64,000 nucleotides of DNA from Sulfitobacter indolifex (lineage in GTDB: Bacteria; Pseudomonadota; Alphaproteobacteria; Rhodobacterales; Rhodobacteraceae). The stretch is taken from NCBI RefSeq assembly GCF_022788655.1, contig NZ_CP084951.1:3100001-3164000 (forward strand), given 5' to 3'. Below, piece after piece: positions 1 to 64,000 of this stretch. Positions within the stretch are counted from its first letter, which is position 1. Every line of letters starts with the position of its first letter. The translations under genes and the position numbers were made by a program. Under the pieces are notes generated by a model. That model had not been told where the DNA came from. It ran no database searches and saw only the letters and a list, made by a program, of their open reading frames with translations.

Positions 1-14
1 CAGGAGTGATCAGC

Positions 15-1214
15 ATGAGTTTTGACGAGATCGAAGTGACCAACGTGAATTTTGACGAGATCATCGAGCGGCGCGGGACGCATTGCGCGAAATGGGATAA
101 GATGGAAGCGGTCTATGGCGTGCCCGCCGAGAGCGGCATCGCGATGTGGGTGGCTGACATGGATTTCCGCCCGCCGCAGGTGGTACAGGATGCGCTGCAG
201 GCTCAGATTAACCACGGCGTACACGGGTATTTCGGCGATGACAGCGAATACCTTGCGGCAATTCAGTGGTGGATGGAGAACCGCCACGGTTGGAAGGTCG
301 ATGCCGATGCAATCTTTACCACGCATGGACTGGTGAACGGCACTGCGATGTGCGTCGATGCCTTTACCCAGCCCGGCGATGGCGTTGTGCTTTTCACCCC
401 GGTCTATCACGCCTTTGCCCGCGTGATTAAAGCCGCCGAACGCCGCGTGGTGGAATGCCCCCTGACCAATACCTCGGGCCGCTATGAGATGGATTTCGAC
501 GCCTATGACGCCCTGATGACCGGGGATGAGAAGATGCTGATCCTCTGCTCTCCGCATAACCCCGGTGGCCGGGTCTGGTCCCGCGAAGAATTGCAAGGTG
601 TCGCCGACTTCGCCAAGCGGCATGATCTGGTGTTGGTCTCGGATGAAATTCACCACGATCTGGTGATGCCCGGCCAAAAGCACATCCCCATGGCGCATAT
701 CGACGGGATCGAAGACCGTCTGGTGATGATGACCGCCACGACCAAGACCTTCAATATGGCCGGCAGCCACGTCGGAAATGTGATTATTGCAGACCCCAAG
801 ATGCGACAGCAGTTCGCCGCCCGCATGGCCGCAATGGGCAGCTCGCCCAATTCGTTTGGTCTGCTTATGGCCACCGCCGCTTATTCACCGGACGGCGCGG
901 CATGGGTGGACGAACTGATGGATTATCTTGACGGCAACCGGAGGCACTTTGACGAAGCAGTAAACGCAATTCCGGGACTGCGCTCTATGCCATTGGAGGC
1001 GACCTATCTCGCTTGGGTGGATTTTTCTGGCACTGGCATGGATCGGACGGAGTTTACCGAGCGGGTGGAAAAATCCGCCCGCATCGCCGCGAACCATGGC
1101 GCGACATTCGGCACCGGCGGCGAAAGCTTCATGCGCTTCAACCTCGCCATGCCGCGCGCGCGGGTCGAGGAGGCCTGCGAAAGGCTCGCCAAAGCTTTCA
1201 GCGATCTACAGTAA
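15..1214 (+). CDS. patB: MalY/PatB-type PLP aminotransferase / C-S lyase
   Basis: A 399-residue fold-type I PLP enzyme of the MalY/PatB group. Members usually cleave C-S bonds (cystathionine beta-lyase activity: cystathionine to homocysteine, pyruvate and ammonia) and some act as aminotransferases; they are cytoplasmic. The sequence shows the early family signature MWVADMDF, an SPHNPGGRVW segment in the cofactor pocket, SDEIHHDL, and the Schiff-base lysine at about residue 244 in TTKTFNMAGS. I chose the ATG at 15 because AGGAG at 2-6 lies eight bases before it; a GTG at 6 would overlap that ribosome site. Length is normal. Substrate cannot be read from sequence, so C-S lyase versus aminotransferase is open. 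Confidence 0.85.
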   Translation: MSFDEIEVTNVNFDEIIERRGTHCAKWDKMEAVYGVPAESGIAMWVADMDFRPPQVVQDALQAQINHGVHGYFGDDSEYLAAIQWWMENRHGWKVDADAIFTTHGLVNGTAMCVDAFTQPGDGVVLFTPVYHAFARVIKAAERRVVECPLTNTSGRYEMDFDAYDALMTGDEKMLILCSPHNPGGRVWSREELQGVADFAKRHDLVLVSDEIHHDLVMPGQKHIPMAHIDGIEDRLVMMTATTKTFNMAGSHVGNVIIADPKMRQQFAARMAAMGSSPNSFGLLMATAAYSPDGAAWVDELMDYLDGNRRHFDEAVNAIPGLRSMPLEATYLAWVDFSGTGMDRTEFTERVEKSARIAANHGATFGTGGESFMRFNLAMPRARVEEACERLAKAFSDLQ

Positions 1215-1227
1215 TCGAAAAATGGCC

Positions 1228-1246
1228 CGGCGGGAGTGACCCGCCG
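1228..1246 (-). terminator. Hairpin between convergent genes
   Basis: A seven-base-pair GC stem (1228-1234 with 1240-1246, loop AGTGA). Read on the minus strand, the stem is followed by GGCCATTTTT, so it can serve as a terminator for the small minus-strand gene ending at 1257. On the plus strand there is no T run. Confidence 0.5.
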
Positions 1247-1256
1247 TGCTGATCCT

Positions 1257-1613
1257 TCAGGCCCGGCTGTCTTCGATCAGGCCCAGTGGCGCATCGGCGG
1301 GGCGTTCGAAATCAAGCGCCGGGCGGTCTGCCACGGCAGTCGCGCGCTTGAATTCATACTGCATTTCGCCTGCGTCTTCCTCGCTCGCCACGATCAGACA
1401 TTGGAACAGGTGCAGGCTGCCATCATACAGGTCAACCAGCCCGCGCAGCTTGGGCGCGTCTTCGGCATCAACGGAAAATCCGGTCTTCCACATACGCAGC
1501 ACGCGGTAGACGTTACCGCCCACCTCAAGCCGCAGGCGTGACCCTTTGCGCAGGCCTTCCATGCGCGCAGCATCAAGACCCGCTTGTATTTCTTTGGTCA
1601 GAAATTCTTCCAT
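1257..1613 (-). CDS. Conserved hypothetical protein, 118 aa
   Basis: I do not recognise a named family. The product is a soluble 118-residue protein without signal peptide or membrane segment. It has an N-terminal helix (MEEFLTKEIQAGL) followed by a short beta-rich segment with the phrase RLRLEVGGNVYRVLRMW, and an acidic, proline-containing tail. It stands alone on the minus strand, convergent with the C-S lyase gene and divergent from the glutathionyl-hydroquinone reductase gene. Codon use resembles its neighbours, and the coding frame has no competing longer reading on the opposite strand. Small proteins of this kind are common in Rhodobacterales; no function is proposed. Confidence 0.6.
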   Translation of the reverse strand: MEEFLTKEIQAGLDAARMEGLRKGSRLRLEVGGNVYRVLRMWKTGFSVDAEDAPKLRGLVDLYDGSLHLFQCLIVASEEDAGEMQYEFKRATAVADRPALDFERPADAPLGLIEDSRA

Positions 1614-1786
1614 GATCGTCCCCCCGCTAATGCCTTCTAAGCTGGGCTAAAACGTAGGAAATTCAAGTTAAGATTTGATGACGTTTCGGCAGCCTGCGCC
1701 AGCGCAGGTCAGCTGCGCGCGCATGAAGATGTGCAGCCCGGGCACGCGGCTCTAGATATGCCCTCAAACGTGCAAAGGAGAACAAG

Positions 1787-2761
1787 ATGGGCCTTTTGGT
1801 TGACGGAAAATGGCAAGACAAATGGTATGACACCAAATCCTCAGGTGGCAAATTTGAACGCAGCGAAGCGAAGTTTCGCAACTGGGTGACCGCCGATGGC
1901 AGCGCCGGACCCAGCGGCGAAGGCGGTTTCAAAGCAGAATCGGGGCGCTATCACCTCTATGTCAGCTATGCCTGCCCATGGGCGCACCGCGCGCTGATCT
2001 TTCGGCAGTTGAAAGGCTTGGAAGATCATATTGGGGTTTCGGTCGTGCATCCCGAGATGTTGGGCGAGGGCTGGACCTTTGACGCAGACTTCCCCGGCGC
2101 CACCGGCGACACCCTCTTTGGCCTGCCCTATGCGCGCGACATCTATACTCGCGCCGATCCCAAGTTCACGGGCCGCGTTACCGTGCCGATCCTTTGGGAC
2201 AAAGAGCGCGAAACCATCGTCAGCAATGAGTCCGCCGAGATCATCCGCATGTTCAACAGCGCCTTTGATGAGATCACCGGTAACAGCAATGACTACTACC
2301 CCACAGAGCTGCACGACCGCATCGAAGAGGTGAACGCCCGCGTCTATGACACGTTGAACAATGGCGTCTACAAGGCCGGTTTCGCCACCACGCAAGAGGC
2401 CTATGACGCCGCCGTGCATCCGCTCTTCGACACGCTGGATTGGATCGAAGACATCCTATCGCAGAACCGCTATCTCGCGGGCGATAAGATGACAGAGGCC
2501 GATTGGCGGCTTTTCACCACGCTGGTGCGCTTCGACAAGGTTTATCACCTGCATTTCAAATGTAACCGCAAGCGGATCGTGGATTACCCAAACCTCTGGG
2601 CCTATACGCGCGAGCTTTATCAGGTGTCGGGCGTGGCCGAGACGGTGAACTTTGACCACATCGTGCGGCACTACCATTACAGTCACGATACCATTAACCC
2701 GAACCGGATCATTCCGATCAATCCGGTGCTCGAGTTCAGCGCGCCGCACGGGCGCGGTTAA
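1787..2761 (+). CDS. yqjG: Glutathionyl-hydroquinone reductase (Xi-class GST)
   Basis: A 324-residue cytoplasmic enzyme of the YqjG/PcpF/ECM4 family, which reduces glutathionyl-hydroquinones to hydroquinones using glutathione. The catalytic cysteine is about residue 63 in the hallmark CPWAHR motif, preceded by YVSYA. Other family marks are VSVVHPEM, the V-P-x-L-W-D segment VPILWDKE followed by SNESAEIIRMFN in the thioredoxin fold, and an all-helical C-terminal half with LAGDKMTEADWRLFTTLVRF. Length matches the family. The ATG at 1787 follows AAAGGAG at about 1774-1780. It is probably transcribed alone; cobC begins 81 bases downstream after a structured leader. Confidence 0.93.
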   Translation: MGLLVDGKWQDKWYDTKSSGGKFERSEAKFRNWVTADGSAGPSGEGGFKAESGRYHLYVSYACPWAHRALIFRQLKGLEDHIGVSVVHPEMLGEGWTFDADFPGATGDTLFGLPYARDIYTRADPKFTGRVTVPILWDKERETIVSNESAEIIRMFNSAFDEITGNSNDYYPTELHDRIEEVNARVYDTLNNGVYKAGFATTQEAYDAAVHPLFDTLDWIEDILSQNRYLAGDKMTEADWRLFTTLVRFDKVYHLHFKCNRKRIVDYPNLWAYTRELYQVSGVAETVNFDHIVRHYHYSHDTINPNRIIPINPVLEFSAPHGRG

Positions 2762-2767
2762 CCGACA

Positions 2768-2836
2768 CCCCCTGCCTTGCGGAAGGCGCTTGATCGCGCA
2801 GCCCTTTTGCGCTTTCACCGCAGCAACGGCAGGGGG
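2768..2836 (+). promoter_or_regulatory. Structured leader of cobC with competing hairpins
   Basis: CCCCCTGCC at 2768-2776 is the exact reverse complement of GGCAGGGGG at 2828-2836, and the 3' arm contains the likely cobC ribosome site (AGGGGG). A five-base-pair hairpin at 2774-2787 (GCCTT, loop GCGG, AAGGC) uses part of the same 5' arm, so the two structures exclude each other. A third hairpin, GCGCA/TGCGC at 2796-2812, fits inside the long-range loop. Together they would form a translational on/off switch. No B12-box consensus is visible, so this is not a standard cobalamin riboswitch. The structure is seen; the regulatory role is inferred. Confidence 0.4.
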
Positions 2837-2842
2837 ATCATC

Positions 2843-3790
2843 ATGCAACAGCCAGACCAGCGCGACCACGGCGGCGGTGTCGATGCGGCAGCAGCGCGTT
2901 TCGGCGGGCAGCGGGCGGATTGGATTGACCTGTCGACCGGGATCAATCCGCAGCCCTACCCGATCCCTGCCCTGCCAGCGGATGCGTGGAACGCGCTCCC
3001 CGACGCTGCGGCGCAAACCGCGCTTGAGGACGCCGCCCGCGCGTTCTGGCAGGTGCCCGCCGGGACAGCACTCATCGCCGTGCCGGGTGCGTCATCGGCA
3101 ATTGCCCGCATCCCGGCGCTTGCCCCGCGTGGCACTGTGCGCATCCCCGGACCAACCTATAATGAACATGCCGCCAGTTTCGCCGATAGCGGTTGGGAAG
3201 TCGTTGAGGAAGGTAACACAGATGCCGCCGTCCATGTGCACCCCAACAACCCCGACGGGCGGCTTTGGCACGCGACACAGACCACCGCCCCCCTCAGCAT
3301 CATCGACGAAAGCTTTTGCGATATCATCCCCGAAGCCACCCTCATCGCGCAGGCCACGACACCCGGCACGTTGATCCTCAAAAGTTTCGGCAAGTTCTGG
3401 GGGCTCGCCGGACTACGGCTGGGCTTCGTCATCGGCGATCCGGCCTTGGTGGCTGAGCTTCGGCGGATGCTTGGCCCCTGGCCGGTAAGCGGCCCGGCGC
3501 TGCATATCGGCGCAGCGGCGTTGCGCGATACAGATTGGGCCGACGCCACGCGAACCCGGCTCGCCGCAGAGGCAGACCGCCTCGATACTCTGGTAACGGG
3601 CGCAGGCGCGGAGATTGTCGGCGGAACCCCGCTCTTCCGCCTCTATGAAGTCGACGATGCGCAAGCCTGGCAGGTCCGCCTCGCCGAGCAGCACATCTGG
3701 ACCCGTGTTTTCCCCTACAATCCGCGCTGGCTGCGCCTCGGCCTGCCCGTCCCCGACGGTTGGGCGCGGCTGGAGCAGGCGCTGGCATGA
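2843..3790 (+). CDS. cobC: CobC, threonine-phosphate decarboxylase-like cobalamin protein
   Basis: A 315-residue PLP enzyme of the CobC/CobD(Salmonella) type, thought to supply aminopropanol phosphate for the nucleotide loop of cobalamin. Seen: DLSTGINP near the N-terminus (the family entry motif), [29 protein letters not shown], and the PLP lysine at about residue 184 in [17 protein letters not shown]. The ATG at 2843 was chosen over a TTG at 2777 because it has AGGGGG seven bases upstream and the family begins near this point ([13 protein letters not shown]). It overlaps cobD by four bases (ATGA), so the two are translationally coupled. No other cobalamin genes are in the window. Confidence 0.9.
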
Positions 3791-4695
3791 GCACGGCGGC
3801 GATCCTTACGCTGGCCATGCTGCTGGACGCAGCTTTGGGAGAGCCGGAATGGCTCTGGCGGCGCTTGCCGCACCCGGCGGTGCTGATGGGGCGCTTGATT
3901 GGCTGGGGGGATCGGCGGTTGAACCACGGCCAAGCGCGACGCGCTAAGGGCGTGGCGCTGCTGCTATCGCTGATGATCGGAGCCGCAGCATTAGGTTGGC
4001 TACTGAGCCTCTTCGGCCCAATCATTGAGATCATCGTCGGAGCGATCCTACTTGCGCAACGCTCCCTCGTCGAACACCTCCGCGCTGTGGCTGATGGGCT
4101 GCGCCAGTCATTGCCCGCTGGCCGCCGCGCTGTGGCGATGATCGTCAGCCGCGACACTGCCGAGATGACCGAAGACGCCGTGGCACGCTCTGCCATCGAA
4201 AGCGGCGCGGAAAATCTCAGCGACGGGATCATCGCCCCTGCCTTCTGGTTCCTGCTGGCCGGTCTGCCGGGGCTGCTGGTCTATAAAATCGTCAACACCG
4301 CCGACAGTATGATCGGCTACCGCACCCCGCGCTATGCCGATTTTGGCTGGGCTGCGGCGCGGATGGATGACCTGTTGAACCTCGTCCCTGCTCGGCTGAC
4401 CGCGCTGCTTATCGCCCTGCCCGGCGGGGTCTTGCACCACTGGCGCGACATTCGCGCTGATGCGGCGCTGCACCGCTCGCCCAATGCCGGTTGGCCAGAA
4501 GCCGCCATGGCGCGGGCCACGGGTGTGGCACTTGCAGGCCCGCGCGCCTATGATGGGCAATTGCAGCAGTTCGCTTGGGTTCACGGCGCGGGGGCGCGCG
4601 TCATCGGACCTCAGGCAATCGATGCGGCCATCACCCGCCTCTGGCAGGCATGGTTGGTGATGTGGGCAATCGCCCTAGTTCTGGCCTGTCTGTGA
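3787..4695 (+). CDS. cobD: Adenosylcobinamide-phosphate synthase (CbiB/CobD)
   Basis: A 302-residue integral membrane protein that attaches aminopropanol (or its phosphate) to adenosylcobyric acid, the step that uses the CobC product. Family marks: [11 protein letters not shown] with [15 protein letters not shown] at the N-terminus, [33 protein letters not shown], and [14 protein letters not shown], all in CbiB order. Hydrophobic segments lie near residues 50-90, 150-170, 200-215 and at the C-terminus. The start ATG overlaps the cobC stop. Length is normal. Symbols differ between aerobic (cobD) and anaerobic (cbiB) naming; the aerobic name is used here. Confidence 0.92.
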
Positions 4696-4709
4696 CTATG
4701 AGGATTTTT

Positions 4710-5888
4710 ATGCGCCCCACCTTTCTAGCCGCCGCCCTTGCGGCGTTCACCCTCCCCGCCACCGCCTATGCGCAATCGGCCTGCGGCGGTGATTTCTCTG
4801 GATTCATCGCCGATGCCAAGGCCGAAGCCGTGGCCAAGGGCGCCGACCCTGCAACCGCCGATGGGTTTTTTGCAGGTCTGCGCCAAGACCCCGCCGTGCT
4901 GCGCGCAGATCAGGCGCAAGGGGTGTTTCAAAAGCCCTTCATCGAGTTTTCGCGCCACTTGATCTCCAACGACCGGATCAACCGGGGCCGCGCCATGGCC
5001 GACAAATACGACGCGATCTTTGACCGGGTTGAATCCGAATACGGTGTCAGCCGTGGCGTGCTCTTGGCCTTTTGGGCGTTCGAGACGGACTACGGCGCGA
5101 TCCAAGGGGATTTCAACACCGCCAATGCGCTGGCCACGCTGGCCCATGACTGCCGCCGCCCCGAACTGTTCCGCCCACAGCTTTTCGCGGCTTTGGAGCT
5201 TTTCGAGCGCGGCGAGTTTGACCCGGCCACCACCACCGGCGCTTGGGCGGGTGAGATCGGCATGGTGCAAATGCTGCCCCGCGACATCATCGAAAACGGT
5301 GTGGATGGCGATGGCGATGGCGAAGTCTCCTTGAAAACCTCTGCCCCCGACGCTCTGCTGTCAGGTGCCAAAATGCTTCAAAGCCTCGGCTGGCGCGCAG
5401 GAGAGCCTTGGCTGGCCGAAGTGACCCTGCCGCAGGAATTTGACTGGTCGCAAACCGGGCTGGAAACCTCCAAATCCGTCAGCGAATGGCAGGCCATGGG
5501 CGTGTCCCCGCGGGGCGGACCGCTGGCCGAAGGGCTGACCGCGTCGGTCCTTCTGCCACAAGGGCGCGGCGGGCCTGCTTTCATCGCCTATCCGAATTTT
5601 CGGGTCTATTTCGAATGGAACCAAAGCTTTACCTACGTCATGACCGCCGCCTATTTCGCCACGCGGCTGGAAGGCGCGCAGGTCTATGACGCGGGCAATC
5701 CGCAACCGGGGCTTAGCGGGGAGGCGATGAAGACGCTTCAGCGCAAACTCCAGTCTATGGGCTATGATGTGGGCGATGTGGACGGCATCCTCGGCTCCGG
5801 CACCCGCGCCGCTGTGCGGGCTGAACAGGAACGCCTTGGCATGCCCGTCGATGGCTGGCCCACGCCCAGCTTGCTGAACCAACTGTAA
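4710..5888 (+). CDS. Secreted lytic murein transglycosylase, MltB-like, with peptidoglycan-binding domain
   Basis: A 392-residue periplasmic enzyme that cleaves the MurNAc-GlcNAc bond with formation of 1,6-anhydroMurNAc. An N-terminal signal peptide (MRPTFLAAALAAF, likely cleavage after AYAQ or nearby) is followed by an SLT_2/MltB domain from about residue 30 to 320. The catalytic glutamate is about residue 125 in FWAFETDYG; GEIGMVQMLP supplies the second family motif. A PG_binding_1 domain fills the last 60 residues (MKTLQRKLQSMGYDVGDVDG). The ATG at 4710 has AGG at 4701-4703 and gives the signal peptide directly; an in-frame ATG at 4698 is possible. The rhodanese gene follows after 12 bases. 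Confidence 0.92.
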   Translation: MRPTFLAAALAAFTLPATAYAQSACGGDFSGFIADAKAEAVAKGADPATADGFFAGLRQDPAVLRADQAQGVFQKPFIEFSRHLISNDRINRGRAMADKYDAIFDRVESEYGVSRGVLLAFWAFETDYGAIQGDFNTANALATLAHDCRRPELFRPQLFAALELFERGEFDPATTTGAWAGEIGMVQMLPRDIIENGVDGDGDGEVSLKTSAPDALLSGAKMLQSLGWRAGEPWLAEVTLPQEFDWSQTGLETSKSVSEWQAMGVSPRGGPLAEGLTASVLLPQGRGGPAFIAYPNFRVYFEWNQSFTYVMTAAYFATRLEGAQVYDAGNPQPGLSGEAMKTLQRKLQSMGYDVGDVDGILGSGTRAAVRAEQERLGMPVDGWPTPSLLNQL

Positions 5889-5900
5889 GGAGAGCCCCTG

Positions 5901-6302
5901 ATGGCCTTAAAGAAAACCGCCGCCGAAATGGTGTCCGAGGCCCGTGCCCGGATCGAAGAAATCGACAGCGCCGAGGCCATCGCCATGCTGGACGACGAAA
6001 ACGTGCAATTCGTCGACCTGCGTGATCCCCGCGAACGCGAGCGTACCGGGTTCATCCCCGGTGCGTTCCACTGCCCGCGTGGCATGTTGGAGTTTTGGGT
6101 CGACCCCGACAGCCCCTATTTCAAAGAGGTCTTTGCCCAAGACAAGAAGTTCGTCTTCCACTGCGCCTCCGGCTGGCGCTCAGCCATCTCTGTCGCGACG
6201 CTGCAAGACATGGGCTTTGACGCGGCGCACCTGAAGGACGGTTTCGGCGGATGGGAAAAGGCGGGCGGCCAAATTGAGGGCGGCAATGTCGAGAAGCCCT
6301 GA
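5901..6302 (+). CDS. Rhodanese-like domain protein
   Basis: A 133-residue cytoplasmic single-domain rhodanese (thiosulfate/persulfide sulfurtransferase fold). VQFVDLRDPRERERTGFIPGAFHCPRG would be the opening region, seen here from about residue 34, and the persulfide-carrying cysteine is about residue 88 in HCASGWRSA, with the loop closing on the arginine and alanine expected of this fold. The C-terminus DGFGGWEKAGG is also typical. AAGGAG lies just before the start. It may share a transcript with the lytic transglycosylase upstream, though no functional link is evident. The physiological sulfur donor is unknown; the neighbourhood contains other sulfur and selenium genes, which is suggestive only. 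Confidence 0.88.
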   Translation: MALKKTAAEMVSEARARIEEIDSAEAIAMLDDENVQFVDLRDPRERERTGFIPGAFHCPRGMLEFWVDPDSPYFKEVFAQDKKFVFHCASGWRSAISVATLQDMGFDAAHLKDGFGGWEKAGGQIEGGNVEKP

Positions 6303-6373
6303 CCCGCAGGCTTTGATCTGGCCTCCCTTTCGCAAAGCTGCCACAACCTGTGCAACGTCATAGGAGAGACAGA

Positions 6374-6724
6374 ATGACCGAGATCAAACGCCACCATACT
6401 AACACCCGCATGAGCCAGATCGTTGAGCATGGCGATGTGATTTACCTTGCTGGCCAAGTCGGCACGGCGGGCGCAGATGTGGCCACCCAGACCCAAGATT
6501 GCCTTGATAAGGTCGATGCCCTGTTGGCCGAGGTTGGCAGCGACAAGACCCGCATCCTGCAATCAACCATCTGGATGGCGGATATGGCCGATTTCGCCGC
6601 GATGAATGCCGTTTGGGATGCTTGGGTGGCTGAGGGCCACGCCCCCGCGCGCGCCTGCGGCGAATCCAAACTCGCAACGCCAGAATATCTGGTCGAAGTA
6701 CTTGTGATCGCCGCCAAGGCCTAA
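6374..6724 (+). CDS. Rid-family protein (RidA/YjgF superfamily)
   Basis: A 116-residue trimer-forming Rid protein. RidA hydrolyses reactive enamines and imines made by PLP enzymes; other Rid subgroups have unsettled roles. Seen: GDVIYLAGQVG near residue 20, DVATQTQDCLDKVDALL, and the C-terminal LATPEYLVEVLVIAAKA. Near the position where RidA carries its substrate-binding arginine (before the LP/TP turn) this protein reads GESKLATP, with lysine. It may therefore belong to a subgroup other than RidA itself. TAGGAGAGACAGA precedes the ATG. A hairpin follows at 6733-6759. Confidence 0.85.
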   Translation: MTEIKRHHTNTRMSQIVEHGDVIYLAGQVGTAGADVATQTQDCLDKVDALLAEVGSDKTRILQSTIWMADMADFAAMNAVWDAWVAEGHAPARACGESKLATPEYLVEVLVIAAKA

Positions 6725-6732
6725 GCCACTTT

Positions 6733-6759
6733 CACCCCGTGCCTTCCCGGCGCGGGGTG
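6733..6759 (+). terminator. Hairpin after the Rid gene
   Basis: CACCCCGTGCC (6733-6743) pairs with GGCGCGGGGTG (6749-6759) through eleven pairs including one T-G wobble, with a five-base loop. The downstream T content is poor (TTGTGG), so it would be a weak intrinsic terminator. Confidence 0.45.
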
Positions 6760-6831
6760 TTGTGGGGCGCGCGGGCACTGTCCCCCGCCCCCAGACGTGC
6801 TAGACAGGCCCATCCGAGCCGAAAGCATCGC

Positions 6832-7887
6832 ATGACCCCCTGCACCCTCACCGCCTTGTCCGATCTGGCCCAGCTTAACGTCGACACAATCATTGACGTG
6901 CGCGCCCCGTCGGAGTTTGCCGAAGATCACCTGCCCGGCGCGATCAATCTGCCCGTGCTCTCGGACGCGGAGCGGGCCGAGGTCGGCACGATCTACAAAC
7001 AAGTCAGCCCCTTCGATGCCCGCAAGATCGGCGGCGCGTTGGTGGCGCAAAACACGGCGCGACACTTGCAAACGGCCCTTGCGGGTAAAGACGGCAGTTG
7101 GCAGCCCCTGGTCTATTGCTGGCGCGGCGGGCAGCGTTCGGGCGCGTTCTCGACGATCCTCGATCAGGTCGGCTGGCGTGTGCAACTCCTGCGTGGCGGC
7201 TATCGCAGCTATCGCCGGTTGGTGGTCGCGGCGCTTTACGACACGCCCCTGCTGCATCGGTTGATGCTGATCGAAGGCGGCACTGGCACCGCCAAAACCC
7301 GACTGCTGCATCATCTGGCCGAAACGGGCGCGCAGGTGCTTGACCTTGAAGGGCTGGCGCAGCATCGCGGCTCGCTGTTTGGCGCTGTGGACGGCGGCCA
7401 GCCGCACCAGAAGATGTTTGAAAGCCGTCTGGCCCAAGCCCTCGCCCCGCTCGATCCAGCGCAGATCACATGGGTTGAGGCCGAAAGCAGCAAGATCGGG
7501 GACATCACCCTGCCCCCCGCGCTCTGGGCCGCGATGATCGCCGCACCACGGGTTGAGATCGACGCACCGCTCGCCGCGCGGGCGCATTTCCTGTGCCACG
7601 CCTATGACGATCTGACCGCCGACCCTAGCCTGCTCAAAGACCGCATCGACAAGCTGCGCCCCTATCACAGCGGTGAAACAATCTCCGCATGGCAGACCCA
7701 AGCCCGGGTTGGCGATTGGGCCACGCTTGCCGAAGGGTTAATCGGCCAGCACTACGATCCGCGCTATGCAAAGACAGCCAGCCGCAACCCCGCGCCCGTT
7801 AAGCGGCTTTCGCTGAACGACCTTGATGAAACCACATTGGCCGAGACCGCCACCGCGCTGCACAGCCGTTTCAGCGCAGGCGAATAG
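6832..7887 (+). CDS. selU: tRNA 2-selenouridine synthase
   Basis: A 351-residue enzyme (MnmH/SelU/YbbB) that replaces the sulfur of 2-thiouridine at the tRNA wobble position with selenium from selenophosphate, through a geranylated intermediate. The N-terminal rhodanese domain begins with IIDVRAPSEFAEDHLPGAIN, and its catalytic cysteine is about residue 96 in YCWRGGQRSG, the SelU signature. A P-loop domain follows: GGTGTAKTRLL, near residue 146, in which the usual G before K is alanine. The gene converges on selD with 17 bases of overlap; the SelD product is the selenium donor for this enzyme, so the pair makes functional sense. Confidence 0.95.
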   Translation: MTPCTLTALSDLAQLNVDTIIDVRAPSEFAEDHLPGAINLPVLSDAERAEVGTIYKQVSPFDARKIGGALVAQNTARHLQTALAGKDGSWQPLVYCWRGGQRSGAFSTILDQVGWRVQLLRGGYRSYRRLVVAALYDTPLLHRLMLIEGGTGTAKTRLLHHLAETGAQVLDLEGLAQHRGSLFGAVDGGQPHQKMFESRLAQALAPLDPAQITWVEAESSKIGDITLPPALWAAMIAAPRVEIDAPLAARAHFLCHAYDDLTADPSLLKDRIDKLRPYHSGETISAWQTQARVGDWATLAEGLIGQHYDPRYAKTASRNPAPVKRLSLNDLDETTLAETATALHSRFSAGE

Positions 7888-10063
7888 AGGGCGCGCCCGC
7901 CTCAAGCCGTCCGATGATATGACCCTTTAGCCCTGCCGCTGCCAACCGCGCCTGCGCGACCTTCGCTGCCGCTTCTGGCAAAGCGGCCAATAGCCCTCCG
8001 GCGGTTTGCGGGTCGTGGAAAAGCGGATTTATCGACCCCGCCGTTCGGATCGGTGCATCGGCCTGATTGACTGCCAGAAGCGATGACGCCACCCCTTGAT
8101 CCGAGAGCGCCTGCGCGCCGGGGTAAATCGGTACGGCATCCCCCCGAAGCTCTGCCGCCAGCCCGGACGCCCGGCAAATCGCCTGCACATGCCCGGCCAA
8201 ACCAAAGCCTGTCACATCCGTCATCGCATGAGCGTTTGCCAAAATCTCCGCCTCCCGCGCCTGCGGCGTCGCCATGAAGCGCAACGCGTCGGCCACGACC
8301 CGCCCCGGTGCGCTGCCCGCCATATGCCCCGCTAGAATCACGCCCGCGCCGATGGGCCGGGTGAGCATCAGAACATCCCCCGGCTGCGCACCGCCCACGC
8401 CAATCGGCATGTCCTCCCGCGTGCCGGTGACCGTGAACCCGATGGTCAGTTCCGCGCCCATGGTGGTGTGGCCGCCGACAATCTGCGCGCCTGCGGCCCC
8501 CATCACATCTTGCGCAGCAGCCGCAATTTCTCGCAACGTCCGAGCCTGCAATTCAGGCGACATGCGCGGCATGATGACCGTGCTCAGCGCCACCTGCGGC
8601 TTGGCCCCCATCGCCCAGACATCGCCCAATGCATGCACCGCCGCGATCCGCGTCATCAGCGCCGGGTCTTCGATGAAACCGCGCAGGTGATCCGTGCTGA
8701 TCACCTGAAAGCCGCCGCCGGGTCGCTGCAGGATCGCCGCGTCATCCCCCGCACCGGTGACGACATCTCCCGTGACCGGGTGTTGAGCCTTGACCAACAG
8801 ATCGCCGAGTATCGCGCCGCCCACCTTGGCCCCGCAGCCACCACAAAGCGGCTTGCCGGCCAGCGCGTCTTGCACGCCCGAAGCCGTCGGACCAATCGGC
8901 GCTTCGCGTTTCATTGCGGGCAGATCGTCCAGCTGATCCATGAATTTCCGATCGATTCGGTCCTTCCATTGCCACAGCAACGCACCGCCAAGGGCGAGCC
9001 CGTTCCGCTCGGCCACCGCCGACTTTCCGCCCAATGAGATAAGCTTTAGGTAATGTTTCTGCGGTTTAAACGCACCCCGCTCAGCGGCGCTCAATGCGGC
9101 CCGCAAATTGTCATGCAGAACCGGCGCCGCCCGCACGGCAAAGACCCCGGCCTTGGGGCGCGGCGTGGCCTCTAAATGCGCGCAGTCACCCACGGCAAAG
9201 AGCGCCGCGTCATCCACCACGCCCAAATCAGCGCCCACTCGGATGAACCCATTGTGCAGCGGCAGGTCAGTCTGCGCGAGCCAGCCATGCGGCACCGCCC
9301 CTGCCGCGCCGACGCAAAGTGCTGCCGGGATCGGGGCGCGCCCCTTCACGATTACCTCTGTGCCCGTGACCTGCGTCACCTCCGCCCCGAGCGCAAGGTT
9401 CACCCCTAAATCGGCCATGCGCCGCCGCACCATCGTCTCGGTTCGGGGCGCCATACCGGAAAGCTGCGGCCCGTGTTCCACCACTGTCACAGCAGGCTGC
9501 GCCCCGGCCTGACGCAGGGCAAACGCCATCGCCATCGCCAACTCGCAACCCGCCACACCGCCGCCAATCACGGCGACTTCGGGCGGCAGATCACTCGCTT
9601 TCACCGCTGCCAAAAACGCCCGCCACCGCGCTGCATAAACATCAAGCGGCTTTGCCGGCACGGCGTGTTCGGCAAATCCCGGCAGGTCCATCTTGGCCGT
9701 GATGCCCACGTCGATTGAGGCCACATCGTAGGCCACAGGTCCATGCCCCGGCACAGTGATCTCCTGCGCGGCCCGGTCGATCCCGGTCGCCGCCCCAAGG
9801 ATCAGCCGTGCCCCAGCGTGGCGGCACAGACGCATCAAGTCGATCTCAAGCTCATCGCGGGCGTAATGCCCGGCGATGTGGCCGGGCAACATGCCCGTAT
9901 AGGGCGCGGTCGGGCCGGGATTGATAACCGTCAGCCGCGCGCCGGGCAGCGGGTCCATCCCCCATTTGCGCAGCACCAGCGCATGGGCATGACCGCCCCC
10001 CACCAGCACCAAATCCCGCGTTAGAGGCAGATCGCCTTGCACCAGATTGCCTCGCTCTCTCAT
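7871..10063 (-). CDS. selD: Selenide, water dikinase fused to an NADH-dehydrogenase-like domain
   Basis: A 730-residue fusion. Residues 1 to about 370 form an FAD/NAD(P)-binding oxidoreductase domain: LVLVGGGHAHALVL binds FAD, VAVIGGGVAGCELA binds NAD(P), and AVGDCAHL is the late FAD motif. From about 390 on comes SelD, which makes selenophosphate from selenide and ATP; LCGGCGAKVGG carries the catalytic cysteine (not selenocysteine), followed by GDDAAIL, STDHLRGF, GGHTTMGAELTIG and DVTGFGLAGH. Such fusions are known in bacteria; the oxidoreductase half may deliver reduced selenium. The tail overlaps selU on the other strand. No selA, selB or selC is visible here. Confidence 0.95.
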   Translation of the reverse strand: MRERGNLVQGDLPLTRDLVLVGGGHAHALVLRKWGMDPLPGARLTVINPGPTAPYTGMLPGHIAGHYARDELEIDLMRLCRHAGARLILGAATGIDRAAQEITVPGHGPVAYDVASIDVGITAKMDLPGFAEHAVPAKPLDVYAARWRAFLAAVKASDLPPEVAVIGGGVAGCELAMAMAFALRQAGAQPAVTVVEHGPQLSGMAPRTETMVRRRMADLGVNLALGAEVTQVTGTEVIVKGRAPIPAALCVGAAGAVPHGWLAQTDLPLHNGFIRVGADLGVVDDAALFAVGDCAHLEATPRPKAGVFAVRAAPVLHDNLRAALSAAERGAFKPQKHYLKLISLGGKSAVAERNGLALGGALLWQWKDRIDRKFMDQLDDLPAMKREAPIGPTASGVQDALAGKPLCGGCGAKVGGAILGDLLVKAQHPVTGDVVTGAGDDAAILQRPGGGFQVISTDHLRGFIEDPALMTRIAAVHALGDVWAMGAKPQVALSTVIMPRMSPELQARTLREIAAAAQDVMGAAGAQIVGGHTTMGAELTIGFTVTGTREDMPIGVGGAQPGDVLMLTRPIGAGVILAGHMAGSAPGRVVADALRFMATPQAREAEILANAHAMTDVTGFGLAGHVQAICRASGLAAELRGDAVPIYPGAQALSDQGVASSLLAVNQADAPIRTAGSINPLFHDPQTAGGLLAALPEAAAKVAQARLAAAGLKGHIIGRLEAGAPSIRLR

Positions 10064-10334
10064 ATTAAACGTTGGATATTGCTAACCGAACCCGTGCGGG
10101 CGCGCCATCGCCATGACCAAGTTGTGAGGGGGCCGTGGACGGGTTCGAGCGGCATTTCCCCGCCCATTCGCACCCGAAAACGCCCCAAACCTTTAAAAAG
10201 GGTGACATTCTACCCGAAAACCCCCATGTACATTCCATCCCTGACCCTCTACCGACGGTCGGATTCCTTTGCCGTGGCTGGTAGCACCCCACGTGCCCGC
10301 CCCCCGCACAAACGTTCAAGACAGGACAGCCTTC
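10064..10334. other. Intergenic region between selD and the helicase gene
   Basis: This 271-base divergent region is the longest gene-free stretch of the window. It must hold promoters for both genes, but I see no convincing -35/-10 pair. AT-richer sequence lies at 10183-10232, including ACCTTTAAAAAGGGT. RNA helicases of the CsdA type often have long regulatory leaders, so a structured 5' untranslated region is possible; no open frame here looks coding. Confidence 0.4.
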
Positions 10335-12434
10335 GTGATCCAGACTATTGCCGACGCCCTTGCCCAACAGGGTTATGAAACACTTACCGCCGTACAAGAA
10401 GCCGTCACAGACCCCGCGCTGAATGACGCCGACCTTCTGGTTTCGGCCCAAACCGGGTCGGGCAAGACGGTGGGCTTTGGCCTCGCCATCGCGCCGACAC
10501 TTTTGGGTGACGACACCCATTTCGGCCAAGCGGGCGCGCCACTGGCGTTGATCATCGCCCCCACCCGTGAATTGGCCATGCAGGTCAGCCGCGAGCTCAC
10601 ATGGCTCTATGGCAAGGCCGGTGCCATCGTCACCACCTGCGTCGGCGGCATGGACACCCGCACCGAGCGCCGCGCGCTTGATCGGGGCGCGCATATCGTT
10701 GTCGCCACGCCGGGCCGTCTGTGTGACCACATCAAACGCAACAACATCAACCTCGACGCGATCCGCGCCGTGGTGCTGGATGAAGCGGATGAGATGCTCG
10801 ACCTTGGTTTTCGCGAAGACCTTGAGTTCATCCTGTCCGAATCCCCCGAAGACCGCCGCACGCTGCTGTTCTCGGCCACCGTGCCCGCCGCCATTGCCAA
10901 ACTGGCGAAATCCTACCAGCGTGATGCGCAACGCATCACCACCGTGGGCGAAGCCAAGCAGCACAGCGATATCGAATACCGCGCGCTGAACGTGCATCCG
11001 CGTGACACTGAAAACGCGATCATCAACGTGTTGCGCTTCTATGAAGCCAAGAACGCCATCGTGTTCTGCAACACCCGCGCCGCCGTGGCGCGTCTGACCT
11101 CGCGCTTCACGAACCGGGGCTTCTCGGTCGTGGCGCTGTCGGGTGAGCTGACGCAATCCGAGCGGACCAACGCGCTGCAAGCCCTGCGCGACGGGCGTGC
11201 GCGCGTTTGTATTGCAACGGATGTCGCTGCACGCGGCATTGACCTGCCGAACCTTGAGTTGGTGATTCACGCCGACTTGCCCAGCAACTCCGACACGCTG
11301 CTGCACCGCTCGGGCCGTACTGGCCGCGCCGGGCGCAAAGGTGTTTCGGCACTGATCGTGCCTGCCAAACTGCGCAGCAAAGCGAACCGCCTGATTGGCG
11401 GCGCGAAGCTGAAAGTGGAATGGGCGGCACCGCCGTCTGCTGCTGAGGTTAACGCCGCAGATGAGGCCCGTTTGCTGGCCGATTCTGCATGGTCCGACCC
11501 GATCCCGGAAGACGCCGAAGGTTTTGTCGCCAATCTGGTTGAGCAGTTCTCGGCTGAGCAACTGGCCACCGCCTTCGTCAACCTCTACCGCGCGCGCCAA
11601 TCCGCGCCGGAAGAACTGGCAGAACCCGGCGCGCCCGGCGACGACAAGCCGCGCCCGGCCTTTGGCAAATCGGTCTGGTTCTCGATCTCAACCGGCCGCA
11701 ACGATGGGGCCGAGCCGCGCACGCTGCTGCCGATGCTGTGCCGTCGCGGCGACCTGACCAAAGACGACATCGGCGCGATCCGCGTGCAGGGCAGCCATAG
11801 CTTTGTCGAAGTCCTGGAAACTTCTGTCCCCGGTCTGCTGAGCGCCCTTGGCGGTGACATGAAGCTGGAAGAAGGCGCGGTGCTGACGCAACTCGACAAA
11901 GCCCCTGATCTGGCCCGTGGCCCGAAACCTGCCGGCAACCGTGGCCCCAAGCCCGGCGGCGGCTACAAAGGCGACCGTCCGGACCGTGGTCCGCGCCCCC
12001 CGCGCGATAACTACGATCCTGATGCCGCCCCCGCCCCGCGCAAGCCACGCGCCAAAGCGGCGGATGGCCCCGGTGCGGCGTCTTTCGACAAGCCCAAGTT
12101 CGACAAGCCAAAGTTTGACAAACCCCGCGCCCCTAAAGGCGAACGCCCGCCAAAGTCGCACAAGACCGAGCGTAGCCCGATGAAGCCAGGCGCCGCGCCC
12201 AAGCCCAAGTCTGGCGGCGAGACCACCGCCAAGCCCAAGGCGAAAGCTGTGTGGAAAAAGGAAAAGCCCGCAGGCGAAGGTTTCAAGGGCAAAGGCAAGG
12301 GTAAGCCAACGTCATCGGCCACCACGCCCGGCGGCGAGAAGTCGTACAAACGCGCGTCTGATCCGTCCAAACGCTTCACCCCGCCGAATAAGATCGGCAA
12401 GCAGGGTGGCAAGGGCGGCCCAAAATCGAAGTAA
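10335..12434 (+). CDS. deaD: DEAD-box ATP-dependent RNA helicase (CsdA/DbpA type)
   Basis: A 699-residue cytoplasmic RNA helicase acting in ribosome assembly and RNA turnover. Motifs in order: AQTGSGKT (Walker A), PTREL, TPGRL, VLDEADEML (DEAD box), SATVP, and the second RecA domain with ATDVAARGID and HRSGRTGRAGRKG. Around residues 430-530 a DbpA-like RNA-binding domain is seen (VWFSISTGRNDGA, IGAIRVQGSHSFVEV). The last about 150 residues are a lysine-, proline- and glycine-rich disordered tail with three near-identical FDKPK units. The GTG at 10335 has AGGA eight bases upstream and places the start at the usual family position; the upstream in-frame extension is not family-like. A strong terminator follows. 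Confidence 0.93.
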   Translation: MIQTIADALAQQGYETLTAVQEAVTDPALNDADLLVSAQTGSGKTVGFGLAIAPTLLGDDTHFGQAGAPLALIIAPTRELAMQVSRELTWLYGKAGAIVTTCVGGMDTRTERRALDRGAHIVVATPGRLCDHIKRNNINLDAIRAVVLDEADEMLDLGFREDLEFILSESPEDRRTLLFSATVPAAIAKLAKSYQRDAQRITTVGEAKQHSDIEYRALNVHPRDTENAIINVLRFYEAKNAIVFCNTRAAVARLTSRFTNRGFSVVALSGELTQSERTNALQALRDGRARVCIATDVAARGIDLPNLELVIHADLPSNSDTLLHRSGRTGRAGRKGVSALIVPAKLRSKANRLIGGAKLKVEWAAPPSAAEVNAADEARLLADSAWSDPIPEDAEGFVANLVEQFSAEQLATAFVNLYRARQSAPEELAEPGAPGDDKPRPAFGKSVWFSISTGRNDGAEPRTLLPMLCRRGDLTKDDIGAIRVQGSHSFVEVLETSVPGLLSALGGDMKLEEGAVLTQLDKAPDLARGPKPAGNRGPKPGGGYKGDRPDRGPRPPRDNYDPDAAPAPRKPRAKAADGPGAASFDKPKFDKPKFDKPRAPKGERPPKSHKTERSPMKPGAAPKPKSGGETTAKPKAKAVWKKEKPAGEGFKGKGKGKPTSSATTPGGEKSYKRASDPSKRFTPPNKIGKQGGKGGPKSK
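12086..12130 (+). repeat. Three tandem 15-base units encoding FDKPK
   Basis: Within the helicase tail the peptide unit FDKPK/FDKPK/FDKPR is encoded by three consecutive 15-base copies that differ only at silent or last positions. Such in-frame repeats expand and shrink easily, and the surrounding tail is low in complexity. Confidence 0.75.
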
Positions 12435-12440
12435 GATCAA

Positions 12441-12467
12441 ACGCCGGGGCACCACCCCGGCGTTTTT
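12441..12467 (+). terminator. Rho-independent terminator of deaD
   Basis: A perfect nine-base-pair stem (ACGCCGGGG at 12441-12449 with CCCCGGCGT at 12455-12463, loop CACCA) runs straight into a T tract. It starts six bases after the deaD stop codon and is a textbook intrinsic terminator. Confidence 0.9.
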
Positions 12468-12470
12468 GCA

Positions 12471-12541
12471 TAAGGCCCCGGACTTTTTAAAAAGTCCGGC
12501 CAGATTTCTTTGAAAGAAATCGGCACCTCTAGCTGGCCTTA
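12471..12541. repeat. Compound palindromic element (REP-like)
   Basis: Outer arms TAAGGCC (12471-12477) and GGCCTTA (12535-12541) enclose two further palindromes. The first is a perfect 22-base palindrome at 12478-12499, each half reading CCGGACTTTTT or its complement. The second is GATTTCTTT (12503-12511) with AAAGAAATC (12513-12521). The whole can fold as a three-way junction. Its form is that of a dispersed extragenic repeat rather than a simple terminator, because deaD already has one immediately upstream. No second copy was found in this window. Its right end overlaps the proposed TauR site. Confidence 0.65.
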
Positions 12542-12565
12542 AGGAACAAACCCATCTGGCACTAC
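12533..12565 (+). promoter_or_regulatory. Proposed TauR operator of tpa
   Basis: Direct repeats CTGGCCTTAA (12533-12542) and CTGGCACTAC (12556-12565), 23 bases apart start to start, lie 99 bases before the tpa start. They match the paired sites before xsc in sequence and exact spacing, and resemble the CTGGACTTAA/CTGGACCTAA repeats recalled for R. capsulatus TauR. The second repeat is the weaker match. Binding is inferred. Confidence 0.6.
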
Positions 12566-12663
12566 TTGCGGCGCGTCTTTCGCGGTGATGTGATACGCAC
12601 ATTCCCCGCCTCAGCGCGGGCTTCATTCGTGGGTTCGCCCACCCGCACAGAAAGGTTTGCCCC

Positions 12664-14061
12664 ATGGACGGCAATTTCAACGAGAACGACATCTCCCGCG
12701 TTGTCGAAGCCGACCGCGCGCACATCTGGCATCACTTGAGCCAGCACAAACCCTATGAAACCACCGATCCGCGCATTATTGTCGAAGGCAAAGGCATGCG
12801 CGTTTGGGATCAAAAGGGCAAAGAACACCTCGATGCCGTCTCTGGCGGTGTCTGGACAGTCAACGTGGGCTATGGCCGCGAAAGCATCGCCAATGCCGTG
12901 CGCGACCAGTTGATCAAGCTGAACTATTTCGCAGGCTCCGCAGGGTCGATCCCCGGTTCGCATTTTGCCGAAAAGCTGCTCGACAAGATGCCCGGCCTCG
13001 ACCGCGTTTACTACTGCAACTCCGGCTCCGAGGCGAATGAGAAAGCCTTTAAAATGGTCCGTCAGATTGCGCACAAGCGTTACGGCGGCAAAAAGCACAA
13101 GATTCTCTACCGCGACCGCGATTACCACGGCACCACCATCGGCTGCCTCTCGGCGGGCGGTCAGGATGAGCGCAACGCGCAATACGGCCCCTTCGCGCCG
13201 GGGTTCGTGAGGGTGCCACACTGCCTTGAATACCGCAGCTTTGAGCAGGACGGCGCGCCGCAAGAGAACTACGGCCCATGGGCCGCTGACCAGATCGAAA
13301 AGGTGATCTTGGCCGAAGGGCCGGAAACTGTCGGCGCGCTCTGCCTCGAGCCGGTGACAGCAGGCGGCGGCGTGATCTGCCCTCCCGATGGCTATTGGGA
13401 GCGGGTGCAAGAGATTTGCCGCAAGTATGACATCCTGCTGCACATTGATGAGGTCGTTTGCGGCGTGGGCCGGACCGGCACATGGTTTGGCTATCAGCAC
13501 TACGGCATTCAGCCCGATATGGTGACAATGGCCAAGGGCGTCGCCTCGGGCTATGCCGCGATCGCCTGTCTGGTCACCACTGATGCGGTCTTTGACATGT
13601 TCAAAGACGACGCCAGCGATCCGCTGAACTACTTCCGCGACATCTCGACCTTTGGCGGCTGCACCGCCGGGCCGACCGCGGGCATCGAGAACATGAACAT
13701 CATCGAGCGTGAGAACCTGTTGGAGAACACAACCAATATGGGCAATTACATGCTGGAGCAGTTGCACGCGCTGGCCGACAAACACGCAGTGATCGGCGAT
13801 GTGCGCGGCAAGGGGCTGTTTCTGGGGGCGGAGCTGGTCACCGACCGCGACAGCCGTGCCCCAGTTGAGGAAAAGCGCATTCAAGCCGTGGTGGGTGACT
13901 GCATGGCCCAAGGCGTTATCATCGGAGCGACCAACCGCTCGCTGCCGGGTAAAAACAACACGCTGTGTTTCTCACCTGCGCTGATCGCCTCGCGCGACGA
14001 CATTGATGAGATCATCACGGCGGTAGACGGCGCATTGGATCGGGTCTTTACCTCGGCGTAA
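12664..14061 (+). CDS. tpa: Taurine-pyruvate aminotransferase
   Basis: A 465-residue class III PLP aminotransferase that moves the amino group of taurine to pyruvate, giving sulfoacetaldehyde and L-alanine, the first step of taurine dissimilation. Seen: NSGSEANEKAFKM (PLP phosphate region), YHGTTIG, HIDEVVCGVGRTG, and the PLP lysine at about residue 291 in MAKGVASGY. The N-terminus MDGNFNENDISRVVEADR and DAVSGGVWTVNVGYGRES are those I associate with Tpa of Rhodobacteraceae rather than omega-transaminases in general. AAAGG at 12651-12655 is the ribosome site, and a TTCG-loop hairpin lies at 12629-12642. Its reaction product is the substrate of Xsc, 5 kb downstream. Confidence 0.93.
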   Translation: MDGNFNENDISRVVEADRAHIWHHLSQHKPYETTDPRIIVEGKGMRVWDQKGKEHLDAVSGGVWTVNVGYGRESIANAVRDQLIKLNYFAGSAGSIPGSHFAEKLLDKMPGLDRVYYCNSGSEANEKAFKMVRQIAHKRYGGKKHKILYRDRDYHGTTIGCLSAGGQDERNAQYGPFAPGFVRVPHCLEYRSFEQDGAPQENYGPWAADQIEKVILAEGPETVGALCLEPVTAGGGVICPPDGYWERVQEICRKYDILLHIDEVVCGVGRTGTWFGYQHYGIQPDMVTMAKGVASGYAAIACLVTTDAVFDMFKDDASDPLNYFRDISTFGGCTAGPTAGIENMNIIERENLLENTTNMGNYMLEQLHALADKHAVIGDVRGKGLFLGAELVTDRDSRAPVEEKRIQAVVGDCMAQGVIIGATNRSLPGKNNTLCFSPALIASRDDIDEIITAVDGALDRVFTSA

Positions 14062-14084
14062 AACCGCAGAAGCAGTGCGATCTT

Positions 14085-14114
14085 AGGCAGCATTGGTTGA
14101 CCCGATGCTGCCTT
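14085..14114 (+). terminator. Hairpin after tpa
   Basis: AGGCAGCAT (14085-14093) pairs perfectly with ATGCTGCCT (14105-14113) across an eleven-base loop, 23 bases after the tpa stop. The downstream tract TCGTCTATTT is only moderately T-rich, so termination strength is uncertain. Confidence 0.5.
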
Positions 14115-14267
14115 CGTCTATTTACCCCTTTGTCTTGCCCGAACATGACATCAGATGGAAAATTGCCGCGCATCGCTGCGTCGAAAATTTTTCTTAATAT
14201 CCATCGCTTTCGCGGGAACCTCTTCCAACCTCCCCGCGTTGGCAAATGAGTAACTTGGGAGAAAGAC

Positions 14268-14531
14268 ATGAAGAAATTCCTTATCGCCATTCCGCTGGTC
14301 GCCACACTTGCCGCTTGTAACGGCACCACGCCCAGCCAAGGTGCCCTGACGGGTGCTGCTCTTGGCGCGGCCACAGGTGCTGCCGTTTCAGGTGGCGACG
14401 ACAAAGTTCAAGGCGCAATCATTGGCGGTCTCGCTGGTGCAGCGGCTGGTAACTACATCGGCCAGACCCAGTCCGGCAAATGCGTTTACCAGAACTCCAA
14501 CGGCCAGCGCTACACCGCAGCGTGCCCGTAA
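14268..14531 (+). CDS. Small glycine-zipper lipoprotein
   Basis: An 87-residue exported lipoprotein. The signal sequence MKKFLIAIPLVATLAAC ends in a lipobox with the acylated cysteine at residue 17. Residues about 25-65 are a glycine zipper (GALTGAALGAATGAA, then GAIIGGLAGAAAG), a pattern that packs helices in or along a membrane and is seen in SlyB/YMGG-type outer-membrane lipoproteins. The C-terminus has two further cysteines, in GKCVYQN and TAACP, which could form a disulfide. AGGGAGAAAG-like sequence (GGGAGAAAGAC) precedes the ATG. It sits between tpa and the TSUP permease, has its own terminator, and is probably unrelated to taurine use. Confidence 0.82.
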   Translation: MKKFLIAIPLVATLAACNGTTPSQGALTGAALGAATGAAVSGGDDKVQGAIIGGLAGAAAGNYIGQTQSGKCVYQNSNGQRYTAACP

Positions 14532-14561
14532 ACGTCTGACATCGCGCGTTTTCGCGATGAA

Positions 14562-14592
14562 GGGGCTTCGACCGTTGGTCGGAGCCCTTTTT
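14562..14592 (+). terminator. Rho-independent terminator of the lipoprotein gene
   Basis: GGGCTTCGACC (14563-14573) pairs with GGTCGGAGCCC (14577-14587), eleven pairs with one T-G wobble and a three-base loop, followed directly by TTTTTC. It starts about 30 bases after the stop codon. Confidence 0.88.
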
Positions 14593-14679
14593 CATTTCCA
14601 GCCCGCCCACGCAACGCTTGGCAGCCCCTTGTTTTGATCCTAACAGGGATCAAAGCGCCTGAGCGCTTGGGGAGGGCAA

Positions 14680-15438
14680 ATGACGTTATTTGATATCGCG
14701 ATCCTAGTGATCGCAGCCTTCGGTGCGGGGGTGCTAAACACCATCGCCGGGGGCGGCACGTTTCTAACTTTTCCGGCACTGGTCTTCACCGGAATGCCCC
14801 CCGTGGCGGCCAATGCAACAAGCGCCGTGGCGGTGTTTCCGGGCTACCTTGCCGGGGCATTCGGCTTTCGCAATGAGCTGGGCGGATTTGACCGCAAGCG
14901 GCTTTTGCGGCTTAGCCTCATTACACTTTCGGGCGGGGCTGTCGGCTCTGGCCTGCTGCTGGTCTCCTCTAACGAGGCCTTCTCCATTGTCGTGCCCTTC
15001 CTCTTGCTCGCCGCGACGCTGGCCTTCCTTTTGGGCGACCGCATCCGCGCTTTCGCCGCCGCCCATGCCCGCGCTGTAACGCCCCAAGGCGCGCTCGGGC
15101 TTTTTGCGGTCAGCGTCTATGGCGGCTACTTCAACGGCGGTTTGGGCATCGTGCTGCTGGCCCTCTTCGCGCTTTGGGGGATGACCGATCTGCACGGAAT
15201 GAACGGGTTGAAAAACGGGCTGAGCTTTGTGCTCTCGTCGATCTCCGTTGCCGTCTTTGCACTGGCCGGGCTGGTCGCATGGCAGCAAGCACTGCTGATG
15301 ATGCTGGCCGCCACGGCGGGCGGCTATGCTGGTGCACCGCTGGCCCGGGCGCTGCCGAAACAAGCGGTGCGATGGCTGATCGCCGCCATCGGCTTTGGCA
15401 TGAGCGCGGTGTTCTTCTGGCGGCTTTTCGCAGGCTAG
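14680..15438 (+). CDS. TSUP-family permease (TauE/SafE domain)
   Basis: A 252-residue inner-membrane protein with about seven or eight hydrophobic segments. TSUP proteins move small anions, among them sulfite, sulfate, sulfoacetate and other sulfur-containing organic acids, usually outward. Family features are the first repeat GVLNTIAGGGTFLTFPAL with FTGMPPVAANATSAVAV, and the second repeat with YGGYFNGGLGIVLLA and HGMNGLKNGLS. GGGGAGGG precedes the ATG. It lies between tpa and the xsc operon, where a sulfite or sulfonate exporter would make sense, yet general YfcA-like members look the same, so the substrate is not assigned. It ends overlapping nagA by four bases, tail to tail. Confidence 0.85.
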   Translation: MTLFDIAILVIAAFGAGVLNTIAGGGTFLTFPALVFTGMPPVAANATSAVAVFPGYLAGAFGFRNELGGFDRKRLLRLSLITLSGGAVGSGLLLVSSNEAFSIVVPFLLLAATLAFLLGDRIRAFAAAHARAVTPQGALGLFAVSVYGGYFNGGLGIVLLALFALWGMTDLHGMNGLKNGLSFVLSSISVAVFALAGLVAWQQALLMMLAATAGGYAGAPLARALPKQAVRWLIAAIGFGMSAVFFWRLFAG

Positions 15439-16565
15439 CCGAGCACACGCACCGCGCCGCTTTCGGGATCGAAAAGCACCAAGGGCTGGTCCGCGCTTTC
15501 GATCCGGCCCAACCCCATGTGATCGCGCAACAGCGCCAGCGGCCCCGAGATCGCCCGCGCCAGTGCCATCTCCAACGGCTCCCCCACCGCGTGGGTCAGC
15601 GTATAGACCGCGCGGCCCATCTCCAAATCCGCCCCTGCCAAAGTGCCGTCCGCCAAGGTCAGTTGCCCGTTGGCCCGGTAAACCTCGCGCCCGTTCAACG
15701 TAAAGCTTGTGATATCCGATCCCGCCGTCGCCATGGCGTCGCTGACGAGGAAAATCCCCTCCGCCTTGGCTGCCAGCGCATTGCGGATGCTGGCGGGATG
15801 CACATGGATGCCGTCGGCAATCAGCCCCGCGTGGACCCCCTCACAGGCCAACGCAGCCCCGACCAAGCCCGGCGCGCGGTTGCCCATCTGGCTCATCGCG
15901 TTGAATAAATGCGTGACGCAGCAGGCACCCGCATCGAAGGCAGCCATACAGGTCTCATAATCCGCGTCACTATGGCCGAGCGAGACGATCACCCCCGCCT
16001 TAGACATCGCGCGGATCTGCGCGTTGCTGGTGTTTTCGGGCGCGACCGTGACCATGAGGTTCGGCAAGCGCGCCGCCGCGCGCAGGATCAGGGCTAGGTC
16101 AGCGTTGGTCATCGGGCGGATCAACGCCCCGTCATGCGCGCCCTTGCGCGCGATCGACAGATGCGGGCCTTCCAGATGGAGCCCGATGATACCCGGGACC
16201 GCTTCGACAATGGCCGCTACGGCTGCCTCGATGGCCGCTTCGGTTTTGTCAGGCGTGTCGGTGATCAAGGTAGGCAGGAAGCCAGCCACCCCTGTACGGC
16301 GATGCGCCTCAGCGATGCGGCGCAGGGTGGCCACATCGGGGCTGTCGTTGAACATCACCCCACCGCCGCCATTGACCTGAAGATCGACAAAACCGGGGCA
16401 AAGCACGCCTGCTGCCAACCGCTCCGTCGCCGTGCCTTCCGGCACCTCCTCGGGGGTGAGGATACGGCGGCTACCATCTTGCATCAGCGCCAGCACCTTG
16501 CCGGGGTGCAGGTACTTCCCGTCGTGGATGTCGACCCCGGTAAAAACCTTCACGAACTCGCGCAT
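15435..16565 (-). CDS. nagA: N-acetylglucosamine-6-phosphate deacetylase
   Basis: A 376-residue cytoplasmic amidohydrolase producing glucosamine-6-phosphate and acetate during recycling or use of GlcNAc. Seen: GFVDLQVNGGGG (entry to the barrel), HLEGPHLS with the metal-binding glutamate, SLGHSDADY, THLFNAMSQM and VSDAMATAG with the catalytic aspartate, all in family order. Its start lies inside the 3' end of the kinase gene upstream (16-base overlap), so the two are translated together. The kinase would make its substrate. No nagB or GlcNAc transporter is in the window. Confidence 0.92.
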   Translation of the reverse strand: MREFVKVFTGVDIHDGKYLHPGKVLALMQDGSRRILTPEEVPEGTATERLAAGVLCPGFVDLQVNGGGGVMFNDSPDVATLRRIAEAHRRTGVAGFLPTLITDTPDKTEAAIEAAVAAIVEAVPGIIGLHLEGPHLSIARKGAHDGALIRPMTNADLALILRAAARLPNLMVTVAPENTSNAQIRAMSKAGVIVSLGHSDADYETCMAAFDAGACCVTHLFNAMSQMGNRAPGLVGAALACEGVHAGLIADGIHVHPASIRNALAAKAEGIFLVSDAMATAGSDITSFTLNGREVYRANGQLTLADGTLAGADLEMGRAVYTLTHAVGEPLEMALARAISGPLALLRDHMGLGRIESADQPLVLFDPESGAVRVLG

Positions 16566-17452
16566 GGCAAAGTCTCCCCCGCTGCGGCCTTGCAGACCAG
16601 TTGAAACGCCCCATCGAGCGCCGAACCCCGCGCTGCGATCTGACCCGTCAAATGATCTCTCGGCAGGAACCGCGCGTAATGCGGGCCGATCCCGCCCAGC
16701 AAACAGAGCGGATCACCGGGCTTGAACTCCAGCGCTTTCAGCGCGCGGGTGTAATAGGCCGCGCCTTCGTGCATTAACGCCTCAGCATGGCGGTCCCCGG
16801 CCTCTGCCGCCGCGATGACTTTTGGCGCGAATGCCGCGTAATCTCCGGGGTGCGCCGTCAGGCTGAAGGCCACGAAGGCATCAGGATTATCGCCAAAATC
16901 CGCCATCAAAGCGCGGGTCAGATCGCTATGCGGCAACAACCCGTCATAGCATTGCAGCGCACGGTCTAGCGCCCCCCGCCCCAGCCATGCGCCCGACCCC
17001 TGGTCGGCCAGATGGAACCCCCAACTCCCGACATAGCGAAAGCCTGCGCCATCCGTTGCCGCCACAATCGTGCCCGTGCCGATGGCCAGCACCCAGCCCG
17101 CCACGCCTTCGCCAAGCGCGCCAACGACGCAGGCCGGGCGGTCATCATCAGCAATGATCCGGGCGTAGGGCAGTGCCGCGCGCAGACGCGCCTCGTCCCG
17201 CGCCACATTCATCCCTGCAAGGCCGACAAATGCAGTGGCATTCTCAAGCGCCGAGAGGGGCAACCCCGCCTCCGCTGCAGCCTCCTCAACCGCGCCGCGT
17301 ACATTCACTAAGGTATGGTCAGGGTCATTACCGATATTCGCACGCCCCCCGGATGCACGGCCAAGAATGCCATCACGCTGCGTGCCAATGGCGGCGCGGC
17401 AACCGGTGCCACCGCCGTCCACGGCGATCAAAAGGGGGGCGGAAATGCTCAT
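16550..17452 (-). CDS. nagK: N-acetylglucosamine kinase (BadF/BcrA ATPase family)
   Basis: A 300-residue sugar kinase with the ASKHA fold. AVDGGGTGCRAAIG at the N-terminus is the phosphate 1 loop, ATAFVGLAGMN follows, VLAIGTGTIVAA is the second phosphate loop, and GSWGFHLADQGSGAWLG is characteristic of the BadF/BcrA/BcrD family that includes GlcNAc and glucosamine kinases. The overlap with nagA supports GlcNAc as substrate (GlcNAc plus ATP to GlcNAc-6-phosphate). It is divergent from tauR, and the 116 bases between the two contain a proposed TauR-like repeat pair on this gene's strand. Confidence 0.82.
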   Translation of the reverse strand: MSISAPLLIAVDGGGTGCRAAIGTQRDGILGRASGGRANIGNDPDHTLVNVRGAVEEAAAEAGLPLSALENATAFVGLAGMNVARDEARLRAALPYARIIADDDRPACVVGALGEGVAGWVLAIGTGTIVAATDGAGFRYVGSWGFHLADQGSGAWLGRGALDRALQCYDGLLPHSDLTRALMADFGDNPDAFVAFSLTAHPGDYAAFAPKVIAAAEAGDRHAEALMHEGAAYYTRALKALEFKPGDPLCLLGGIGPHYARFLPRDHLTGQIAARGSALDGAFQLVCKAAAGETLPCASS

Positions 17453-17521
17453 GCGATACTTCTAGGCGAGGTGCCGGACGAACGGAAGTGCGCGCCGTGC
17501 GCCGATTTAATTCACCGCAAT

Positions 17522-17553
17522 ATAATGCCAGATTGAACTCCCCCTAGCGCCAG
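17522..17553 (-). promoter_or_regulatory. TauR-like repeat pair in the tauR/nagK intergenic region
   Basis: On the minus strand CTGGCGCTAG (17553-17544) is followed by CTGGCATTAT (17531-17522), 22 bases start to start. The first differs in one base from the first xsc repeat. It lies directly before the tauR start and upstream of nagK, so it could serve tauR autoregulation or nagK control. Spacing is one base shorter than in the other two pairs, and the second repeat is the weaker match. Confidence 0.42.
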
Positions 17554-17568
17554 CCTAACGTCGCCCCC

Positions 17569-19032
17569 ATGGCCCTGCCCGTCGAAACCTTTTTCCTGCG
17601 CCCCGATGCGCAAGGCACCCTGCAGCAGCAGATCCAACAGATGATCGCTCAGGGCATCCTTTCCGGTCGGTTTCAACGGGGCGAGAAACTGCCCTCGACC
17701 CGCAAACTCGCCGCTCACCTCGGCGTCAGCCGGATCACGGTGACCATCGCCTATACTGAACTGTTGGCCAACGACTACCTCACCTCAGCCGGGCGGTCGG
17801 GCTATTTCGTCTCAGACAACGCCCCCGCGCCCCCGGCCTTTGCCCCCCGCGCCGAGGCGGATGACGCCATCGACTGGACCCGCGCCATCGGTCAACGGTT
17901 CAGCGCCAATGGGCTGGCCGCCAAACCGCAGGATTGGGCCAGCTACCGATACCCTTTCATCTACGGCCAAGCCGACCCGACGCTTTTTGACCACGCGAAC
18001 TGGCGGCTTTGTGCGTTGCAAGCCTTGGGCCAGCGCGACTTCACCTCGATGACGACCGACTACTACGATCAGGACGACCCGCAACTGATCGAATTTATTG
18101 CCCGCCACATCCTGCCCCGGCGCGGTGTCTCGGCCCGGCCCGAGCAAATCTTGATCACCCTCGGCGCGCAGAACGCCCTATGGCTAACCGCCCAAGTGCT
18201 GCTGACCCAACGCCGCCGCGCCGTGTTGGAAGACCCTTGCTATCCGGCGTTGAGCGGCATCCTCAGCCAATCGCGTTGCCACATCACGCCGGTGCGCGTG
18301 GATCAAGATGGCCTCCCGCCCGAGGCGATCCCCCCCGATACCGATGTGATTTTTACCACGCCCAGCCACCAATGCCCGACGAATGCGACCATGCCGATGG
18401 ACCGCCGCCGCGCGCTTTTGTCCCGCGCCCGCGAGCTAGAGGCGCTGATCGTCGAAGACGACTATGAGTTTGAGATGTCCTTCCTCAAACCCGCCTCTCC
18501 CGCGCTCAAATCGCTCGATGATGAGGGAAGGGTGATCTATGTCGGCAGCTTTTCCAAATCGCTCTTCCCGGGGCTGCGGCTGGGCTATCTGGTAGGCTCT
18601 GAGCCGTTCATCCGCGAAGCCCGCGCGCTGCGCGCATCCGTGCTGCGCCACCCGCCGGGGCATATCCAGCGTACCGCGGCCTATTTCCTGTCGCTCGGCC
18701 ATTATGACGCCCTCATTCGCCGCATGGGGCTGGCGCTACACGAACGCCGCCGCGTGATGGAAGAGGCGCTTGAGACGCATGGTTTGCGGGTGTCGGGCCG
18801 TGGGGCTTATGGCGGATCGTCCTTCTGGATGCGCGCACCAGAGAGTGTGGACACGGCGCAACTGGCCGAAAACCTGCGCGCGCGTGATGTGCTGATTGAG
18901 CCGGGCCACGCCTTTTTCGCGGGCGAAGAGAAGGCGACGAATTACTACCGGCTGGCCTATTCCTCCATCCCCGCCGCGCGCATCGGGGAAGGGGTTGGTC
19001 TGATTGCCCAAGAGATTGACCGCCTGCGCTGA
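17569..19032 (+). CDS. tauR: MocR-family (GntR-aminotransferase) regulator, probably TauR
   Basis: A 487-residue regulator. An N-terminal winged helix of GntR type (about residues 10-75: MIAQGILSGRFQRGEKLPSTRKLA, LGVSRITV) is joined to a full fold-type I aminotransferase domain, with a PLP-binding lysine at about residue 330 in SFSKSLFPGLRLGY and VEDDYEFEM before it. MocR proteins bind DNA as domain-swapped dimers and sense PLP-linked amino compounds. Its position directly before xsc, and the repeats found before tpa and xsc, argue for TauR, the activator of taurine genes in Rhodobacteraceae. It would sense taurine, possibly as an external aldimine. Other MocR roles (GABA, PLP synthesis) are less likely here. 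Confidence 0.82.
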   Translation: MALPVETFFLRPDAQGTLQQQIQQMIAQGILSGRFQRGEKLPSTRKLAAHLGVSRITVTIAYTELLANDYLTSAGRSGYFVSDNAPAPPAFAPRAEADDAIDWTRAIGQRFSANGLAAKPQDWASYRYPFIYGQADPTLFDHANWRLCALQALGQRDFTSMTTDYYDQDDPQLIEFIARHILPRRGVSARPEQILITLGAQNALWLTAQVLLTQRRRAVLEDPCYPALSGILSQSRCHITPVRVDQDGLPPEAIPPDTDVIFTTPSHQCPTNATMPMDRRRALLSRARELEALIVEDDYEFEMSFLKPASPALKSLDDEGRVIYVGSFSKSLFPGLRLGYLVGSEPFIREARALRASVLRHPPGHIQRTAAYFLSLGHYDALIRRMGLALHERRRVMEEALETHGLRVSGRGAYGGSSFWMRAPESVDTAQLAENLRARDVLIEPGHAFFAGEEKATNYYRLAYSSIPAARIGEGVGLIAQEIDRLR

Positions 19033-19033
19033 T

Positions 19034-19066
19034 CTGGCCCTAGGGCTGGGCCACTTCTGGCCCTAA
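19034..19066 (+). promoter_or_regulatory. Proposed TauR operator of the xsc operon
   Basis: Direct repeats CTGGCCCTAG (19034-19043) and CTGGCCCTAA (19057-19066), 23 bases apart start to start, begin one base after the tauR stop codon and end 63 bases before xsc. The second differs in one base from the R. capsulatus TauR repeat CTGGACCTAA as I recall it. A possible -10 element, TAATTT, lies at 19087-19092, about two helical turns downstream, with no good -35, as expected for an activated promoter. Confidence 0.65.
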
Positions 19067-19129
19067 CCCCCGCCCGCGCCTGCCCGTAATTTGCTCGCAG
19101 CCTTGCCCCCACGCCCAAAGGATCGCCCC

Positions 19130-20905
19130 ATGAAAATGACCACCGAAGAAGCCTTCGTCAAAACCCTTCAGATGCATGGGATCGACACGGCCTTTGGCAT
19201 TATCGGCTCTGCCATGATGCCGATCTCTGACCTGTTCCCCGCCGCCGGGATCACCTTCTACGACGGTGCGCATGAGTGTAATTCTGGCATGATGGCCGAC
19301 GGCTTCACCCGCGCCTCGGGGCGGATGTCGATGATGGTGGCACAAAACGGGCCGGGCATTACCAACTTCGTGACGCCGGTCAAAACCGCCTATTGGAACC
19401 ACACGCCGCTGCTGTTGGTCACCCCGCAGGCGGCGAACAAAACCATTGGTCAGGGCGGCTTTCAAGAGGTCGAGCAGATGGCGCTCTTCCGCGATATGGT
19501 CGCCTATCAAGAAGAAGTGCGTGACCCCACCCGCATCGCCGAGACGCTGAACCGGGTGATCTTGCAGGCGAAACGCCACTCCGCCCCGGCGCAGATCAAC
19601 ATCCCGCGTGATTTCTGGACCCAAGTGATCGACATCGACTTGCCCGCCATAGTCGAGTTTGAACGCCCCTCAGGCGGCGAGACGGCCATTGCCGAAGCGG
19701 CAGAGCTCCTTTCGAACGCCAAATTCCCGGTGATCCTGAACGGCGCGGGCGTGGTGATCGGCGGGGCAATTGACGACGCGCGCAAGCTGGCCGAACGGCT
19801 CGATGCGCCTGTCTGCTGCGGCTACCAGCACAATGACGCCTTCCCCGGCTCGCACCCGCTGTCGGTCGGGCCGCTGGGCTACAATGGCTCCAAAGCGGCG
19901 ATGGAACTGATCGCCAAGGCCGATGTCGTGCTGGCGCTTGGCACGCGGCTGAACCCCTTCTCGACCCTGCCGGGCTATGGCATCGACTATTGGCCCAAGG
20001 ACGCCAAGATCATTCAGGTCGACATCAACCCTGACCGCATCGGCCTGACCAAGAAGGTCAGCGTTGGCATTGTCGGCGACGCGGGCAAGGTGGCCCGCAC
20101 GATCCTTGACGGGCTGAGCGACAGCGCCGGCGACGCGGGCCGCGAAGAAAGGCGCAACCTGATTGCGCAAACCAAATCCGCGTGGGCGCAGGAACTCACC
20201 TCGATGGATCACGAGGAAGACGACCCCGGCACCACATGGAACGAACGCGCCCGCGACCGCGAGCCGGAAAAGATGTCCCCCCGCATGGCATGGCGCGCGA
20301 TCCAGAAGGCGCTGCCGAAAGAGGCGATCATCAGCTCTGACATCGGCAACAACTGCGCCATCGGCAACGCCTATCCGACATTTGAAGCGGGCCGCAAATA
20401 CCTCGCGCCGGGCCTCTTTGGCCCCTGCGGCTATGGTTTTCCGGCGATCTGCGGGGCCAAGATCGCCTGCCCTGACGTGCCAGTGGTGGGCTTTGCCGGG
20501 GACGGTGCGTTTGGCATTTCGATGAACGAGATGGTCAGCGTCAGCCGCGACGACTGGCCCGCTGTGACCATGGTGATCTTCCGCAACTACCAATGGGGCG
20601 CGGAAAAGCGGAACACGACGCTGTGGTTCGATGACAACTTCGTCGGCACCGAACTCGCGCAGGACGTGAGCTATGCTGGCGTGGCCAAAGCCTGCGGCGT
20701 CGAGGGCGTGCAGGTGTCATCGATGGACGAACTGACCGACGCTTTGGACCGCGCGGTCAAGGCGCAGATGGAAGAGGGCAAGACGACCTTCATCGAAGTG
20801 CTGCTGAACCAAGAGTTGGGCGAGCCCTTCCGCCGCGATGCGATGAAGAAGCCTGTCTCTGTCGCCGGGATCAGCCGGGATGACATGCGCCCGCAACGGG
20901 TCTGA
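19130..20905 (+). CDS. xsc: Sulfoacetaldehyde acetyltransferase
   Basis: A 591-residue thiamine-diphosphate enzyme that desulfonates sulfoacetaldehyde with phosphate, giving acetyl phosphate and sulfite. It begins MKMTTEEAFVKTLQMHGI, as Xsc proteins do, with the catalytic glutamate in the HECNSGMMADGFTR region (about residue 50) and the ThDP/Mg motif VVGFAGDGAFGISMNEM near residue 460. NQEWGAEKRN-type sequence (NYQWGAEKRNT) follows. The ATG at 19130 has AAAGGA seven bases upstream; an in-frame upstream start is not family-like. ackA begins three bases after the stop, and the soe genes follow without gaps, so the operon couples carbon and sulfur ends of the pathway. Confidence 0.96.
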   Translation: MKMTTEEAFVKTLQMHGIDTAFGIIGSAMMPISDLFPAAGITFYDGAHECNSGMMADGFTRASGRMSMMVAQNGPGITNFVTPVKTAYWNHTPLLLVTPQAANKTIGQGGFQEVEQMALFRDMVAYQEEVRDPTRIAETLNRVILQAKRHSAPAQINIPRDFWTQVIDIDLPAIVEFERPSGGETAIAEAAELLSNAKFPVILNGAGVVIGGAIDDARKLAERLDAPVCCGYQHNDAFPGSHPLSVGPLGYNGSKAAMELIAKADVVLALGTRLNPFSTLPGYGIDYWPKDAKIIQVDINPDRIGLTKKVSVGIVGDAGKVARTILDGLSDSAGDAGREERRNLIAQTKSAWAQELTSMDHEEDDPGTTWNERARDREPEKMSPRMAWRAIQKALPKEAIISSDIGNNCAIGNAYPTFEAGRKYLAPGLFGPCGYGFPAICGAKIACPDVPVVGFAGDGAFGISMNEMVSVSRDDWPAVTMVIFRNYQWGAEKRNTTLWFDDNFVGTELAQDVSYAGVAKACGVEGVQVSSMDELTDALDRAVKAQMEEGKTTFIEVLLNQELGEPFRRDAMKKPVSVAGISRDDMRPQRV

Positions 20906-20908
20906 GCC

Positions 20909-22003
20909 ATGGCGCTGGTGCTCGTCGTCAACGCGGGATCGTCGTCAATTAAGACGGCGGTCTTTGACGGTGGGTTGAACGAGCGTCTGCGGATTGAGGC
21001 GCAGGGCATCGGCCAGACCGGCGCGCTGCTTCTGGGAGACGCTCCGCCGGTGCGCCTTGATCTGCCTGACCACCAGACCGCCTTCCGCGCCATTCTGGAC
21101 GGGCTGCGCCAAAAAGGGATTTCTGGCGCTGACCTGACGGCCGCCGCCCACCGTGTCGTGCATGGCGGCCCTAATCTGGCCGAGACAACGACAATCACGC
21201 CTGCCGTCCGAAGCGCCATCGCCGAGGCTCAACCGCTGGCCCCACTGCACAATCCGCACCACCTCGGCGCCATCGACGCGCTGGCAGCGCTCCTGCCCGA
21301 CCTGCCGCAGGTCGCCGCCTTTGATACCGGCTTTCACCGCAGCAACCCCGATGTCGCCCGCCGCTATGCTCTGCCCGACCGGGCAGAGACCGCCGCCCTG
21401 CGCCGCTATGGGTTTCACGGCATCAGCTATGAAAGCCTCGTACAGAATTTCCCTCAGACCACGGGCGCAGACCTCCCCCGCCGCCTGCTGGCGCTGCATT
21501 TGGGCAATGGCGCATCGCTCTGCGCGATCCTTGAGAGGCAATCGGTTGCCACAACCATGGGTTTTTCGCCGCTCGGCGGGCTGACCATGGGCACCCGAGC
21601 GGGTGAGATTGACGCGGGCGCGGTGCTGCATCTGGTGCGCGATGTCGGGCTGGAGGAGGCCCAAACACTGCTGCATCACGAAAGCGGATTGCTGGGCCTC
21701 TCTAATGTCACCGCCGATATGCGGCAACTGGCTGAGACCGATACAACCGCCGCCCGCTTCGCCCGTGAGCATTTCTGCTACTGGATCACTCGGCAGGCGG
21801 GGTCGATGATCGCTGCCATGAACGGGATCGACGGCATCGCCTTCACCGGAGGTATCGGCGAAAACGATTCCGAGGTGAGGGAAAAGGTTCTTGCAAACCT
21901 TAGCTGGGCGGGAAATATTCCCAATTGGATCATCCCCGCCGCCGAAGAGAAACATATCGCGCGCCAAGCGCTCGCCTTGCTGAAAGACCCAGCCCACCCA
22001 TGA
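20909..22003 (+). CDS. ackA: Acetate kinase
   Basis: A 364-residue ASKHA-fold kinase converting acetyl phosphate and ADP to acetate and ATP. Seen: LVVNAGSSSIKTAVF (phosphate loop), AAHRVVHGG, FDTGFHRS, RRYGFHGISYES and LHLGNGASLCAI, and late FTGGIGEND. It is somewhat shorter than the common 400 residues, mainly by short loops. Lying between xsc and soeA, it handles the acetyl phosphate made by Xsc. Most taurine degraders use phosphotransacetylase here; the acetate kinase variant, with acetate activated later by acetate-CoA ligase, has been described for Roseovarius sp. 217. Its stop overlaps the soeA start (ATGA). Confidence 0.94.
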   Translation: MALVLVVNAGSSSIKTAVFDGGLNERLRIEAQGIGQTGALLLGDAPPVRLDLPDHQTAFRAILDGLRQKGISGADLTAAAHRVVHGGPNLAETTTITPAVRSAIAEAQPLAPLHNPHHLGAIDALAALLPDLPQVAAFDTGFHRSNPDVARRYALPDRAETAALRRYGFHGISYESLVQNFPQTTGADLPRRLLALHLGNGASLCAILERQSVATTMGFSPLGGLTMGTRAGEIDAGAVLHLVRDVGLEEAQTLLHHESGLLGLSNVTADMRQLAETDTTAARFAREHFCYWITRQAGSMIAAMNGIDGIAFTGGIGENDSEVREKVLANLSWAGNIPNWIIPAAEEKHIARQALALLKDPAHP

Positions 22004-24816
22004 CGCATTCCCAGCCGCCGCTTGATCTGTCGCCCAAGGTCTCGGACGAGGTTCGCAAGACCACCTGCTACATGTGCGCCTGCCGCTGCGGCATCAACGT
22101 GCATATGAAAAAGGGGAAGGTCGCCTATATCGAAGGCAACCGCGACCACCCGGTGAACCAAGGCGTGCTCTGCGCCAAAGGCTCTGCGGGGATCATGCAA
22201 CACAACTCTCCCGCGCGGCTGCGCAACCCGATGAAACGTGTGGGCCCGCGCGGTTCCGGCGAGTTTGAGAGCATCAGCTGGAAAGAGGCGCTGCAGATCG
22301 CCACCGACTGGCTGGAGCCGCTGCGCCGCGAAGCGCCCGAAAAGCTTGCGTTCTTCACCGGGCGCGATCAGTCGCAGAGCTTCACCTCGCTTTGGGCGCA
22401 GGCTTTCGGCACGCCGAACTACGCGGCCCACGGCGGTTTCTGCTCGGTCAACATGGCCACCGCTGGCATTTACACGATGGGCGGTGCGTTTTGGGAATTC
22501 GGCCAGCCCGATTGGGATCACACCAAGCTGTTCATGCTGTTCGGCGTGGCCGAGGACCATGACAGCAACCCGATCAAGATGGGTCTGGGCAAGCTGAAGA
22601 AGCGCGGCGCGCGGGTCATCGGGGTGAACCCGATCCGCACCGGATACAATGCCATCGCCGATGAATGGGTCGGCATCACGCCCGGCACCGATGGGCTGTT
22701 TATCCTGTCGCTGATCCACTGTCTGATGAAGGCTGGGCGCATCGATGTGGATTACCTCGCCCGTTACACCGACGCCCCAGTGCTGCTGAACAGCGATCCG
22801 AAATCGCCGGAGTATGGCCTGCAACTGCGCGATGAGGACGGCAAGGCGCTAGTGGTCGACCGCAAGACCGGCAAGCTGACCCCCTTCGATCAGCCCGGCG
22901 TGCGCCCTGACCTTGCCGCCACCTACCGCACAGCAGGCATTACGCACCGCCCGATCTTTCACCAGATGGCCGAGCAATACCTTGGTGAGGACTACACCCC
23001 CGAAGCCGTAGCCGAGCGCTGTGGCATCCCCGCGCCGCGCATCCGCGCCATTGCCGCCGAACTGGCCCGCGTCGCCTTTGACGAAGCCTTTGAGCTTGAG
23101 CACGAATGGACCGACTTCCGCGGCGAGCATCACAAGACGATGACAGGCCGCCCGGTCTCTTTCCACGCCATGCGCGGCATCTCGGCCCATGCCAATGGGT
23201 TTCAAACCTGCCGTGCGCTGCATGTGCTGCAGATCATCCTCGGCACCGTCGAAGTGCCAGGCGGTTTCCGCTTCAAACCGCCCTACCCCAAGCCTGCCAC
23301 GGCGCACCCCAAACCACATTGCAAAGCCACCCCCGATGCGCCGCTGGATGGGCCGCACCTGGGCTTCGTGCATGGCCCGGATGACCTAGCGCTAAAGGCC
23401 GACGGCAGCCCGGCGCGGATCGACAAGGCGTTCACATGGGAAAACCCGATGTCGGCCCACGGGCTGATGCATATGGTGATCTCAAACGCCCATGCAGGCG
23501 ATCCCTACAAGATCGACACGCTGTTCATGTATATGGCGAATATGTCGTGGAACTCGTCGATGAACCCCGGCGGGGTGATGGAGATGCTGACTGACACCGA
23601 CGAGAATGGCGAATACGTCATCCCTCGGATCATCTACTCCGATGCCTATTCCTCGGAGATGGTGGCCTATGCGGACCTGATCCTGCCCGACACGACGTAC
23701 CTTGAACGGCACGACTGTATCTCACTGCTCGACCGCCCGATCAGCGAGGCCGACGCCGCCGCCGATGCGATCCGTTGGCCCGTGGTAGAGCCGAACCGCG
23801 ACGTGCGCGGCTTTCAGTCAGCGCTCTGCGATCTCGGGGCGAAGCTCGGCCTGCCGGGTTTCGTGAACGACGATGGCAGCCAGAAATACAAAGACTACGC
23901 CGACTACATAACCCGTCACGAACGCCGTCCGGGCATCGGCCCGTTGGCCGGGTTCCGGGGCAAGGACGGCAAGGATGTCGGACGGGGGGAGCCAAACCCC
24001 GAGCAGATTGACCGCTACATTGAGAACGGCGGCTTCTTCGTCAATCATATCCCGGAGGGGGCGAACTACTACAAGCCGTGGAACGCTGCCTATCAGGATT
24101 GGGCCGTGGGCATGGGCATCTATGACGCGCCGCAGCCCTACCTCTTTTCGCTCTACGTCGAGCCGCTGCGGCGTTTTCAATTGGCCGCCGAAGGTCATGG
24201 CAAACGCCAGCCCCCCGACCACCTGCGTGAACGGATCAAGCAGACCATGTCGCCCCTGCCGATCTGGTATGAAAGTGATCCGCAAGGCGCTGAGGGCTAT
24301 GGCGTCCACGCGCTGACCCAACGCCCAATGGCGATGTACCATTCGTGGGGCGGCCAAAACGCATGGCTGCGCCAGTTGCACGGGCACAATCCGCTCTACC
24401 TGCCCACCGCGATCATGCGCGCCAAGGGGCTGCAAGACGGCGACTGGGCGCGCGTGACCTCTCCGCACGGCGGGATCACGGTGCCGGTGATGGAGATGGC
24501 GGCCCTGAACCCCAAAACGGTCTGGACATGGAACGCCATCGGCAAACGCAAAGGCGCATGGGCGCTGGACAAGGACGCGCCCGAGGCGACCAAAGGCTTC
24601 TTGCTGAACCACCTGATCCACGAGTTGTTGCCACCCAAGGGCGATGGGTTGCGGTGGGCCAATTCCGACCCGATTACCGGTCAGGCCGCGTGGTTCGACC
24701 TCAAGGTGCACATTGAGAAGTCCGACGCCCCAGCAGAGTCGCAGCCAGAAATCCCGGCGCAGCGCTCTCCCGTCCCGCCCGCGCCGCAGGACATTGCGTG
24801 GAAGGTGGGCAAATGA
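22000..24816 (+). CDS. soeA: Sulfite dehydrogenase, molybdopterin subunit SoeA
   Basis: A 938-residue molybdopterin oxidoreductase, catalytic subunit of the membrane-bound, cytoplasm-facing sulfite dehydrogenase SoeABC, which oxidises sulfite to sulfate. CYMCACRCG at about residue 23, with a fourth cysteine in GVLCAKG, binds the N-terminal [4Fe-4S] cluster; the cysteine in HGGFCSVNMA (about residue 148) is the likely molybdenum ligand. No twin-arginine signal precedes the cluster, which fits a cytoplasmic location and separates it from periplasmic relatives such as PsrA/PhsA. The C-terminal MopB domain begins near TQRPMAMYHSWGGQNAWLRQ. It is fused by overlap to ackA upstream; soeB starts 49 bases downstream. 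Sulfite comes from Xsc. Confidence 0.92.
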   Translation: MTHSQPPLDLSPKVSDEVRKTTCYMCACRCGINVHMKKGKVAYIEGNRDHPVNQGVLCAKGSAGIMQHNSPARLRNPMKRVGPRGSGEFESISWKEALQIATDWLEPLRREAPEKLAFFTGRDQSQSFTSLWAQAFGTPNYAAHGGFCSVNMATAGIYTMGGAFWEFGQPDWDHTKLFMLFGVAEDHDSNPIKMGLGKLKKRGARVIGVNPIRTGYNAIADEWVGITPGTDGLFILSLIHCLMKAGRIDVDYLARYTDAPVLLNSDPKSPEYGLQLRDEDGKALVVDRKTGKLTPFDQPGVRPDLAATYRTAGITHRPIFHQMAEQYLGEDYTPEAVAERCGIPAPRIRAIAAELARVAFDEAFELEHEWTDFRGEHHKTMTGRPVSFHAMRGISAHANGFQTCRALHVLQIILGTVEVPGGFRFKPPYPKPATAHPKPHCKATPDAPLDGPHLGFVHGPDDLALKADGSPARIDKAFTWENPMSAHGLMHMVISNAHAGDPYKIDTLFMYMANMSWNSSMNPGGVMEMLTDTDENGEYVIPRIIYSDAYSSEMVAYADLILPDTTYLERHDCISLLDRPISEADAAADAIRWPVVEPNRDVRGFQSALCDLGAKLGLPGFVNDDGSQKYKDYADYITRHERRPGIGPLAGFRGKDGKDVGRGEPNPEQIDRYIENGGFFVNHIPEGANYYKPWNAAYQDWAVGMGIYDAPQPYLFSLYVEPLRRFQLAAEGHGKRQPPDHLRERIKQTMSPLPIWYESDPQGAEGYGVHALTQRPMAMYHSWGGQNAWLRQLHGHNPLYLPTAIMRAKGLQDGDWARVTSPHGGITVPVMEMAALNPKTVWTWNAIGKRKGAWALDKDAPEATKGFLLNHLIHELLPPKGDGLRWANSDPITGQAAWFDLKVHIEKSDAPAESQPEIPAQRSPVPPAPQDIAWKVGK

Positions 24817-24865
24817 CCGCCTCCCTCTGCTCCGCACCGCTTAAGACCCCTCAGGACATCCAGCC

Positions 24866-25630
24866 ATGACCACGCTCCCACAACAGACCGACCGCAAACT
24901 CGGCCTTGTGATCGACCTTGATACCTGTGTCGGTTGTCATGCCTGCGTGATCTCCTGCAAAGGCTGGAACACCGAGAACTACGGCGCGCCACTGTCAGAC
25001 CAAGACGCCTATGGCGCGGACCCGTCGGGCACCTTTCTTAACCGCGTGCACAGCTATGAGGTTCAGCCCGAAGCGGGTGCCGCGCAGCTCGTGCATTTCC
25101 CGAAATCCTGCCTACACTGCGATGACGCGCCCTGCGTCACCGTCTGCCCCACGGGAGCGAGCTACAAGCGCGTCGAAGACGGGATCGTTCTGGTCAATGA
25201 AAGCGACTGTATCGGTTGTGGTCTCTGCGCCTGGGCCTGCCCCTACGGCGCGCGTGAGATGGACGTGGCCGCAGGTGTGATGAAGAAATGCACCCTCTGC
25301 GTCGACCGTATCTATAACGAGAACCTGCCCGAAGAAGACCGCCAACCTGCCTGCGTGCGCACCTGCCCCGCTGGCGCGCGACACTTTGGCGATCTTGGCG
25401 ATCCGGAAAGCGCGGTAAGCCAATTGGTGGCCGAGCGCGGCGGTGTGGACCTCATGCCCGAGCAAGGCACTAAGCCGGTCAATAAATATCTGCCGCCCCG
25501 CCCGCGCGATCAATTGCAAAGCGCAGAGGACAGCGGCAAGATTGACATATTGGCGCCCTTCCTTGCCCCCATCGACAGCGGCCCCAAGGGCTTCCTCGGC
25601 TGGCTTGACCGCACTCTGGAGAAGCTCTGA
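24866..25630 (+). CDS. soeB: Sulfite dehydrogenase, iron-sulfur subunit SoeB
   Basis: A 254-residue DmsB/NrfC-type ferredoxin subunit carrying electrons from SoeA to SoeC. Four cysteine groups for four [4Fe-4S] clusters are visible: CVGCHACVISCK near residue 17, CLHCDDAPCVTVCP near 85, CIGCGLCAWACP near 118, and CTLCVDRI with CVRTCPAGA near 145-170. No export signal is present, consistent with a cytoplasmic site. The C-terminal 60 residues are less conserved and end in GWLDRTLEKL. The TGA overlaps the soeC start by one base. Part of the xsc-ackA-soeABC run. Confidence 0.94.
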   Translation: MTTLPQQTDRKLGLVIDLDTCVGCHACVISCKGWNTENYGAPLSDQDAYGADPSGTFLNRVHSYEVQPEAGAAQLVHFPKSCLHCDDAPCVTVCPTGASYKRVEDGIVLVNESDCIGCGLCAWACPYGAREMDVAAGVMKKCTLCVDRIYNENLPEEDRQPACVRTCPAGARHFGDLGDPESAVSQLVAERGGVDLMPEQGTKPVNKYLPPRPRDQLQSAEDSGKIDILAPFLAPIDSGPKGFLGWLDRTLEKL

Positions 25631-26505
25631 TGCATCCGGCACCTTCTGTTATCCTGTTCAGCAGCCTGTCGGGGCTCGGCTTTGGCCTGCTTGCATGGCT
25701 CGGCATCGGCCTACCTACCGTGACCGGCTGGGTGGCCTTCGTTTTCCTCGCGCTGGCTTACCTTTTGGCCGTGGGCGGGCTGATCGCATCGACATTCCAC
25801 TTGGGCCATCCGGAACGCGCGCTCAAGGCGTTTACCCAGTGGCGCAGCAGTTGGCTCAGCCGTGAGGCTTGGGCCTCGGTCGCGGCCCTGCTGACCATGG
25901 CGGCCTATGGCGCGGGGCTGGTGTTTTACGACACGCGGCTTTGGCCGCTGGGGCTGATCGGCGCGGCGCTGTCATTGCTGACGGTGCTGACCACGGCGAT
26001 GATCTATACGCAGATGAAGACTGTGCCCCACTGGCATAGTGTCATGACGCCGCTAAACTTCTTGTCACTTAGCATTGCGGGGGGCGCGGTGCTGGCCGGG
26101 CAAGTGACCGCGGCGATGCTGCTTCTCACGCTGGCGGGCGTGGTGCAGATCGTCACATGGTGGCGCGGGGATCAGGCGCTGGCGGCCTCGGGCACCGATA
26201 TCGCGACGGCGACGCGGCTCGGCAATATCGGCAGCGTCCGCGCCTTTGAGCCGCCGCATACTGGCAGCAACTATCTGCTGCGAGAGTTCGTTTATCAGAT
26301 CGGGCGCAAACACGCGCTGAAGCTGCGGGTGATCGCGATCACGCTGATGGTGCTGCTGCCACTGCTGCTCTTGCTCTCGCCCGTGTTCCACCACCTCGCC
26401 GCTGCCCTCGCGGTGCTCAGCCATGCAGCGGGGGTGCTGACCTCGCGCTGGCTGTTCTTCGCGCAGGCGGAGCATGTGGTCGGGATTTACTACGGCAAAC
26501 GCTGA
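25630..26505 (+). CDS. soeC: Sulfite dehydrogenase, membrane anchor SoeC
   Basis: A 291-residue membrane protein of the DmsC type with about eight transmembrane helices (for example near residues 8-30, 40-58, 80-105, 110-130, 145-185, 235-290). It anchors SoeAB to the inner face of the cytoplasmic membrane and passes electrons to the quinone pool. Family phrases include STFHLGHPERALKAFTQWRSSWLSREAW near the second helix and SNYLLREFVYQIGRKHA in a late loop. It is the last gene of the run; an inverted repeat follows directly. Length is normal for DmsC-like anchors. Confidence 0.9.
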   Translation: MHPAPSVILFSSLSGLGFGLLAWLGIGLPTVTGWVAFVFLALAYLLAVGGLIASTFHLGHPERALKAFTQWRSSWLSREAWASVAALLTMAAYGAGLVFYDTRLWPLGLIGAALSLLTVLTTAMIYTQMKTVPHWHSVMTPLNFLSLSIAGGAVLAGQVTAAMLLLTLAGVVQIVTWWRGDQALAASGTDIATATRLGNIGSVRAFEPPHTGSNYLLREFVYQIGRKHALKLRVIAITLMVLLPLLLLLSPVFHHLAAALAVLSHAAGVLTSRWLFFAQAEHVVGIYYGKR

Positions 26506-26510
26506 ATGCA

Positions 26511-26538
26511 AAAGAGGGGGTGTCTCCACCCCCTCTTG
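26511..26538. terminator. Bidirectional hairpin between soeC and dapA
   Basis: AAGAGGGGGTG (26512-26522) and CACCCCCTCTT (26527-26537) form a perfect eleven-base-pair stem with a TCTC loop, five bases after the soeC stop and 30 bases from the dapA stop. On the minus strand it is followed by TTGCATTC, on the plus strand by GCATTCC, so T tracts are short on both sides. Confidence 0.7.
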
Positions 26539-26567
26539 CATTCCAATTCACAGCTTAAAAAGCAGTT

Positions 26568-27443
26568 TTAATTCATCAAACCCGCGTGGCGCAGACCCGC
26601 ATCGACCAGTTCTTTGGTCGGGTCCGTCAACTCTGTCAGCGGCAAGCGCACCTCGTCCGAGCAGAGGTCCAACCGCGACATGGCGTATTTCACGCCCACC
26701 AGCCCCGGCTCGGTAAAGATCGCTTTGTGCAGCGGCATCAAACGGTCCTGAAGCTCCAACGCCTTGGCGTAATCGCCCTCTAGGCAGGCCGCCTGCATCT
26801 GCGCGGAAAGACGCGGTGCGACATTGGCAGTGACCGAGATACAGCCAACACCGCCTTGGGCGTTGAACCCATGCGCGGTCGCGTCTTCGCCGGAAAGTTG
26901 GATGAAATCTTTGCCACAGGTGATGCGCTGGTCGCTGACCCGAGCGAGATCACCAGTCGCGTCTTTCACGCCGACTATGCGCGGCAGTTGAGCCAATTCG
27001 CCCATTGTTTCGGGCGTCATATCCACGACCGAACGGCCGGGGATGTTGTAAATGATGATCGGCAGGTCGCAGCAATCATGCACGGCGGTGAAATGGGCGA
27101 TCAACCCGCGTTGGGTCGGCTTGTTGTAGTAGGGCGTGACCAACAGCAGCGCGTCTGCGCCGACTTTCTCGGCGTGGCGGGCAAGGCGGATGCTCTCGAC
27201 CGTGTTGTTGGACCCGGCCCCGGCAATAACCGGAATGCGGCCCGCGACAGCTTTGACGACTTCATCAACGACGGTTTCATGCTCGGCATGGCTCAACGTC
27301 GGGGATTCGCCGGTGGTGCCGACAGGGACAAGCCCGCTCGACCCTTCGCCGATGTGCCATTCGATAAGTTTTTTCAGCGTATCCAGATCCAGCGCGCCGT
27401 TGCGAAACGGCGTGACGAGGGCAGGCAGAGAGCCTTTGAACAT
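26568..27443 (-). CDS. dapA: 4-hydroxy-tetrahydrodipicolinate synthase
   Basis: A 291-residue TIM-barrel aldolase that condenses aspartate semialdehyde with pyruvate, the first committed step of lysine and diaminopimelate synthesis. Seen: [11 protein letters not shown], the pyruvate-binding [11 protein letters not shown], the catalytic tyrosine in [10 protein letters not shown] (about residue 134) and the Schiff-base lysine in GVKDATGD (about 162). The ATG at 27443 has AAGGAG eight bases upstream; a GTG six bases earlier sits too close to that site. Divergent from the lytic transglycosylase gene. Confidence 0.95.
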
Positions 27444-27568
27444 GTGCACGCTCCTTGTTGTGCTGGCCGGGATAAACCGGACTGGATGAGGGCTTTCGCT
27501 AACGCAAAGGTTTGATAAACGTTGCCGTAGCCATATGTTGCAAGGCTCTAGCCCCGGAGACGTAGGAA

Positions 27569-29533
27569 ATGCAAGCGATGACGCGCCTGATGGCGATTCT
27601 CATAAGTGTTTTTGTCCTGACCGTGCCTGCCGAAGCGCAGCGCCCGCGCCCCTTAGGGTGGGCGATGGACGCCATGCGGACAGGCAATTGGGACTCTGCC
27701 GCGATACTTGCTGCCCGCGATGGGCAGGTTGCCGCCGATGTGATTGAATGGCACCGGCTGCGCGCCGGGCGGGGCACCTATGCCGAAGCGCGCGATTTTC
27801 TCGCCCGCAGGCCTGATTGGCCGGGCGAAGAGTACCTGCGCAAACAAACCGAAGAGGCCGTGATCGAGCAGCCCGCCAGCGACATACTGGCGTTCTTTTC
27901 GGCCATGGCACCACAGACCCCGCGTGGGGTGCTCGCCCATGCCAAGGCCCTGATCGACAGCGGCCAGCGCGGTGAAGCCGAGGCGAACCTCGTTCTGGCT
28001 TGGCGCACGATGCCAATGAACGCCACCAGTCAGGCGCTGTTTATAGACGCCCATGGCAGCCTTCTGGCCCCGCATCATGCGGCGCGGCTCGAAGAGATGC
28101 TTTGGCAGCGCGAGCATTCCGAAGCGCGGCAGATGTTCGATTTGGTCTCAAGCGCCGACAAGGCACTGGCCGAGACCCGCATCGCCCTGCAAAAGCTTGA
28201 AAGTGATGTGAACACTAAGATCGACGCCCTGCCCGCGGCTAAGGCAGATGCGCCGGGGCTGGCGCATGACCGCTTTGAGTGGCGCATCCGCAAAGGCTTC
28301 CGTGACGAGGCCAAAGACCTGCTGCTGCAGCGTTCCACCTCTGCTGCGGCTTTGGGTCAGCCCCAAGCGTGGTCCAACCGCCGCCGCGCCATGGCGCGCG
28401 ATGAAATGCGCAACGGCGAGCCGCAGACCGCCTATAAAATCGCATCACAACATTTCCTGACCAGTGGGTCGGACTTTGCCGACCTCGAATGGCTTTCGGG
28501 CTATCTCGCCCTGCGGTTCTTGAAGGACCCGGTAACCGCTCTGGGCCATTTCCAAAAGCACGACGGCGCTGTGGAATCCCCCATCAGCCAAGGCCGCGCC
28601 GGATATTGGCAGGGCCGCGCGCTTGAGGCGATGGGTGATGCCGAAGGGGCGGCCAAAGCCTATGCCATGGGGGCGAAATTCCAGACCTCTTTTTACGGCC
28701 TGCTGGCTGCTGAACGCGGCGGCATACCGTTCGACGAAAAGCTGAAGGGCACCCCGCCCGCCCAAGACTGGCGAACCTCGCCGCTGGCGCGCGCGCCCTT
28801 GTTCGAAGCGGGGCTGCTGTTGCAGGCCTCTGGCGAGCTATCCACGGCTGAGCGTTTCTGGACCCATTTGACCGAACAACTCGTGCCCGATGACGTCGCC
28901 CTGTTGGGCCAAGCCGCCATCGACGTGGGCCGGCCGCATCTCGCCGTGATGATCGGCAAACGCGCGGCGCAGCGCGGGCTGGAAGTGCCTGCGCCCTATT
29001 ACCCGCTGCACGCCCTTGCCGAGAGAGACCTGCCGATGGCGACCGAGATGACCCTCGCGATCGCCCGCCGCGAAAGCGAGTTTGATCCGGACGTGCAAAG
29101 CGGCGTTGGCGCGCGGGGGTTGATGCAGATCATGCCTGCCACGGCCAAAGACGTGGCGCGCGATCTGGGCATCTCAAGCCAGCATACGACAGATCGGCTG
29201 ACCGCCGATCCCGTCTACAACGCACGTCTGGGGGCCACTTACCTGTCGCAAATGGCGGGGCAGTTTGATGGCAATGTCGCGATGATGTCAGCCGCCTATA
29301 ACGCCGGGCCAAGCCGTCCGCGCCGCTGGATGGCGACCTATGGCGACCCGCGCAAAGGCGAGATCGACATCGTCGATTGGATAGAAATGATCCCGTTCCG
29401 CGAAACCCAGAACTACGTGATGCGCGTAACCGAAAGCCTGCCCGTCTATCGCGCGCGCCTGGGAAAAGACCCGTTGCCGATCCCCTTTAGCGAGGAATTA
29501 ACCGGGTCGACGCTGAAGGCGTTCGCGCCATAG
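27569..29533 (+). CDS. slt: Soluble lytic murein transglycosylase (Slt70-like)
   Basis: A 654-residue periplasmic exo-type lytic transglycosylase. A signal peptide ([21 protein letters not shown] from the second ATG) is followed by a long alpha-helical superhelix domain, about residues 30-480, and a C-terminal lysozyme-like domain. The catalytic glutamate is in [11 protein letters not shown] near residue 500; [15 protein letters not shown] and [13 protein letters not shown] with AAYNAGPSR complete the SLT motifs. The start could be 27569 or 27578; GGAG and TAGGAA lie suitably for either. The 3' end overlaps the EamA gene by 36 bases, tail to tail. Confidence 0.93.
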
Positions 29534-30376
29534 GGTAAAAAGCCCCGCAGCCACAATCATGCCTGCGCCCAGCACAACGCTTGGGCGCAGCACCTCGTTA
29601 AAGGCCGACAGGCCGATGATCACAGTGAAGATCAGCTGGGTATAGGCGAAGGGTTGCACAGCGCTCGCCTCGGCAACCTCATAACACCGGATCAGCAGCC
29701 AATGGCCCGTGACCCCGGTGATGCACAGCGTGCCCATCAGCAGCCAGTTGCCCGGCGTCATCGGCTCCCAGAACCAGACGCCCACGGCAGTCATCACCAC
29801 CGCGCCGGTCACCCCGGTCCAAAAGAAACTCGTCGCCGTGTTATCGCGCCGCGCGACGTAGCGTGTCAGCAACCCGTAGACGGCAAACATTCCCGCCCCT
29901 GCCAGCGGGATCGCGGCGGCAGGGTCCACAACCCGAAGCCCCGGTTGCAGGATCACAAGCACACCGATGAAGCCCACACCAATCGCCGCCCAACGCCGCC
30001 AGCCGACCTTTTCGCCCAAGATCGGCCCCGACAGCGCTGCCACCAGCAGCGGATAGCAGGTAAAGACGGCATGGCTTTCGACCAGCCCAAGGATCGTGAA
30101 GCCAAGCACCATTGTGCAAATTTGCGCCGACAACAGCACGCCGCGCAGGATTTGCACCGCAGGCTGGGTGGTGGCGGCGGCTTTTCGGATGCCGCCCGCT
30201 TTGCGCAGCGCCAGCGCGATAACGAAAGCGGCGAAGAACCAATAGCGGATCATCACCACCATCAGCACGTTGTAATTTTCAGCCAAATGACGTGACAGCC
30301 CATCTTGGACGGCAAAGACCATCGTCGTGGCGACCATCAGCATAATGCCGAGCGGGATGTTGTTGGACTGGCTCAT
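29498..30376 (-). CDS. EamA/DMT-family transporter
   Basis: A 292-residue inner-membrane protein with ten predicted helices in two EamA repeats. The first repeat begins GIMLMVATTMVFAVQDGLSRHLAE, and its later part contains FTCYPLLVAALSGPILGEKVGWRRW. The second repeat ends with FTVIIGLSAFNEVLRPSVVLGAGMI. Members export or import metabolites such as amino acids, nucleobases or S-adenosylmethionine; substrate cannot be read from sequence. Its start overlaps the stop of the MnmD-like gene by four bases, so they form a two-gene operon, although no functional link is apparent. Confidence 0.87.
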   Translation of the reverse strand: MSQSNNIPLGIMLMVATTMVFAVQDGLSRHLAENYNVLMVVMIRYWFFAAFVIALALRKAGGIRKAAATTQPAVQILRGVLLSAQICTMVLGFTILGLVESHAVFTCYPLLVAALSGPILGEKVGWRRWAAIGVGFIGVLVILQPGLRVVDPAAAIPLAGAGMFAVYGLLTRYVARRDNTATSFFWTGVTGAVVMTAVGVWFWEPMTPGNWLLMGTLCITGVTGHWLLIRCYEVAEASAVQPFAYTQLIFTVIIGLSAFNEVLRPSVVLGAGMIVAAGLFTLWRERLQRRPG

Positions 30377-31047
30377 AGCGGCATTTGCGCCCGGGTCATG
30401 TGGCGCTTGCGGCCATAACCGGGGATGCGGGTGACCTCGAAACCGCCAGCGCTGAGCGCGCGGCGGACGAAGCCAGCGGCGGTATAGGTCGCGGCGGTGC
30501 CACCGGGCGCGGTGTGGCGGGCAACCTCGGCCATCAGATCATCGCCCCACAGTTCGGGGTTCTTGGCCGGGGAAAATCCGTCAAGAAACCACGCATCGGC
30601 CCGCCCCTGCCATGTGGGAAGGGTCTCTCGCGCATCGCCGATGATGATCTCTGCCCGCAAACCCGGCAGTTCAAACACGCCGCCCGTCCCATTCCACGCC
30701 GCTGTCAGCCCATCGCGCCGCCCGTCGAGCGCGGGGAAGGCCGCATGGGCCTGTGCCATATCTTCGGGGCGCATCGGGTAGGCTTCGAAACTGGTGAAAT
30801 GCAGGGGCCCCTCATGGCCCGCCTGCATCCAAGCATCCCATGCCAACAGCAGGTTCAGCCCGGTGCCGAAGCCCAGCTCTGCAATATGAAAACCGGGGCG
30901 ATAACGCTCGGGCAGATCATTGCCCGCCAGAAAGACATAGGCGGTCTCCGCCGCGCCATCTTCGAGGCTGAAGTAGGGGTCATCAAACTGGGTCGAGACC
31001 GGCACGTGGCCCTCTCGCCAGCTGATCTGGGCATTCTGGTCTGGCAC
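30373..31047 (-). CDS. mnmD: tRNA mnm5U methyltransferase domain protein (MnmD type)
   Basis: A 224-residue stand-alone version of the methyltransferase half of MnmC, which adds the last methyl group in 5-methylaminomethyl-2-thiouridine of tRNA. It starts VPDQNAQISWREGHVPVS, the family opening, then has FDDPYFS, the SAM-binding loop IAELGFGTGLNLLLAW, FTSFEAYPM, IIIGDARETLP, and DAWFLDGFSPAKNPELW with the catalytic aspartate region. The GTG at 31047 was chosen because AGGA lies six bases upstream, the family begins here, and longer frames would run into the divergent oxidase gene. The oxidase half of MnmC is encoded by the next gene on the other strand. Confidence 0.88.
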   Translation of the reverse strand: MPDQNAQISWREGHVPVSTQFDDPYFSLEDGAAETAYVFLAGNDLPERYRPGFHIAELGFGTGLNLLLAWDAWMQAGHEGPLHFTSFEAYPMRPEDMAQAHAAFPALDGRRDGLTAAWNGTGGVFELPGLRAEIIIGDARETLPTWQGRADAWFLDGFSPAKNPELWGDDLMAEVARHTAPGGTAATYTAAGFVRRALSAGGFEVTRIPGYGRKRHMTRAQMPL

Positions 31048-31111
31048 GGTACGTCCTGCTAGAGGGGGAGTGAAGTCGCGCAGACACTGCGCAAGCTGGC
31101 GGGGAATGGCA

Positions 31112-32143
31112 ATGGTGGATGTAACCGTAAGAGGAGCCGGGATTTTCGGCCTTTCAGTGGCTTGGGCCTGCGTATTGCGCGGTGCATCGGTGCGAGTGGT
31201 AGACCCTGCCGGGCCAGCAGCAGGCGCGTCGGGCGGGATCGTCGGCGCACTTGCCCCGCATGTGCCAGAGAATTGGAACGCCAAGAAAGCGTTTCAGCTC
31301 GAAAGCCTGCTCAGCGCTGAAGCGTTTTGGGACGAGGTTGCGGCCACAGGTGGCGGTGCGCCGGGGTATATCCGCAGCGGGCGTCTGCAGCCTGTCGCGG
31401 ATGAAGCGGCGCTGGCCCTCGCCCGACAGCGGGAAGCCACGGCGGCGGCGCTTTGGCAAGGCCGCGCGCGGTGGGAGGTTATCCGCGCCGAGGATAGCGA
31501 TTGGGCCCCCGCAAGCCCCACCGGCTGGCTGATCCGCGACACGCTGAGTGCACTCGTCCACCCGCGCCACGGCTGCAACGCACTGCTCGCCGCATTGGCG
31601 GCAAAGGGCGTCGAGATTATCAGCGAAGCCCCGGATCAAGGCAAAGTCCTTTGGGCCACGGGCGTGGCTGGGCTGGAGGCGCTCAACACAGGTCACCCAC
31701 GTCTGGTCGGCGCAGGCATCAAGGGGCAAGCCGCGCTGTTGCAACTAGACCAAGGCGGCGCGGCGCAACTCTTTGCCGATGGGGTCCATGTCATCCCGCA
31801 TCTTGACGGCACGGTCGCCGTAGGCGGCACAACCGAGCGAGACTATGACAGTCCAGACAGCACCGATGCGCAGCTAGATGCGGTGATCGCCAAGGCCCGT
31901 GCGGCTGTGCCTGCCTTGCAGGACGCGCCGGTGATCGAACGCTGGGCCGGGCTGCGCCCCCGCAGCCGCAGCCGCGCTCCGATGCTGGGCGCATGGCCGG
32001 GCAATCCGGGGCATTATATCGCCAATGGTGGCTTTAAGATCGGTTTCGGCATGGCGCCCAAAGTGGCGCAGGTGATGGCCGATCTGCTTCTCGAAGGGCG
32101 CGACACGATCCCCAATGGGTTCCGGGTCAGCGATAACCTTTGA
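31112..32143 (+). CDS. FAD-dependent oxidoreductase, probable MnmC oxidase half
   Basis: A 343-residue DadA/ThiO-fold flavoprotein. VTVRGAGIFGLSVAWACV is the FAD dinucleotide loop and GASGGIVGALAPHVPENW matches the GASG...GALYP stretch of the MnmC oxidase domain, which removes the carboxymethyl group from cmnm5U in tRNA. RWAGLRPRSRSRAPMLG and the end GHYIANGGFKIGFGMAP are standard for the fold. Assignment rests chiefly on its position back to back with the methyltransferase half, 64 bases away. An amino-acid oxidase such as ThiO or DadA is the alternative. ATG at 31112 has GGGGA seven bases upstream. Confidence 0.7.
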   Translation: MVDVTVRGAGIFGLSVAWACVLRGASVRVVDPAGPAAGASGGIVGALAPHVPENWNAKKAFQLESLLSAEAFWDEVAATGGGAPGYIRSGRLQPVADEAALALARQREATAAALWQGRARWEVIRAEDSDWAPASPTGWLIRDTLSALVHPRHGCNALLAALAAKGVEIISEAPDQGKVLWATGVAGLEALNTGHPRLVGAGIKGQAALLQLDQGGAAQLFADGVHVIPHLDGTVAVGGTTERDYDSPDSTDAQLDAVIAKARAAVPALQDAPVIERWAGLRPRSRSRAPMLGAWPGNPGHYIANGGFKIGFGMAPKVAQVMADLLLEGRDTIPNGFRVSDNL

Positions 32144-32151
32144 GGCGACGA

Positions 32152-32177
32152 AAAACCCCGGCCACTGGCCGGGGTTC
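32152..32177 (-). terminator. Rho-independent terminator of the OmpA-like gene
   Basis: AACCCCGGCC (32154-32163) pairs with GGCCGGGGTT (32167-32176) around a three-base loop. On the minus strand the stem is followed by TTTTTCG, so it ends the OmpA-like lipoprotein transcript; it may also stop reading from the oxidase gene on the plus strand. Confidence 0.82.
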
Positions 32178-32202
32178 ACTGTCATTTCCAAAGCGCCGTA
32201 GC

Positions 32203-32868
32203 TTAGCGCGCGTTGGGGAGGATCACGATCTCGACCCGACGGTTCTGAGACTTACCTGCAGCACTCAGGTTGCTCGCAACCGGCTGGCTCTCGCCGCGAC
32301 CGAATGTCTGCAAACGCTGCTGCGGCACGCCGTTAGACAGCAGGATATTACCCACGGCCTGCGCCCGACGCTCGGAAAGCTGCTGGTTGTAAGCGGCTTC
32401 GCCATCGCTGTCGGTGTGGCCAACAACCTGCAGAGTGGAGTTCTGGTAGATGTTCACGTTCTGCGCCAATGCGGCCAGATCGTCACGCAGACCAGGGGCA
32501 ACGCTCGTGCTGTCTGTCGCGAACAGGATGTCCTGCGGCAGGGTCACGATCAGACGGTCGCCGGTGTTGGTGATCACCACACGGCTGTCCATCGCGGCGC
32601 GCAGCTCGGCCTCTTGTTTGTCGAGCGAGTAACCAACGCCCGCACCAATCGCGCCACCGACCAATGCGCCCTTCACGGCCGCTTCGGTACGGTTGCCATC
32701 GCCTTTTGACAGCGCACCAGCAAGGGCCCCGACGCCCGCACCGATCAAAGCGCCGTTCTTAGTCCGCTGGTTGGGGTCACCATTGCCGGGCTGCAGTGGC
32801 TGCGTACACGCACCCAGTGTCATCGCGCCGGCCAGAGCGGCGGCCAAAGTCATCTTCGAAGAAATCAT
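32203..32868 (-). CDS. OmpA-family lipoprotein with glycine zipper
   Basis: A 221-residue outer-membrane lipoprotein. The signal MTLAAALAGAMTLGAC ends in a lipobox cysteine (about residue 21). Residues about 40-85 form glycine-zipper helices (GALIGAGVGALAGAL, GALVGGAIGAGVGYSLD), as in YiaD-like proteins, and about 105-215 form an OmpA C-terminal domain that binds diaminopimelate in peptidoglycan (LQVVGHTDSDG, NQQLSERRAQAV, GRGESQPVASN, NRRVEIVI). It tethers outer membrane to cell wall. Start is uncertain between 32868 and 32883; both give a signal peptide. Terminator at 32152-32177. Confidence 0.9.
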   Translation of the reverse strand: MISSKMTLAAALAGAMTLGACTQPLQPGNGDPNQRTKNGALIGAGVGALAGALSKGDGNRTEAAVKGALVGGAIGAGVGYSLDKQEAELRAAMDSRVVITNTGDRLIVTLPQDILFATDSTSVAPGLRDDLAALAQNVNIYQNSTLQVVGHTDSDGEAAYNQQLSERRAQAVGNILLSNGVPQQRLQTFGRGESQPVASNLSAAGKSQNRRVEIVILPNAR

Positions 32869-33000
32869 GTCTACTGCCTTCATGTTTGCGGGCCCCGTTC
32901 GGGCGGGGCATCTGAACGTGAACGCTATATAGTCGCTCAAGGTTCCCGCGAACATTACATATAACGGCTGTTCGGCAGAAACCCGCCCAGATTAGCTGAT

Positions 33001-33870
33001 CTACGCCTCTGCCCGCGCGGCTTCGAACGCCAACATGGCGCGCTTTACCGGCAGCCCCCAATGGTAGCCGCCCAAGCCGCCGCTCTTGCGTAACGCGCGG
33101 TGACAAGGGATGAGCCAACTCACCGGGTTGCGCCCAACGGCGGTGCCCACGGCGCGGACCGCACGCGGGCTGCCGACCGTCTCGGCGATTTCGGAATAGG
33201 TGGTTACCTGCCCCGAGGGGATGCTCAGCAGCGCCTCCCAGACCTTGATCTGAAACGGAGCGCCAATAAGGTAAAGCGGCGCTCTGGCATCTGCGTCTTT
33301 TTGCATCCCAAAAGCAGTGTCGACCCAAGGGCGCAGGCGCACAGGCGCCTCGACAAAATCGGCCAAGGGCCAGCGGCTGCAAAGATCAGCCATCGCCGCG
33401 TCCTCTCCTACTTCGGATGACAACGCCAATCCACAGATGCCTTTGTCGGTGCCCATCACCAGCGTCGGGCCAAAGGGGCTGTCGAACCACCCCCAATAGA
33501 TCGTGAGCCCTGCGCCTTTGCGGGCAAACTCACCGGGGCTCATCGCCTCCCAGCGCAGGAAGAGGTCATGCAAACGTCCGCTGCCTGACAGACCCAACTC
33601 ATGCGCCGCCGCCAGCGTCGTGAAATGATCGCGCAGCATCAGCTTGGCTTGATCCAGCATCAAATACTGCTGGTAGCGCTTGGGCGAGACGCCCACCCAG
33701 CGCGAAAACAGCCGTTGGAAATGCGCCGCAGACATGCCCATCTCGCCCGCGATCCAATCCAGTTGCTTTGGGTCTTCGGCCTCATCAATCAGGGCGATGG
33801 CGCGGCGCATCACTTGATAGTGGTAGCCCTGATCTTCGGGTGCGGGGGATATGTCTGTGATCTGTGTCAT
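33001..33870 (-). CDS. AraC-Ogt fusion, methylated-DNA-protein cysteine methyltransferase
   Basis: A 289-residue DNA repair protein. Residues about 15-115 are an AraC-type helix-turn-helix (LDWIAGEMGMSAAHFQRLFSRWVGVSPKRYQQ). The rest is an O6-alkylguanine-DNA alkyltransferase with the DNA-binding wing QIKVWEALLSIPSGQVTTYSEIA, the arginine-finger region SPRAVRAVGTAVGRNP and the acceptor cysteine in LIPCHRAL. This is the Ada layout without the N-terminal zinc-cysteine (phosphotriester) domain, so it may repair O6-methylguanine and possibly act in regulation. The ATG at 33870 gives the domain start; longer frames add only a non-conserved stretch. Divergent from nth. Confidence 0.88.
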   Translation of the reverse strand: MTQITDISPAPEDQGYHYQVMRRAIALIDEAEDPKQLDWIAGEMGMSAAHFQRLFSRWVGVSPKRYQQYLMLDQAKLMLRDHFTTLAAAHELGLSGSGRLHDLFLRWEAMSPGEFARKGAGLTIYWGWFDSPFGPTLVMGTDKGICGLALSSEVGEDAAMADLCSRWPLADFVEAPVRLRPWVDTAFGMQKDADARAPLYLIGAPFQIKVWEALLSIPSGQVTTYSEIAETVGSPRAVRAVGTAVGRNPVSWLIPCHRALRKSGGLGGYHWGLPVKRAMLAFEAARAEA

Positions 33871-33981
33871 GGCTTGAAGATACGCGCACCCCTGCCCCCG
33901 CGCGACCCGTTTCTTGCGCCAACGTAAAGCAAGCCCCGCCCCTGCTTGCCCTGCCGCGTCATTCATCGCATACCCACGCCC

Positions 33982-34626
33982 ATGGCCCGCCAACTAGATT
34001 ACCATACCATCCGCGAGATTTTCGCACGCTTCCAGCAGGCCGAGCCTGAGCCCAAGGGCGAGCTGGAGCATGTAAACGTCTATACACTGGTCGTCGCCGT
34101 GGCGCTGAGCGCGCAATCGACCGACGCAGGCGTGAACAAGGCTACACGCGAGTTGTTCCAAATCGCCGACACCCCGCAGAAGATGCTCGATCTGGGGGTC
34201 GACGGGGTAATTGACCACATCAAGACCATCGGCCTTTATCGCCAGAAGGCAAAGAACGTCATCAAGCTGAGCCAGATCCTCGTCGATGAGTATGACGGCG
34301 AAGTACCCAATTCCCGCGCGGCGTTGCAATCGCTGCCGGGGGTGGGCCGCAAGACGGCGAATGTCGTACTCAACATGTGGTGGGAACAGCCCGCGCAGGC
34401 CGTCGACACCCATATCTTTCGCGTCGGCAACCGCACCGGCATCGCACCGGGCAAGACGGTGGATGCGGTGGAACGCGCCGTTGAGGACAACATCCCCGCT
34501 GATTTTCAGCGCCATGCCCACCACTGGCTGATCCTGCATGGCCGCTATCATTGCAAGGCACGCAAACCGCTGTGCCGCACCTGTATCATCCGAGACCTGT
34601 GCCAATACGAGGACAAGACAGAATGA
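33982..34626 (+). CDS. nth: Endonuclease III
   Basis: A 214-residue DNA glycosylase/AP lyase removing oxidised pyrimidines. The helix-hairpin-helix LPGVGRKTANVVL holds the catalytic lysine (about residue 119), the catalytic aspartate is in VDTHIFRVGNR, and the [4Fe-4S] cysteines follow the rule C-x6-C-x2-C-x5-C in CKARKPLCRTCIIRDLC. ATG at 33982 starts the protein at the usual point (MARQLDYHTIREIF). The stop overlaps the PfkB-kinase start (ATGA), so the genes share a transcript, an arrangement without obvious functional meaning. Confidence 0.96.
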   Translation: MARQLDYHTIREIFARFQQAEPEPKGELEHVNVYTLVVAVALSAQSTDAGVNKATRELFQIADTPQKMLDLGVDGVIDHIKTIGLYRQKAKNVIKLSQILVDEYDGEVPNSRAALQSLPGVGRKTANVVLNMWWEQPAQAVDTHIFRVGNRTGIAPGKTVDAVERAVEDNIPADFQRHAHHWLILHGRYHCKARKPLCRTCIIRDLCQYEDKTE

Positions 34627-35612
34627 CCCAATACGAAGTGGTTGGCATCGGCAACGCCGTCGTCGACGTGATCTCCCATGCTGATGACGCATTCCTTACC
34701 GGCAACGGCATCGAAAAAGGCATCATGCAGTTGATTGAACGTGACCGCGCCGAAGACCTTTATGCCGCGATGCAGGACCGTTTGCAGACCCCCGGCGGAT
34801 CGGTCGCTAATACTGTTGCAGGCGCGGGCGCGCTGGGGCTGAAGACTGCATTCATTGGCCGGGTGCGTGATGATGAGTTGGGCCAGTTCTATGCCAAGGC
34901 GATGACCGACATCGGCATCGATTTCGTGAATGCCCCAGTGGCAGAGGGTGAAAACCCAACCTCGCGCTGCATGATCTTTGTCACGCCGGATGGGGAGCGC
35001 TCGCTGAATACCTATCTTGGGATCTCCACCGGGCTCACCTCAGACGATGTGCCGCAATCGGTGACCTCAAAGGCCAAGCTGATGTTCCTCGAAGGATATC
35101 TCTTTGACCATGATGCCGGCAAAACCGCCTTCCGCGAAGCCGCGCGCGCAGCCTCTGCTGGCGGCGGCATGGCGGGCATCGCTATTTCCGATCCCTTCTG
35201 CGTCGAACGCCACCGGGACGACTTTCTTGATTTGATCGAAAATGATCTGGGCTATGTCATCGGCAATGAAGCCGAAATCCGCGCCCTGTGGGAAACAGAC
35301 GATACCGAAGTGGCATTGGCCAAGACCGCCGATATTTGTCCGCTGGTGGTCTGCACCCGTTCTGGCGACGGGGTTACGCTGATCCGCGGCGAAGAGCGTG
35401 TCGATGTGCCGGTTGAGAAAGTCGTGCCAGTCGATGCCACCGGCGCAGGCGATCAGTTTGCGGCAGGGTTCCTCTATGGCCTAGCCACGGGCCGCGATCT
35501 GGAAACCTGTGGGCGCATGGGCAACATCTGCGCGGGCGAAGTCATCCGGCATATCGGCCCCCGCCCCCAGACCGACATCATGGCCCTGTTCAAAGCCGAA
35601 GGCTTGGTCTGA
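34623..35612 (+). CDS. PfkB-family carbohydrate/adenosine kinase
   Basis: A 329-residue ribokinase-fold kinase. PGGSVANTVAGAGALGLKTAFIGRVRDDELG is the first PfkB signature region (written here in part: GGSVANT, IGRVRDDELG), and DATGAGDQFAAGFLYGLATG is the second, carrying the catalytic aspartate and anion hole. GIGNAVVDVI at the N-terminus and SDPFCVERHRDDF in the middle resemble adenosine kinase-like members of alphaproteobacteria. The exact substrate (adenosine, a sugar, or a nucleoside) is not resolved. Four-base overlap with nth and one-base overlap with the GNAT gene. Confidence 0.85.
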   Translation: MTQYEVVGIGNAVVDVISHADDAFLTGNGIEKGIMQLIERDRAEDLYAAMQDRLQTPGGSVANTVAGAGALGLKTAFIGRVRDDELGQFYAKAMTDIGIDFVNAPVAEGENPTSRCMIFVTPDGERSLNTYLGISTGLTSDDVPQSVTSKAKLMFLEGYLFDHDAGKTAFREAARAASAGGGMAGIAISDPFCVERHRDDFLDLIENDLGYVIGNEAEIRALWETDDTEVALAKTADICPLVVCTRSGDGVTLIRGEERVDVPVEKVVPVDATGAGDQFAAGFLYGLATGRDLETCGRMGNICAGEVIRHIGPRPQTDIMALFKAEGLV

Positions 35613-36205
35613 TGATCGAAAGCGGCTTTCACGATGTCGCCCCCGGCAAACTGGCCGTGGTGGTGACGCATCTTGAGATGCACGCCAAACCCGCCCTTAG
35701 CGAAGTGCCCTTGCCCGAAGGTGTTACCTTTCGGCAGGTCACCCCGTCGCCCGACTGGTTCCGCGATATCTTTCGCCGGGTGGGAACAGATTGGCTGTGG
35801 TACGGGCGACTAAAGCTAGATGACGCGGCCCTCACCGCGCTCTTGCAAGACCCTGCGCGGGACTTCTACACGCTGATGCGCGATGGCAAAGACGAGGCTT
35901 TGCTGGAGCTAAATTTCCCAAAAGACGGCAGCTGCGAATTGGCCTATTTCGGGCTGACCTCTGCGCTGATCGGCAGTGGGTCGGGCCGGTATCTGATGAA
36001 CCAAGCGATTACGCTGGCATGGGAAAAGCCGATTACCCGGCTGCATCTGCACACCTGCACCAATGACAGCCCGCAGGCGCTCGGCTTCTACGTGCGCTCG
36101 GGGTTCACCCCCTTTCGCCGTCAGGTCGAGGTTGACGATGATCCCCGCCTGACCGGCCTGTTGCCGCGCAATGCCGCGCCGCAGGTTCCTTTGATTGAGG
36201 GCTAA
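35612..36205 (+). CDS. GNAT-family N-acetyltransferase
   Basis: A 197-residue soluble acetyltransferase. The acetyl-CoA binding region is LIGSGSGRYLMNQAITLAW (an R/Q-x-x-G-x-G/A type loop, with the first base replaced by glycine-serine), followed by LHLHTCTNDSPQALGFYVRSGF, the strand 5 and final helix of the fold. The N-terminal third is specific (VTHLEMHAKPAL) and not informative. Translation is coupled to the PfkB kinase upstream (TGATG). Acceptor substrate unknown; small molecules are as likely as proteins. Confidence 0.8.
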   Translation: MIESGFHDVAPGKLAVVVTHLEMHAKPALSEVPLPEGVTFRQVTPSPDWFRDIFRRVGTDWLWYGRLKLDDAALTALLQDPARDFYTLMRDGKDEALLELNFPKDGSCELAYFGLTSALIGSGSGRYLMNQAITLAWEKPITRLHLHTCTNDSPQALGFYVRSGFTPFRRQVEVDDDPRLTGLLPRNAAPQVPLIEG

Positions 36206-36220
36206 ACCGCTACCGCCGGA

Positions 36221-36703
36221 TCAGCGAACCGGCGTGCAGTCCGCCCCTTGGAAACACGCGATCACCTTGTCGACCATCGCGGGCTTGGGCGATCCAAAGA
36301 GGTCGCCGCCGCAAGGGTTGCTCTCAAGCATATAGGCGCCATCGGCACCGCGTTCGAGAAAGGCCAGAACGTCGCCCTCTTCGGCAGAGCCGCACCACGG
36401 GCCGTAGCACAGGACGTTCAGCATCAGTGGCTGTTCAAAGGGCACGTCAAAGCCCCCCTCGGAAAGCGCCTTGCCGCTGATTTTGGCCGAGATCGGCGTC
36501 TCTTCGGGCGGGTTGATCGCGACGGTGCCGCCTTTTGGCAAGACGCTGGCATCAAAGGTCAGACGCCCCTGCACCACGACGTAGCTCTCTTCGGCCTTGG
36601 CCGCCCGCTGATAGGTCGCCTCAACCGAGTGAGGCAGACAACTAAGCGCAAGTGCGGGCAGCGGGGCCATGGTGGCGAGAGCGCAGGCAATGGTCCGTAT
36701 CAT
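36221..36703 (-). CDS. Secreted cysteine-containing hypothetical protein
   Basis: I do not recognise a named family. The 160-residue product has a clear Sec signal peptide ([21 protein letters not shown], cleavage near residue 20) and a mature part with six cysteines: one right after the signal (SCLPHS), two in LCYGPWCGS, one in SNPCGG and two near the end in ACFQGADC. That pattern suggests a disulfide-stabilised periplasmic protein. It is the last gene of a three-gene minus-strand set with four-base overlaps (GNAT, rppH, this gene), which implies cotranslation but does not by itself give a function. Confidence 0.75.
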
Positions 36704-37182
36704 AACTTCTCCTCAAACTCTTTAAGAACCGCCGCATAGACCGCGCGTTTGAACGGTACGATGTTCGCGACCAGTTGATCTGCGGGCATCCAGCACCATT
36801 CCGAGAACTCAGGCTCAGCGGTGGCGATATTCACCTGAGCGTCCTGCCCAAGAAAACGCATGAGGAACCATTTCTGTTCCTGCCCCCGATACCGCCCCTT
36901 CCAGATGTTGGGCACCAGTTCATGCGGCAGGTCGTAGGGCAGCCAGCTTGAGGTCTCGGCCTCGACCTCTACCAGATCGCGGGGGATGCCGGTCTCTTCC
37001 TCCAACTCGCGCAGGGCCGCATCACGTGCAGCCTCTCCCTTATCCACCCCGCCTTGGGGCATCTGCCACGCATCCTGATTCCGGTCGCGCCGCTGGCCGA
37101 CAAAGACTTTGCCATCGGCGTTCACCAACATGACGCCGACGCAAGGGCGGTAGGGCAGTTTGGCAATCTCTTCGGGGGTCAT
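36700..37182 (-). CDS. rppH: RNA pyrophosphohydrolase
   Basis: A 160-residue Nudix hydrolase that removes pyrophosphate from the 5' end of mRNAs and so starts their decay. [23 protein letters not shown] opens the domain ([17 protein letters not shown]), [12 protein letters not shown] precedes the Nudix box, which reads [20 protein letters not shown] with the following [16 protein letters not shown] at the C-terminus is typical of RppH. It overlaps its upstream and downstream neighbours by four bases each. Length is normal. Confidence 0.94.
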
Positions 37183-37652
37183 GATAGTATCTTCTCCATT
37201 TCAAAGCGGTCCAGATATTCACCCGACCGCGCGACGCGCTCTGCCGCGATAACACGAAAGCCCATCGCCTCAAAGACAGGGCGCGCCATGAGGCTAGCGT
37301 GGGTGTAGAGGCGGGGCTCGCCTGTTTCGTAAGAGGTCCGTTCAACCTGCCCATAAAGCGCGCGAAAAACACCCTGACCCTGCGCAGAGGCGGCGATAAA
37401 GGCCAAGTCGATATAGCCTCCCGCATACGCGATGAAGCCGAGGACCCGCCCCGCCCGTTCGGCCACTATGACCTGCTGTTCGGTTAACTTGGCCGACCAC
37501 AGCGGCCCCTGCGGGGGCGCAGGAAGCCATCCGGCCCGTTCCGCCGTGCTATAAACGCTTGGGCCGTGGTGGATTGCATCGAACATCACCTGCCCCAATG
37601 CGTCATGATCCGCCGCCACCGCCCTGCGCAGCTCTACCTTTGCCGGCTCCAT
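37179..37652 (-). CDS. GNAT-family N-acetyltransferase
   Basis: A 157-residue acetyltransferase. The N-terminus [23 protein letters not shown] is standard for GNAT strand 1 and helix 1, [18 protein letters not shown] is strand 4 region with [24 protein letters not shown] holding the acetyl-CoA loop ([10 protein letters not shown]), and [24 protein letters not shown] ends the fold. The ATG at 37652 was chosen on fold length; upstream sequence reading AAGGAAAAGG can serve as ribosome site. It is first of the GNAT-rppH-secreted protein set and divergent from fadH. Substrate unknown. Confidence 0.8.
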
Positions 37653-37718
37653 CTGACACCTTTTCCTTGCCCCACCGTGAGCATCCCACTTGACGCGGCG
37701 TTTCTCGTGACTTGCTGA

Positions 37719-39797
<2,079 letters not shown>

Positions 39798-39878
39798 CCC
39801 CCTGTTGCGCGCGCCCTTGCACCCGGCTCGCGCAATCCGCTAAATCGCCGGACTGCTTTGACCTGCCCATAGGTGACT

Positions 39879-40820
39879 ATGCCCATCTGCGTCTTCGACA
39901 TATATAACGACGGCACCGCGCAGGTGCCCGAAGACGACGGCCTGACCGGGCCGGGGCGCTACCGTTGGTGGCATTATGACCTGTCCGACCCGGCGCTGGA
40001 GCCGTGGCTTGCCACACATCTGCCCGCGATCCCCGCGGGCGCGTTGCTGCAACCTGAGACCCGCCCGCGCTGCGATGAGTACGAAGACGGGCTGATCCTG
40101 AACCTGCGCGGCATCAACCTGAACGAAGGACAGCAAGCCGATCAGATGGTCTCGATCCGCATGTGGGTGACGGATGCTGTGGTCATCACCGTACGGATGC
40201 GCCGGGTCTTTGCCATTGATGAGCTGCGCACACTGGCCACCGAGAACAATGCCCCGCGCCAGCCCTCGGCCTTTCTTGAGGCGCTGGTCTCAAGACTGAC
40301 CGCGCGGGTCCAGACCGAGGTCGCCCGGCTTGCCGACCGTACCGCATTCTATGAGACCGACCTCGAAGACCTCAGCACCCTACCGCCCAAGGACCTGCCC
40401 GTCACCCGCCGCAGCACGATCAAACTAGAACGCTACCTCGCGCCGCAGCGCAGCGCGCTTGAGCGGCTGGCGGAACTGGATTTGCCGTTGGTGCCAGAGG
40501 TTGATTCGATGAAGCTGCGAGAGTTGGCCAACCGCACCGCCATCGTGGTGGAGGAGCTTGACGCGCTGCAAGAACGCATCGTCACCGTACAGGACGAACA
40601 CGATAATCAGGTCGCCCAACGCCAAGCGCGGCACGGTTATGTCCTGTCCATCGCGGCGGCGGTCTTTCTGCCCTTGGGGTTTCTCACCGGGCTTTTTGGT
40701 GTGAACGTTGGGGGGATGCCGGGCGTGGATGATCCGCGCGCCTTTGCCATCCTTTGTCTCGCTATGGTGGGGCTTGCCGCGATCATGCTGGCGATCTTAA
40801 AGTGGCTCCGCTGGCTATAG
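39879..40820 (+). CDS. ZntB/CorA-type divalent cation transporter
   Basis: A 313-residue inner-membrane protein of the 2-TM GxN family. A long cytoplasmic domain (about residues 1-250) ends in the stalk helix, and two transmembrane helices lie near residues 253-275 and 287-308. The loop between begins GLFGVNVGGMPG: the signature GVN, in place of the CorA GMN, points to ZntB-like zinc/proton transport rather than magnesium. The N-terminus is ICVFDIYNDGTAQ. Start is uncertain: the ATG at 39879 is close to AGGTG at 39871, and a GTG at 39873 is in frame. Probably monocistronic. Confidence 0.85.
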   Translation: MPICVFDIYNDGTAQVPEDDGLTGPGRYRWWHYDLSDPALEPWLATHLPAIPAGALLQPETRPRCDEYEDGLILNLRGINLNEGQQADQMVSIRMWVTDAVVITVRMRRVFAIDELRTLATENNAPRQPSAFLEALVSRLTARVQTEVARLADRTAFYETDLEDLSTLPPKDLPVTRRSTIKLERYLAPQRSALERLAELDLPLVPEVDSMKLRELANRTAIVVEELDALQERIVTVQDEHDNQVAQRQARHGYVLSIAAAVFLPLGFLTGLFGVNVGGMPGVDDPRAFAILCLAMVGLAAIMLAILKWLRWL

Positions 40821-40964
40821 TCCCCTCGGAAACAGACTGTTCCGCCGTTTCCATGCCATGAACGATCCCTGCAAAGACCATGAGACTGTCTTGCCTCTGC
40901 CCCGTTCCTGCCCGAATTGCCGCCCATATCTGATCCCAACAAGATTAATGCGAAGGGACAGGCA

Positions 40965-41870
40965 ATGGACCGCCTTACGGAAATGGAAGCGTTTGCCACA
41001 GTAGTAGATCAGGGCGGTTTTACCGATGCCGCCAAGAAGATGGGGATCTCGAAATCCGCTGTCTCGAAACATGTGTCGTCACTCGAAGCCCGCCTCGGCG
41101 CGCGTCTGCTGAACCGCACCACCCGGCGCGTATCGCCGACGGAAATTGGCCTTGCCTACTACGACCGTGCCCGCCGGGTCTTGAATGATGCAGGCGAAGC
41201 CGATGCACTGGTAACGTCGATGCAATCGGCGCCCTCGGGCCTGTTGCGCATCTCGGTGGCGACGGATTTTGGTGTTAATCATCTGTCCCCTGCGCTGTCA
41301 GAGTTCCTTTCGGACTTCCCCGACATCACGGTGAACATGGTTCTTAACAACCGCTATGTTGAACTGATCTCAGAAGGTTTCGACATGGCCGTGCGCATCG
41401 GAGAGTTGGAAGACAGCACCCTGCGCGCCCGCAAGTTGACCGAGACCACCAAGCGGATGATCGCCAGCCCCAAGTATTTCGAACAATACGGACGGCCGGA
41501 AAAGATCGATGATCTGAACAATCACAAGCTGCTGCATTACTCGAACCAATCGTCGGGTAATGTCTGGAAACTGACTGCCCCCTCGGGTGAGAAGCGTCAG
41601 GTGCGCACGGCCGGTTGGCTGTCGGTGAATGACGGGCAAAGCCTGCTCAATGCCGCCATCTCGGGGCTGGGCATCGCTTACCTTCCCAGCTTTCTCTATG
41701 CCGATGCGATGGAAAAGGGCTTGGTCGAAGACGCGATCCCCGAACTGCCGCTGGAAACTCAAGGCATCTATGCCGTCTACCCGCCGGGGCGCTTCACCCA
41801 GCCCAAGGTCCGCGCCTTTATCGACTTTTTGGTGCATGAGTTTGCCGAGAAAGGTCCGACCGTCTGGTAA
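40965..41870 (+). CDS. LysR-family transcriptional regulator
   Basis: A 301-residue LysR protein. The winged helix-turn-helix covers about residues 1-60 (MEAFATVVDQGGFTDAAKKM, SKSAVSKHVSSLEARLGARLLNRTTRRV). The remaining periplasmic-binding-like domain has LLRISVATDFGVNHLSPAL and GFDMAVRIGELEDSTLRARKL (shown in part), typical of the CrgA/DsdC-like branch of LysR that often controls detoxification or quinone-response genes. ATG at 40965 follows AAGGGACAGGC. No divergent partner gene is present, so the target is not evident. Terminator follows at 41895-41924. Confidence 0.9.
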   Translation: MDRLTEMEAFATVVDQGGFTDAAKKMGISKSAVSKHVSSLEARLGARLLNRTTRRVSPTEIGLAYYDRARRVLNDAGEADALVTSMQSAPSGLLRISVATDFGVNHLSPALSEFLSDFPDITVNMVLNNRYVELISEGFDMAVRIGELEDSTLRARKLTETTKRMIASPKYFEQYGRPEKIDDLNNHKLLHYSNQSSGNVWKLTAPSGEKRQVRTAGWLSVNDGQSLLNAAISGLGIAYLPSFLYADAMEKGLVEDAIPELPLETQGIYAVYPPGRFTQPKVRAFIDFLVHEFAEKGPTVW

Positions 41871-41894
41871 GCGGCAAAACAAAACACACTGAAC

Positions 41895-41924
41895 AAGCGG
41901 CCCCCACACGAGGGCCGCTTTTCT
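41895..41924 (+). terminator. Rho-independent terminator of the LysR gene
   Basis: AAGCGGCCC (41895-41903) pairs perfectly with GGGCCGCTT (41912-41920) across an eight-base loop and is followed by TTCT, giving a TTTTCT tract with the stem end. Confidence 0.85.
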
Positions 41925-41954
41925 ATTCCGCGGCAGCGCGCTATCTGTCCCGCC

Positions 41955-43013
41955 ATGAATACTATGCGTGACACCTACGCCCAGCTTGTTGCCGAGGGCA
42001 AACTGCAATCCGATCCGGCCCAAGAGGCGGTGATGGAGGAGTTTGACCGCATCCGCGATGCGCTCGCCAAACCCGTCAAGAAGGGCCTATTTCGAAAAGC
42101 GCCCGAGCCGCCCAAGGGGCTGTACCTCTGGGGTGGCGTTGGGCGCGGCAAATCGATGCTGATGGATATGTTCGTGGCGCATCTGCCTGATATCCCGGCG
42201 CGGCGGGTGCATTTCCACGCTTTCATGCAGGAAATCCACAACGCCATGCACGAAGTCCGCAAGACCGGCGTGGACGATGCCATTGCCCCGGTGGCCCGCG
42301 ATGTGGCCGACGACGTACGCCTGCTGGCCTTCGACGAAATGCAGATCACCGACATTACGGACGCGATGATCGTGGGCCGCCTGTTTGAGGCGCTCTTCGC
42401 TGCGGGCGTCGTGGTCGTGACCACATCGAACCGCCTGCCTGATGACTTGTATAAAAACGGCATCAACCGCGAAGTCTTTGTACCCTTCATTGAGCAGATC
42501 AAAGAGCGGATGGTGGTGCATGAATTGGTCAGCCCGACTGACTACCGCCAAGACCGACTTGCGGGCTCGCAGGTTTATTTCACCCCGGTGAACGCCGAAA
42601 GCCGCGCTGCGATGGATGCGGTTTGGGACGATCTGGCAGGCACCGAAGGCGAGCCGCTGACGCTGCATGTAAAGGGCCGCGAAGTGGTGGTTCCTGCGTT
42701 TCACAATGGCATGGCCCGTGCGGGGTTCCATGCGCTTTGCGGCAGACCCTTGGGCGCTGCGGATTACCTTGCGCTGGCGCAAAACGTGCGGGTGCTGCTG
42801 CTGGACAACATTCCCAGCCTTGGCCGATCAAACTTTAACGAGGCAAAACGCTTCGTCACCCTGATTGATGCGCTTTATGAGGCGAAGGTCCGGCTGATCT
42901 GTTCCGCGGCTGCCGCGCCTGAAATGCTTTACCTCGAAGGCGAAGGCACCTTTGAATTTGAGCGTACCGCCTCACGACTGCGCGAAATGCAAAGTGACGA
43001 TTGGGGGCGTTAA
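41955..43013 (+). CDS. zapE: Cell division protein ZapE (AFG1-like ATPase)
   Basis: A 352-residue AAA-type ATPase related to yeast AFG1. In E. coli ZapE acts on the Z-ring under oxygen-poor or stress conditions. GLYLWGGVGRGKSMLMDMF carries Walker A (about residue 60), LLAFDEMQITDITDAMI the Walker B region, and VVVTTSNRLPDDLYKNGINR and FIEQIK the later family motifs. MRDTYAQLVAEGKLQSDPAQ is the standard N-terminus; the preceding MNT could be skipped by starting at the next ATG. In many alphaproteobacteria the gene lies near TCA-cycle genes; here it stands alone. Confidence 0.93.
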   Translation: MNTMRDTYAQLVAEGKLQSDPAQEAVMEEFDRIRDALAKPVKKGLFRKAPEPPKGLYLWGGVGRGKSMLMDMFVAHLPDIPARRVHFHAFMQEIHNAMHEVRKTGVDDAIAPVARDVADDVRLLAFDEMQITDITDAMIVGRLFEALFAAGVVVVTTSNRLPDDLYKNGINREVFVPFIEQIKERMVVHELVSPTDYRQDRLAGSQVYFTPVNAESRAAMDAVWDDLAGTEGEPLTLHVKGREVVVPAFHNGMARAGFHALCGRPLGAADYLALAQNVRVLLLDNIPSLGRSNFNEAKRFVTLIDALYEAKVRLICSAAAAPEMLYLEGEGTFEFERTASRLREMQSDDWGR

Positions 43014-43031
43014 CCGCCCGCCATCACCAGA

Positions 43032-43217
43032 TCAAGAATCGCTGATCGACTGCATATGCAAGTCATTGCCCTGCAAAATAGGGTGATAAGGCCGCTCGAC
43101 CTCATAAAGCCACCACAGGCCGCCAGCGATAATCGCGACACCTATGGCCATGAAGATAAATTGATATTTCCGTGCACCGTCCTGATCGTGACGCGCCGGT
43201 TGGATAAAATTGCGCAT
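43032..43217 (-). CDS. Small single-span membrane protein, 61 aa
   Basis: I do not recognise a family. The 61-residue product has a polar, basic N-terminus (MRNFIQPARHDQDGARKYQ), one hydrophobic helix from about residue 20 to 39 (FIFMAIGVAIIAGGLWWLYEV) and a polar tail. Charge distribution suggests the N-terminus faces the cytoplasm. GAGG lies six bases before the ATG, which supports this start. It sits alone between zapE and folC on the folC strand, 95 bases downstream of the folC stop. Small inner-membrane proteins of this type are often stress-related or part of larger complexes; nothing here decides. Confidence 0.6.
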   Translation of the reverse strand: MRNFIQPARHDQDGARKYQFIFMAIGVAIIAGGLWWLYEVERPYHPILQGNDLHMQSISDS

Positions 43218-43312
43218 GGGACACCTCGGTCAAATTCGAAAGGAAAGACTTCCTCAGACCAAGGTACACCACATCTGCACCGCACAGCAGCGGGGCACCC
43301 AAATATGGTTAA

Positions 43313-44584
43313 TTAGACGCTTTCCCGCAACACGCTACCGGCAAGGTAGAGTGAGCCACAGATCAACACACGCGCATGGGGTTCGCGGGCGATAATTGCC
43401 TCCAAAGCGGCAGTAACACTCTCGGCTTCGGCGGCCTCAAACCCCACCTCTCGCGCCGCTTTCGCCGTCGCTTGGGCGGGCAAAGTTGCCGCCTCTCCGG
43501 GAATGGAAACAGCGGTGAGGCTTGCGGCCTCGGCGGCCAAGGGGCGCAGGTATCCGGCGATGTCTTTGGTGTTCAACATCCCACAGATCAGATGCGTCGG
43601 GCGCTTGGGCATTGCAGCCAGCGCCGCAGCCAAGGCCTGCCCTGCTGCGGGATTGTGTCCGCCATCCAGCCAAAGCTCTCCCTCGGGCGCTTTGCGTGCC
43701 AGCGGCCCAGCCGACAGCCGCTGCATCCGCGCAGGCCATTGCGCCTGCGTCACGGCAGCCTCGCAAGCGTCAGCCGCAATACCAAGCTGCCGCAGCGCCG
43801 CCAGTGCTGCGCCTGCGTTCATGATTTGGTGATCGCCCAGCAGGTTGGGGCGCGGCAGATCGAGCAGACCGGTCTCATCTTGATAAACCATCCGCCCGGC
43901 CTCTGGCCCGACGTGCCATTGCTGCCCATAGGCCAAAAGCGGCGCGCCGAGTTTGGCGGCGCGGTCTTCGATAACCTCAAGCGCGGCCTCTTCTTGTGGG
44001 CCAACCACACAGGGCACAAGGCGTTTGATAATGCCGGCCTTCTCGCCCGCAATCTCCGCCAGTGTTTCGCCCAAATACTGCTGGTGATCGACTGAAACCG
44101 GGGTGATGACTGTCAGCACCGGATCAATCACATTGGTTGCATCCAAGCGCCCGCCGAGCCCCACTTCCAGCAGCGTGAAATCTGCTTTGCTGCGCGAAAA
44201 GGCGAGGATCGCGGCGCAGGTGGTGATCTCGAAATAGGTGATCTCTTCGCCACCGTTGGCGGCGTGGCACTCGTCCAGCACGGCGGCCAGATCGGGTTCG
44301 GAAATCAGCTCTCCGGCCACTCGGATACGCTCATGAAAGCGCGCCAAATGCGGCGAGGTATAGGCGTGGACCGTTTTGCCCGCTGCCTCTAGCCCCGCGC
44401 GGATCATCGCTTGGGTCGACCCCTTGCCATTGGTGCCCGCAATATGGATCACCGGCGGCAGGTCGTTTTGGGGATTGCCCAACGCCTCTAGCAGCCGCCA
44501 CATCCGGTCCAGCGTCAGATCGATGATCTTTGGATGCAGCGCCATCATCCGTTCAAGGATGACGTCCGATGAAGGCGTGCTCAT
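43313..44584 (-). CDS. folC: Bifunctional folylpolyglutamate synthase / dihydrofolate synthase
   Basis: A 423-residue Mur-ligase-fold enzyme that joins glutamate to dihydropteroate and later adds further glutamates to folate. [15 protein letters not shown] is the P-loop, [15 protein letters not shown] the following family motif, [16 protein letters not shown] the central one, and [14 protein letters not shown] belongs to the C-terminal domain. The start overlaps the accD stop by four bases; the accD-folC pair is a common bacterial arrangement and couples fatty acid and folate synthesis genes in one transcript. Confidence 0.94.
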
Positions 44585-45540
44585 TTCTTTTTAGGCGTGT
44601 CGGCGGGAAGGTCCGCGGCCGCCTGAACGGCAGCAGCCGCCTCGGCCACTTCCACTTCTGCGGGCGCGGGCAGATCGCCACGCACAGCAGGGGTCAGCCC
44701 CAGCAACATCCGCGTAATGGTGATCAACTCATCACGCATCTCGGTCCGCTTGGTCACGCGGTCGAGCATGCCGTGATCAAGCAGATATTCAGCACGCTGG
44801 AAGCCCTCGGGCAGCTTTTCGCGGATCGTTTGCTCGATGACACGCGGGCCGGCAAAACAAATCAGCGCATTCGGCTCAGCGATATGCACGTCGCCCAGCA
44901 TCGCATAGGACGCGGTGACGCCGCCCGTCGTTGGGTGGGTCAGTACGACGATATAGGGCAGCCCGGCCTCTTTCAGCATCTGCACGGCCACGGTCGTGCG
45001 CGGCATTTGCATCAGGCTGAGGATACCCTCCTGCATTCGCGCGCCACCGGCGGCGGAGAAAAGCACCAGCGGACGTTTCAGCTTCACGGCTTCTTCTGCA
45101 GCGGCGATGATCGCATTGCCGACATACATGCCCATGGAACCGCCCATGAAGGAGAAATCCTGCGCACAGGCAACGATCGGCGTGCGGCCCATCTCGCCTG
45201 TGACGACCAGCATGGCTTCATGCTCGCCCGTCTGCTTTTGCGCGGCTTTCATCCGGTCGGGATAGCGCTTCTGGTCTTTGAAATGCAGCGGATCGGGCGT
45301 CGGTGCAGGCACCTTCACCTCGGTAAAGATACCGCCGTCAAACAGCGCCTTGAACCGCTCACGCGGGCTGATGTGCATGTGGTGGCCGCAGTTGGTGCAG
45401 ACATTCAGATTGTCCGACAGTTCGCGGTGAAACAGCATGGTGCCGCATTCATTGCACTTGGTCCACAGGTTGTCCGGTGTCTCGCGGCGCGAGAAAATCG
45501 AGTTGATACGCGGACGGACGTAGTTTGTGATCCAGTTCAT
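44581..45540 (-). CDS. accD: Acetyl-CoA carboxylase carboxyltransferase subunit beta
   Basis: A 319-residue subunit that, with AccA, transfers the carboxyl group from biotin to acetyl-CoA, the first step of fatty acid synthesis. The N-terminal zinc ribbon shows CNECG and CTNCG. The crotonase-fold carboxyltransferase domain contains [19 protein letters not shown] and [18 protein letters not shown], which form the acetyl-CoA and biotin sites. The ATG at 45540 begins [12 protein letters not shown], the usual start; longer frames are not family-like. The last 40 residues form an alanine-, proline- and acid-rich tail. Transcribed with folC. Confidence 0.95.
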
Positions 45541-45596
45541 TGGCAGGCCTCTGCTGTGGTTCCGTTCCAGATAATCCCCGCATGGGGAAATTGCAA

Positions 45597-46532
45597 TCAG
45601 CGGCGTATCGCCAGCCGCGCCGCCAACCACGAGACCAGCATAAGCGCGAAATCCACCGGCAACCATGTGCGCAACGCTGCCGCGTCATCCATCGAGAAGG
45701 GCGTAAGATAAAGCGCCAGCCCCGAAAGGTCATCCGGCAGAGAGACAATGAGAATGGCCGAGACATTGTTCCAAAGATGCACCGCGATGGCAGGGCCAAG
45801 CGAGCCGGACCGCGCTGTGAGGTCCGCCATCAATATGCCAAACACCCCCGCCCAAAGCGCAACCATCAGCGCATTCTCCCCCGCCTCGGCAGGCAGGTAG
45901 TGACCAAGCGCGAAGAGCGCCGAGGGCAGCACCATCCAAATGAGCGGAGACTTAAACCGCGCCGCCAGTTGTTGCTGCACATAGCCGCGAAAAACGATCT
46001 CTTCGGCGCTGACTTGCACCAGCACGGCCAGCAACGACAGCGGCAAGAGCAGCAGCCAGCGGTTCAGGGGAAGGTTTGGCGTCAGTTCACCGCCCATGTC
46101 CCATGGCGGCAGGATCAGAAGCACCGCCCCAAGGGCCAGCATGGCGATAGACACCGCGCGAAAACTTGGCCAAAGCCGCCCCGGCACGCCCAATAGGCGG
46201 CTCGCATTGCGCCGATGCACCACCCGCACGGTCACACCAACGGCCATCGCCATGGTCCCAAAGCTGAACAGCAACAGATACATGGCCTGCGGCGTGGCGC
46301 CTTTGAGCAGGTTGCCATGCAGCGACGTGGCTCCCGGCCCCGCGAAGGCATAGACCGTCTGAAAGTAAAACTCGTTCAGCGCGACATAGGCCACCACCGC
46401 CACGAACAACCCCAAGAAAAACCGCCAAAGCGCCGAGGACGGGCGCGCAGGCGCGACAAAGGCCGCATGGGCGCTGTAATCGGGCCGCCACTTCATGAGC
46501 GGCGCAGGTCGGATCGGGGATGGTTCTTGCAC
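45597..46532 (-). CDS. CPBP-family intramembrane glutamic endopeptidase
   Basis: A 311-residue membrane protein of the CAAX protease/bacteriocin-processing (Abi) family, with about eight hydrophobic segments. The catalytic motif 1 EEIVFRGYV (about residue 190) carries the paired glutamates and arginine; motif 2, FALGHYL, gives the histidine; motif 3 is HLWNN near residue 265. Bacterial members have roles from bacteriocin immunity to membrane protein processing; the substrate here is unknown. The start may be 46532 or, after the short proline-rich lead, 46496. Same strand as accD, 56 bases upstream of it. Confidence 0.85.
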
Positions 46533-46706
46533 ATCATATGCCGGGCTTTCACGCTTGCGTGCGGGTCTAAACGACCGCGCCAGAAGGTCAGAACCTATGC
46601 CCTAACACGCTGCGATACAACAGTTCCCCCGCCTCATACGCGCCAAAGCCTTGCAGCACCGCCCCTGCCCCTCTATTCCGTTCAAGACGTTTCAAGGAGC
46701 CCACCG

Positions 46707-48473
46707 ATGTCCACCACCCCACGCTTCGACAAATCCCGGCTGCCCAGCCGCCACGTGACCGAAGGCCCGGCCCGCGCGCCGCATCGGTCTTACTACTATG
46801 CCATGGGCATGACCGAGCAAGAGATTCACCAGCCGCTGGTGGGCGTCGCCACCTGCTGGAACGAAGCAGCGCCCTGCAACATCGCGCTGAGCCGTCAGGC
46901 GCAGGCCGTGAAGATCGGTGTGCATTCCGAACAGGGCACGCCGCGCGAGTTTACCACGATCACCGTCACCGATGGTATCGCGATGGGCCACGAGGGCATG
47001 CGCTCCTCGCTCGCGTCGCGCGAAGCGATTGCCGACACGGTTGAGCTGACCATGCGCGGCCACTGCTATGACGCCATCGTGGGCCTCGCGGGCTGCGACA
47101 AATCTCTGCCGGGGATGATGATGGCGATGCTGCGGTTGAACGTGCCGTCGGTCTTCCTCTATGGCGGGTCAATCCTGCCGGGCAAAGCACCTGCCGGGGC
47201 CGATGTGCCCGAGGATTTCGCCAGCCGCGATCTGACCGTGCAGGACATGTTCGAAGCGGTGGGCCGGTTCCAGAACGGCACCATGTCGCAAGCAGCCCTC
47301 GACGTGCTTGAGCGCGTGGCTTGCCCATCGGCGGGCGCTTGTGGCGGCCAGTTCACCGCCAATACAATGGCCTGCGTCTCCGAGGCGATCGGCCTCGCGC
47401 TGCCCAACTCGTCCGGCATGCCCGCGCCCTATGAGAGCCGCGACGCCTATGCCGAGGCCTCTGGCGCGGCGGTGATGAACCTGATCGAAAAGAACATCCG
47501 CGCCCGCGACATCTGCACCCGCGAAGCCTTTGAAAACGCAGCGCGCATCGTGGCCTGCACCGGCGGCTCGACCAACGCGGGCCTGCACCTGCCCGCCATG
47601 GCGCATGAAGCCGGGATCGAGTTCTACCTCGAAGACGTTTGCGAAATCTTCCGCGACACACCCTATTTCGTCGATATGAAACCGGGCGGCGCTTATGTGG
47701 CCAAAGATCTTTACGATGCGGGCGGCGTGCCGGTGGTGATGAATGAGTTGCGCAAAGCGGGCCTCATTCACGAAGACTGCATGACTGCCACCGGCTACTC
47801 CATGGGCGAAGTGCTCGATCAGGTTACCCGCGAAGCAGACGGCAAGGTGATCCACTCGGTCGCCAATCCGATCAGCAAGACCGGCGGTGTCGTGGGCCTC
47901 AAAGGCAACCTCGCCCCCGAAGGTGCCATCGTGAAAATCGCGGGCATGTCTGACGAAGACATCGTCTTCACCGGCCCGGCACTGGTGTTCGAATGTGAGC
48001 AAGACGCTTTCGAAGCCGTGCAAAACCGCGCCTATTCCGAAGGCGACGTTTTCGTCATCCGCAACGAAGGCCCCGCAGGCGGCCCCGGCATGCGCGAGAT
48101 GCTGGCCACCACCGCCGCGCTTTCGGGTCAAGGCATGGGCAAGAAGGTGGCGCTGATCACCGATGGCCGCTTCTCGGGTGCGACACGTGGCTTCTGTGTG
48201 GGTCACGTTGGCCCCGAAGCGGCGCATGGCGGACCGATTGCGCTGCTGAAAAACGGCGACATGATCACCCTTGATGCGATCAAAGGTTCCATCAGCGTCG
48301 ACCTGAGCGATGATGAGCTTGCCGAGCGCCGCAAGGGCTGGGCTGGCCCGCGTGCCACAAACTACCAAAGCGGCGCGCTGTGGAAATACGCCAAACTTGT
48401 CGGCCCTACCTACCTTGGTGCCGTGACACATCCGGGCGCTCAGGCCGAGACCCATGATTACATGGACCTCTAA
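46707..48473 (+). CDS. ilvD: Dihydroxy-acid dehydratase
   Basis: A 588-residue iron-sulfur enzyme of valine, isoleucine and leucine synthesis, dehydrating 2,3-dihydroxy-acids to 2-oxo acids. Cysteines for the cluster are in [22 protein letters not shown] and [30 protein letters not shown] and [20 protein letters not shown] are the late signatures. AAGGAG lies seven bases before the ATG at 46707. Related phosphogluconate and sugar-acid dehydratases share these motifs, but the length and the [15 protein letters not shown] region favour IlvD. The lipoprotein gene starts within its last 20 bases. Confidence 0.94.
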
Positions 48474-49050
48474 AAGCCCCTTTGCGGCGCTTGCGTTGCT
48501 GACCCTGTCCGCCTGTGAGGGCGGTCAGGGTTTTTCCCGTGGCGGCAGCCCCGTGGCGGAAGAGAAACCTTTGCGCCAAGCCATCCTTGCCGATGGGGCG
48601 GTGCAGGTGGTTCCCCCGCAAGGTTATTGCATCGATCCCAAAAGCCTGAAAAGCCGTTTCGCCCTGATGGCCCGCTGCGACGCGCTTGGATTGCCCGATG
48701 TCGTGACCGCCGCGCCTTTGGGCATACTGACCCTCGCGTTGCTCAAAGCCGAACCCGGCGCGCCCCTGCCGACGCCGCAGCAAGTGGCCAAAGCCGCTGG
48801 TTTGACGCAGGTCCAAGAGACTAGCAGCCCCGATGGGGCAACGATTTTCGTCGCGCAAGGGCCGGTGCCCGCCGAAGGCATGTCAGGCCGCCACTGGCGC
48901 GGCACAGCGCGGATCGGCGGCCACATCGCCAGCGTCACCCTTTACGGCGCGCCGAAAAGCCGCGCAGTTTCGGAAGAGGGGCGCGAATTGGTGGCTGATT
49001 TGATCCAGCAAAGCCGCGCCAAAAGCGACGGCCTTAGCGCCGGTTCCTGA
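48454..49050 (+). CDS. Hypothetical lipoprotein
   Basis: A 198-residue exported protein with a lipoprotein signal: [12 protein letters not shown] ends in the acylated cysteine at residue 21. No named domain is recognised. The mature part contains [15 protein letters not shown] and LMARCDALG, with cysteines that may pair, and a C-terminal segment [15 protein letters not shown] typical of a beta-rich fold. The ATG lies inside ilvD and overlaps its end by 20 bases, so translation may be coupled. The frame is long, has the base composition of its neighbours and no rival on the other strand. Confidence 0.75.
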
Positions 49051-49168
49051 CCGCCCTGTTGTTTCCAATTTGGCAACACTGCCCGCCCCCGGAAACAATC
49101 GCCGGGCTATTTATTTGAACGAAACCTTTGCCTTGCATAGACTGCGGGAAAACGAGAGGCGCAGGTCT

Positions 49169-49942
49169 ATGATCAACTTCCGCAGCGGCTATCTGGAAGG
49201 CAGGCTCTATGCCCGCGCGCTGCACCGTTGGGCACAGGTTGCGCGCAAAGCGGCGACGGCTGACCTTGCCACACTGCGCCGCCAACGCAACCGCGCGCGC
49301 CTACTGCGCGCGCATCTGGACCGGCTGATTCATCGCGCCGACGGGCGATTGGCGCTGCCCGTGATCGGCGCCACTGGCTTTCCCAAACCCCATAACGCCG
49401 ATTGGGCATGGCGGCCCGAACTTTGGCGCGGGCCATTGCCCACGCCGGGCATCTCGGCGGTCGAAACCAAGTCGATGCTGGGCGGAGAAGTGACCCTTTT
49501 CCACGACTGCGACCAGTCGGAACTGACCCTGCGCCAATTGCGCAACCGGCGCGAAGCTGACCTCGCACCCTATGGGCTGCAACTCGACGTGTTCAAATTC
49601 GACGGGTCATTCCTATCGCTGGTGATCAATCTGCCCGATGATGCTGTTACCGGGCTGAAACGCCGCCATGTGATCCGCATGGATACAATCGTGCAACTGG
49701 AACACCCGCTTGAGCTTTTTGCCCGGCTCAACATCCGCCACGGCCCCAATACCGAACAGATTGTCCGCGAACTGCCCGCCGACAATGAGAGCATCAGCAT
49801 TGAGTTTGATCTCGCCTATACCAACCTCAACGAAAAACGGATCGAAGCGGCGTGGATTGACCTGATCTTTGAGGGGCCGGATATGAACCAAGTCGTTCTA
49901 CGCGACCTCACCTTCTCTCGCCGTCCCCGTGCCCAGATTTAG
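49169..49942 (+). CDS. Conserved hypothetical protein (DUF6478-like)
   Basis: A 257-residue soluble protein that resembles the Rhodobacterales group annotated DUF6478; identification is tentative. It starts with a basic helix (RLYARALHRWAQVARK, LRRQRNRARLLRAHLDRL), then has a tryptophan-rich segment (DWAWRPELWRGPLPTPG), and a beta-rich C-terminal half (FHDCDQSELTLRQLRNRR, FKFDGSFLSLVINLPDDAV). No signal or membrane segment. ATG at 49169 has a G-rich ribosome site (GCAGGT). The next gene follows after nine bases, so the two are probably cotranscribed and may act together. Confidence 0.7.
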   Translation: MINFRSGYLEGRLYARALHRWAQVARKAATADLATLRRQRNRARLLRAHLDRLIHRADGRLALPVIGATGFPKPHNADWAWRPELWRGPLPTPGISAVETKSMLGGEVTLFHDCDQSELTLRQLRNRREADLAPYGLQLDVFKFDGSFLSLVINLPDDAVTGLKRRHVIRMDTIVQLEHPLELFARLNIRHGPNTEQIVRELPADNESISIEFDLAYTNLNEKRIEAAWIDLIFEGPDMNQVVLRDLTFSRRPRAQI

Positions 49943-49951
49943 GATCCTGCG

Positions 49952-50326
49952 ATGAGCCATTTCGTACTGACCAAGACCGTGCTGCGCCAGGGCGTCTGGC
50001 ATGGCGTACTCACCGCCAAAGACGGGGCCGAAGCCCCTCAGATTACCGTATCACACCAAGGCACTGAACTCACTGAGGTGACGTTAACCGCTGCTGAGGC
50101 GGCGGGCGAATGGCATCTCTCGATCCCCATCCCGGCAGAGGTGATCGCCGATGGGGTGCAAACGCTGCTTATCACTGAACAGACCAGCGGCGCGCAACTG
50201 GGGCATGTAACCCTGATGGCGGATGAGGCGCTTGGCGACGACATCCGCGCTGAGATGGATCTGCTGCGCGCCGAGCTCGACATGCTGAAACGTGCATTCC
50301 GTCGCCATTGCCGCGAAACGGCGTGA
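49952..50326 (+). CDS. Conserved hypothetical protein, 124 aa
   Basis: I do not recognise a named domain. The 124-residue protein has a beta-rich N-terminal part (residues about 1-85: LRQGVWHGVLTAKDGAEAPQ, GEWHLSIPIPAEVIADGVQT) and a C-terminal amphipathic helix, MDLLRAELDMLKRAFRRH, which could form a coiled coil or contact a partner. AGGA lies seven bases before the ATG, nine bases after the preceding gene's stop. The order of these two genes suggests joint function. A terminator-like inverted repeat follows. Confidence 0.7.
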   Translation: MSHFVLTKTVLRQGVWHGVLTAKDGAEAPQITVSHQGTELTEVTLTAAEAAGEWHLSIPIPAEVIADGVQTLLITEQTSGAQLGHVTLMADEALGDDIRAEMDLLRAELDMLKRAFRRHCRETA

Positions 50327-50371
50327 AACCTACAGGCCGCGCTCCACGACATTAAGGACATCAACAAACAA

Positions 50372-50401
50372 AAAGGGCCCGCTGTCACCAGCGGGGCCTT
50401 T
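50372..50401. terminator. Bidirectional terminator between the 124-aa gene and ctpA
   Basis: AAAGGGCCCGCTG (50372-50384) pairs with CAGCGGGGCCTTT (50389-50401) with a single mismatch and a four-base loop. Both arms end in A/T runs, giving a T tract on either strand, as fits two convergent transcripts. Confidence 0.82.
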
Positions 50402-50421
50402 CGCATTTTGTCTTGAGAGAT

Positions 50422-51759
50422 TTACTTGTTCGGACCCAAAGCCGACAGACCCTTGAGGATATCGATGGCATAGGCCAGTTGATAATCCTCTTCGCGCAGT
50501 TCAGCTGCAATGCGGGCCTTTTCGCGGTCTTCTTCGATCTGTTTGATCTGGTCGTCGGTCAAGCTGTCATTGTTCAACCGCCCACGCAGATCGGCTTCTG
50601 AGCGCAGGGGACGTGCCGACAATGCCTCGTCTTCCTCAGCCTCAGGTGCCGCAGGGGGCTGGGCCACGACGATGTCAGGCGACACGCCAAGCGCTTGGAT
50701 TGAGCGGCCCGAGGGCGTGTAATACCGCGCCGTGGTCAGGCGCATGGCCCCGTCTCCGCGCAGCGGCATGACCGTCTGGACCGAGCCTTTGCCAAAGCTT
50801 TTGGTACCGATGACAATCGCGCGGCGGTGGTCTTGCAACGCACCGGCAACGATTTCCGAAGCCGAGGCCGAGCCGCCGTTGATCAGCACCACGATCGGTT
50901 TGCCCATGGCCAGATCACCCGGCGTGGCGTTCACACGGTCGCCATCTTCGATGTCGCGGCCACGGGTGCTGACGATCTCCCCTTCCTCAAGGAAGGCGTC
51001 CGACACGGCAATCGCCTGATTAAGCAAGCCACCGGGGTTGTTGCGCATGTCGATCACGATGCCGTTGATCCCATCGATCCCACCGGCGTCTTCGATCTGC
51101 TGCTCCAGCCCCTCTTTCATCTTGGGATAGGTCTGCTCGTTAAAGGTGGTCAGACGCAGCACGGCGGTTTGACCCACGGTGCGGGCGCGCACGGCGGTGA
51201 GCTGGATGGTATCGCGCACGATGGACACATCAAAGGGCTCAGGCTCGCCTTCGCGGACTACGGTGATGATGATCTCAGACCCAACCGGTCCGCGCATCAT
51301 CTCAACCGCGTCATCAAGGCCAAGGCCCAGCAGGCTTTCGCCATCAACGTGGGTAATGAAATCACCGGCCTCAATCCCTGCTTCGGCGGCAGGTGTTTCG
51401 TCGATGGGCGAGACAACTTTGACGAAGCCCTCTTCTTGGGTGACCTCTATGCCCAGACCGCCAAATTCGCCGCGCGTCTGCTCGCGCATCTTCTCGGCGT
51501 CTTTGGGCGACAGGTAGGACGAATGCGGGTCAAGCGAGGTCAACATGCCGTTGATCGCGGCTTCGATCAGGTCACCGGGCTCGACATCTTCGACATATTG
51601 CGCGCGGATGCGTTCGAAAATATCGCCAAAGAGATCAAGCTGCTCGTAAACATTTGTGGTCTTCTCGGCCTCTTGCGCCAACAGGGGTCCGGCGATCTGT
51701 GTGGTTGCCACCACCCCCGCGACCGTGCCTGCAACGGCTGCCATCACGAATTTCTTCAT
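50422..51759 (-). CDS. ctpA: C-terminal processing peptidase (S41)
   Basis: A 445-residue periplasmic serine protease of the CtpA/Prc group, which trims C-termini of exported proteins and cell-wall enzymes. An N-terminal signal or anchor (MKKFVMAAVAGTVAGVVATT) is followed by a PDZ domain near residues 95-170 (GGLGIEVTQEEGFVKVVSPI; AGIEAGDFITHVDGESLLG). The serine of the catalytic pair is in NGGSASASEIVAGAL and the lysine in GTKSFGKGSVQT. RPAEDEALSAR-type acidic tail and a helix end the protein. It is the third gene of gpmI-envC-ctpA; both lie three or fewer bases apart or overlap. Confidence 0.94.
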   Translation of the reverse strand: MKKFVMAAVAGTVAGVVATTQIAGPLLAQEAEKTTNVYEQLDLFGDIFERIRAQYVEDVEPGDLIEAAINGMLTSLDPHSSYLSPKDAEKMREQTRGEFGGLGIEVTQEEGFVKVVSPIDETPAAEAGIEAGDFITHVDGESLLGLGLDDAVEMMRGPVGSEIIITVVREGEPEPFDVSIVRDTIQLTAVRARTVGQTAVLRLTTFNEQTYPKMKEGLEQQIEDAGGIDGINGIVIDMRNNPGGLLNQAIAVSDAFLEEGEIVSTRGRDIEDGDRVNATPGDLAMGKPIVVLINGGSASASEIVAGALQDHRRAIVIGTKSFGKGSVQTVMPLRGDGAMRLTTARYYTPSGRSIQALGVSPDIVVAQPPAAPEAEEDEALSARPLRSEADLRGRLNNDSLTDDQIKQIEEDREKARIAAELREEDYQLAYAIDILKGLSALGPNK

Positions 51760-51762
51760 CTG

Positions 51763-52899
51763 CTATCCATCCTTGTCGGTGCGGAACCAGTCTGCCGGAT
51801 CCTGAGGTGTGTTGTCTTGCCTGACTTCTATATAGAGCGTTTCTGTCCGGTCAGTGCTAGTGCCTTCACCATTTGGTGACATGGCAGAACTTGTGCCGCT
51901 TTCTGGGCCGCCCATCAACCCGATGGGCGTGCCACCGGCAATCACCTGCCCGGCTTGTCCGTAAACGATATCCAACCCGGCCAGCACAAAAAGCGTATCA
52001 ACCTGCGGCTCAAGGATCACGACATTGCCCAGATCCAGCAGCGGACCAACATAGCGGATCGTCGCCGCGGCAGGGCTGGTGACAATGGCGCGGGGGCGGG
52101 TGGCAAGGATCATACCGGGCCGGGTGACCCCAGCCGAATCCGTCTCTCCCGCCTTGCGCAGCACCAAGCCCTGTGCAGGCAAAGGCAATTCGCCCACCTG
52201 CCCCTCAAGGTTCACAGGGGCGGGCTCCTCCGTTCCGGTGGTAATTTGCGACAGACCGCTGGCAAAGCCCTCAAGCGTTTCGGTCGAAGCGATGAGAATC
52301 GCGGTCCGCACCGGGTCCTCGGTAAAGCGTGTGGGCAAATCGGTGCGGTTTGCCATGGCTTGATTAAGCGCGGTCCGGGCGCCTTGCACTTCCGTCAACC
52401 CTTGCTGCAAACGCTGCGCCGCATCCGTTTGCAGCGCCCGCAGGGTTTTGATGTCTTCGTAGTCTTGGCGGAGCGCATCGGCGCGGGCGTTAAGCGCGGG
52501 CGTCAGCTCGGCCAGCAGCATCCCGGCGCGGGCGGTGCCCATGGGCCCGTCGGGGTGGAGCAGCACCACCGGCGAGGGATCACCGCCGATGCTTTGCAAG
52601 ACGCCCAGAAACTGTGCCACCTCGCCTTCGCGTGCCTGCAGCTTGCGGCTGAGTTGCGCCTCGTTGATCGCCGCCTGCCGCAACCCCGCGCGCATCGCCG
52701 CCAACCCGGCTTCGAAGGCTTGAATGGTCTCGGTCAACGCCTGCACCCGGTCGCGTGCGCCATCGGCTTGATCAAGCTTGGCCGACGCCGTCTCAAGCGC
52801 TGCCGAGGCGGCGCGCGCCTCAGCGGCGGCCTCTTCTGCCTGAGCGTGGGCCATCAGGGGCAAACAGGCGAATAAAACAGCCGCGGCGAAATGCTTCAT
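51763..52899 (-). CDS. envC: EnvC-like murein hydrolase activator (degenerate LytM domain)
   Basis: A 378-residue periplasmic protein. A signal peptide (MKHFAAAVLFACLPLMAHAQ) precedes a long coiled coil, about residues 20-190, rich in alanine and glutamine, and a C-terminal LytM/M23 domain from about residue 250 (RPGMILATRPRAIVTSPAAA; GNVVILEPQVDTLFVLAGLD; GQVIAGGTPIGLMGG). The histidines that bind zinc in active M23 peptidases are absent, as in EnvC of E. coli, which activates amidases during cell division rather than cutting itself. Order gpmI-envC-ctpA is familiar in alphaproteobacteria. A start overlap with gpmI supports coupling. Confidence 0.87.
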   Translation of the reverse strand: MKHFAAAVLFACLPLMAHAQAEEAAAEARAASAALETASAKLDQADGARDRVQALTETIQAFEAGLAAMRAGLRQAAINEAQLSRKLQAREGEVAQFLGVLQSIGGDPSPVVLLHPDGPMGTARAGMLLAELTPALNARADALRQDYEDIKTLRALQTDAAQRLQQGLTEVQGARTALNQAMANRTDLPTRFTEDPVRTAILIASTETLEGFASGLSQITTGTEEPAPVNLEGQVGELPLPAQGLVLRKAGETDSAGVTRPGMILATRPRAIVTSPAAATIRYVGPLLDLGNVVILEPQVDTLFVLAGLDIVYGQAGQVIAGGTPIGLMGGPESGTSSAMSPNGEGTSTDRTETLYIEVRQDNTPQDPADWFRTDKDG

Positions 52900-54413
52900 G
52901 TCAGCAGGCTTTTCCCGGTCATTTCATTGGGCTGCGGCAGGCCCATCAGATGCAATATCGTTGGCGCAAGATCGGCCAGCCGCCCGTCACGCAAGGCGGC
53001 CCCTTCGGGCGCACCCACCACCACCACTGGCACGGGGTTAAGCGTATGCGCCGTATGCGCGCCGCCGGTTTCAGGGTCGATCATCATCTCGCAATTGCCG
53101 TGGTCCGCGGTGACAATCATTGCGCCGCCTGCTTTCTCCAGCGCTGTCAGCACCCGGCCCAGCCCCGCGTCCACCGACTCGCAGGCCGCGATGGCAGCAT
53201 TCAGATCGCCGGTATGGCCGACCATATCGGGGTTGGCATAGTTCACCACGATCAGGTCATAGCCCGCCTCGATCGCCTGCACGAATTGGTCGGTCACCTC
53301 GACCGAGGACATCTCAGGCTGCAAGTCATAGGTCGCGACATCAGGCGATTTTGGCATGTTGCGGTCCTCGCCCTTCGCCGGGATTTCCACCCCGCCATTT
53401 AGGAAGAAGGTCACATGTGGATACTTTTCGGTCTCAGCCAGCCGGAACTGCCGTAGCCCATGCTGCGCCACCCAATCGCCCAATGTGTTTACGATATCGG
53501 GCTTGGGATACATCGTGGTCATATAGGCGGCGTGATCCTTGGAATATTCCGCCATGCCCATCAACGCCGCCCATTCGGGGCGCGGGCCAGTGTCATAGGC
53601 GTCAAACCCCGGCGCGCCGAGGGCGGCCATAATCTCCCGCGCACGGTCAGCGCGGAAGTTGAGGCAGAAAAGCCCGTCGCCCGAGACTGCACCTTTGTAA
53701 CCATCGATAACCGTTGCGGCGATAAACTCGTCCGTTTCGCCTCGGTCGTAGGCCGATTGCACCGCCGCACGGGCGTTGGGCGCTGAACCGCCCTCCCCGC
53801 GCAGGATCGCGGCTGAAGCCTTGCCCACCCGATCCCATCGGTTGTCGCGGTCTAAGGCAAAATAGCGCCCTGTGACAGTGACGATGCGCACACCCTCTGG
53901 CAGCACCTCTTCCAACGCTGCAAAATAGCCAAGCGCCGACGAGGGCGCCACATCGCGCCCATCGGTCACCGCATGGATTACCACAGGCACCCCTGCCGCA
54001 TCCAAGGCACGCGCCGCGGCGATCATATGGCTCAGATGCCCATGCACCCCACCGTCCGAGACGACGCCCATCAGATGCGCGGTGCCACCCGTCTCTTGCA
54101 GCTTCGCGATAAACGCGCGCAGCCGCGCATTCTCAGCAAAGCTGCCTTCCTCAATGGCCAGATCAATCTGGCCCAGGTCCATCGCAACCACCCGGCCCGC
54201 GCCGATATTGGTATGACCGACCTCGGAATTGCCCATCTGCCCGCGCGGCAGGCCAACGTCAGGGCCATGGGTGATCAGCTGGGCGCTTGGCCCCGCCTGC
54301 ATGATCCGATCAAAATTCGGCGTCTTCGCAAGCAAGGGCGCGTTGCCCTCCGGCACCTCGCTGAGACCCCAGCCGTCAAGAATGCACAATACGACAGGTT
54401 TGGGGGCGCTCAT
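52896..54413 (-). CDS. gpmI: 2,3-bisphosphoglycerate-independent phosphoglycerate mutase
   Basis: A 505-residue manganese enzyme of glycolysis interconverting 3- and 2-phosphoglycerate. CILDGWGLSE carries the first metal-binding aspartate; the phosphorylated serine is in QMGNSEVGHTNIGAGRVV. HAVTDGRDVAP, NFRADRAREIM, NYANPDMVGHTGD and TADHGNCEMM are further family and metal motifs. The ATG at 54413 (MSAPKPVVLC) begins at the normal point; an in-frame GTG lies 24 bases earlier. It overlaps envC by four bases and heads the gpmI-envC-ctpA set. Confidence 0.95.
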   Translation of the reverse strand: MSAPKPVVLCILDGWGLSEVPEGNAPLLAKTPNFDRIMQAGPSAQLITHGPDVGLPRGQMGNSEVGHTNIGAGRVVAMDLGQIDLAIEEGSFAENARLRAFIAKLQETGGTAHLMGVVSDGGVHGHLSHMIAAARALDAAGVPVVIHAVTDGRDVAPSSALGYFAALEEVLPEGVRIVTVTGRYFALDRDNRWDRVGKASAAILRGEGGSAPNARAAVQSAYDRGETDEFIAATVIDGYKGAVSGDGLFCLNFRADRAREIMAALGAPGFDAYDTGPRPEWAALMGMAEYSKDHAAYMTTMYPKPDIVNTLGDWVAQHGLRQFRLAETEKYPHVTFFLNGGVEIPAKGEDRNMPKSPDVATYDLQPEMSSVEVTDQFVQAIEAGYDLIVVNYANPDMVGHTGDLNAAIAACESVDAGLGRVLTALEKAGGAMIVTADHGNCEMMIDPETGGAHTAHTLNPVPVVVVGAPEGAALRDGRLADLAPTILHLMGLPQPNEMTGKSLLT

Positions 54414-54579
54414 CAGACTGCTTGCTCCGGTTGTCACTGGTTAGCGCCTTTTACCCCTTGTAGGCTGGCACTTGAACCACTTTGTGCACAAGCCCCCCAT
54501 TCCCGCGCAGAGCCCTTGCCCCGCGCGCCCGCTTTGGTCATAACGAGTGGCAACTTTCGCCTGATCCAAGGACCCGCAC

Positions 54580-54759
54580 ATGACCCTTCCAGCGCCCGAA
54601 ACCCGCATCGTAAACACCTGGCGTGTGGCCTGTGACGGCAGCGAAGGCGCGCTTGGTCATCCGCGCGTCTGGCTGCAAATCCCCCAAGACCGCGGCTGGG
54701 TCGAATGCGGCTATTGCGATTGCAAATTCGTGCACACGGATTTCGAAGGCAAAGTCTGA
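54580..54759 (+). CDS. CHCC-type zinc-finger protein (NDUFS6-like)
   Basis: A 59-residue zf-CHCC protein, homologous to the zinc-binding subunit NDUFS6 that takes part in assembly of mitochondrial complex I; alphaproteobacteria keep a free-standing form. The zinc ligands are seen as cysteine in RVACDG, histidine in GHPRVWL, and the cysteines of [12 protein letters not shown]. The ATG at 54580 follows AAGGACCCGCAC. It lies 123 bases before polA on the same strand. The protein is short but complete and ends in the usual acidic-glycine tail. Confidence comes from the fully conserved CHCC spacing. Confidence 0.88.
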
Positions 54760-54882
54760 GCCTTCCCGACCTATACCTGAACACCTGAACCGACGGCACG
54801 AACCTGCCCGCGCGGCGCATTGGCGTCTGGTCGCGGGCCATGCTACGTGGCAAAAGGGTCGCCAATCCAGCGGAGCATTCAT

Positions 54883-57681
54883 ATGACATTCGGCAAAGGC
54901 CACCACCTGCATCTGATCGACGGCTCGGCCTTCATCTTTCGCGCCTATCACGCCCTGCCGCCGCTGACGCGCAAATCTGACGGCATCCCCATCGGGGCTG
55001 TGGCGGGCTTTTGCAACATGCTGCACCGATATGTAGAGGGCAACACCGGCCCTGATGCGCCGACCCATGTCGCCGTGATTTTCGATAAAGGCAGCCACAC
55101 CTTCCGCAACGACATGTACGACCAGTACAAAGCCAACCGCGAGGCCATGCCCGAAGACCTGCGGCCGCAGATTCCGCTGACCCGCACCGCCACCGCTGCC
55201 TTCAACATTGCCTGCAAGGAGCTGGAGGGATACGAGGCCGATGACATCATCGCCACCCTCGCCGTTCAGGCCCGCGCTGCCGGGGGCCGCTGCACCATCA
55301 TCAGCTCTGACAAAGACCTGATGCAGCTTGTCGGCGACGGGGTCGAGATGCTGGACGCGATGAAGAACAAGACCATCGACCGCGATGGTGTGTTTGAGAA
55401 ATTCGGCGTCTATCCTGAGCGTGTCGTCGATGTGCAGGCGCTTGCGGGCGATTCGGTTGATAACGTGCCTGGCGCGCCCGGCATCGGCATCAAGACGGCG
55501 GCACTGCTGATCAACGAATACGGCGACTTGGACGCACTGCTGGAACGCGCGGGCGAGATTAAGCAGCCCAAACGCCGCCAGACCCTGATTGACCATGCCG
55601 AGCAAATCCGTCTGAGCCGCAGCCTCGTTTTGCTGGATGAAAACACCCCGATTGATTTCACTATCGACGATCTTGAGGTTCGCGACCCGGACCCAGAGCA
55701 ACTGCTGGGTTTCCTGTCGGAAATGGAATTCCGCACCCTGTCGAAACGCGTGGCTGAGGTGCTGGGCCGCGAAGCGCCCGCGATCCCCGAAGCGCCAGCG
55801 CCTGCCGTGGCAGACGCCCCACAGATCGCCGATGTGCCTTTTGACCATAGCAAATACGAGCAAGTCAGCGATGCCGAGGCCCTGCGCGTCTGGCTCGACC
55901 GGATTTACGAGGTTGGCTATGTCGCGGTGGATACCGAAACCACGGGCCTTGATGAGTTGACCGCCGAACTGGTCGGCGTGTCGCTCTCCGTGGAGCCGGG
56001 GCAGGCCTGCTACATCCCGCTGACCCACAAAGCCAGCCGCAGCGATGACCTCTTTGGCTCCGATGACCTGGCCCCCGGCCAGATGCCCTTTGAAGAGGCG
56101 CTGCAACTGCTGACCCCGATGCTGGAGGATCCCGCGATCCTAAAAATTGGGCAAAACATGAAATACGACGGCAAAATCTTTGCCCAGCTTGGCATTACCG
56201 TGGCCCCCATCGACGACACGATGCTGATGTCCTACGCGATGCACGCAGGTCTGCACGGGCATGGGATGGACACGCTTTCCGAGCGTTACCTCGGCCACAC
56301 GCCCTTGCCGATCAAACCGCTGTTGGGCAGTGGCAAATCTGCCGTGACCTTCGACAAGGTGCCAATGGAAGACGCGGTGCCCTATGCCGCCGAAGACGCC
56401 GATGTGACCCTGCGCCTGTGGAAGTTGTTCAAGCCGCAGTTGCACCGCGCCGAAGTCACCAAAGTCTATGAGACGCTTGAGCGCCCGTTGGTGCCAGTGC
56501 TGGCGCAGATGGAACGCGCCGGGATATTGGTTGACCGTGATACACTTAGCCGCATGTCCAACGCCTTTGCCCAAAAGATGGCGGGGCTTGAGGCTGATAT
56601 TCACGAACTGGCCGGAGAGACGTTCAACGTAGGCTCGCCCGCGCAGCTGGGTGAAATCCTCTTCGGTAAGATGGGGCTTGATGGCGGCAAGAAGGGCAAG
56701 ACCGGTAAATATTCCACCGGTGCCGATGTGCTGGAGGATCTGGCAACCGAACATGACCTCGCCCGCCGTGTGCTGGATTGGCGGCAACTGTCCAAGTTGA
56801 AATCGACCTACACCGATGCCTTGCAGGACCATGTGAACGCCAACACGGGCCGGGTGCACACCTGCTATTCCATCGCCGGGGCGGCCACGGGCCGTTTGGC
56901 CTCGACCGACCCGAACCTGCAAAACATCCCGATCCGTTCCGAAGAAGGCCGCCGTATTCGTGAGGCTTTCGTCGCCCCCGAGGGCAAGGTGTTGGTGGCG
57001 CTGGACTACAGCCAGATTGAGCTGCGCATCCTCGCGCATATCGCTCAGATTGATGCACTCAAAGAGGCCTTCGAGCGTGGCGATGACATCCACGCGATGA
57101 CCGCCTCCGAGATGTTCGACGTGCCGATGGACCAAATGACCCCGGAAATCCGCCGCAATGCCAAGGCGATCAACTTTGGCGTGATCTACGGGATTTCCGG
57201 CTTTGGTCTGGCACGCAACCTGCGCATACCACGGGCCGAGGCGCAGGGCTTCATCGACCGTTATTTCGAGCGTTTCCCCGGCATCCGCACCTATATGGAC
57301 GACACCAAGGCCTTCGCCAAAGAGCATGGCTTTGTGCAGACGCTCTTTGGCCGCAAGATCAACACCCCCAACATCGGCGCCAAGGGGCCGCAGGCCGGTT
57401 TCGCCGCCCGCGCCGCGATCAACGCGCCGATCCAAGGCACCGCTGCCGATGTGATCCGCCGCGCCATGATCCGCATGCCTGAGGCCATTGCTGATCTGCC
57501 TGCAAAGATGCTGTTGCAGGTGCACGATGAACTGCTGTTCGAGGTGGAAAAAGGGGCCGAAGACGCGCTGATCGCAGCCGCGCGGGAGGTGATGGAAAAT
57601 GCCAATGATCCGGTGGTGAAGCTGGACGTAAAGCTGACCGTAGATGCTGGCGTTGGCGCAAACTGGGCGGAGGCACATTGA
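54883..57681 (+). CDS. polA: DNA polymerase I
   Basis: A 932-residue family A polymerase for repair and Okazaki fragment processing. The N-terminal 5'-3' exonuclease opens with LIDGSAFIFRAYHALPPLTR and has YEADDIIATLA and AGDSVDNVPGAPGIG (helix-hairpin-helix). The 3'-5' exonuclease is intact (VAVDTETTGLDELTA, about residue 347; the later YAAEDADVTLRLW supplies its aspartate). Polymerase motifs A, B and C are DYSQIELRILAHI, RRNAKAINFGVIYG and VHDELLFE. The ATG at 54883 has GGAG nine bases upstream. Its stop overlaps the start of the next small gene. Confidence 0.97.
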   Translation: MTFGKGHHLHLIDGSAFIFRAYHALPPLTRKSDGIPIGAVAGFCNMLHRYVEGNTGPDAPTHVAVIFDKGSHTFRNDMYDQYKANREAMPEDLRPQIPLTRTATAAFNIACKELEGYEADDIIATLAVQARAAGGRCTIISSDKDLMQLVGDGVEMLDAMKNKTIDRDGVFEKFGVYPERVVDVQALAGDSVDNVPGAPGIGIKTAALLINEYGDLDALLERAGEIKQPKRRQTLIDHAEQIRLSRSLVLLDENTPIDFTIDDLEVRDPDPEQLLGFLSEMEFRTLSKRVAEVLGREAPAIPEAPAPAVADAPQIADVPFDHSKYEQVSDAEALRVWLDRIYEVGYVAVDTETTGLDELTAELVGVSLSVEPGQACYIPLTHKASRSDDLFGSDDLAPGQMPFEEALQLLTPMLEDPAILKIGQNMKYDGKIFAQLGITVAPIDDTMLMSYAMHAGLHGHGMDTLSERYLGHTPLPIKPLLGSGKSAVTFDKVPMEDAVPYAAEDADVTLRLWKLFKPQLHRAEVTKVYETLERPLVPVLAQMERAGILVDRDTLSRMSNAFAQKMAGLEADIHELAGETFNVGSPAQLGEILFGKMGLDGGKKGKTGKYSTGADVLEDLATEHDLARRVLDWRQLSKLKSTYTDALQDHVNANTGRVHTCYSIAGAATGRLASTDPNLQNIPIRSEEGRRIREAFVAPEGKVLVALDYSQIELRILAHIAQIDALKEAFERGDDIHAMTASEMFDVPMDQMTPEIRRNAKAINFGVIYGISGFGLARNLRIPRAEAQGFIDRYFERFPGIRTYMDDTKAFAKEHGFVQTLFGRKINTPNIGAKGPQAGFAARAAINAPIQGTAADVIRRAMIRMPEAIADLPAKMLLQVHDELLFEVEKGAEDALIAAAREVMENANDPVVKLDVKLTVDAGVGANWAEAH

Positions 57682-57887
57682 TGGACCAAGCAGAACTCCC
57701 CGAAGACCTCGCCCAAGCGCTGGAAGAAACCGGCGCGCAGGCAGGGTGGGACGGCTACAGCGCCGAGTTGCGCGAAGATGCGCTGGCTTGGATCGACAGC
57801 GCGCGGACCACGACCGCGCGGTCGAAACGGGTCGATGATGTGGCACGGTTCGCTGGCAAGGGGATGCCGCCGACGCCGTTTCAATAG
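57681..57887 (+). CDS. Small YdeI/OmdA-like C-terminal domain protein, 68 aa
   Basis: A 68-residue soluble protein. DLAQALEETGAQAGWDGYSAE is followed by REDALAWIDSARTTTARSKR and ARFAGKGMPPTPFQ, which resembles the C-terminal helical part of the YdeI/OmdA (bacteriocin-protection) family, where a W-I-x-x-A-K/R pattern precedes basic helices. The N-terminal DUF1801-like part of that family is absent, so this is either a short member or a remnant. Its ATG overlaps the polA stop (TGATG), which suggests translational coupling. Function is unknown. Confidence 0.65.
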   Translation: MDQAELPEDLAQALEETGAQAGWDGYSAELREDALAWIDSARTTTARSKRVDDVARFAGKGMPPTPFQ

Positions 57888-57905
57888 GTTCAATCTGACC
57901 ACCCC

Positions 57906-57955
57906 CGCCCGGAATCAAGCCGCAGGCGCCGGGCCATCGCCTGCCCGTCCGGGCG
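57906..57955. repeat. Nested inverted repeats after the polA transcript
   Basis: Outer arms CGCCCGGA (57906-57913) and TCCGGGCG (57948-57955) enclose inner arms GCAGGCG (57922-57928) and CGCCTGC (57938-57944), all perfect. No T tract follows, so it may be a Rho-dependent end, an mRNA-stabilising fold or a dispersed repeat. The remaining bases up to 58103 show no coding sign. Confidence 0.5.
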
Positions 57956-58103
57956 GGCTGGCGATTTGGTGAAGCTGGGTGCTACACTTTTAGACGAGCG
58001 CTAAAGCCGCGCCATAAAGTGGCACGAAGCACCGCCGTAATCGCCACCCCACGGGCAGGCGCTGGCCCTTCCACTACCGCCGTATCTTCAATATTCATAC
58101 CCC

Positions 58104-58721
58104 ATGACCCCAATCCTCTATTCCTTCCGCCGCTGCCCCTACGCCATGCGCGCCCGCCTTGCGATTGCCACCTCCGGCACGCCAGTCCATCTGCGCGAAG
58201 TGGTTCTGCGCGACAAGCCGCAAGCCTTCCTCAAAGCATCGCCAACCGCCACCGTGCCTTGCCTTGTCACCGAAACCGGCCCCATCGACGAAAGCCTCGA
58301 CATCATGAAATGGGCGTTGGCCGCAAACGACCCCGAAAGTTGGCTCGACATGCCACCCGAGGGGCATGATTGGATCGCCCGCGCCGATGGTCCGTTCAAA
58401 GACGCGCTCGACCGCACGAAATACGCCACGCGCTACCCCGTTGAAGACCCCGAGGCCCAGCGCATCAAGGCCAGCGCCTTTCTCCAAGACCTCGACGCGC
58501 AACTAGACCATTGGATTTTCGACCGCCCGACGCTGGCCGACTACGCGATCCTGCCCTTCGTGCGGCAATTCGCTTTTATCGACCGAGCGTGGTTCGACGC
58601 ACAGGACTGGCCCGCGTTGCGCAATTGGCTCGACCGCTTTCTCGCGTCGCCCGAGTTTGAAAGCATTATGACGAAATACCCGCAGTGGCAGACCGCCGAT
58701 GCGCCAACCTCATTCCCCTAG
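58104..58721 (+). CDS. Glutathione S-transferase family protein
   Basis: A 205-residue cytoplasmic GST-fold protein. The N-terminal thioredoxin domain shows LYSFRRCPYAMRARLAI with a single cysteine at about residue 11, and the glutathione-binding TATVPCLVTE with the cis-proline and ESLDIMKWAL. The C-terminal helical domain contains RPTLADYAILPFVRQFAFID, including the N-capping aspartate. This variant (CPYAMR) resembles YfcF/YncG or stress-type GSTs rather than GSH transferases with a known substrate. The stop overlaps hydroxypyruvate isomerase by 12 bases, tail to tail. No clear ribosome site was found before the ATG. Confidence 0.85.
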   Translation: MTPILYSFRRCPYAMRARLAIATSGTPVHLREVVLRDKPQAFLKASPTATVPCLVTETGPIDESLDIMKWALAANDPESWLDMPPEGHDWIARADGPFKDALDRTKYATRYPVEDPEAQRIKASAFLQDLDAQLDHWIFDRPTLADYAILPFVRQFAFIDRAWFDAQDWPALRNWLDRFLASPEFESIMTKYPQWQTADAPTSFP

Positions 58722-59474
58722 CGCCGCAACCCAACCCAGCGTGTCTTCCGTGGCCCCGCCGGGGTGGTATTCGCCACTAACAAAACCGTCATAGCCCGCG
58801 CGAAGTGCCGAAAACAGCGCGTCAAAATCCACCGCCCCTGTGCCCGGCGCACCGCGGTCAGGCGTATCCCCCAGCTGCACATGGCGGATCGACTGGCGGT
58901 ACTTCTTAAACACCGCCACCGCATCGCCATGGATCATCTGTGCGTGAAAACTATCGAATTGCAGCGCCACATTCGGTGCATCTGCCGCTGCCAACAGATC
59001 AGCGGCCTGTGCGTAATCATTCAGGAAATACCCCGGCTTGGCCTGCGGACAAAGCGGCTCGATCATCAGGGTCACGCCCTGCGGTGCCTCTGCTGCCGCA
59101 TGCTTGAGGTTTTCCACAAAGGTAGCGGCTGCCGCTGGCCCCTCTGCTTCTCCGGCCATGACATGGACCATCTTGGGTCGCAGGGCTTCCACATAACGCC
59201 AGACGCGGCGCATATCATGAGCAAAACGCGCCTCCCCGCCCGGAATGGCAGCATAACCCGGCGCGCCGCCCGTATAATTTGGCGGTGGCGCGTTGATCAG
59301 CACAAGCTCCAGACCATTGCGCAGCAACGCCCGCTGCGTCTCCTTCGCGGGTACATCATAGGGAAACAACACCTCAACCGCACCAAACCCTGCCTGAGCC
59401 GCGGCGTCGAACCGGTCAAGATAAGGCAACTCCGACCAGAGCAACGACAGATTGGCGGCAGGGGTTATCGGCAT
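58710..59474 (-). CDS. hyi: Hydroxypyruvate isomerase
   Basis: A 254-residue TIM-barrel enzyme interconverting hydroxypyruvate and tartronate semialdehyde. It begins NLSLLWSELPYLDRFDAAAQ, as Hyi proteins do, then AVEVLFPYDVP, LINAPPPNYTGG, MIEPLCPQAKPGYFLND, LQFDSFHAQMIHGD, VQLGDTPDRGAPGTG and SGEYHPGG, which give the metal ligands (E, D, H, E). The ATG at 59474 was chosen on family start; longer frames add unrelated sequence. Such genes work in glyoxylate or allantoin use; no partner (gcl, glxR) is visible. It lies 19 bases from the DUF1285 gene on the same strand. Confidence 0.92.
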   Translation of the reverse strand: MPITPAANLSLLWSELPYLDRFDAAAQAGFGAVEVLFPYDVPAKETQRALLRNGLELVLINAPPPNYTGGAPGYAAIPGGEARFAHDMRRVWRYVEALRPKMVHVMAGEAEGPAAAATFVENLKHAAAEAPQGVTLMIEPLCPQAKPGYFLNDYAQAADLLAAADAPNVALQFDSFHAQMIHGDAVAVFKKYRQSIRHVQLGDTPDRGAPGTGAVDFDALFSALRAGYDGFVSGEYHPGGATEDTLGWVAALGE

Positions 59475-59493
59475 TCGGGGGCTTTCGGCGTTC

Positions 59494-60069
59494 TTACGGC
59501 AGGTCTTCCGACGGGATGATGCCAAAGAATTCTCCGCCGGACCAGACACCAAACCAGCCATCGCGGTGCACACCTAGATCGACCAAGCGGTAAAAGCTCT
59601 TGCGGTCAATCAGGGCCTCAAGGTTCCGGCGCACCAGCACATAGGGCGACGGCTCTCCCGTCTCCTCATCGCGTACCACCCGGATCGGATGCTCCGGCCC
59701 CGCTTCGGCCACATCGCCCAAATTGGTGAGAAACCGCAACTGCTGCGCCTTGCCTTCGCCTTCGACCTCGAAATCAACGGCAACAAACGGCGCATCCTCC
59801 ACCGTGATGCCCACCTTCTCGACCGGGGACTTGAGGAAATAGTCATCCCCCTCACGCCAGAGAATCGATGCAAACAATTTGACCAATTCAATCCGCCCGA
59901 TCGGCGTGCCTTGGTAAAACCACGTCCCGTCGCGCTTGATCTGCATGTCCAGATCGCCGCAGAATTCCGGGTTCCACTTCTCTAGCGGCGGGGTTCCGCG
60001 CGTTTTTGCGGCCTTGGCAGCTTCGATCAAGCCGTCTGCGGTGGGTGTCACGGTATTTTGTCCGCTCAT
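59494..60069 (-). CDS. DUF1285 domain protein
   Basis: A 191-residue soluble protein of the DUF1285 family, whose function is not known to me. Seen: PPLEKWNPEFCGDLDMQIKR with TWFYQGTPIGRIELVKLFASI, LWREGDDYFLKSPVEKVGITVEDAPFVAVDF (given here in separate parts as YFLKSPVEKVGI and DAPFVAVDF), and YRLVDLGVHRDGWFGVWSGG, all typical of the family. Start is uncertain: ATG codons at 60081 and 60069 are both in frame; AAGGGA is too close to the first and a little far from the second. Divergent from moxR. Confidence 0.85.
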   Translation of the reverse strand: MSGQNTVTPTADGLIEAAKAAKTRGTPPLEKWNPEFCGDLDMQIKRDGTWFYQGTPIGRIELVKLFASILWREGDDYFLKSPVEKVGITVEDAPFVAVDFEVEGEGKAQQLRFLTNLGDVAEAGPEHPIRVVRDEETGEPSPYVLVRRNLEALIDRKSFYRLVDLGVHRDGWFGVWSGGEFFGIIPSEDLP

Positions 60070-60139
60070 TGGTTTTGCCATTCCCTTTGGTCGCGATACA
60101 CTTACACCTGAAAGATATAACTCCGGGGAAAGAAATGTC

Positions 60140-61147
60140 ATGGCCGAAGCGGATGATCTGATCGCGCAAATCGAAGCGCTGAGCGAAAAGCTAGGCAAGG
60201 CCAAGCAGTCGATCACCGGGCGGTTCGTCGGCCAAGAGCAGGTTGTCGACCTTGCGCTCACGGCGCTCCTCTGCGGTGGCCACGGGCTGCTGATCGGCCT
60301 GCCGGGCTTGGGCAAGACCCGACTGGTTGAGACTTTGGGCACCGTCATGGGCCTTCATGGCAATCGCGTGCAATTCACGCCCGATCTAATGCCCGCTGAT
60401 ATTCTGGGTTCCGAAGTGCTCGACACCGCCCCCGATGGCAGCCGCGCCTTTCGCTTTATCGAGGGGCCGATTTTTTGCCAGTTGCTGATGGCCGATGAGA
60501 TCAACCGCGCCAGCCCGCGCACGCAGTCTGCCCTTTTGCAGGCGATGCAGGAGAAAACCGTCACCGTCGCGGGTCAAGACCGCGCCCTCGGCCAACCCTT
60601 CCACGTCTTGGCCACCCAAAACCCGATCGAGCAAGAAGGCACCTACCCGCTGCCCGAGGCACAACTCGACCGTTTCCTCGTACAGATCGACGTGGCCTAC
60701 CCAGACCGCGCGACGGAGCGGGACATTCTGATTACCACAACGGGTGTGGAAGAAGGCGCGGTGCAGCCTGTTTTCTCGACCGACGATCTGCTGGCCGCGC
60801 AGAACCTGCTGCGCCGGATGCCGGTGGGCGACAGTGTGGTGGAACTGATCCTTGATCTCGTCCGCGCCTTCCGCCCCGATGAACCGGAGGCCACCCCTGC
60901 GGTGCGCGACAGTGTCGCTTGGGGGCCGGGGCCACGCGCCGCGCAGGCGCTGATGATGACAGTGCGTGCCCGCGCCCTGCTTGACGGGCGGCTTGCCCCC
61001 TCGGCTGAGGATGTGTTGGCCTTGGCTCGCCCGGTGCTAAGCCACCGTATGGCGCTGAACTTTGCGGCCCGTGCGCGGGGCGACAGCCTGCAAGCACTGA
61101 TCGACGACACTGCCGCCCGGCTGATCGGGAAAAAGGCCGCCGCGTGA
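60140..61147 (+). CDS. MoxR-family AAA ATPase
   Basis: A 335-residue AAA+ protein. GLLIGLPGLGKTRLVETLG is Walker A (about residue 55), LLMADEINRASPRTQSALLQAM is Walker B with sensor-like residues, VLATQNPIEQEGTYPLPEAQ sensor 1 and the conserved PEAQLDRF arginine region, and GPGPRAAQALMM ends the lid. MoxR proteins act as chaperones for complexes that often include DUF58 and von Willebrand-type proteins; here DUF58 and a BatA-like protein follow with overlaps. The ATG at 60140 has a purine-rich lead (GGGGAAAGAAA). Name of the pathway is unknown. Confidence 0.94.
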   Translation: MAEADDLIAQIEALSEKLGKAKQSITGRFVGQEQVVDLALTALLCGGHGLLIGLPGLGKTRLVETLGTVMGLHGNRVQFTPDLMPADILGSEVLDTAPDGSRAFRFIEGPIFCQLLMADEINRASPRTQSALLQAMQEKTVTVAGQDRALGQPFHVLATQNPIEQEGTYPLPEAQLDRFLVQIDVAYPDRATERDILITTTGVEEGAVQPVFSTDDLLAAQNLLRRMPVGDSVVELILDLVRAFRPDEPEATPAVRDSVAWGPGPRAAQALMMTVRARALLDGRLAPSAEDVLALARPVLSHRMALNFAARARGDSLQALIDDTAARLIGKKAAA

Positions 61148-62031
61148 CCCATTCCCCCCTATCCCTCAGGGCCGACGCCGAGGGCGAGGCGGCCCGGCTT
61201 CCCGCGCTTCTGGCGCGGGCCGAGCATTTGGCAGGCGCCGTGCTGCCCGGTGCTCATGGCCGTCGCCGCGCGGGGTCTGGGGATGATTTCTGGCAATACC
61301 GTCCCGCGCAGATGGGCGACAGCCGCCGCATGATCGATCACCGACGCTCGGCGCGGGGCGATCAGGAGTTCGTGCGCGAGCGGGAGTGGCAAATCGCTCA
61401 ATCGGTGATGCTTTGGGTCGATCAGGGGGCGTCGATGCGCTTTTCCTCCGACAAAGGGCTGCCCGATAAGGCTGATCGCGCGCGGTTGCTGGGGCTGGCT
61501 CTGTCGATTCTGCTGCTGCGCGGCGGCGAGCGTGTGGGATTTACGGGCACCGCCCTACCGCCACGGCGCGGCGATCCGCAAATCTTGCGTCTGGCCGAAC
61601 TGCTTTGCCGCGAGGATAGCCGCGAGTATGCCCCGCCCGAACACCGCGGCATGATCCCCCATGCGCGGGCGATCTTCATCTCGGATTTCATGGGCGATCT
61701 CGAACCCGTCCGCACCGCACTGACCAAAGCCGCAGATCGCGGGGTGCGGGGTGTTTTGTATCACCTGCTCGACCCGGCAGAGGAGGCCTTCCCCTTCGCG
61801 GGTCGTACCATTTTCGAAAGTGTCGGCGGCTCCCTGCGCCACGAGACGCTCAAGGCGAACGACCTGCGCGACCGTTATCTCGACCGGCTGGCGGCGCGCA
61901 AAGACGCGTTGCAGCAACTCTGCGCCCGCACTGGATGGCGCTATGGATTGCACCACACAGATGCCTCGGCGCAATCGGCGCTGCTGTGGCTTTATGGCGC
62001 GCTGGACGCGCGGCAGGGGAGTGCTGCATGA
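61144..62031 (+). CDS. DUF58 domain protein
   Basis: A 295-residue soluble protein of the DUF58 family, MoxR-linked and distantly related to von Willebrand A domains. RRRAGSGDDFWQYRPAQMGDSRRMIDHRRSARGD (parts: GSGDDFWQYRP, DSRRMIDHRRSAR) is the DUF58 signature near residues 42-75; VMLWVDQGASMRF begins the vWA-like domain, but the MIDAS-type aspartate pattern D-x-S-x-S is replaced by DQGASMRF. The GTG at 61144 overlaps the moxR stop, and the stop overlaps the next gene's start (ATGA). The three genes form one operon. Confidence 0.9.
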   Translation: MTHSPLSLRADAEGEAARLPALLARAEHLAGAVLPGAHGRRRAGSGDDFWQYRPAQMGDSRRMIDHRRSARGDQEFVREREWQIAQSVMLWVDQGASMRFSSDKGLPDKADRARLLGLALSILLLRGGERVGFTGTALPPRRGDPQILRLAELLCREDSREYAPPEHRGMIPHARAIFISDFMGDLEPVRTALTKAADRGVRGVLYHLLDPAEEAFPFAGRTIFESVGGSLRHETLKANDLRDRYLDRLAARKDALQQLCARTGWRYGLHHTDASAQSALLWLYGALDARQGSAA

Positions 62032-64000
62032 GCGTTTTCGGCGGCATCGGTTTCACCGCGCCTTGGCTGCTGCTGGCCCTGCTGGCGCTGCCGATCCTCT
62101 GGCTGATCCTGCGCGCTGTGCCTCCCGCGCCGATCCGCCGCCGCTTTCCCGGCGTAGCACTGCTCTTGGGGCTGGCGGATGACGAAAGCACCTCCGACCG
62201 CACCCCGTGGTGGCTGCTTTTGCTGCGGATGCTCGCCGTGGCCGCGATCATTGTTGGCCTCGCCGGGCCAGTGCTGAACCCTCAGGCCGAGGCGGAACAG
62301 GGCAGTGGTCCGCTCTTGATGGTGCTTGATGGCTCATGGGCCGGGGCCAGCGGTTGGGACCGCCAATTGGCCGCTGTAGACGCGCAACTGACCCGCGCCG
62401 GGCGGGCCGAGCGGACGGTGGGCATCCTAACCCTGACCGACCCGCAAGTGCCGACCTTCCAATCCGCCGACGCATGGCGCAGCCGTCTTGCCGGGCTCAC
62501 GCCCGCGCCGTGGCAGCCCGCCCCTACAAACATCACCCGCGCGACCGAAATCATGGCAGAGCTGCCCGCCTTTGACACGATGTGGTTCAGCGATGGTCTG
62601 TACTATCCGGGCCGCGATGACCTGCTCGCCGCGCTGCAAACCAATGGCGCGGTTGAGGTGCATCAATCGGCGAGCAATGTCATCGGCATCGCCCCCGCCG
62701 TCTACCAAGATGGCGCGATCGACCTCACCCTGCGCCGCGCCGCCCCCGGCCCGGAACGCGAGGCCGTGGTGCAGGCCCATGGCCGCGACCCCGCAGGCAA
62801 TGCCCGCGTGCTTGCCACTGCCAATGCCACCTTCGAGGCGGGGGCGACCGAAGCCACCACGTCCCTGTCGCTGCCCGCCGAACTGCGCGCGCGATTGACC
62901 TCCTTCGACATCGCGGGCCAACGCTCTGCCGGGGCGCGCACCTTGGTCGATGATGGGCTGCGCCGCCGTGAGGTTGCGCTGATCGGCGGGCGCGGGGCGC
63001 AAGAGGGGCTGCAACTGCTCTCGCCCCTGCACTATATCGAACAGGCGTTGGCCCCGAATGCAGATTTGATCGACGGCCCCCTGACCGACGTGCTGCCCGC
63101 TAATCCCGATGTGATCGTGCTGGCCGATGTCGCCACGCTTGGCCCCGCCGAGGCAGAGCCGCTGCAAGAATGGATCGACGCGGGCGGCATGCTGATCCGT
63201 TTCGCCGGGCCGCGCATCGCCGCCAGTGACGTGAGCCGCATCGACGAAGACCCGCTGATGCCCGTGCGCCTGCGCGCCGGGGGGCGCAGCGTGGGCGGGG
63301 CAATGTCTTGGGGCGAGCCCAAAGCGCTGGCCCCTTTCCGCAACGGCTCGCCCTTTTTCGGCCTGCCAGTGCCAGATGACGTGACCGTTTCCGCGCAGGT
63401 CGTGGCCCAACCCGACCCGACGCTGGCCGACCGGGTGATTGCGTCACTTAGCGACGGCACACCACTGGTCACACGCAAAGCCGTGGGTCAAGGGCAGGTC
63501 GTGCTCTTCCACGTTACCGCCACGGCGGAATGGTCGACCCTGCCGCTCTCGGGCCTTTTTGTGCAAATGATGGAGCGGTTGGCCGTGTCGTCAGGCGCCA
63601 GCACGCCCGAGGCCGGCAGCCTTGACGGCACCACATGGACCCCGCTGCGGGTGATGGACGGCTTTGGAACCCTATCGGAGGCCGGGAACCTGCCCGGTGT
63701 CGCAGGGCCAGACCTGATCACGGCCCCCGCTGGCCCGGCCCTGCCCCCCGGCATCTACGGCGCCGAAGATCGGCGACTGGCGCGCAATGTACTAACGCAA
63801 GAGACCACTCTCACCCCCGCCACATGGCCTGCCGATGTGCCGCTGCGTGGTCTTGCACTGACGCCGGAACAGCCACTGGCCGGGGCGCTCCTTAGCCTCG
63901 CGATTTTGCTGCTGGTCACGGATGTTCTGGCCTCCCTCGCCCTCTCGGGGCTGCTGCTGCGCCGATCCAGCAGCACCTTGGCGCTGGTATTGGGTCTCGG
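62028..64000 (+). CDS. BatA/DUF4159-type membrane protein (3' end outside the window)
   Basis: At least 657 residues, cut by the window edge. The N-terminus is a BatA-type domain with two hydrophobic helices: FTAPWLLLALLALPILWLIL at about residues 9-28, and LLLLRMLAVAAIIVGLAGPV at about 64-83. A periplasmic region with a degenerate vWA-like start (LLMVLDGSWAGA) follows, and further on ALIGGRGAQEG and ADVATLGPAEAEPLQEWIDA resemble a glutamine-amidotransferase-like fold. At the right edge another hydrophobic helix begins (GALLSLAILLLVTDVLASLA). It belongs to the family in which DUF4159 usually forms the C-terminus; that part is not visible here. Coupled to DUF58 by ATGA. Confidence 0.82.
   Translation, partial: MSVFGGIGFTAPWLLLALLALPILWLILRAVPPAPIRRRFPGVALLLGLADDESTSDRTPWWLLLLRMLAVAAIIVGLAGPVLNPQAEAEQGSGPLLMVLDGSWAGASGWDRQLAAVDAQLTRAGRAERTVGILTLTDPQVPTFQSADAWRSRLAGLTPAPWQPAPTNITRATEIMAELPAFDTMWFSDGLYYPGRDDLLAALQTNGAVEVHQSASNVIGIAPAVYQDGAIDLTLRRAAPGPEREAVVQAHGRDPAGNARVLATANATFEAGATEATTSLSLPAELRARLTSFDIAGQRSAGARTLVDDGLRRREVALIGGRGAQEGLQLLSPLHYIEQALAPNADLIDGPLTDVLPANPDVIVLADVATLGPAEAEPLQEWIDAGGMLIRFAGPRIAASDVSRIDEDPLMPVRLRAGGRSVGGAMSWGEPKALAPFRNGSPFFGLPVPDDVTVSAQVVAQPDPTLADRVIASLSDGTPLVTRKAVGQGQVVLFHVTATAEWSTLPLSGLFVQMMERLAVSSGASTPEAGSLDGTTWTPLRVMDGFGTLSEAGNLPGVAGPDLITAPAGPALPPGIYGAEDRRLARNVLTQETTLTPATWPADVPLRGLALTPEQPLAGALLSLAILLLVTDVLASLALSGLLLRRSSSTLALVLGL

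Follow-up and report, generated by a model that had tools for sequence, protein, structure and literature searches.

The window, the whole 64,000-nucleotide stretch of Sulfitobacter indolifex DNA analyzed here, carries the taurine genes tpa and xsc and the gene of the regulator TauR between them, together with genes for acetate and sulfur metabolism downstream of xsc (Table 1). The tauR gene is clustered with tpa and xsc, as expected of a TauR regulator. Its product has a GntR winged helix (PF00392) followed by an aminotransferase class I/II domain (PF00155), both above the cut-offs, and its best PDB matches by sequence are GabR chains; a stretch FSKSL aligns with FSKSL of GabR, and its lysine is presumably the PLP-binding lysine. 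The tpa gene is named by its context, and for its product none of the 25 best-listed NCBIfam models exceeds the cut-off. A gene for a TauE/SafE-family exporter (PF01925) is located between tpa and nagA; no TauR pair of its own was found in the genome searches, and the protein could export sulfite. The three oxidoreductase genes at the end of the cluster are probably, as we take them, those of the SoeABC sulfite dehydrogenase. In PMC5573963, soeABC is listed as a sulfite-oxidizing enzyme.

Table 1. Genes and predicted regulatory elements of the taurine region, in positions of the window.
Feature	Position	Strand	Remarks
TauR operator (predicted) of tpa: CTGGCCTTA / CTGGCACTA	12533..12565	+	23-bp period; pair in 52/52 scored tpa regions
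tpa, taurine:pyruvate aminotransferase (class III aminotransferase)	12664..14061	+	named by context
Terminator-like stem-loop after tpa, 12 pairs	14085..14113	+	8 such in region vs 6.7 in shuffles
TauE/SafE-family exporter gene	14680..15438		PF01925
nagA and nagK, between tpa and tauR	15435..17452	-	nagK divergent from tauR
TauR operator (predicted) of tauR: CTGGCGCTA / CTGGCATTA	17523..17553	-	period 22 bp, opposite in direction to tauR; pair in all 80 scored tauR regions, 78 of them at 22 bp
tauR -35 element TTGAAC (predicted), between the two operator boxes	17533..17538	+	TTG there in 62/80
tauR -10 element TAACGT (predicted), 17 bp past the -35, 7 nt before ATG	17556..17561	+	TANNNT there in 62/80
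tauR, MocR-family regulator (GntR winged helix and aminotransferase-like domain)	17569..19032	+	domain and context
TauR operator (predicted) of xsc: CTGGCCCTA / CTGGCCCTA	19034..19066	+	23-bp period; 66/66 scored regions, 23 bp in 65
xsc -10 element TAATTT (predicted), 30 bp after the proximal box start	19087..19092	+	49/65 regions have TANNNT here; other offsets tried (24-39) give 0-5
xsc, sulfoacetaldehyde acetyltransferase	19130..20905	+	TIGR03457, 943.9 bits vs cut-off 676.4
ackA-like acetate kinase, directly after xsc	20909..22003	+	282.6 bits, below TIGR00016 cut-off 293.4
Three-gene oxidoreductase (molybdopterin, Fe-S and DmsC-type subunits)	22000..26505	+	bisC/hybA/dmsC of Suvorova and Rodionov

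Two direct repeats, CTGGCCTTAA at 12533 and CTGGCACTAC at 12556, are found upstream of tpa, and CTGGCCCTAG at 19034 and CTGGCCCTAA at 19057 upstream of xsc. Both pairs have a period of 23 bp from start to start and share the strand of the gene that follows (tpa ATG at 12664, xsc ATG at 19130), exactly where the original prediction had placed them when proposing that they are TauR operators. A pattern search revealed a third pair, CTGGCGCTA-N13-CTGGCATTA, on the minus strand at 17523–17553 upstream of tauR (17569–19032), with a period of 22 bp; this tauR operator is a site that the original prediction had overlooked. The box consensus of the pairs is CTGGCNYTA. When 9-base boxes separated by 9–19 bases are counted as paired matches, the window contains three, vs a mean of 0.01 and a maximum of 1 in 100 shuffles.

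The three pairs are also unique in the genome. In all 4,498,570 bases the pair pattern matches only at the tpa, tauR, and xsc sites, and the same three places alone are obtained with positions 5 and 6 left free, while the reversed-pattern controls give 0 (strict) and 1 (positions 5–6 free) matches; with these two patterns, the many unrelated hits that would have spoken against operators are not seen. A looser CTGGNNNTA pair occurs at 11 places, that is, the three operators, seven from a single tandem repeat (C1:915474-915650), and one other, against five for its backwards control. A form with a strict proximal and a loose distal box matches the xsc site alone.

Such elements resemble known TauR sites. 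TauR of Rhodobacter capsulatus binds direct repeats of CTGGACYTAA (Wiethaus et al., 2008, as cited in PMC5320631), and, as far as that account goes, its operators share with ours the direct repeats, a nearly identical consensus, and the taurine genes as targets, and differ in the fifth base, which is C in all six boxes here; the reversed third site at tauR is described here, the comparison with R. capsulatus being made through PMC5320631. The TauR regulons of Suvorova and Rodionov (2016; PMC5320631), in the passages available, list xsc, ackA, bisC, hybA, and dmsC, and agree with the present case in the motif, the two-box structure, and the members tpa, xsc, ackA, and bisC-hybA-dmsC. The window likewise has, upstream of its taurine genes, CTGGNCYTA-like boxes in direct pairs with a spacing of some two helical turns. 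The repeats before tpa, xsc, and tauR are very probably docking sites of TauR of a kind already described.

Conservation was scored in the best 80 of 565 confirmed loci (the named set), in which the closest locus is that of Sulfitobacter delicatus (L004; TauR 91%). The 200 bp upstream of each gene were scored with positions 5 and 6 ignored, periods of 15–31 allowed, and a threshold of at least 12 of 14. Regions were dropped if the gene was absent or truncated at a contig end, if its alignment began beyond residue 15, or if less than 150 bp lay upstream, leaving 80 tauR, 66 xsc, and 52 tpa regions from the 80 loci and the window. A pair reaching the threshold is present in every one of them (52/52 tpa, 66/66 xsc, and 80/80 tauR), and the conservation upstream of tpa and xsc orthologs on which the original prediction was staked is borne out. 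The period is 23 bp in 45 of the 52 tpa regions and 22 bp in the other 7, and 23 bp in 65 of the 66 xsc regions (the best pair of L075 has a different period). The tauR pair lies on the strand opposite to tauR, with a period of 22 bp in 78/80 and 23 bp in 2/80. Shuffled copies reach 12 once per set, and the other strand does so in 0/52 tpa, 2/66 xsc, and 1/80 tauR regions.

A second set consisted of one genome per genus, 80 of the 153 TauR-positive genomes, taken at roughly every second place of the identity-ranked matches listed; it partly overlaps the named set (the site letters of L145 are those of L083). A tauR pair scoring at least 12 is found in 60 of these 80 regions, in 53 within 20 nt of the start codon (27 genomes have no qualifying pair within that distance), and an xsc pair in 47 of 49. 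The periods of the 53 near tauR pairs are 22 bp (43), 23 bp (8), 21 bp (1), and 24 bp (1), and those of the 47 xsc pairs 23 bp (40), 22 bp (6), and 29 bp (1). Shuffled regions reach the threshold in 2/80 (tauR) and 0/49 (xsc) cases, and the tauR coding strand in 5/80. When only periods of 22 and 23 bp are taken and the others excluded, the second set gives 43 to 8 for tauR and 6 to 40 for xsc (Fisher p 5.5e-13), although such counts and p values overstate independence because relatives share ancestry and the two sets partly overlap. The 22/23 rule has exceptions: 7/52 tpa pairs and 6/47 second-set xsc pairs are at 22 bp, and 8/53 second-set tauR pairs are at 23 bp. In four loci (L172, L186, L193, and L200) the best opposite-strand pair has a period of 23 bp and lies 34–72 nt before tauR; it is perhaps the operator of a divergent gene.

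More distant relatives were reached by a class-wide search, in which 31 of 289 genomes have xsc (the own genome included); 31 loci were fetched from the other 30. The four same-family loci beside tauR retain both the 23-bp xsc pair and the 22-bp tauR pair. Farther away, a 23-bp xsc pair is seen in L104, L105, L113, L121, L127, and, weakly, L108, and a 22-bp pair before tauR in the distant L104 and L120. Most of the remaining distant loci of this search have neither an xsc pair nor a tauR pair.

In the aligned tauR upstream regions, TTG lies between the two boxes and TANNNT right after the tauR-proximal box, 17 bp apart, and the full TTG-N17-TANNNT signature is at its fixed place in 57/80 regions of the named set. 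The putative -10 element ends 5–8 nt before the ATG in these 57 regions, at 6 nt in 41 of them. In the window the operator ends about 15 nt upstream of the tauR start at 17569, and the -10 element is a weak hexamer that a consensus scan does not call. A TATAAT at 17521–17526 was set aside as the tauR -10, since it is not conserved whereas TTG-N17-TANNNT is. Furthermore, a Shine-Dalgarno match of at least four letters precedes tpa in 52/52 and xsc in 61/66 regions of the named set and tauR in 10/80, the shuffled rates being 28, 20, and 10%, respectively, so that tauR is near the level of shuffled sequence. The -35/-10 signature, which together with the scarcity of Shine-Dalgarno matches is what a leaderless mRNA would show, is present in 57/80 tauR regions of the named set but in only part of the second set (22/53). 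Because the -10 is so close to the ATG and no Shine-Dalgarno sequence is present, a leaderless tauR mRNA is predicted, and this would explain the nearly fixed distance from operator to ATG. Among the titles and abstract openings listed in literature searches, none joins TauR with leaderless mRNA or autorepression.

The second set divides further. Of its tauR operators, 32 are located 12–16 nt from the start codon, with the signature in 22/32 and a Shine-Dalgarno match in 4/32. Another 18 of the 80 regions (L152, L153, L159, L164, L165, L167, and others) represent a second class, in which no more than 6 nt separate the operator from the start codon; there the signature is found in 0/18 and Shine-Dalgarno-like letters in 15/18, the latter coming partly from the box itself, which can contain AGGT. 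The box in this class could overlap the ribosome-binding site.

The xsc promoter is arranged differently from that of tauR. Its -10 element is predicted at a conserved distance from the proximal box (Table 1), and the expected -35 slot, TAACCC, is non-consensus and overlaps the end of that box; a poor -35 lying on the proximal box is in keeping with activation through a polymerase contact at -35. At the offset seen for xsc, a tpa -10 element is found in 0/52 regions.

It is very likely that operators of the MocR-family TauR (17569–19032) serve activation of the tpa and xsc genes and autorepression of tauR, the latter transcribed as a leaderless mRNA; binding by TauR, both regulatory effects, and the transcription starts are predictions from DNA sequence. 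The two boxes of a pair, which point the same way and are spaced by some two helical turns, would be occupied by one TauR dimer in head-to-tail arrangement. At tpa and xsc, where the 23-bp pairs read with the gene, binding would lead to activation with taurine, and at xsc TauR bound at the proximal box over the -35 region would substitute for the -35 contact; taurine and TauR together would turn on tpa and xsc-ackA-soeABC. At tauR, the reversed 22-bp pair brackets the -35 and reaches almost to the -10; TauR bound there would keep RNA polymerase out. What began as a hunch about two sites thereby grows into a regulon of three operators and a circuit open to testing, in which the taurine genes are switched on and the regulator off.

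More tentatively, and with the odds rather against it, an operator code may be proposed, kept across roseobacters, in which a 23-bp in-line pair activates and a 22-bp reversed pair within the core promoter of a leaderless tauR represses. If this two-part code is true, a rule of one-base spacing and orientation decides whether TauR activates or represses. The conserved difference in spacing and orientation itself is an experiment made by nature, bearing on the way in which a MocR dimer bound head to tail may come to activate one gene and repress another. In the available passages of Suvorova and Rodionov (2016; PMC5320631), spacing is said to vary slightly inside one regulog, and a gene-dependent 22/23 spacing, an orientation rule, or a leaderless tauR is not described there; what is added here is the third operator and the rules of orientation, spacing, and leaderless transcription, as predictions. 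TauR of Sinorhizobium meliloti is reported to be an activator (PMC4254191). The regulator-and-target logic also has a parallel outside the TauR group. Bacillus subtilis GabR shares the MocR fold and direct repeats, and represses itself while activating its target gabT; unlike TauR it has a different ligand, and it operates from a single divergent region, while regulator and targets have separate operators here.

That TauR binds the tauR site but activates tauR or leaves it unaffected, the difference in orientation and spacing being inherited and meaningless, is unlikely. The exceptions to the spacing rule leave some room for it, as does the fact that tauR autorepression is read from sequence, yet boxes that flank the -35 and adjoin the -10 are in a blocking position, and MocR regulators are often auto-repressors according to PMC5320631.

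A similarly low probability is given to the third pair being a divergent operator that activates nagK-nagA, by which TauR would also control amino-sugar genes. The pair does read toward nagK and lies 70 nt from its start, comparable with 98 nt for tpa and 63 nt for xsc, and in the distant L104 and L120 the 22-bp pair is accompanied by an aminotransferase-like gene (29–30% to Tpa) in the nagK position. However, among the 80 loci, some of which are cut by contig ends, none but the window and L004 were found to have nagK-nagA there, whereas all 80 scored tauR regions carry the pair, and a crude ORF call puts the upstream neighbor of tauR in the same direction as tauR in 51/80. Since the nagK-nagA block was found only in the window and S. 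delicatus, nagKA is disfavored as the main target; the simplest reading is that the third operator belongs to tauR itself, and it looks older than the nagK-nagA insertion.

The pairs also follow TauR from genome to genome. A TauR relative was defined at E 1e-130 in 246 genomes of the family, "without TauR" meaning no match at that threshold. A pair with a period of 22 or 23 bp is present in 108/153 genomes with a TauR relative vs 3/93 without (p 1e-28), and the backwards pattern makes no difference between them (61/153 vs 37/93). Forty-five TauR genomes have no perfect pair under this strict pattern; many sites of the named set score 12 or 13 of 14. Three genomes, G300, G400, and G460, have a perfect pair and no TauR relative at E 1e-130; the letters in G400 and G460 resemble real operators, and a distant regulator or an incomplete assembly may be behind them. 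Position, genome uniqueness, conservation, and co-occurrence with TauR together strongly support the proposal of TauR operators before tpa and xsc.

A reading of the regulator as a vitamin B6 protein of the PdxR type within the MocR family, with the boxes as PdxR sites, is very improbable: although PdxR alone exceeds its NCBIfam cut-off (355.9 vs 320 bits) among the 25 best of 61 families, with no TauR model among those, the neighbors of the regulator are taurine genes, the three sites found in the genome are at taurine genes and its own gene, and the boxes are near the TauR consensus published in PMC5320631. Isolated boxes are present in the window as well (2 of 8 matches fall outside the three pairs), but chance or a general promoter motif can hardly produce pairs that are unique in the genome, conserved in position and register, and co-occurrent with TauR.

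The fifth base deserves separate mention, because C instead of A at this position had been taken as a sign of a lineage-specific operator. All six boxes of the window indeed have C, and the lineage idea itself is mostly rejected, with C and A mixed at position 5 in both sets. In the named set, the proximal box has C at 45/52 tpa sites and at 55/66 xsc sites, the xsc distal boxes are mixed (C 28, A 27), and 61/80 tauR distal boxes have A. In the second set, 37/46 xsc proximal boxes have C, and the 53 tauR pairs have A 25 and C 22 in the distal box and A 37 and C 11 in the proximal box. All of the 50 loci with three scored sites carry at least one C at position 5, and six of six boxes are C in three of the 50, namely, the window, S. 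delicatus, and the distant L082. The winged helix of TauR has no residue that separates the window and S. delicatus from the others; in the first 90 residues, only position 87, behind the winged helix, separates the two from nearly all others. Because C and A are mixed across the boxes of relatives, position 5 is degenerate, and six-of-six C is a mild trait of the species pair rather than a sign of a new specificity.

The expectation of hits before tauABC failed, as the strict pattern and the one with positions 5 and 6 free match no genome place beyond tpa, tauR, and xsc. The ald gene was not located. For TauA, TIGR01729 gives four matches in the genome, none over the cut-off; a tauA-like gene at C1:1505409 is assigned by its 61–80% identity to genes near tpa in relatives, and its locus (3.9 kb) has no pair. 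Among relatives whose tauA diverges from tpa, 34/36 scored cases have no pair directed toward tauA, L014, L016, L022, and L031 being left out for an odd tauA-tpa distance.

The operator of xsc begins 1 nt past the tauR stop codon, an arrangement found in 21/65 cases in all, the window included. In trees from which rows with a stop, an X, or a short match were dropped (96 rows kept in one tree), the Xsc proteins of the window and S. delicatus are placed apart from a nearly all-roseobacter Xsc clade of 65 rows (SH-aLRT 100), beside another family, f93 (support 91), and TauR and SoeA of the same two group among Sulfitobacter (support 89 and 88). An AU test of a single clade holding the window, L004, and 22 roseobacter rows gives p 0.42, which decides neither for nor against that grouping. 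The xsc gene may have been replaced behind a resident operator, and the transporter gene and the possibly foreign xsc are suggested to be tied to the regulator in different ways. Xsc of other Sulfitobacter (L016, L022, L097, and L098) forms a second divergent group, and a second xsc replacement in Sulfitobacter is possible. In G131 xsc is present in two related copies, of which only one has tauR beside it.
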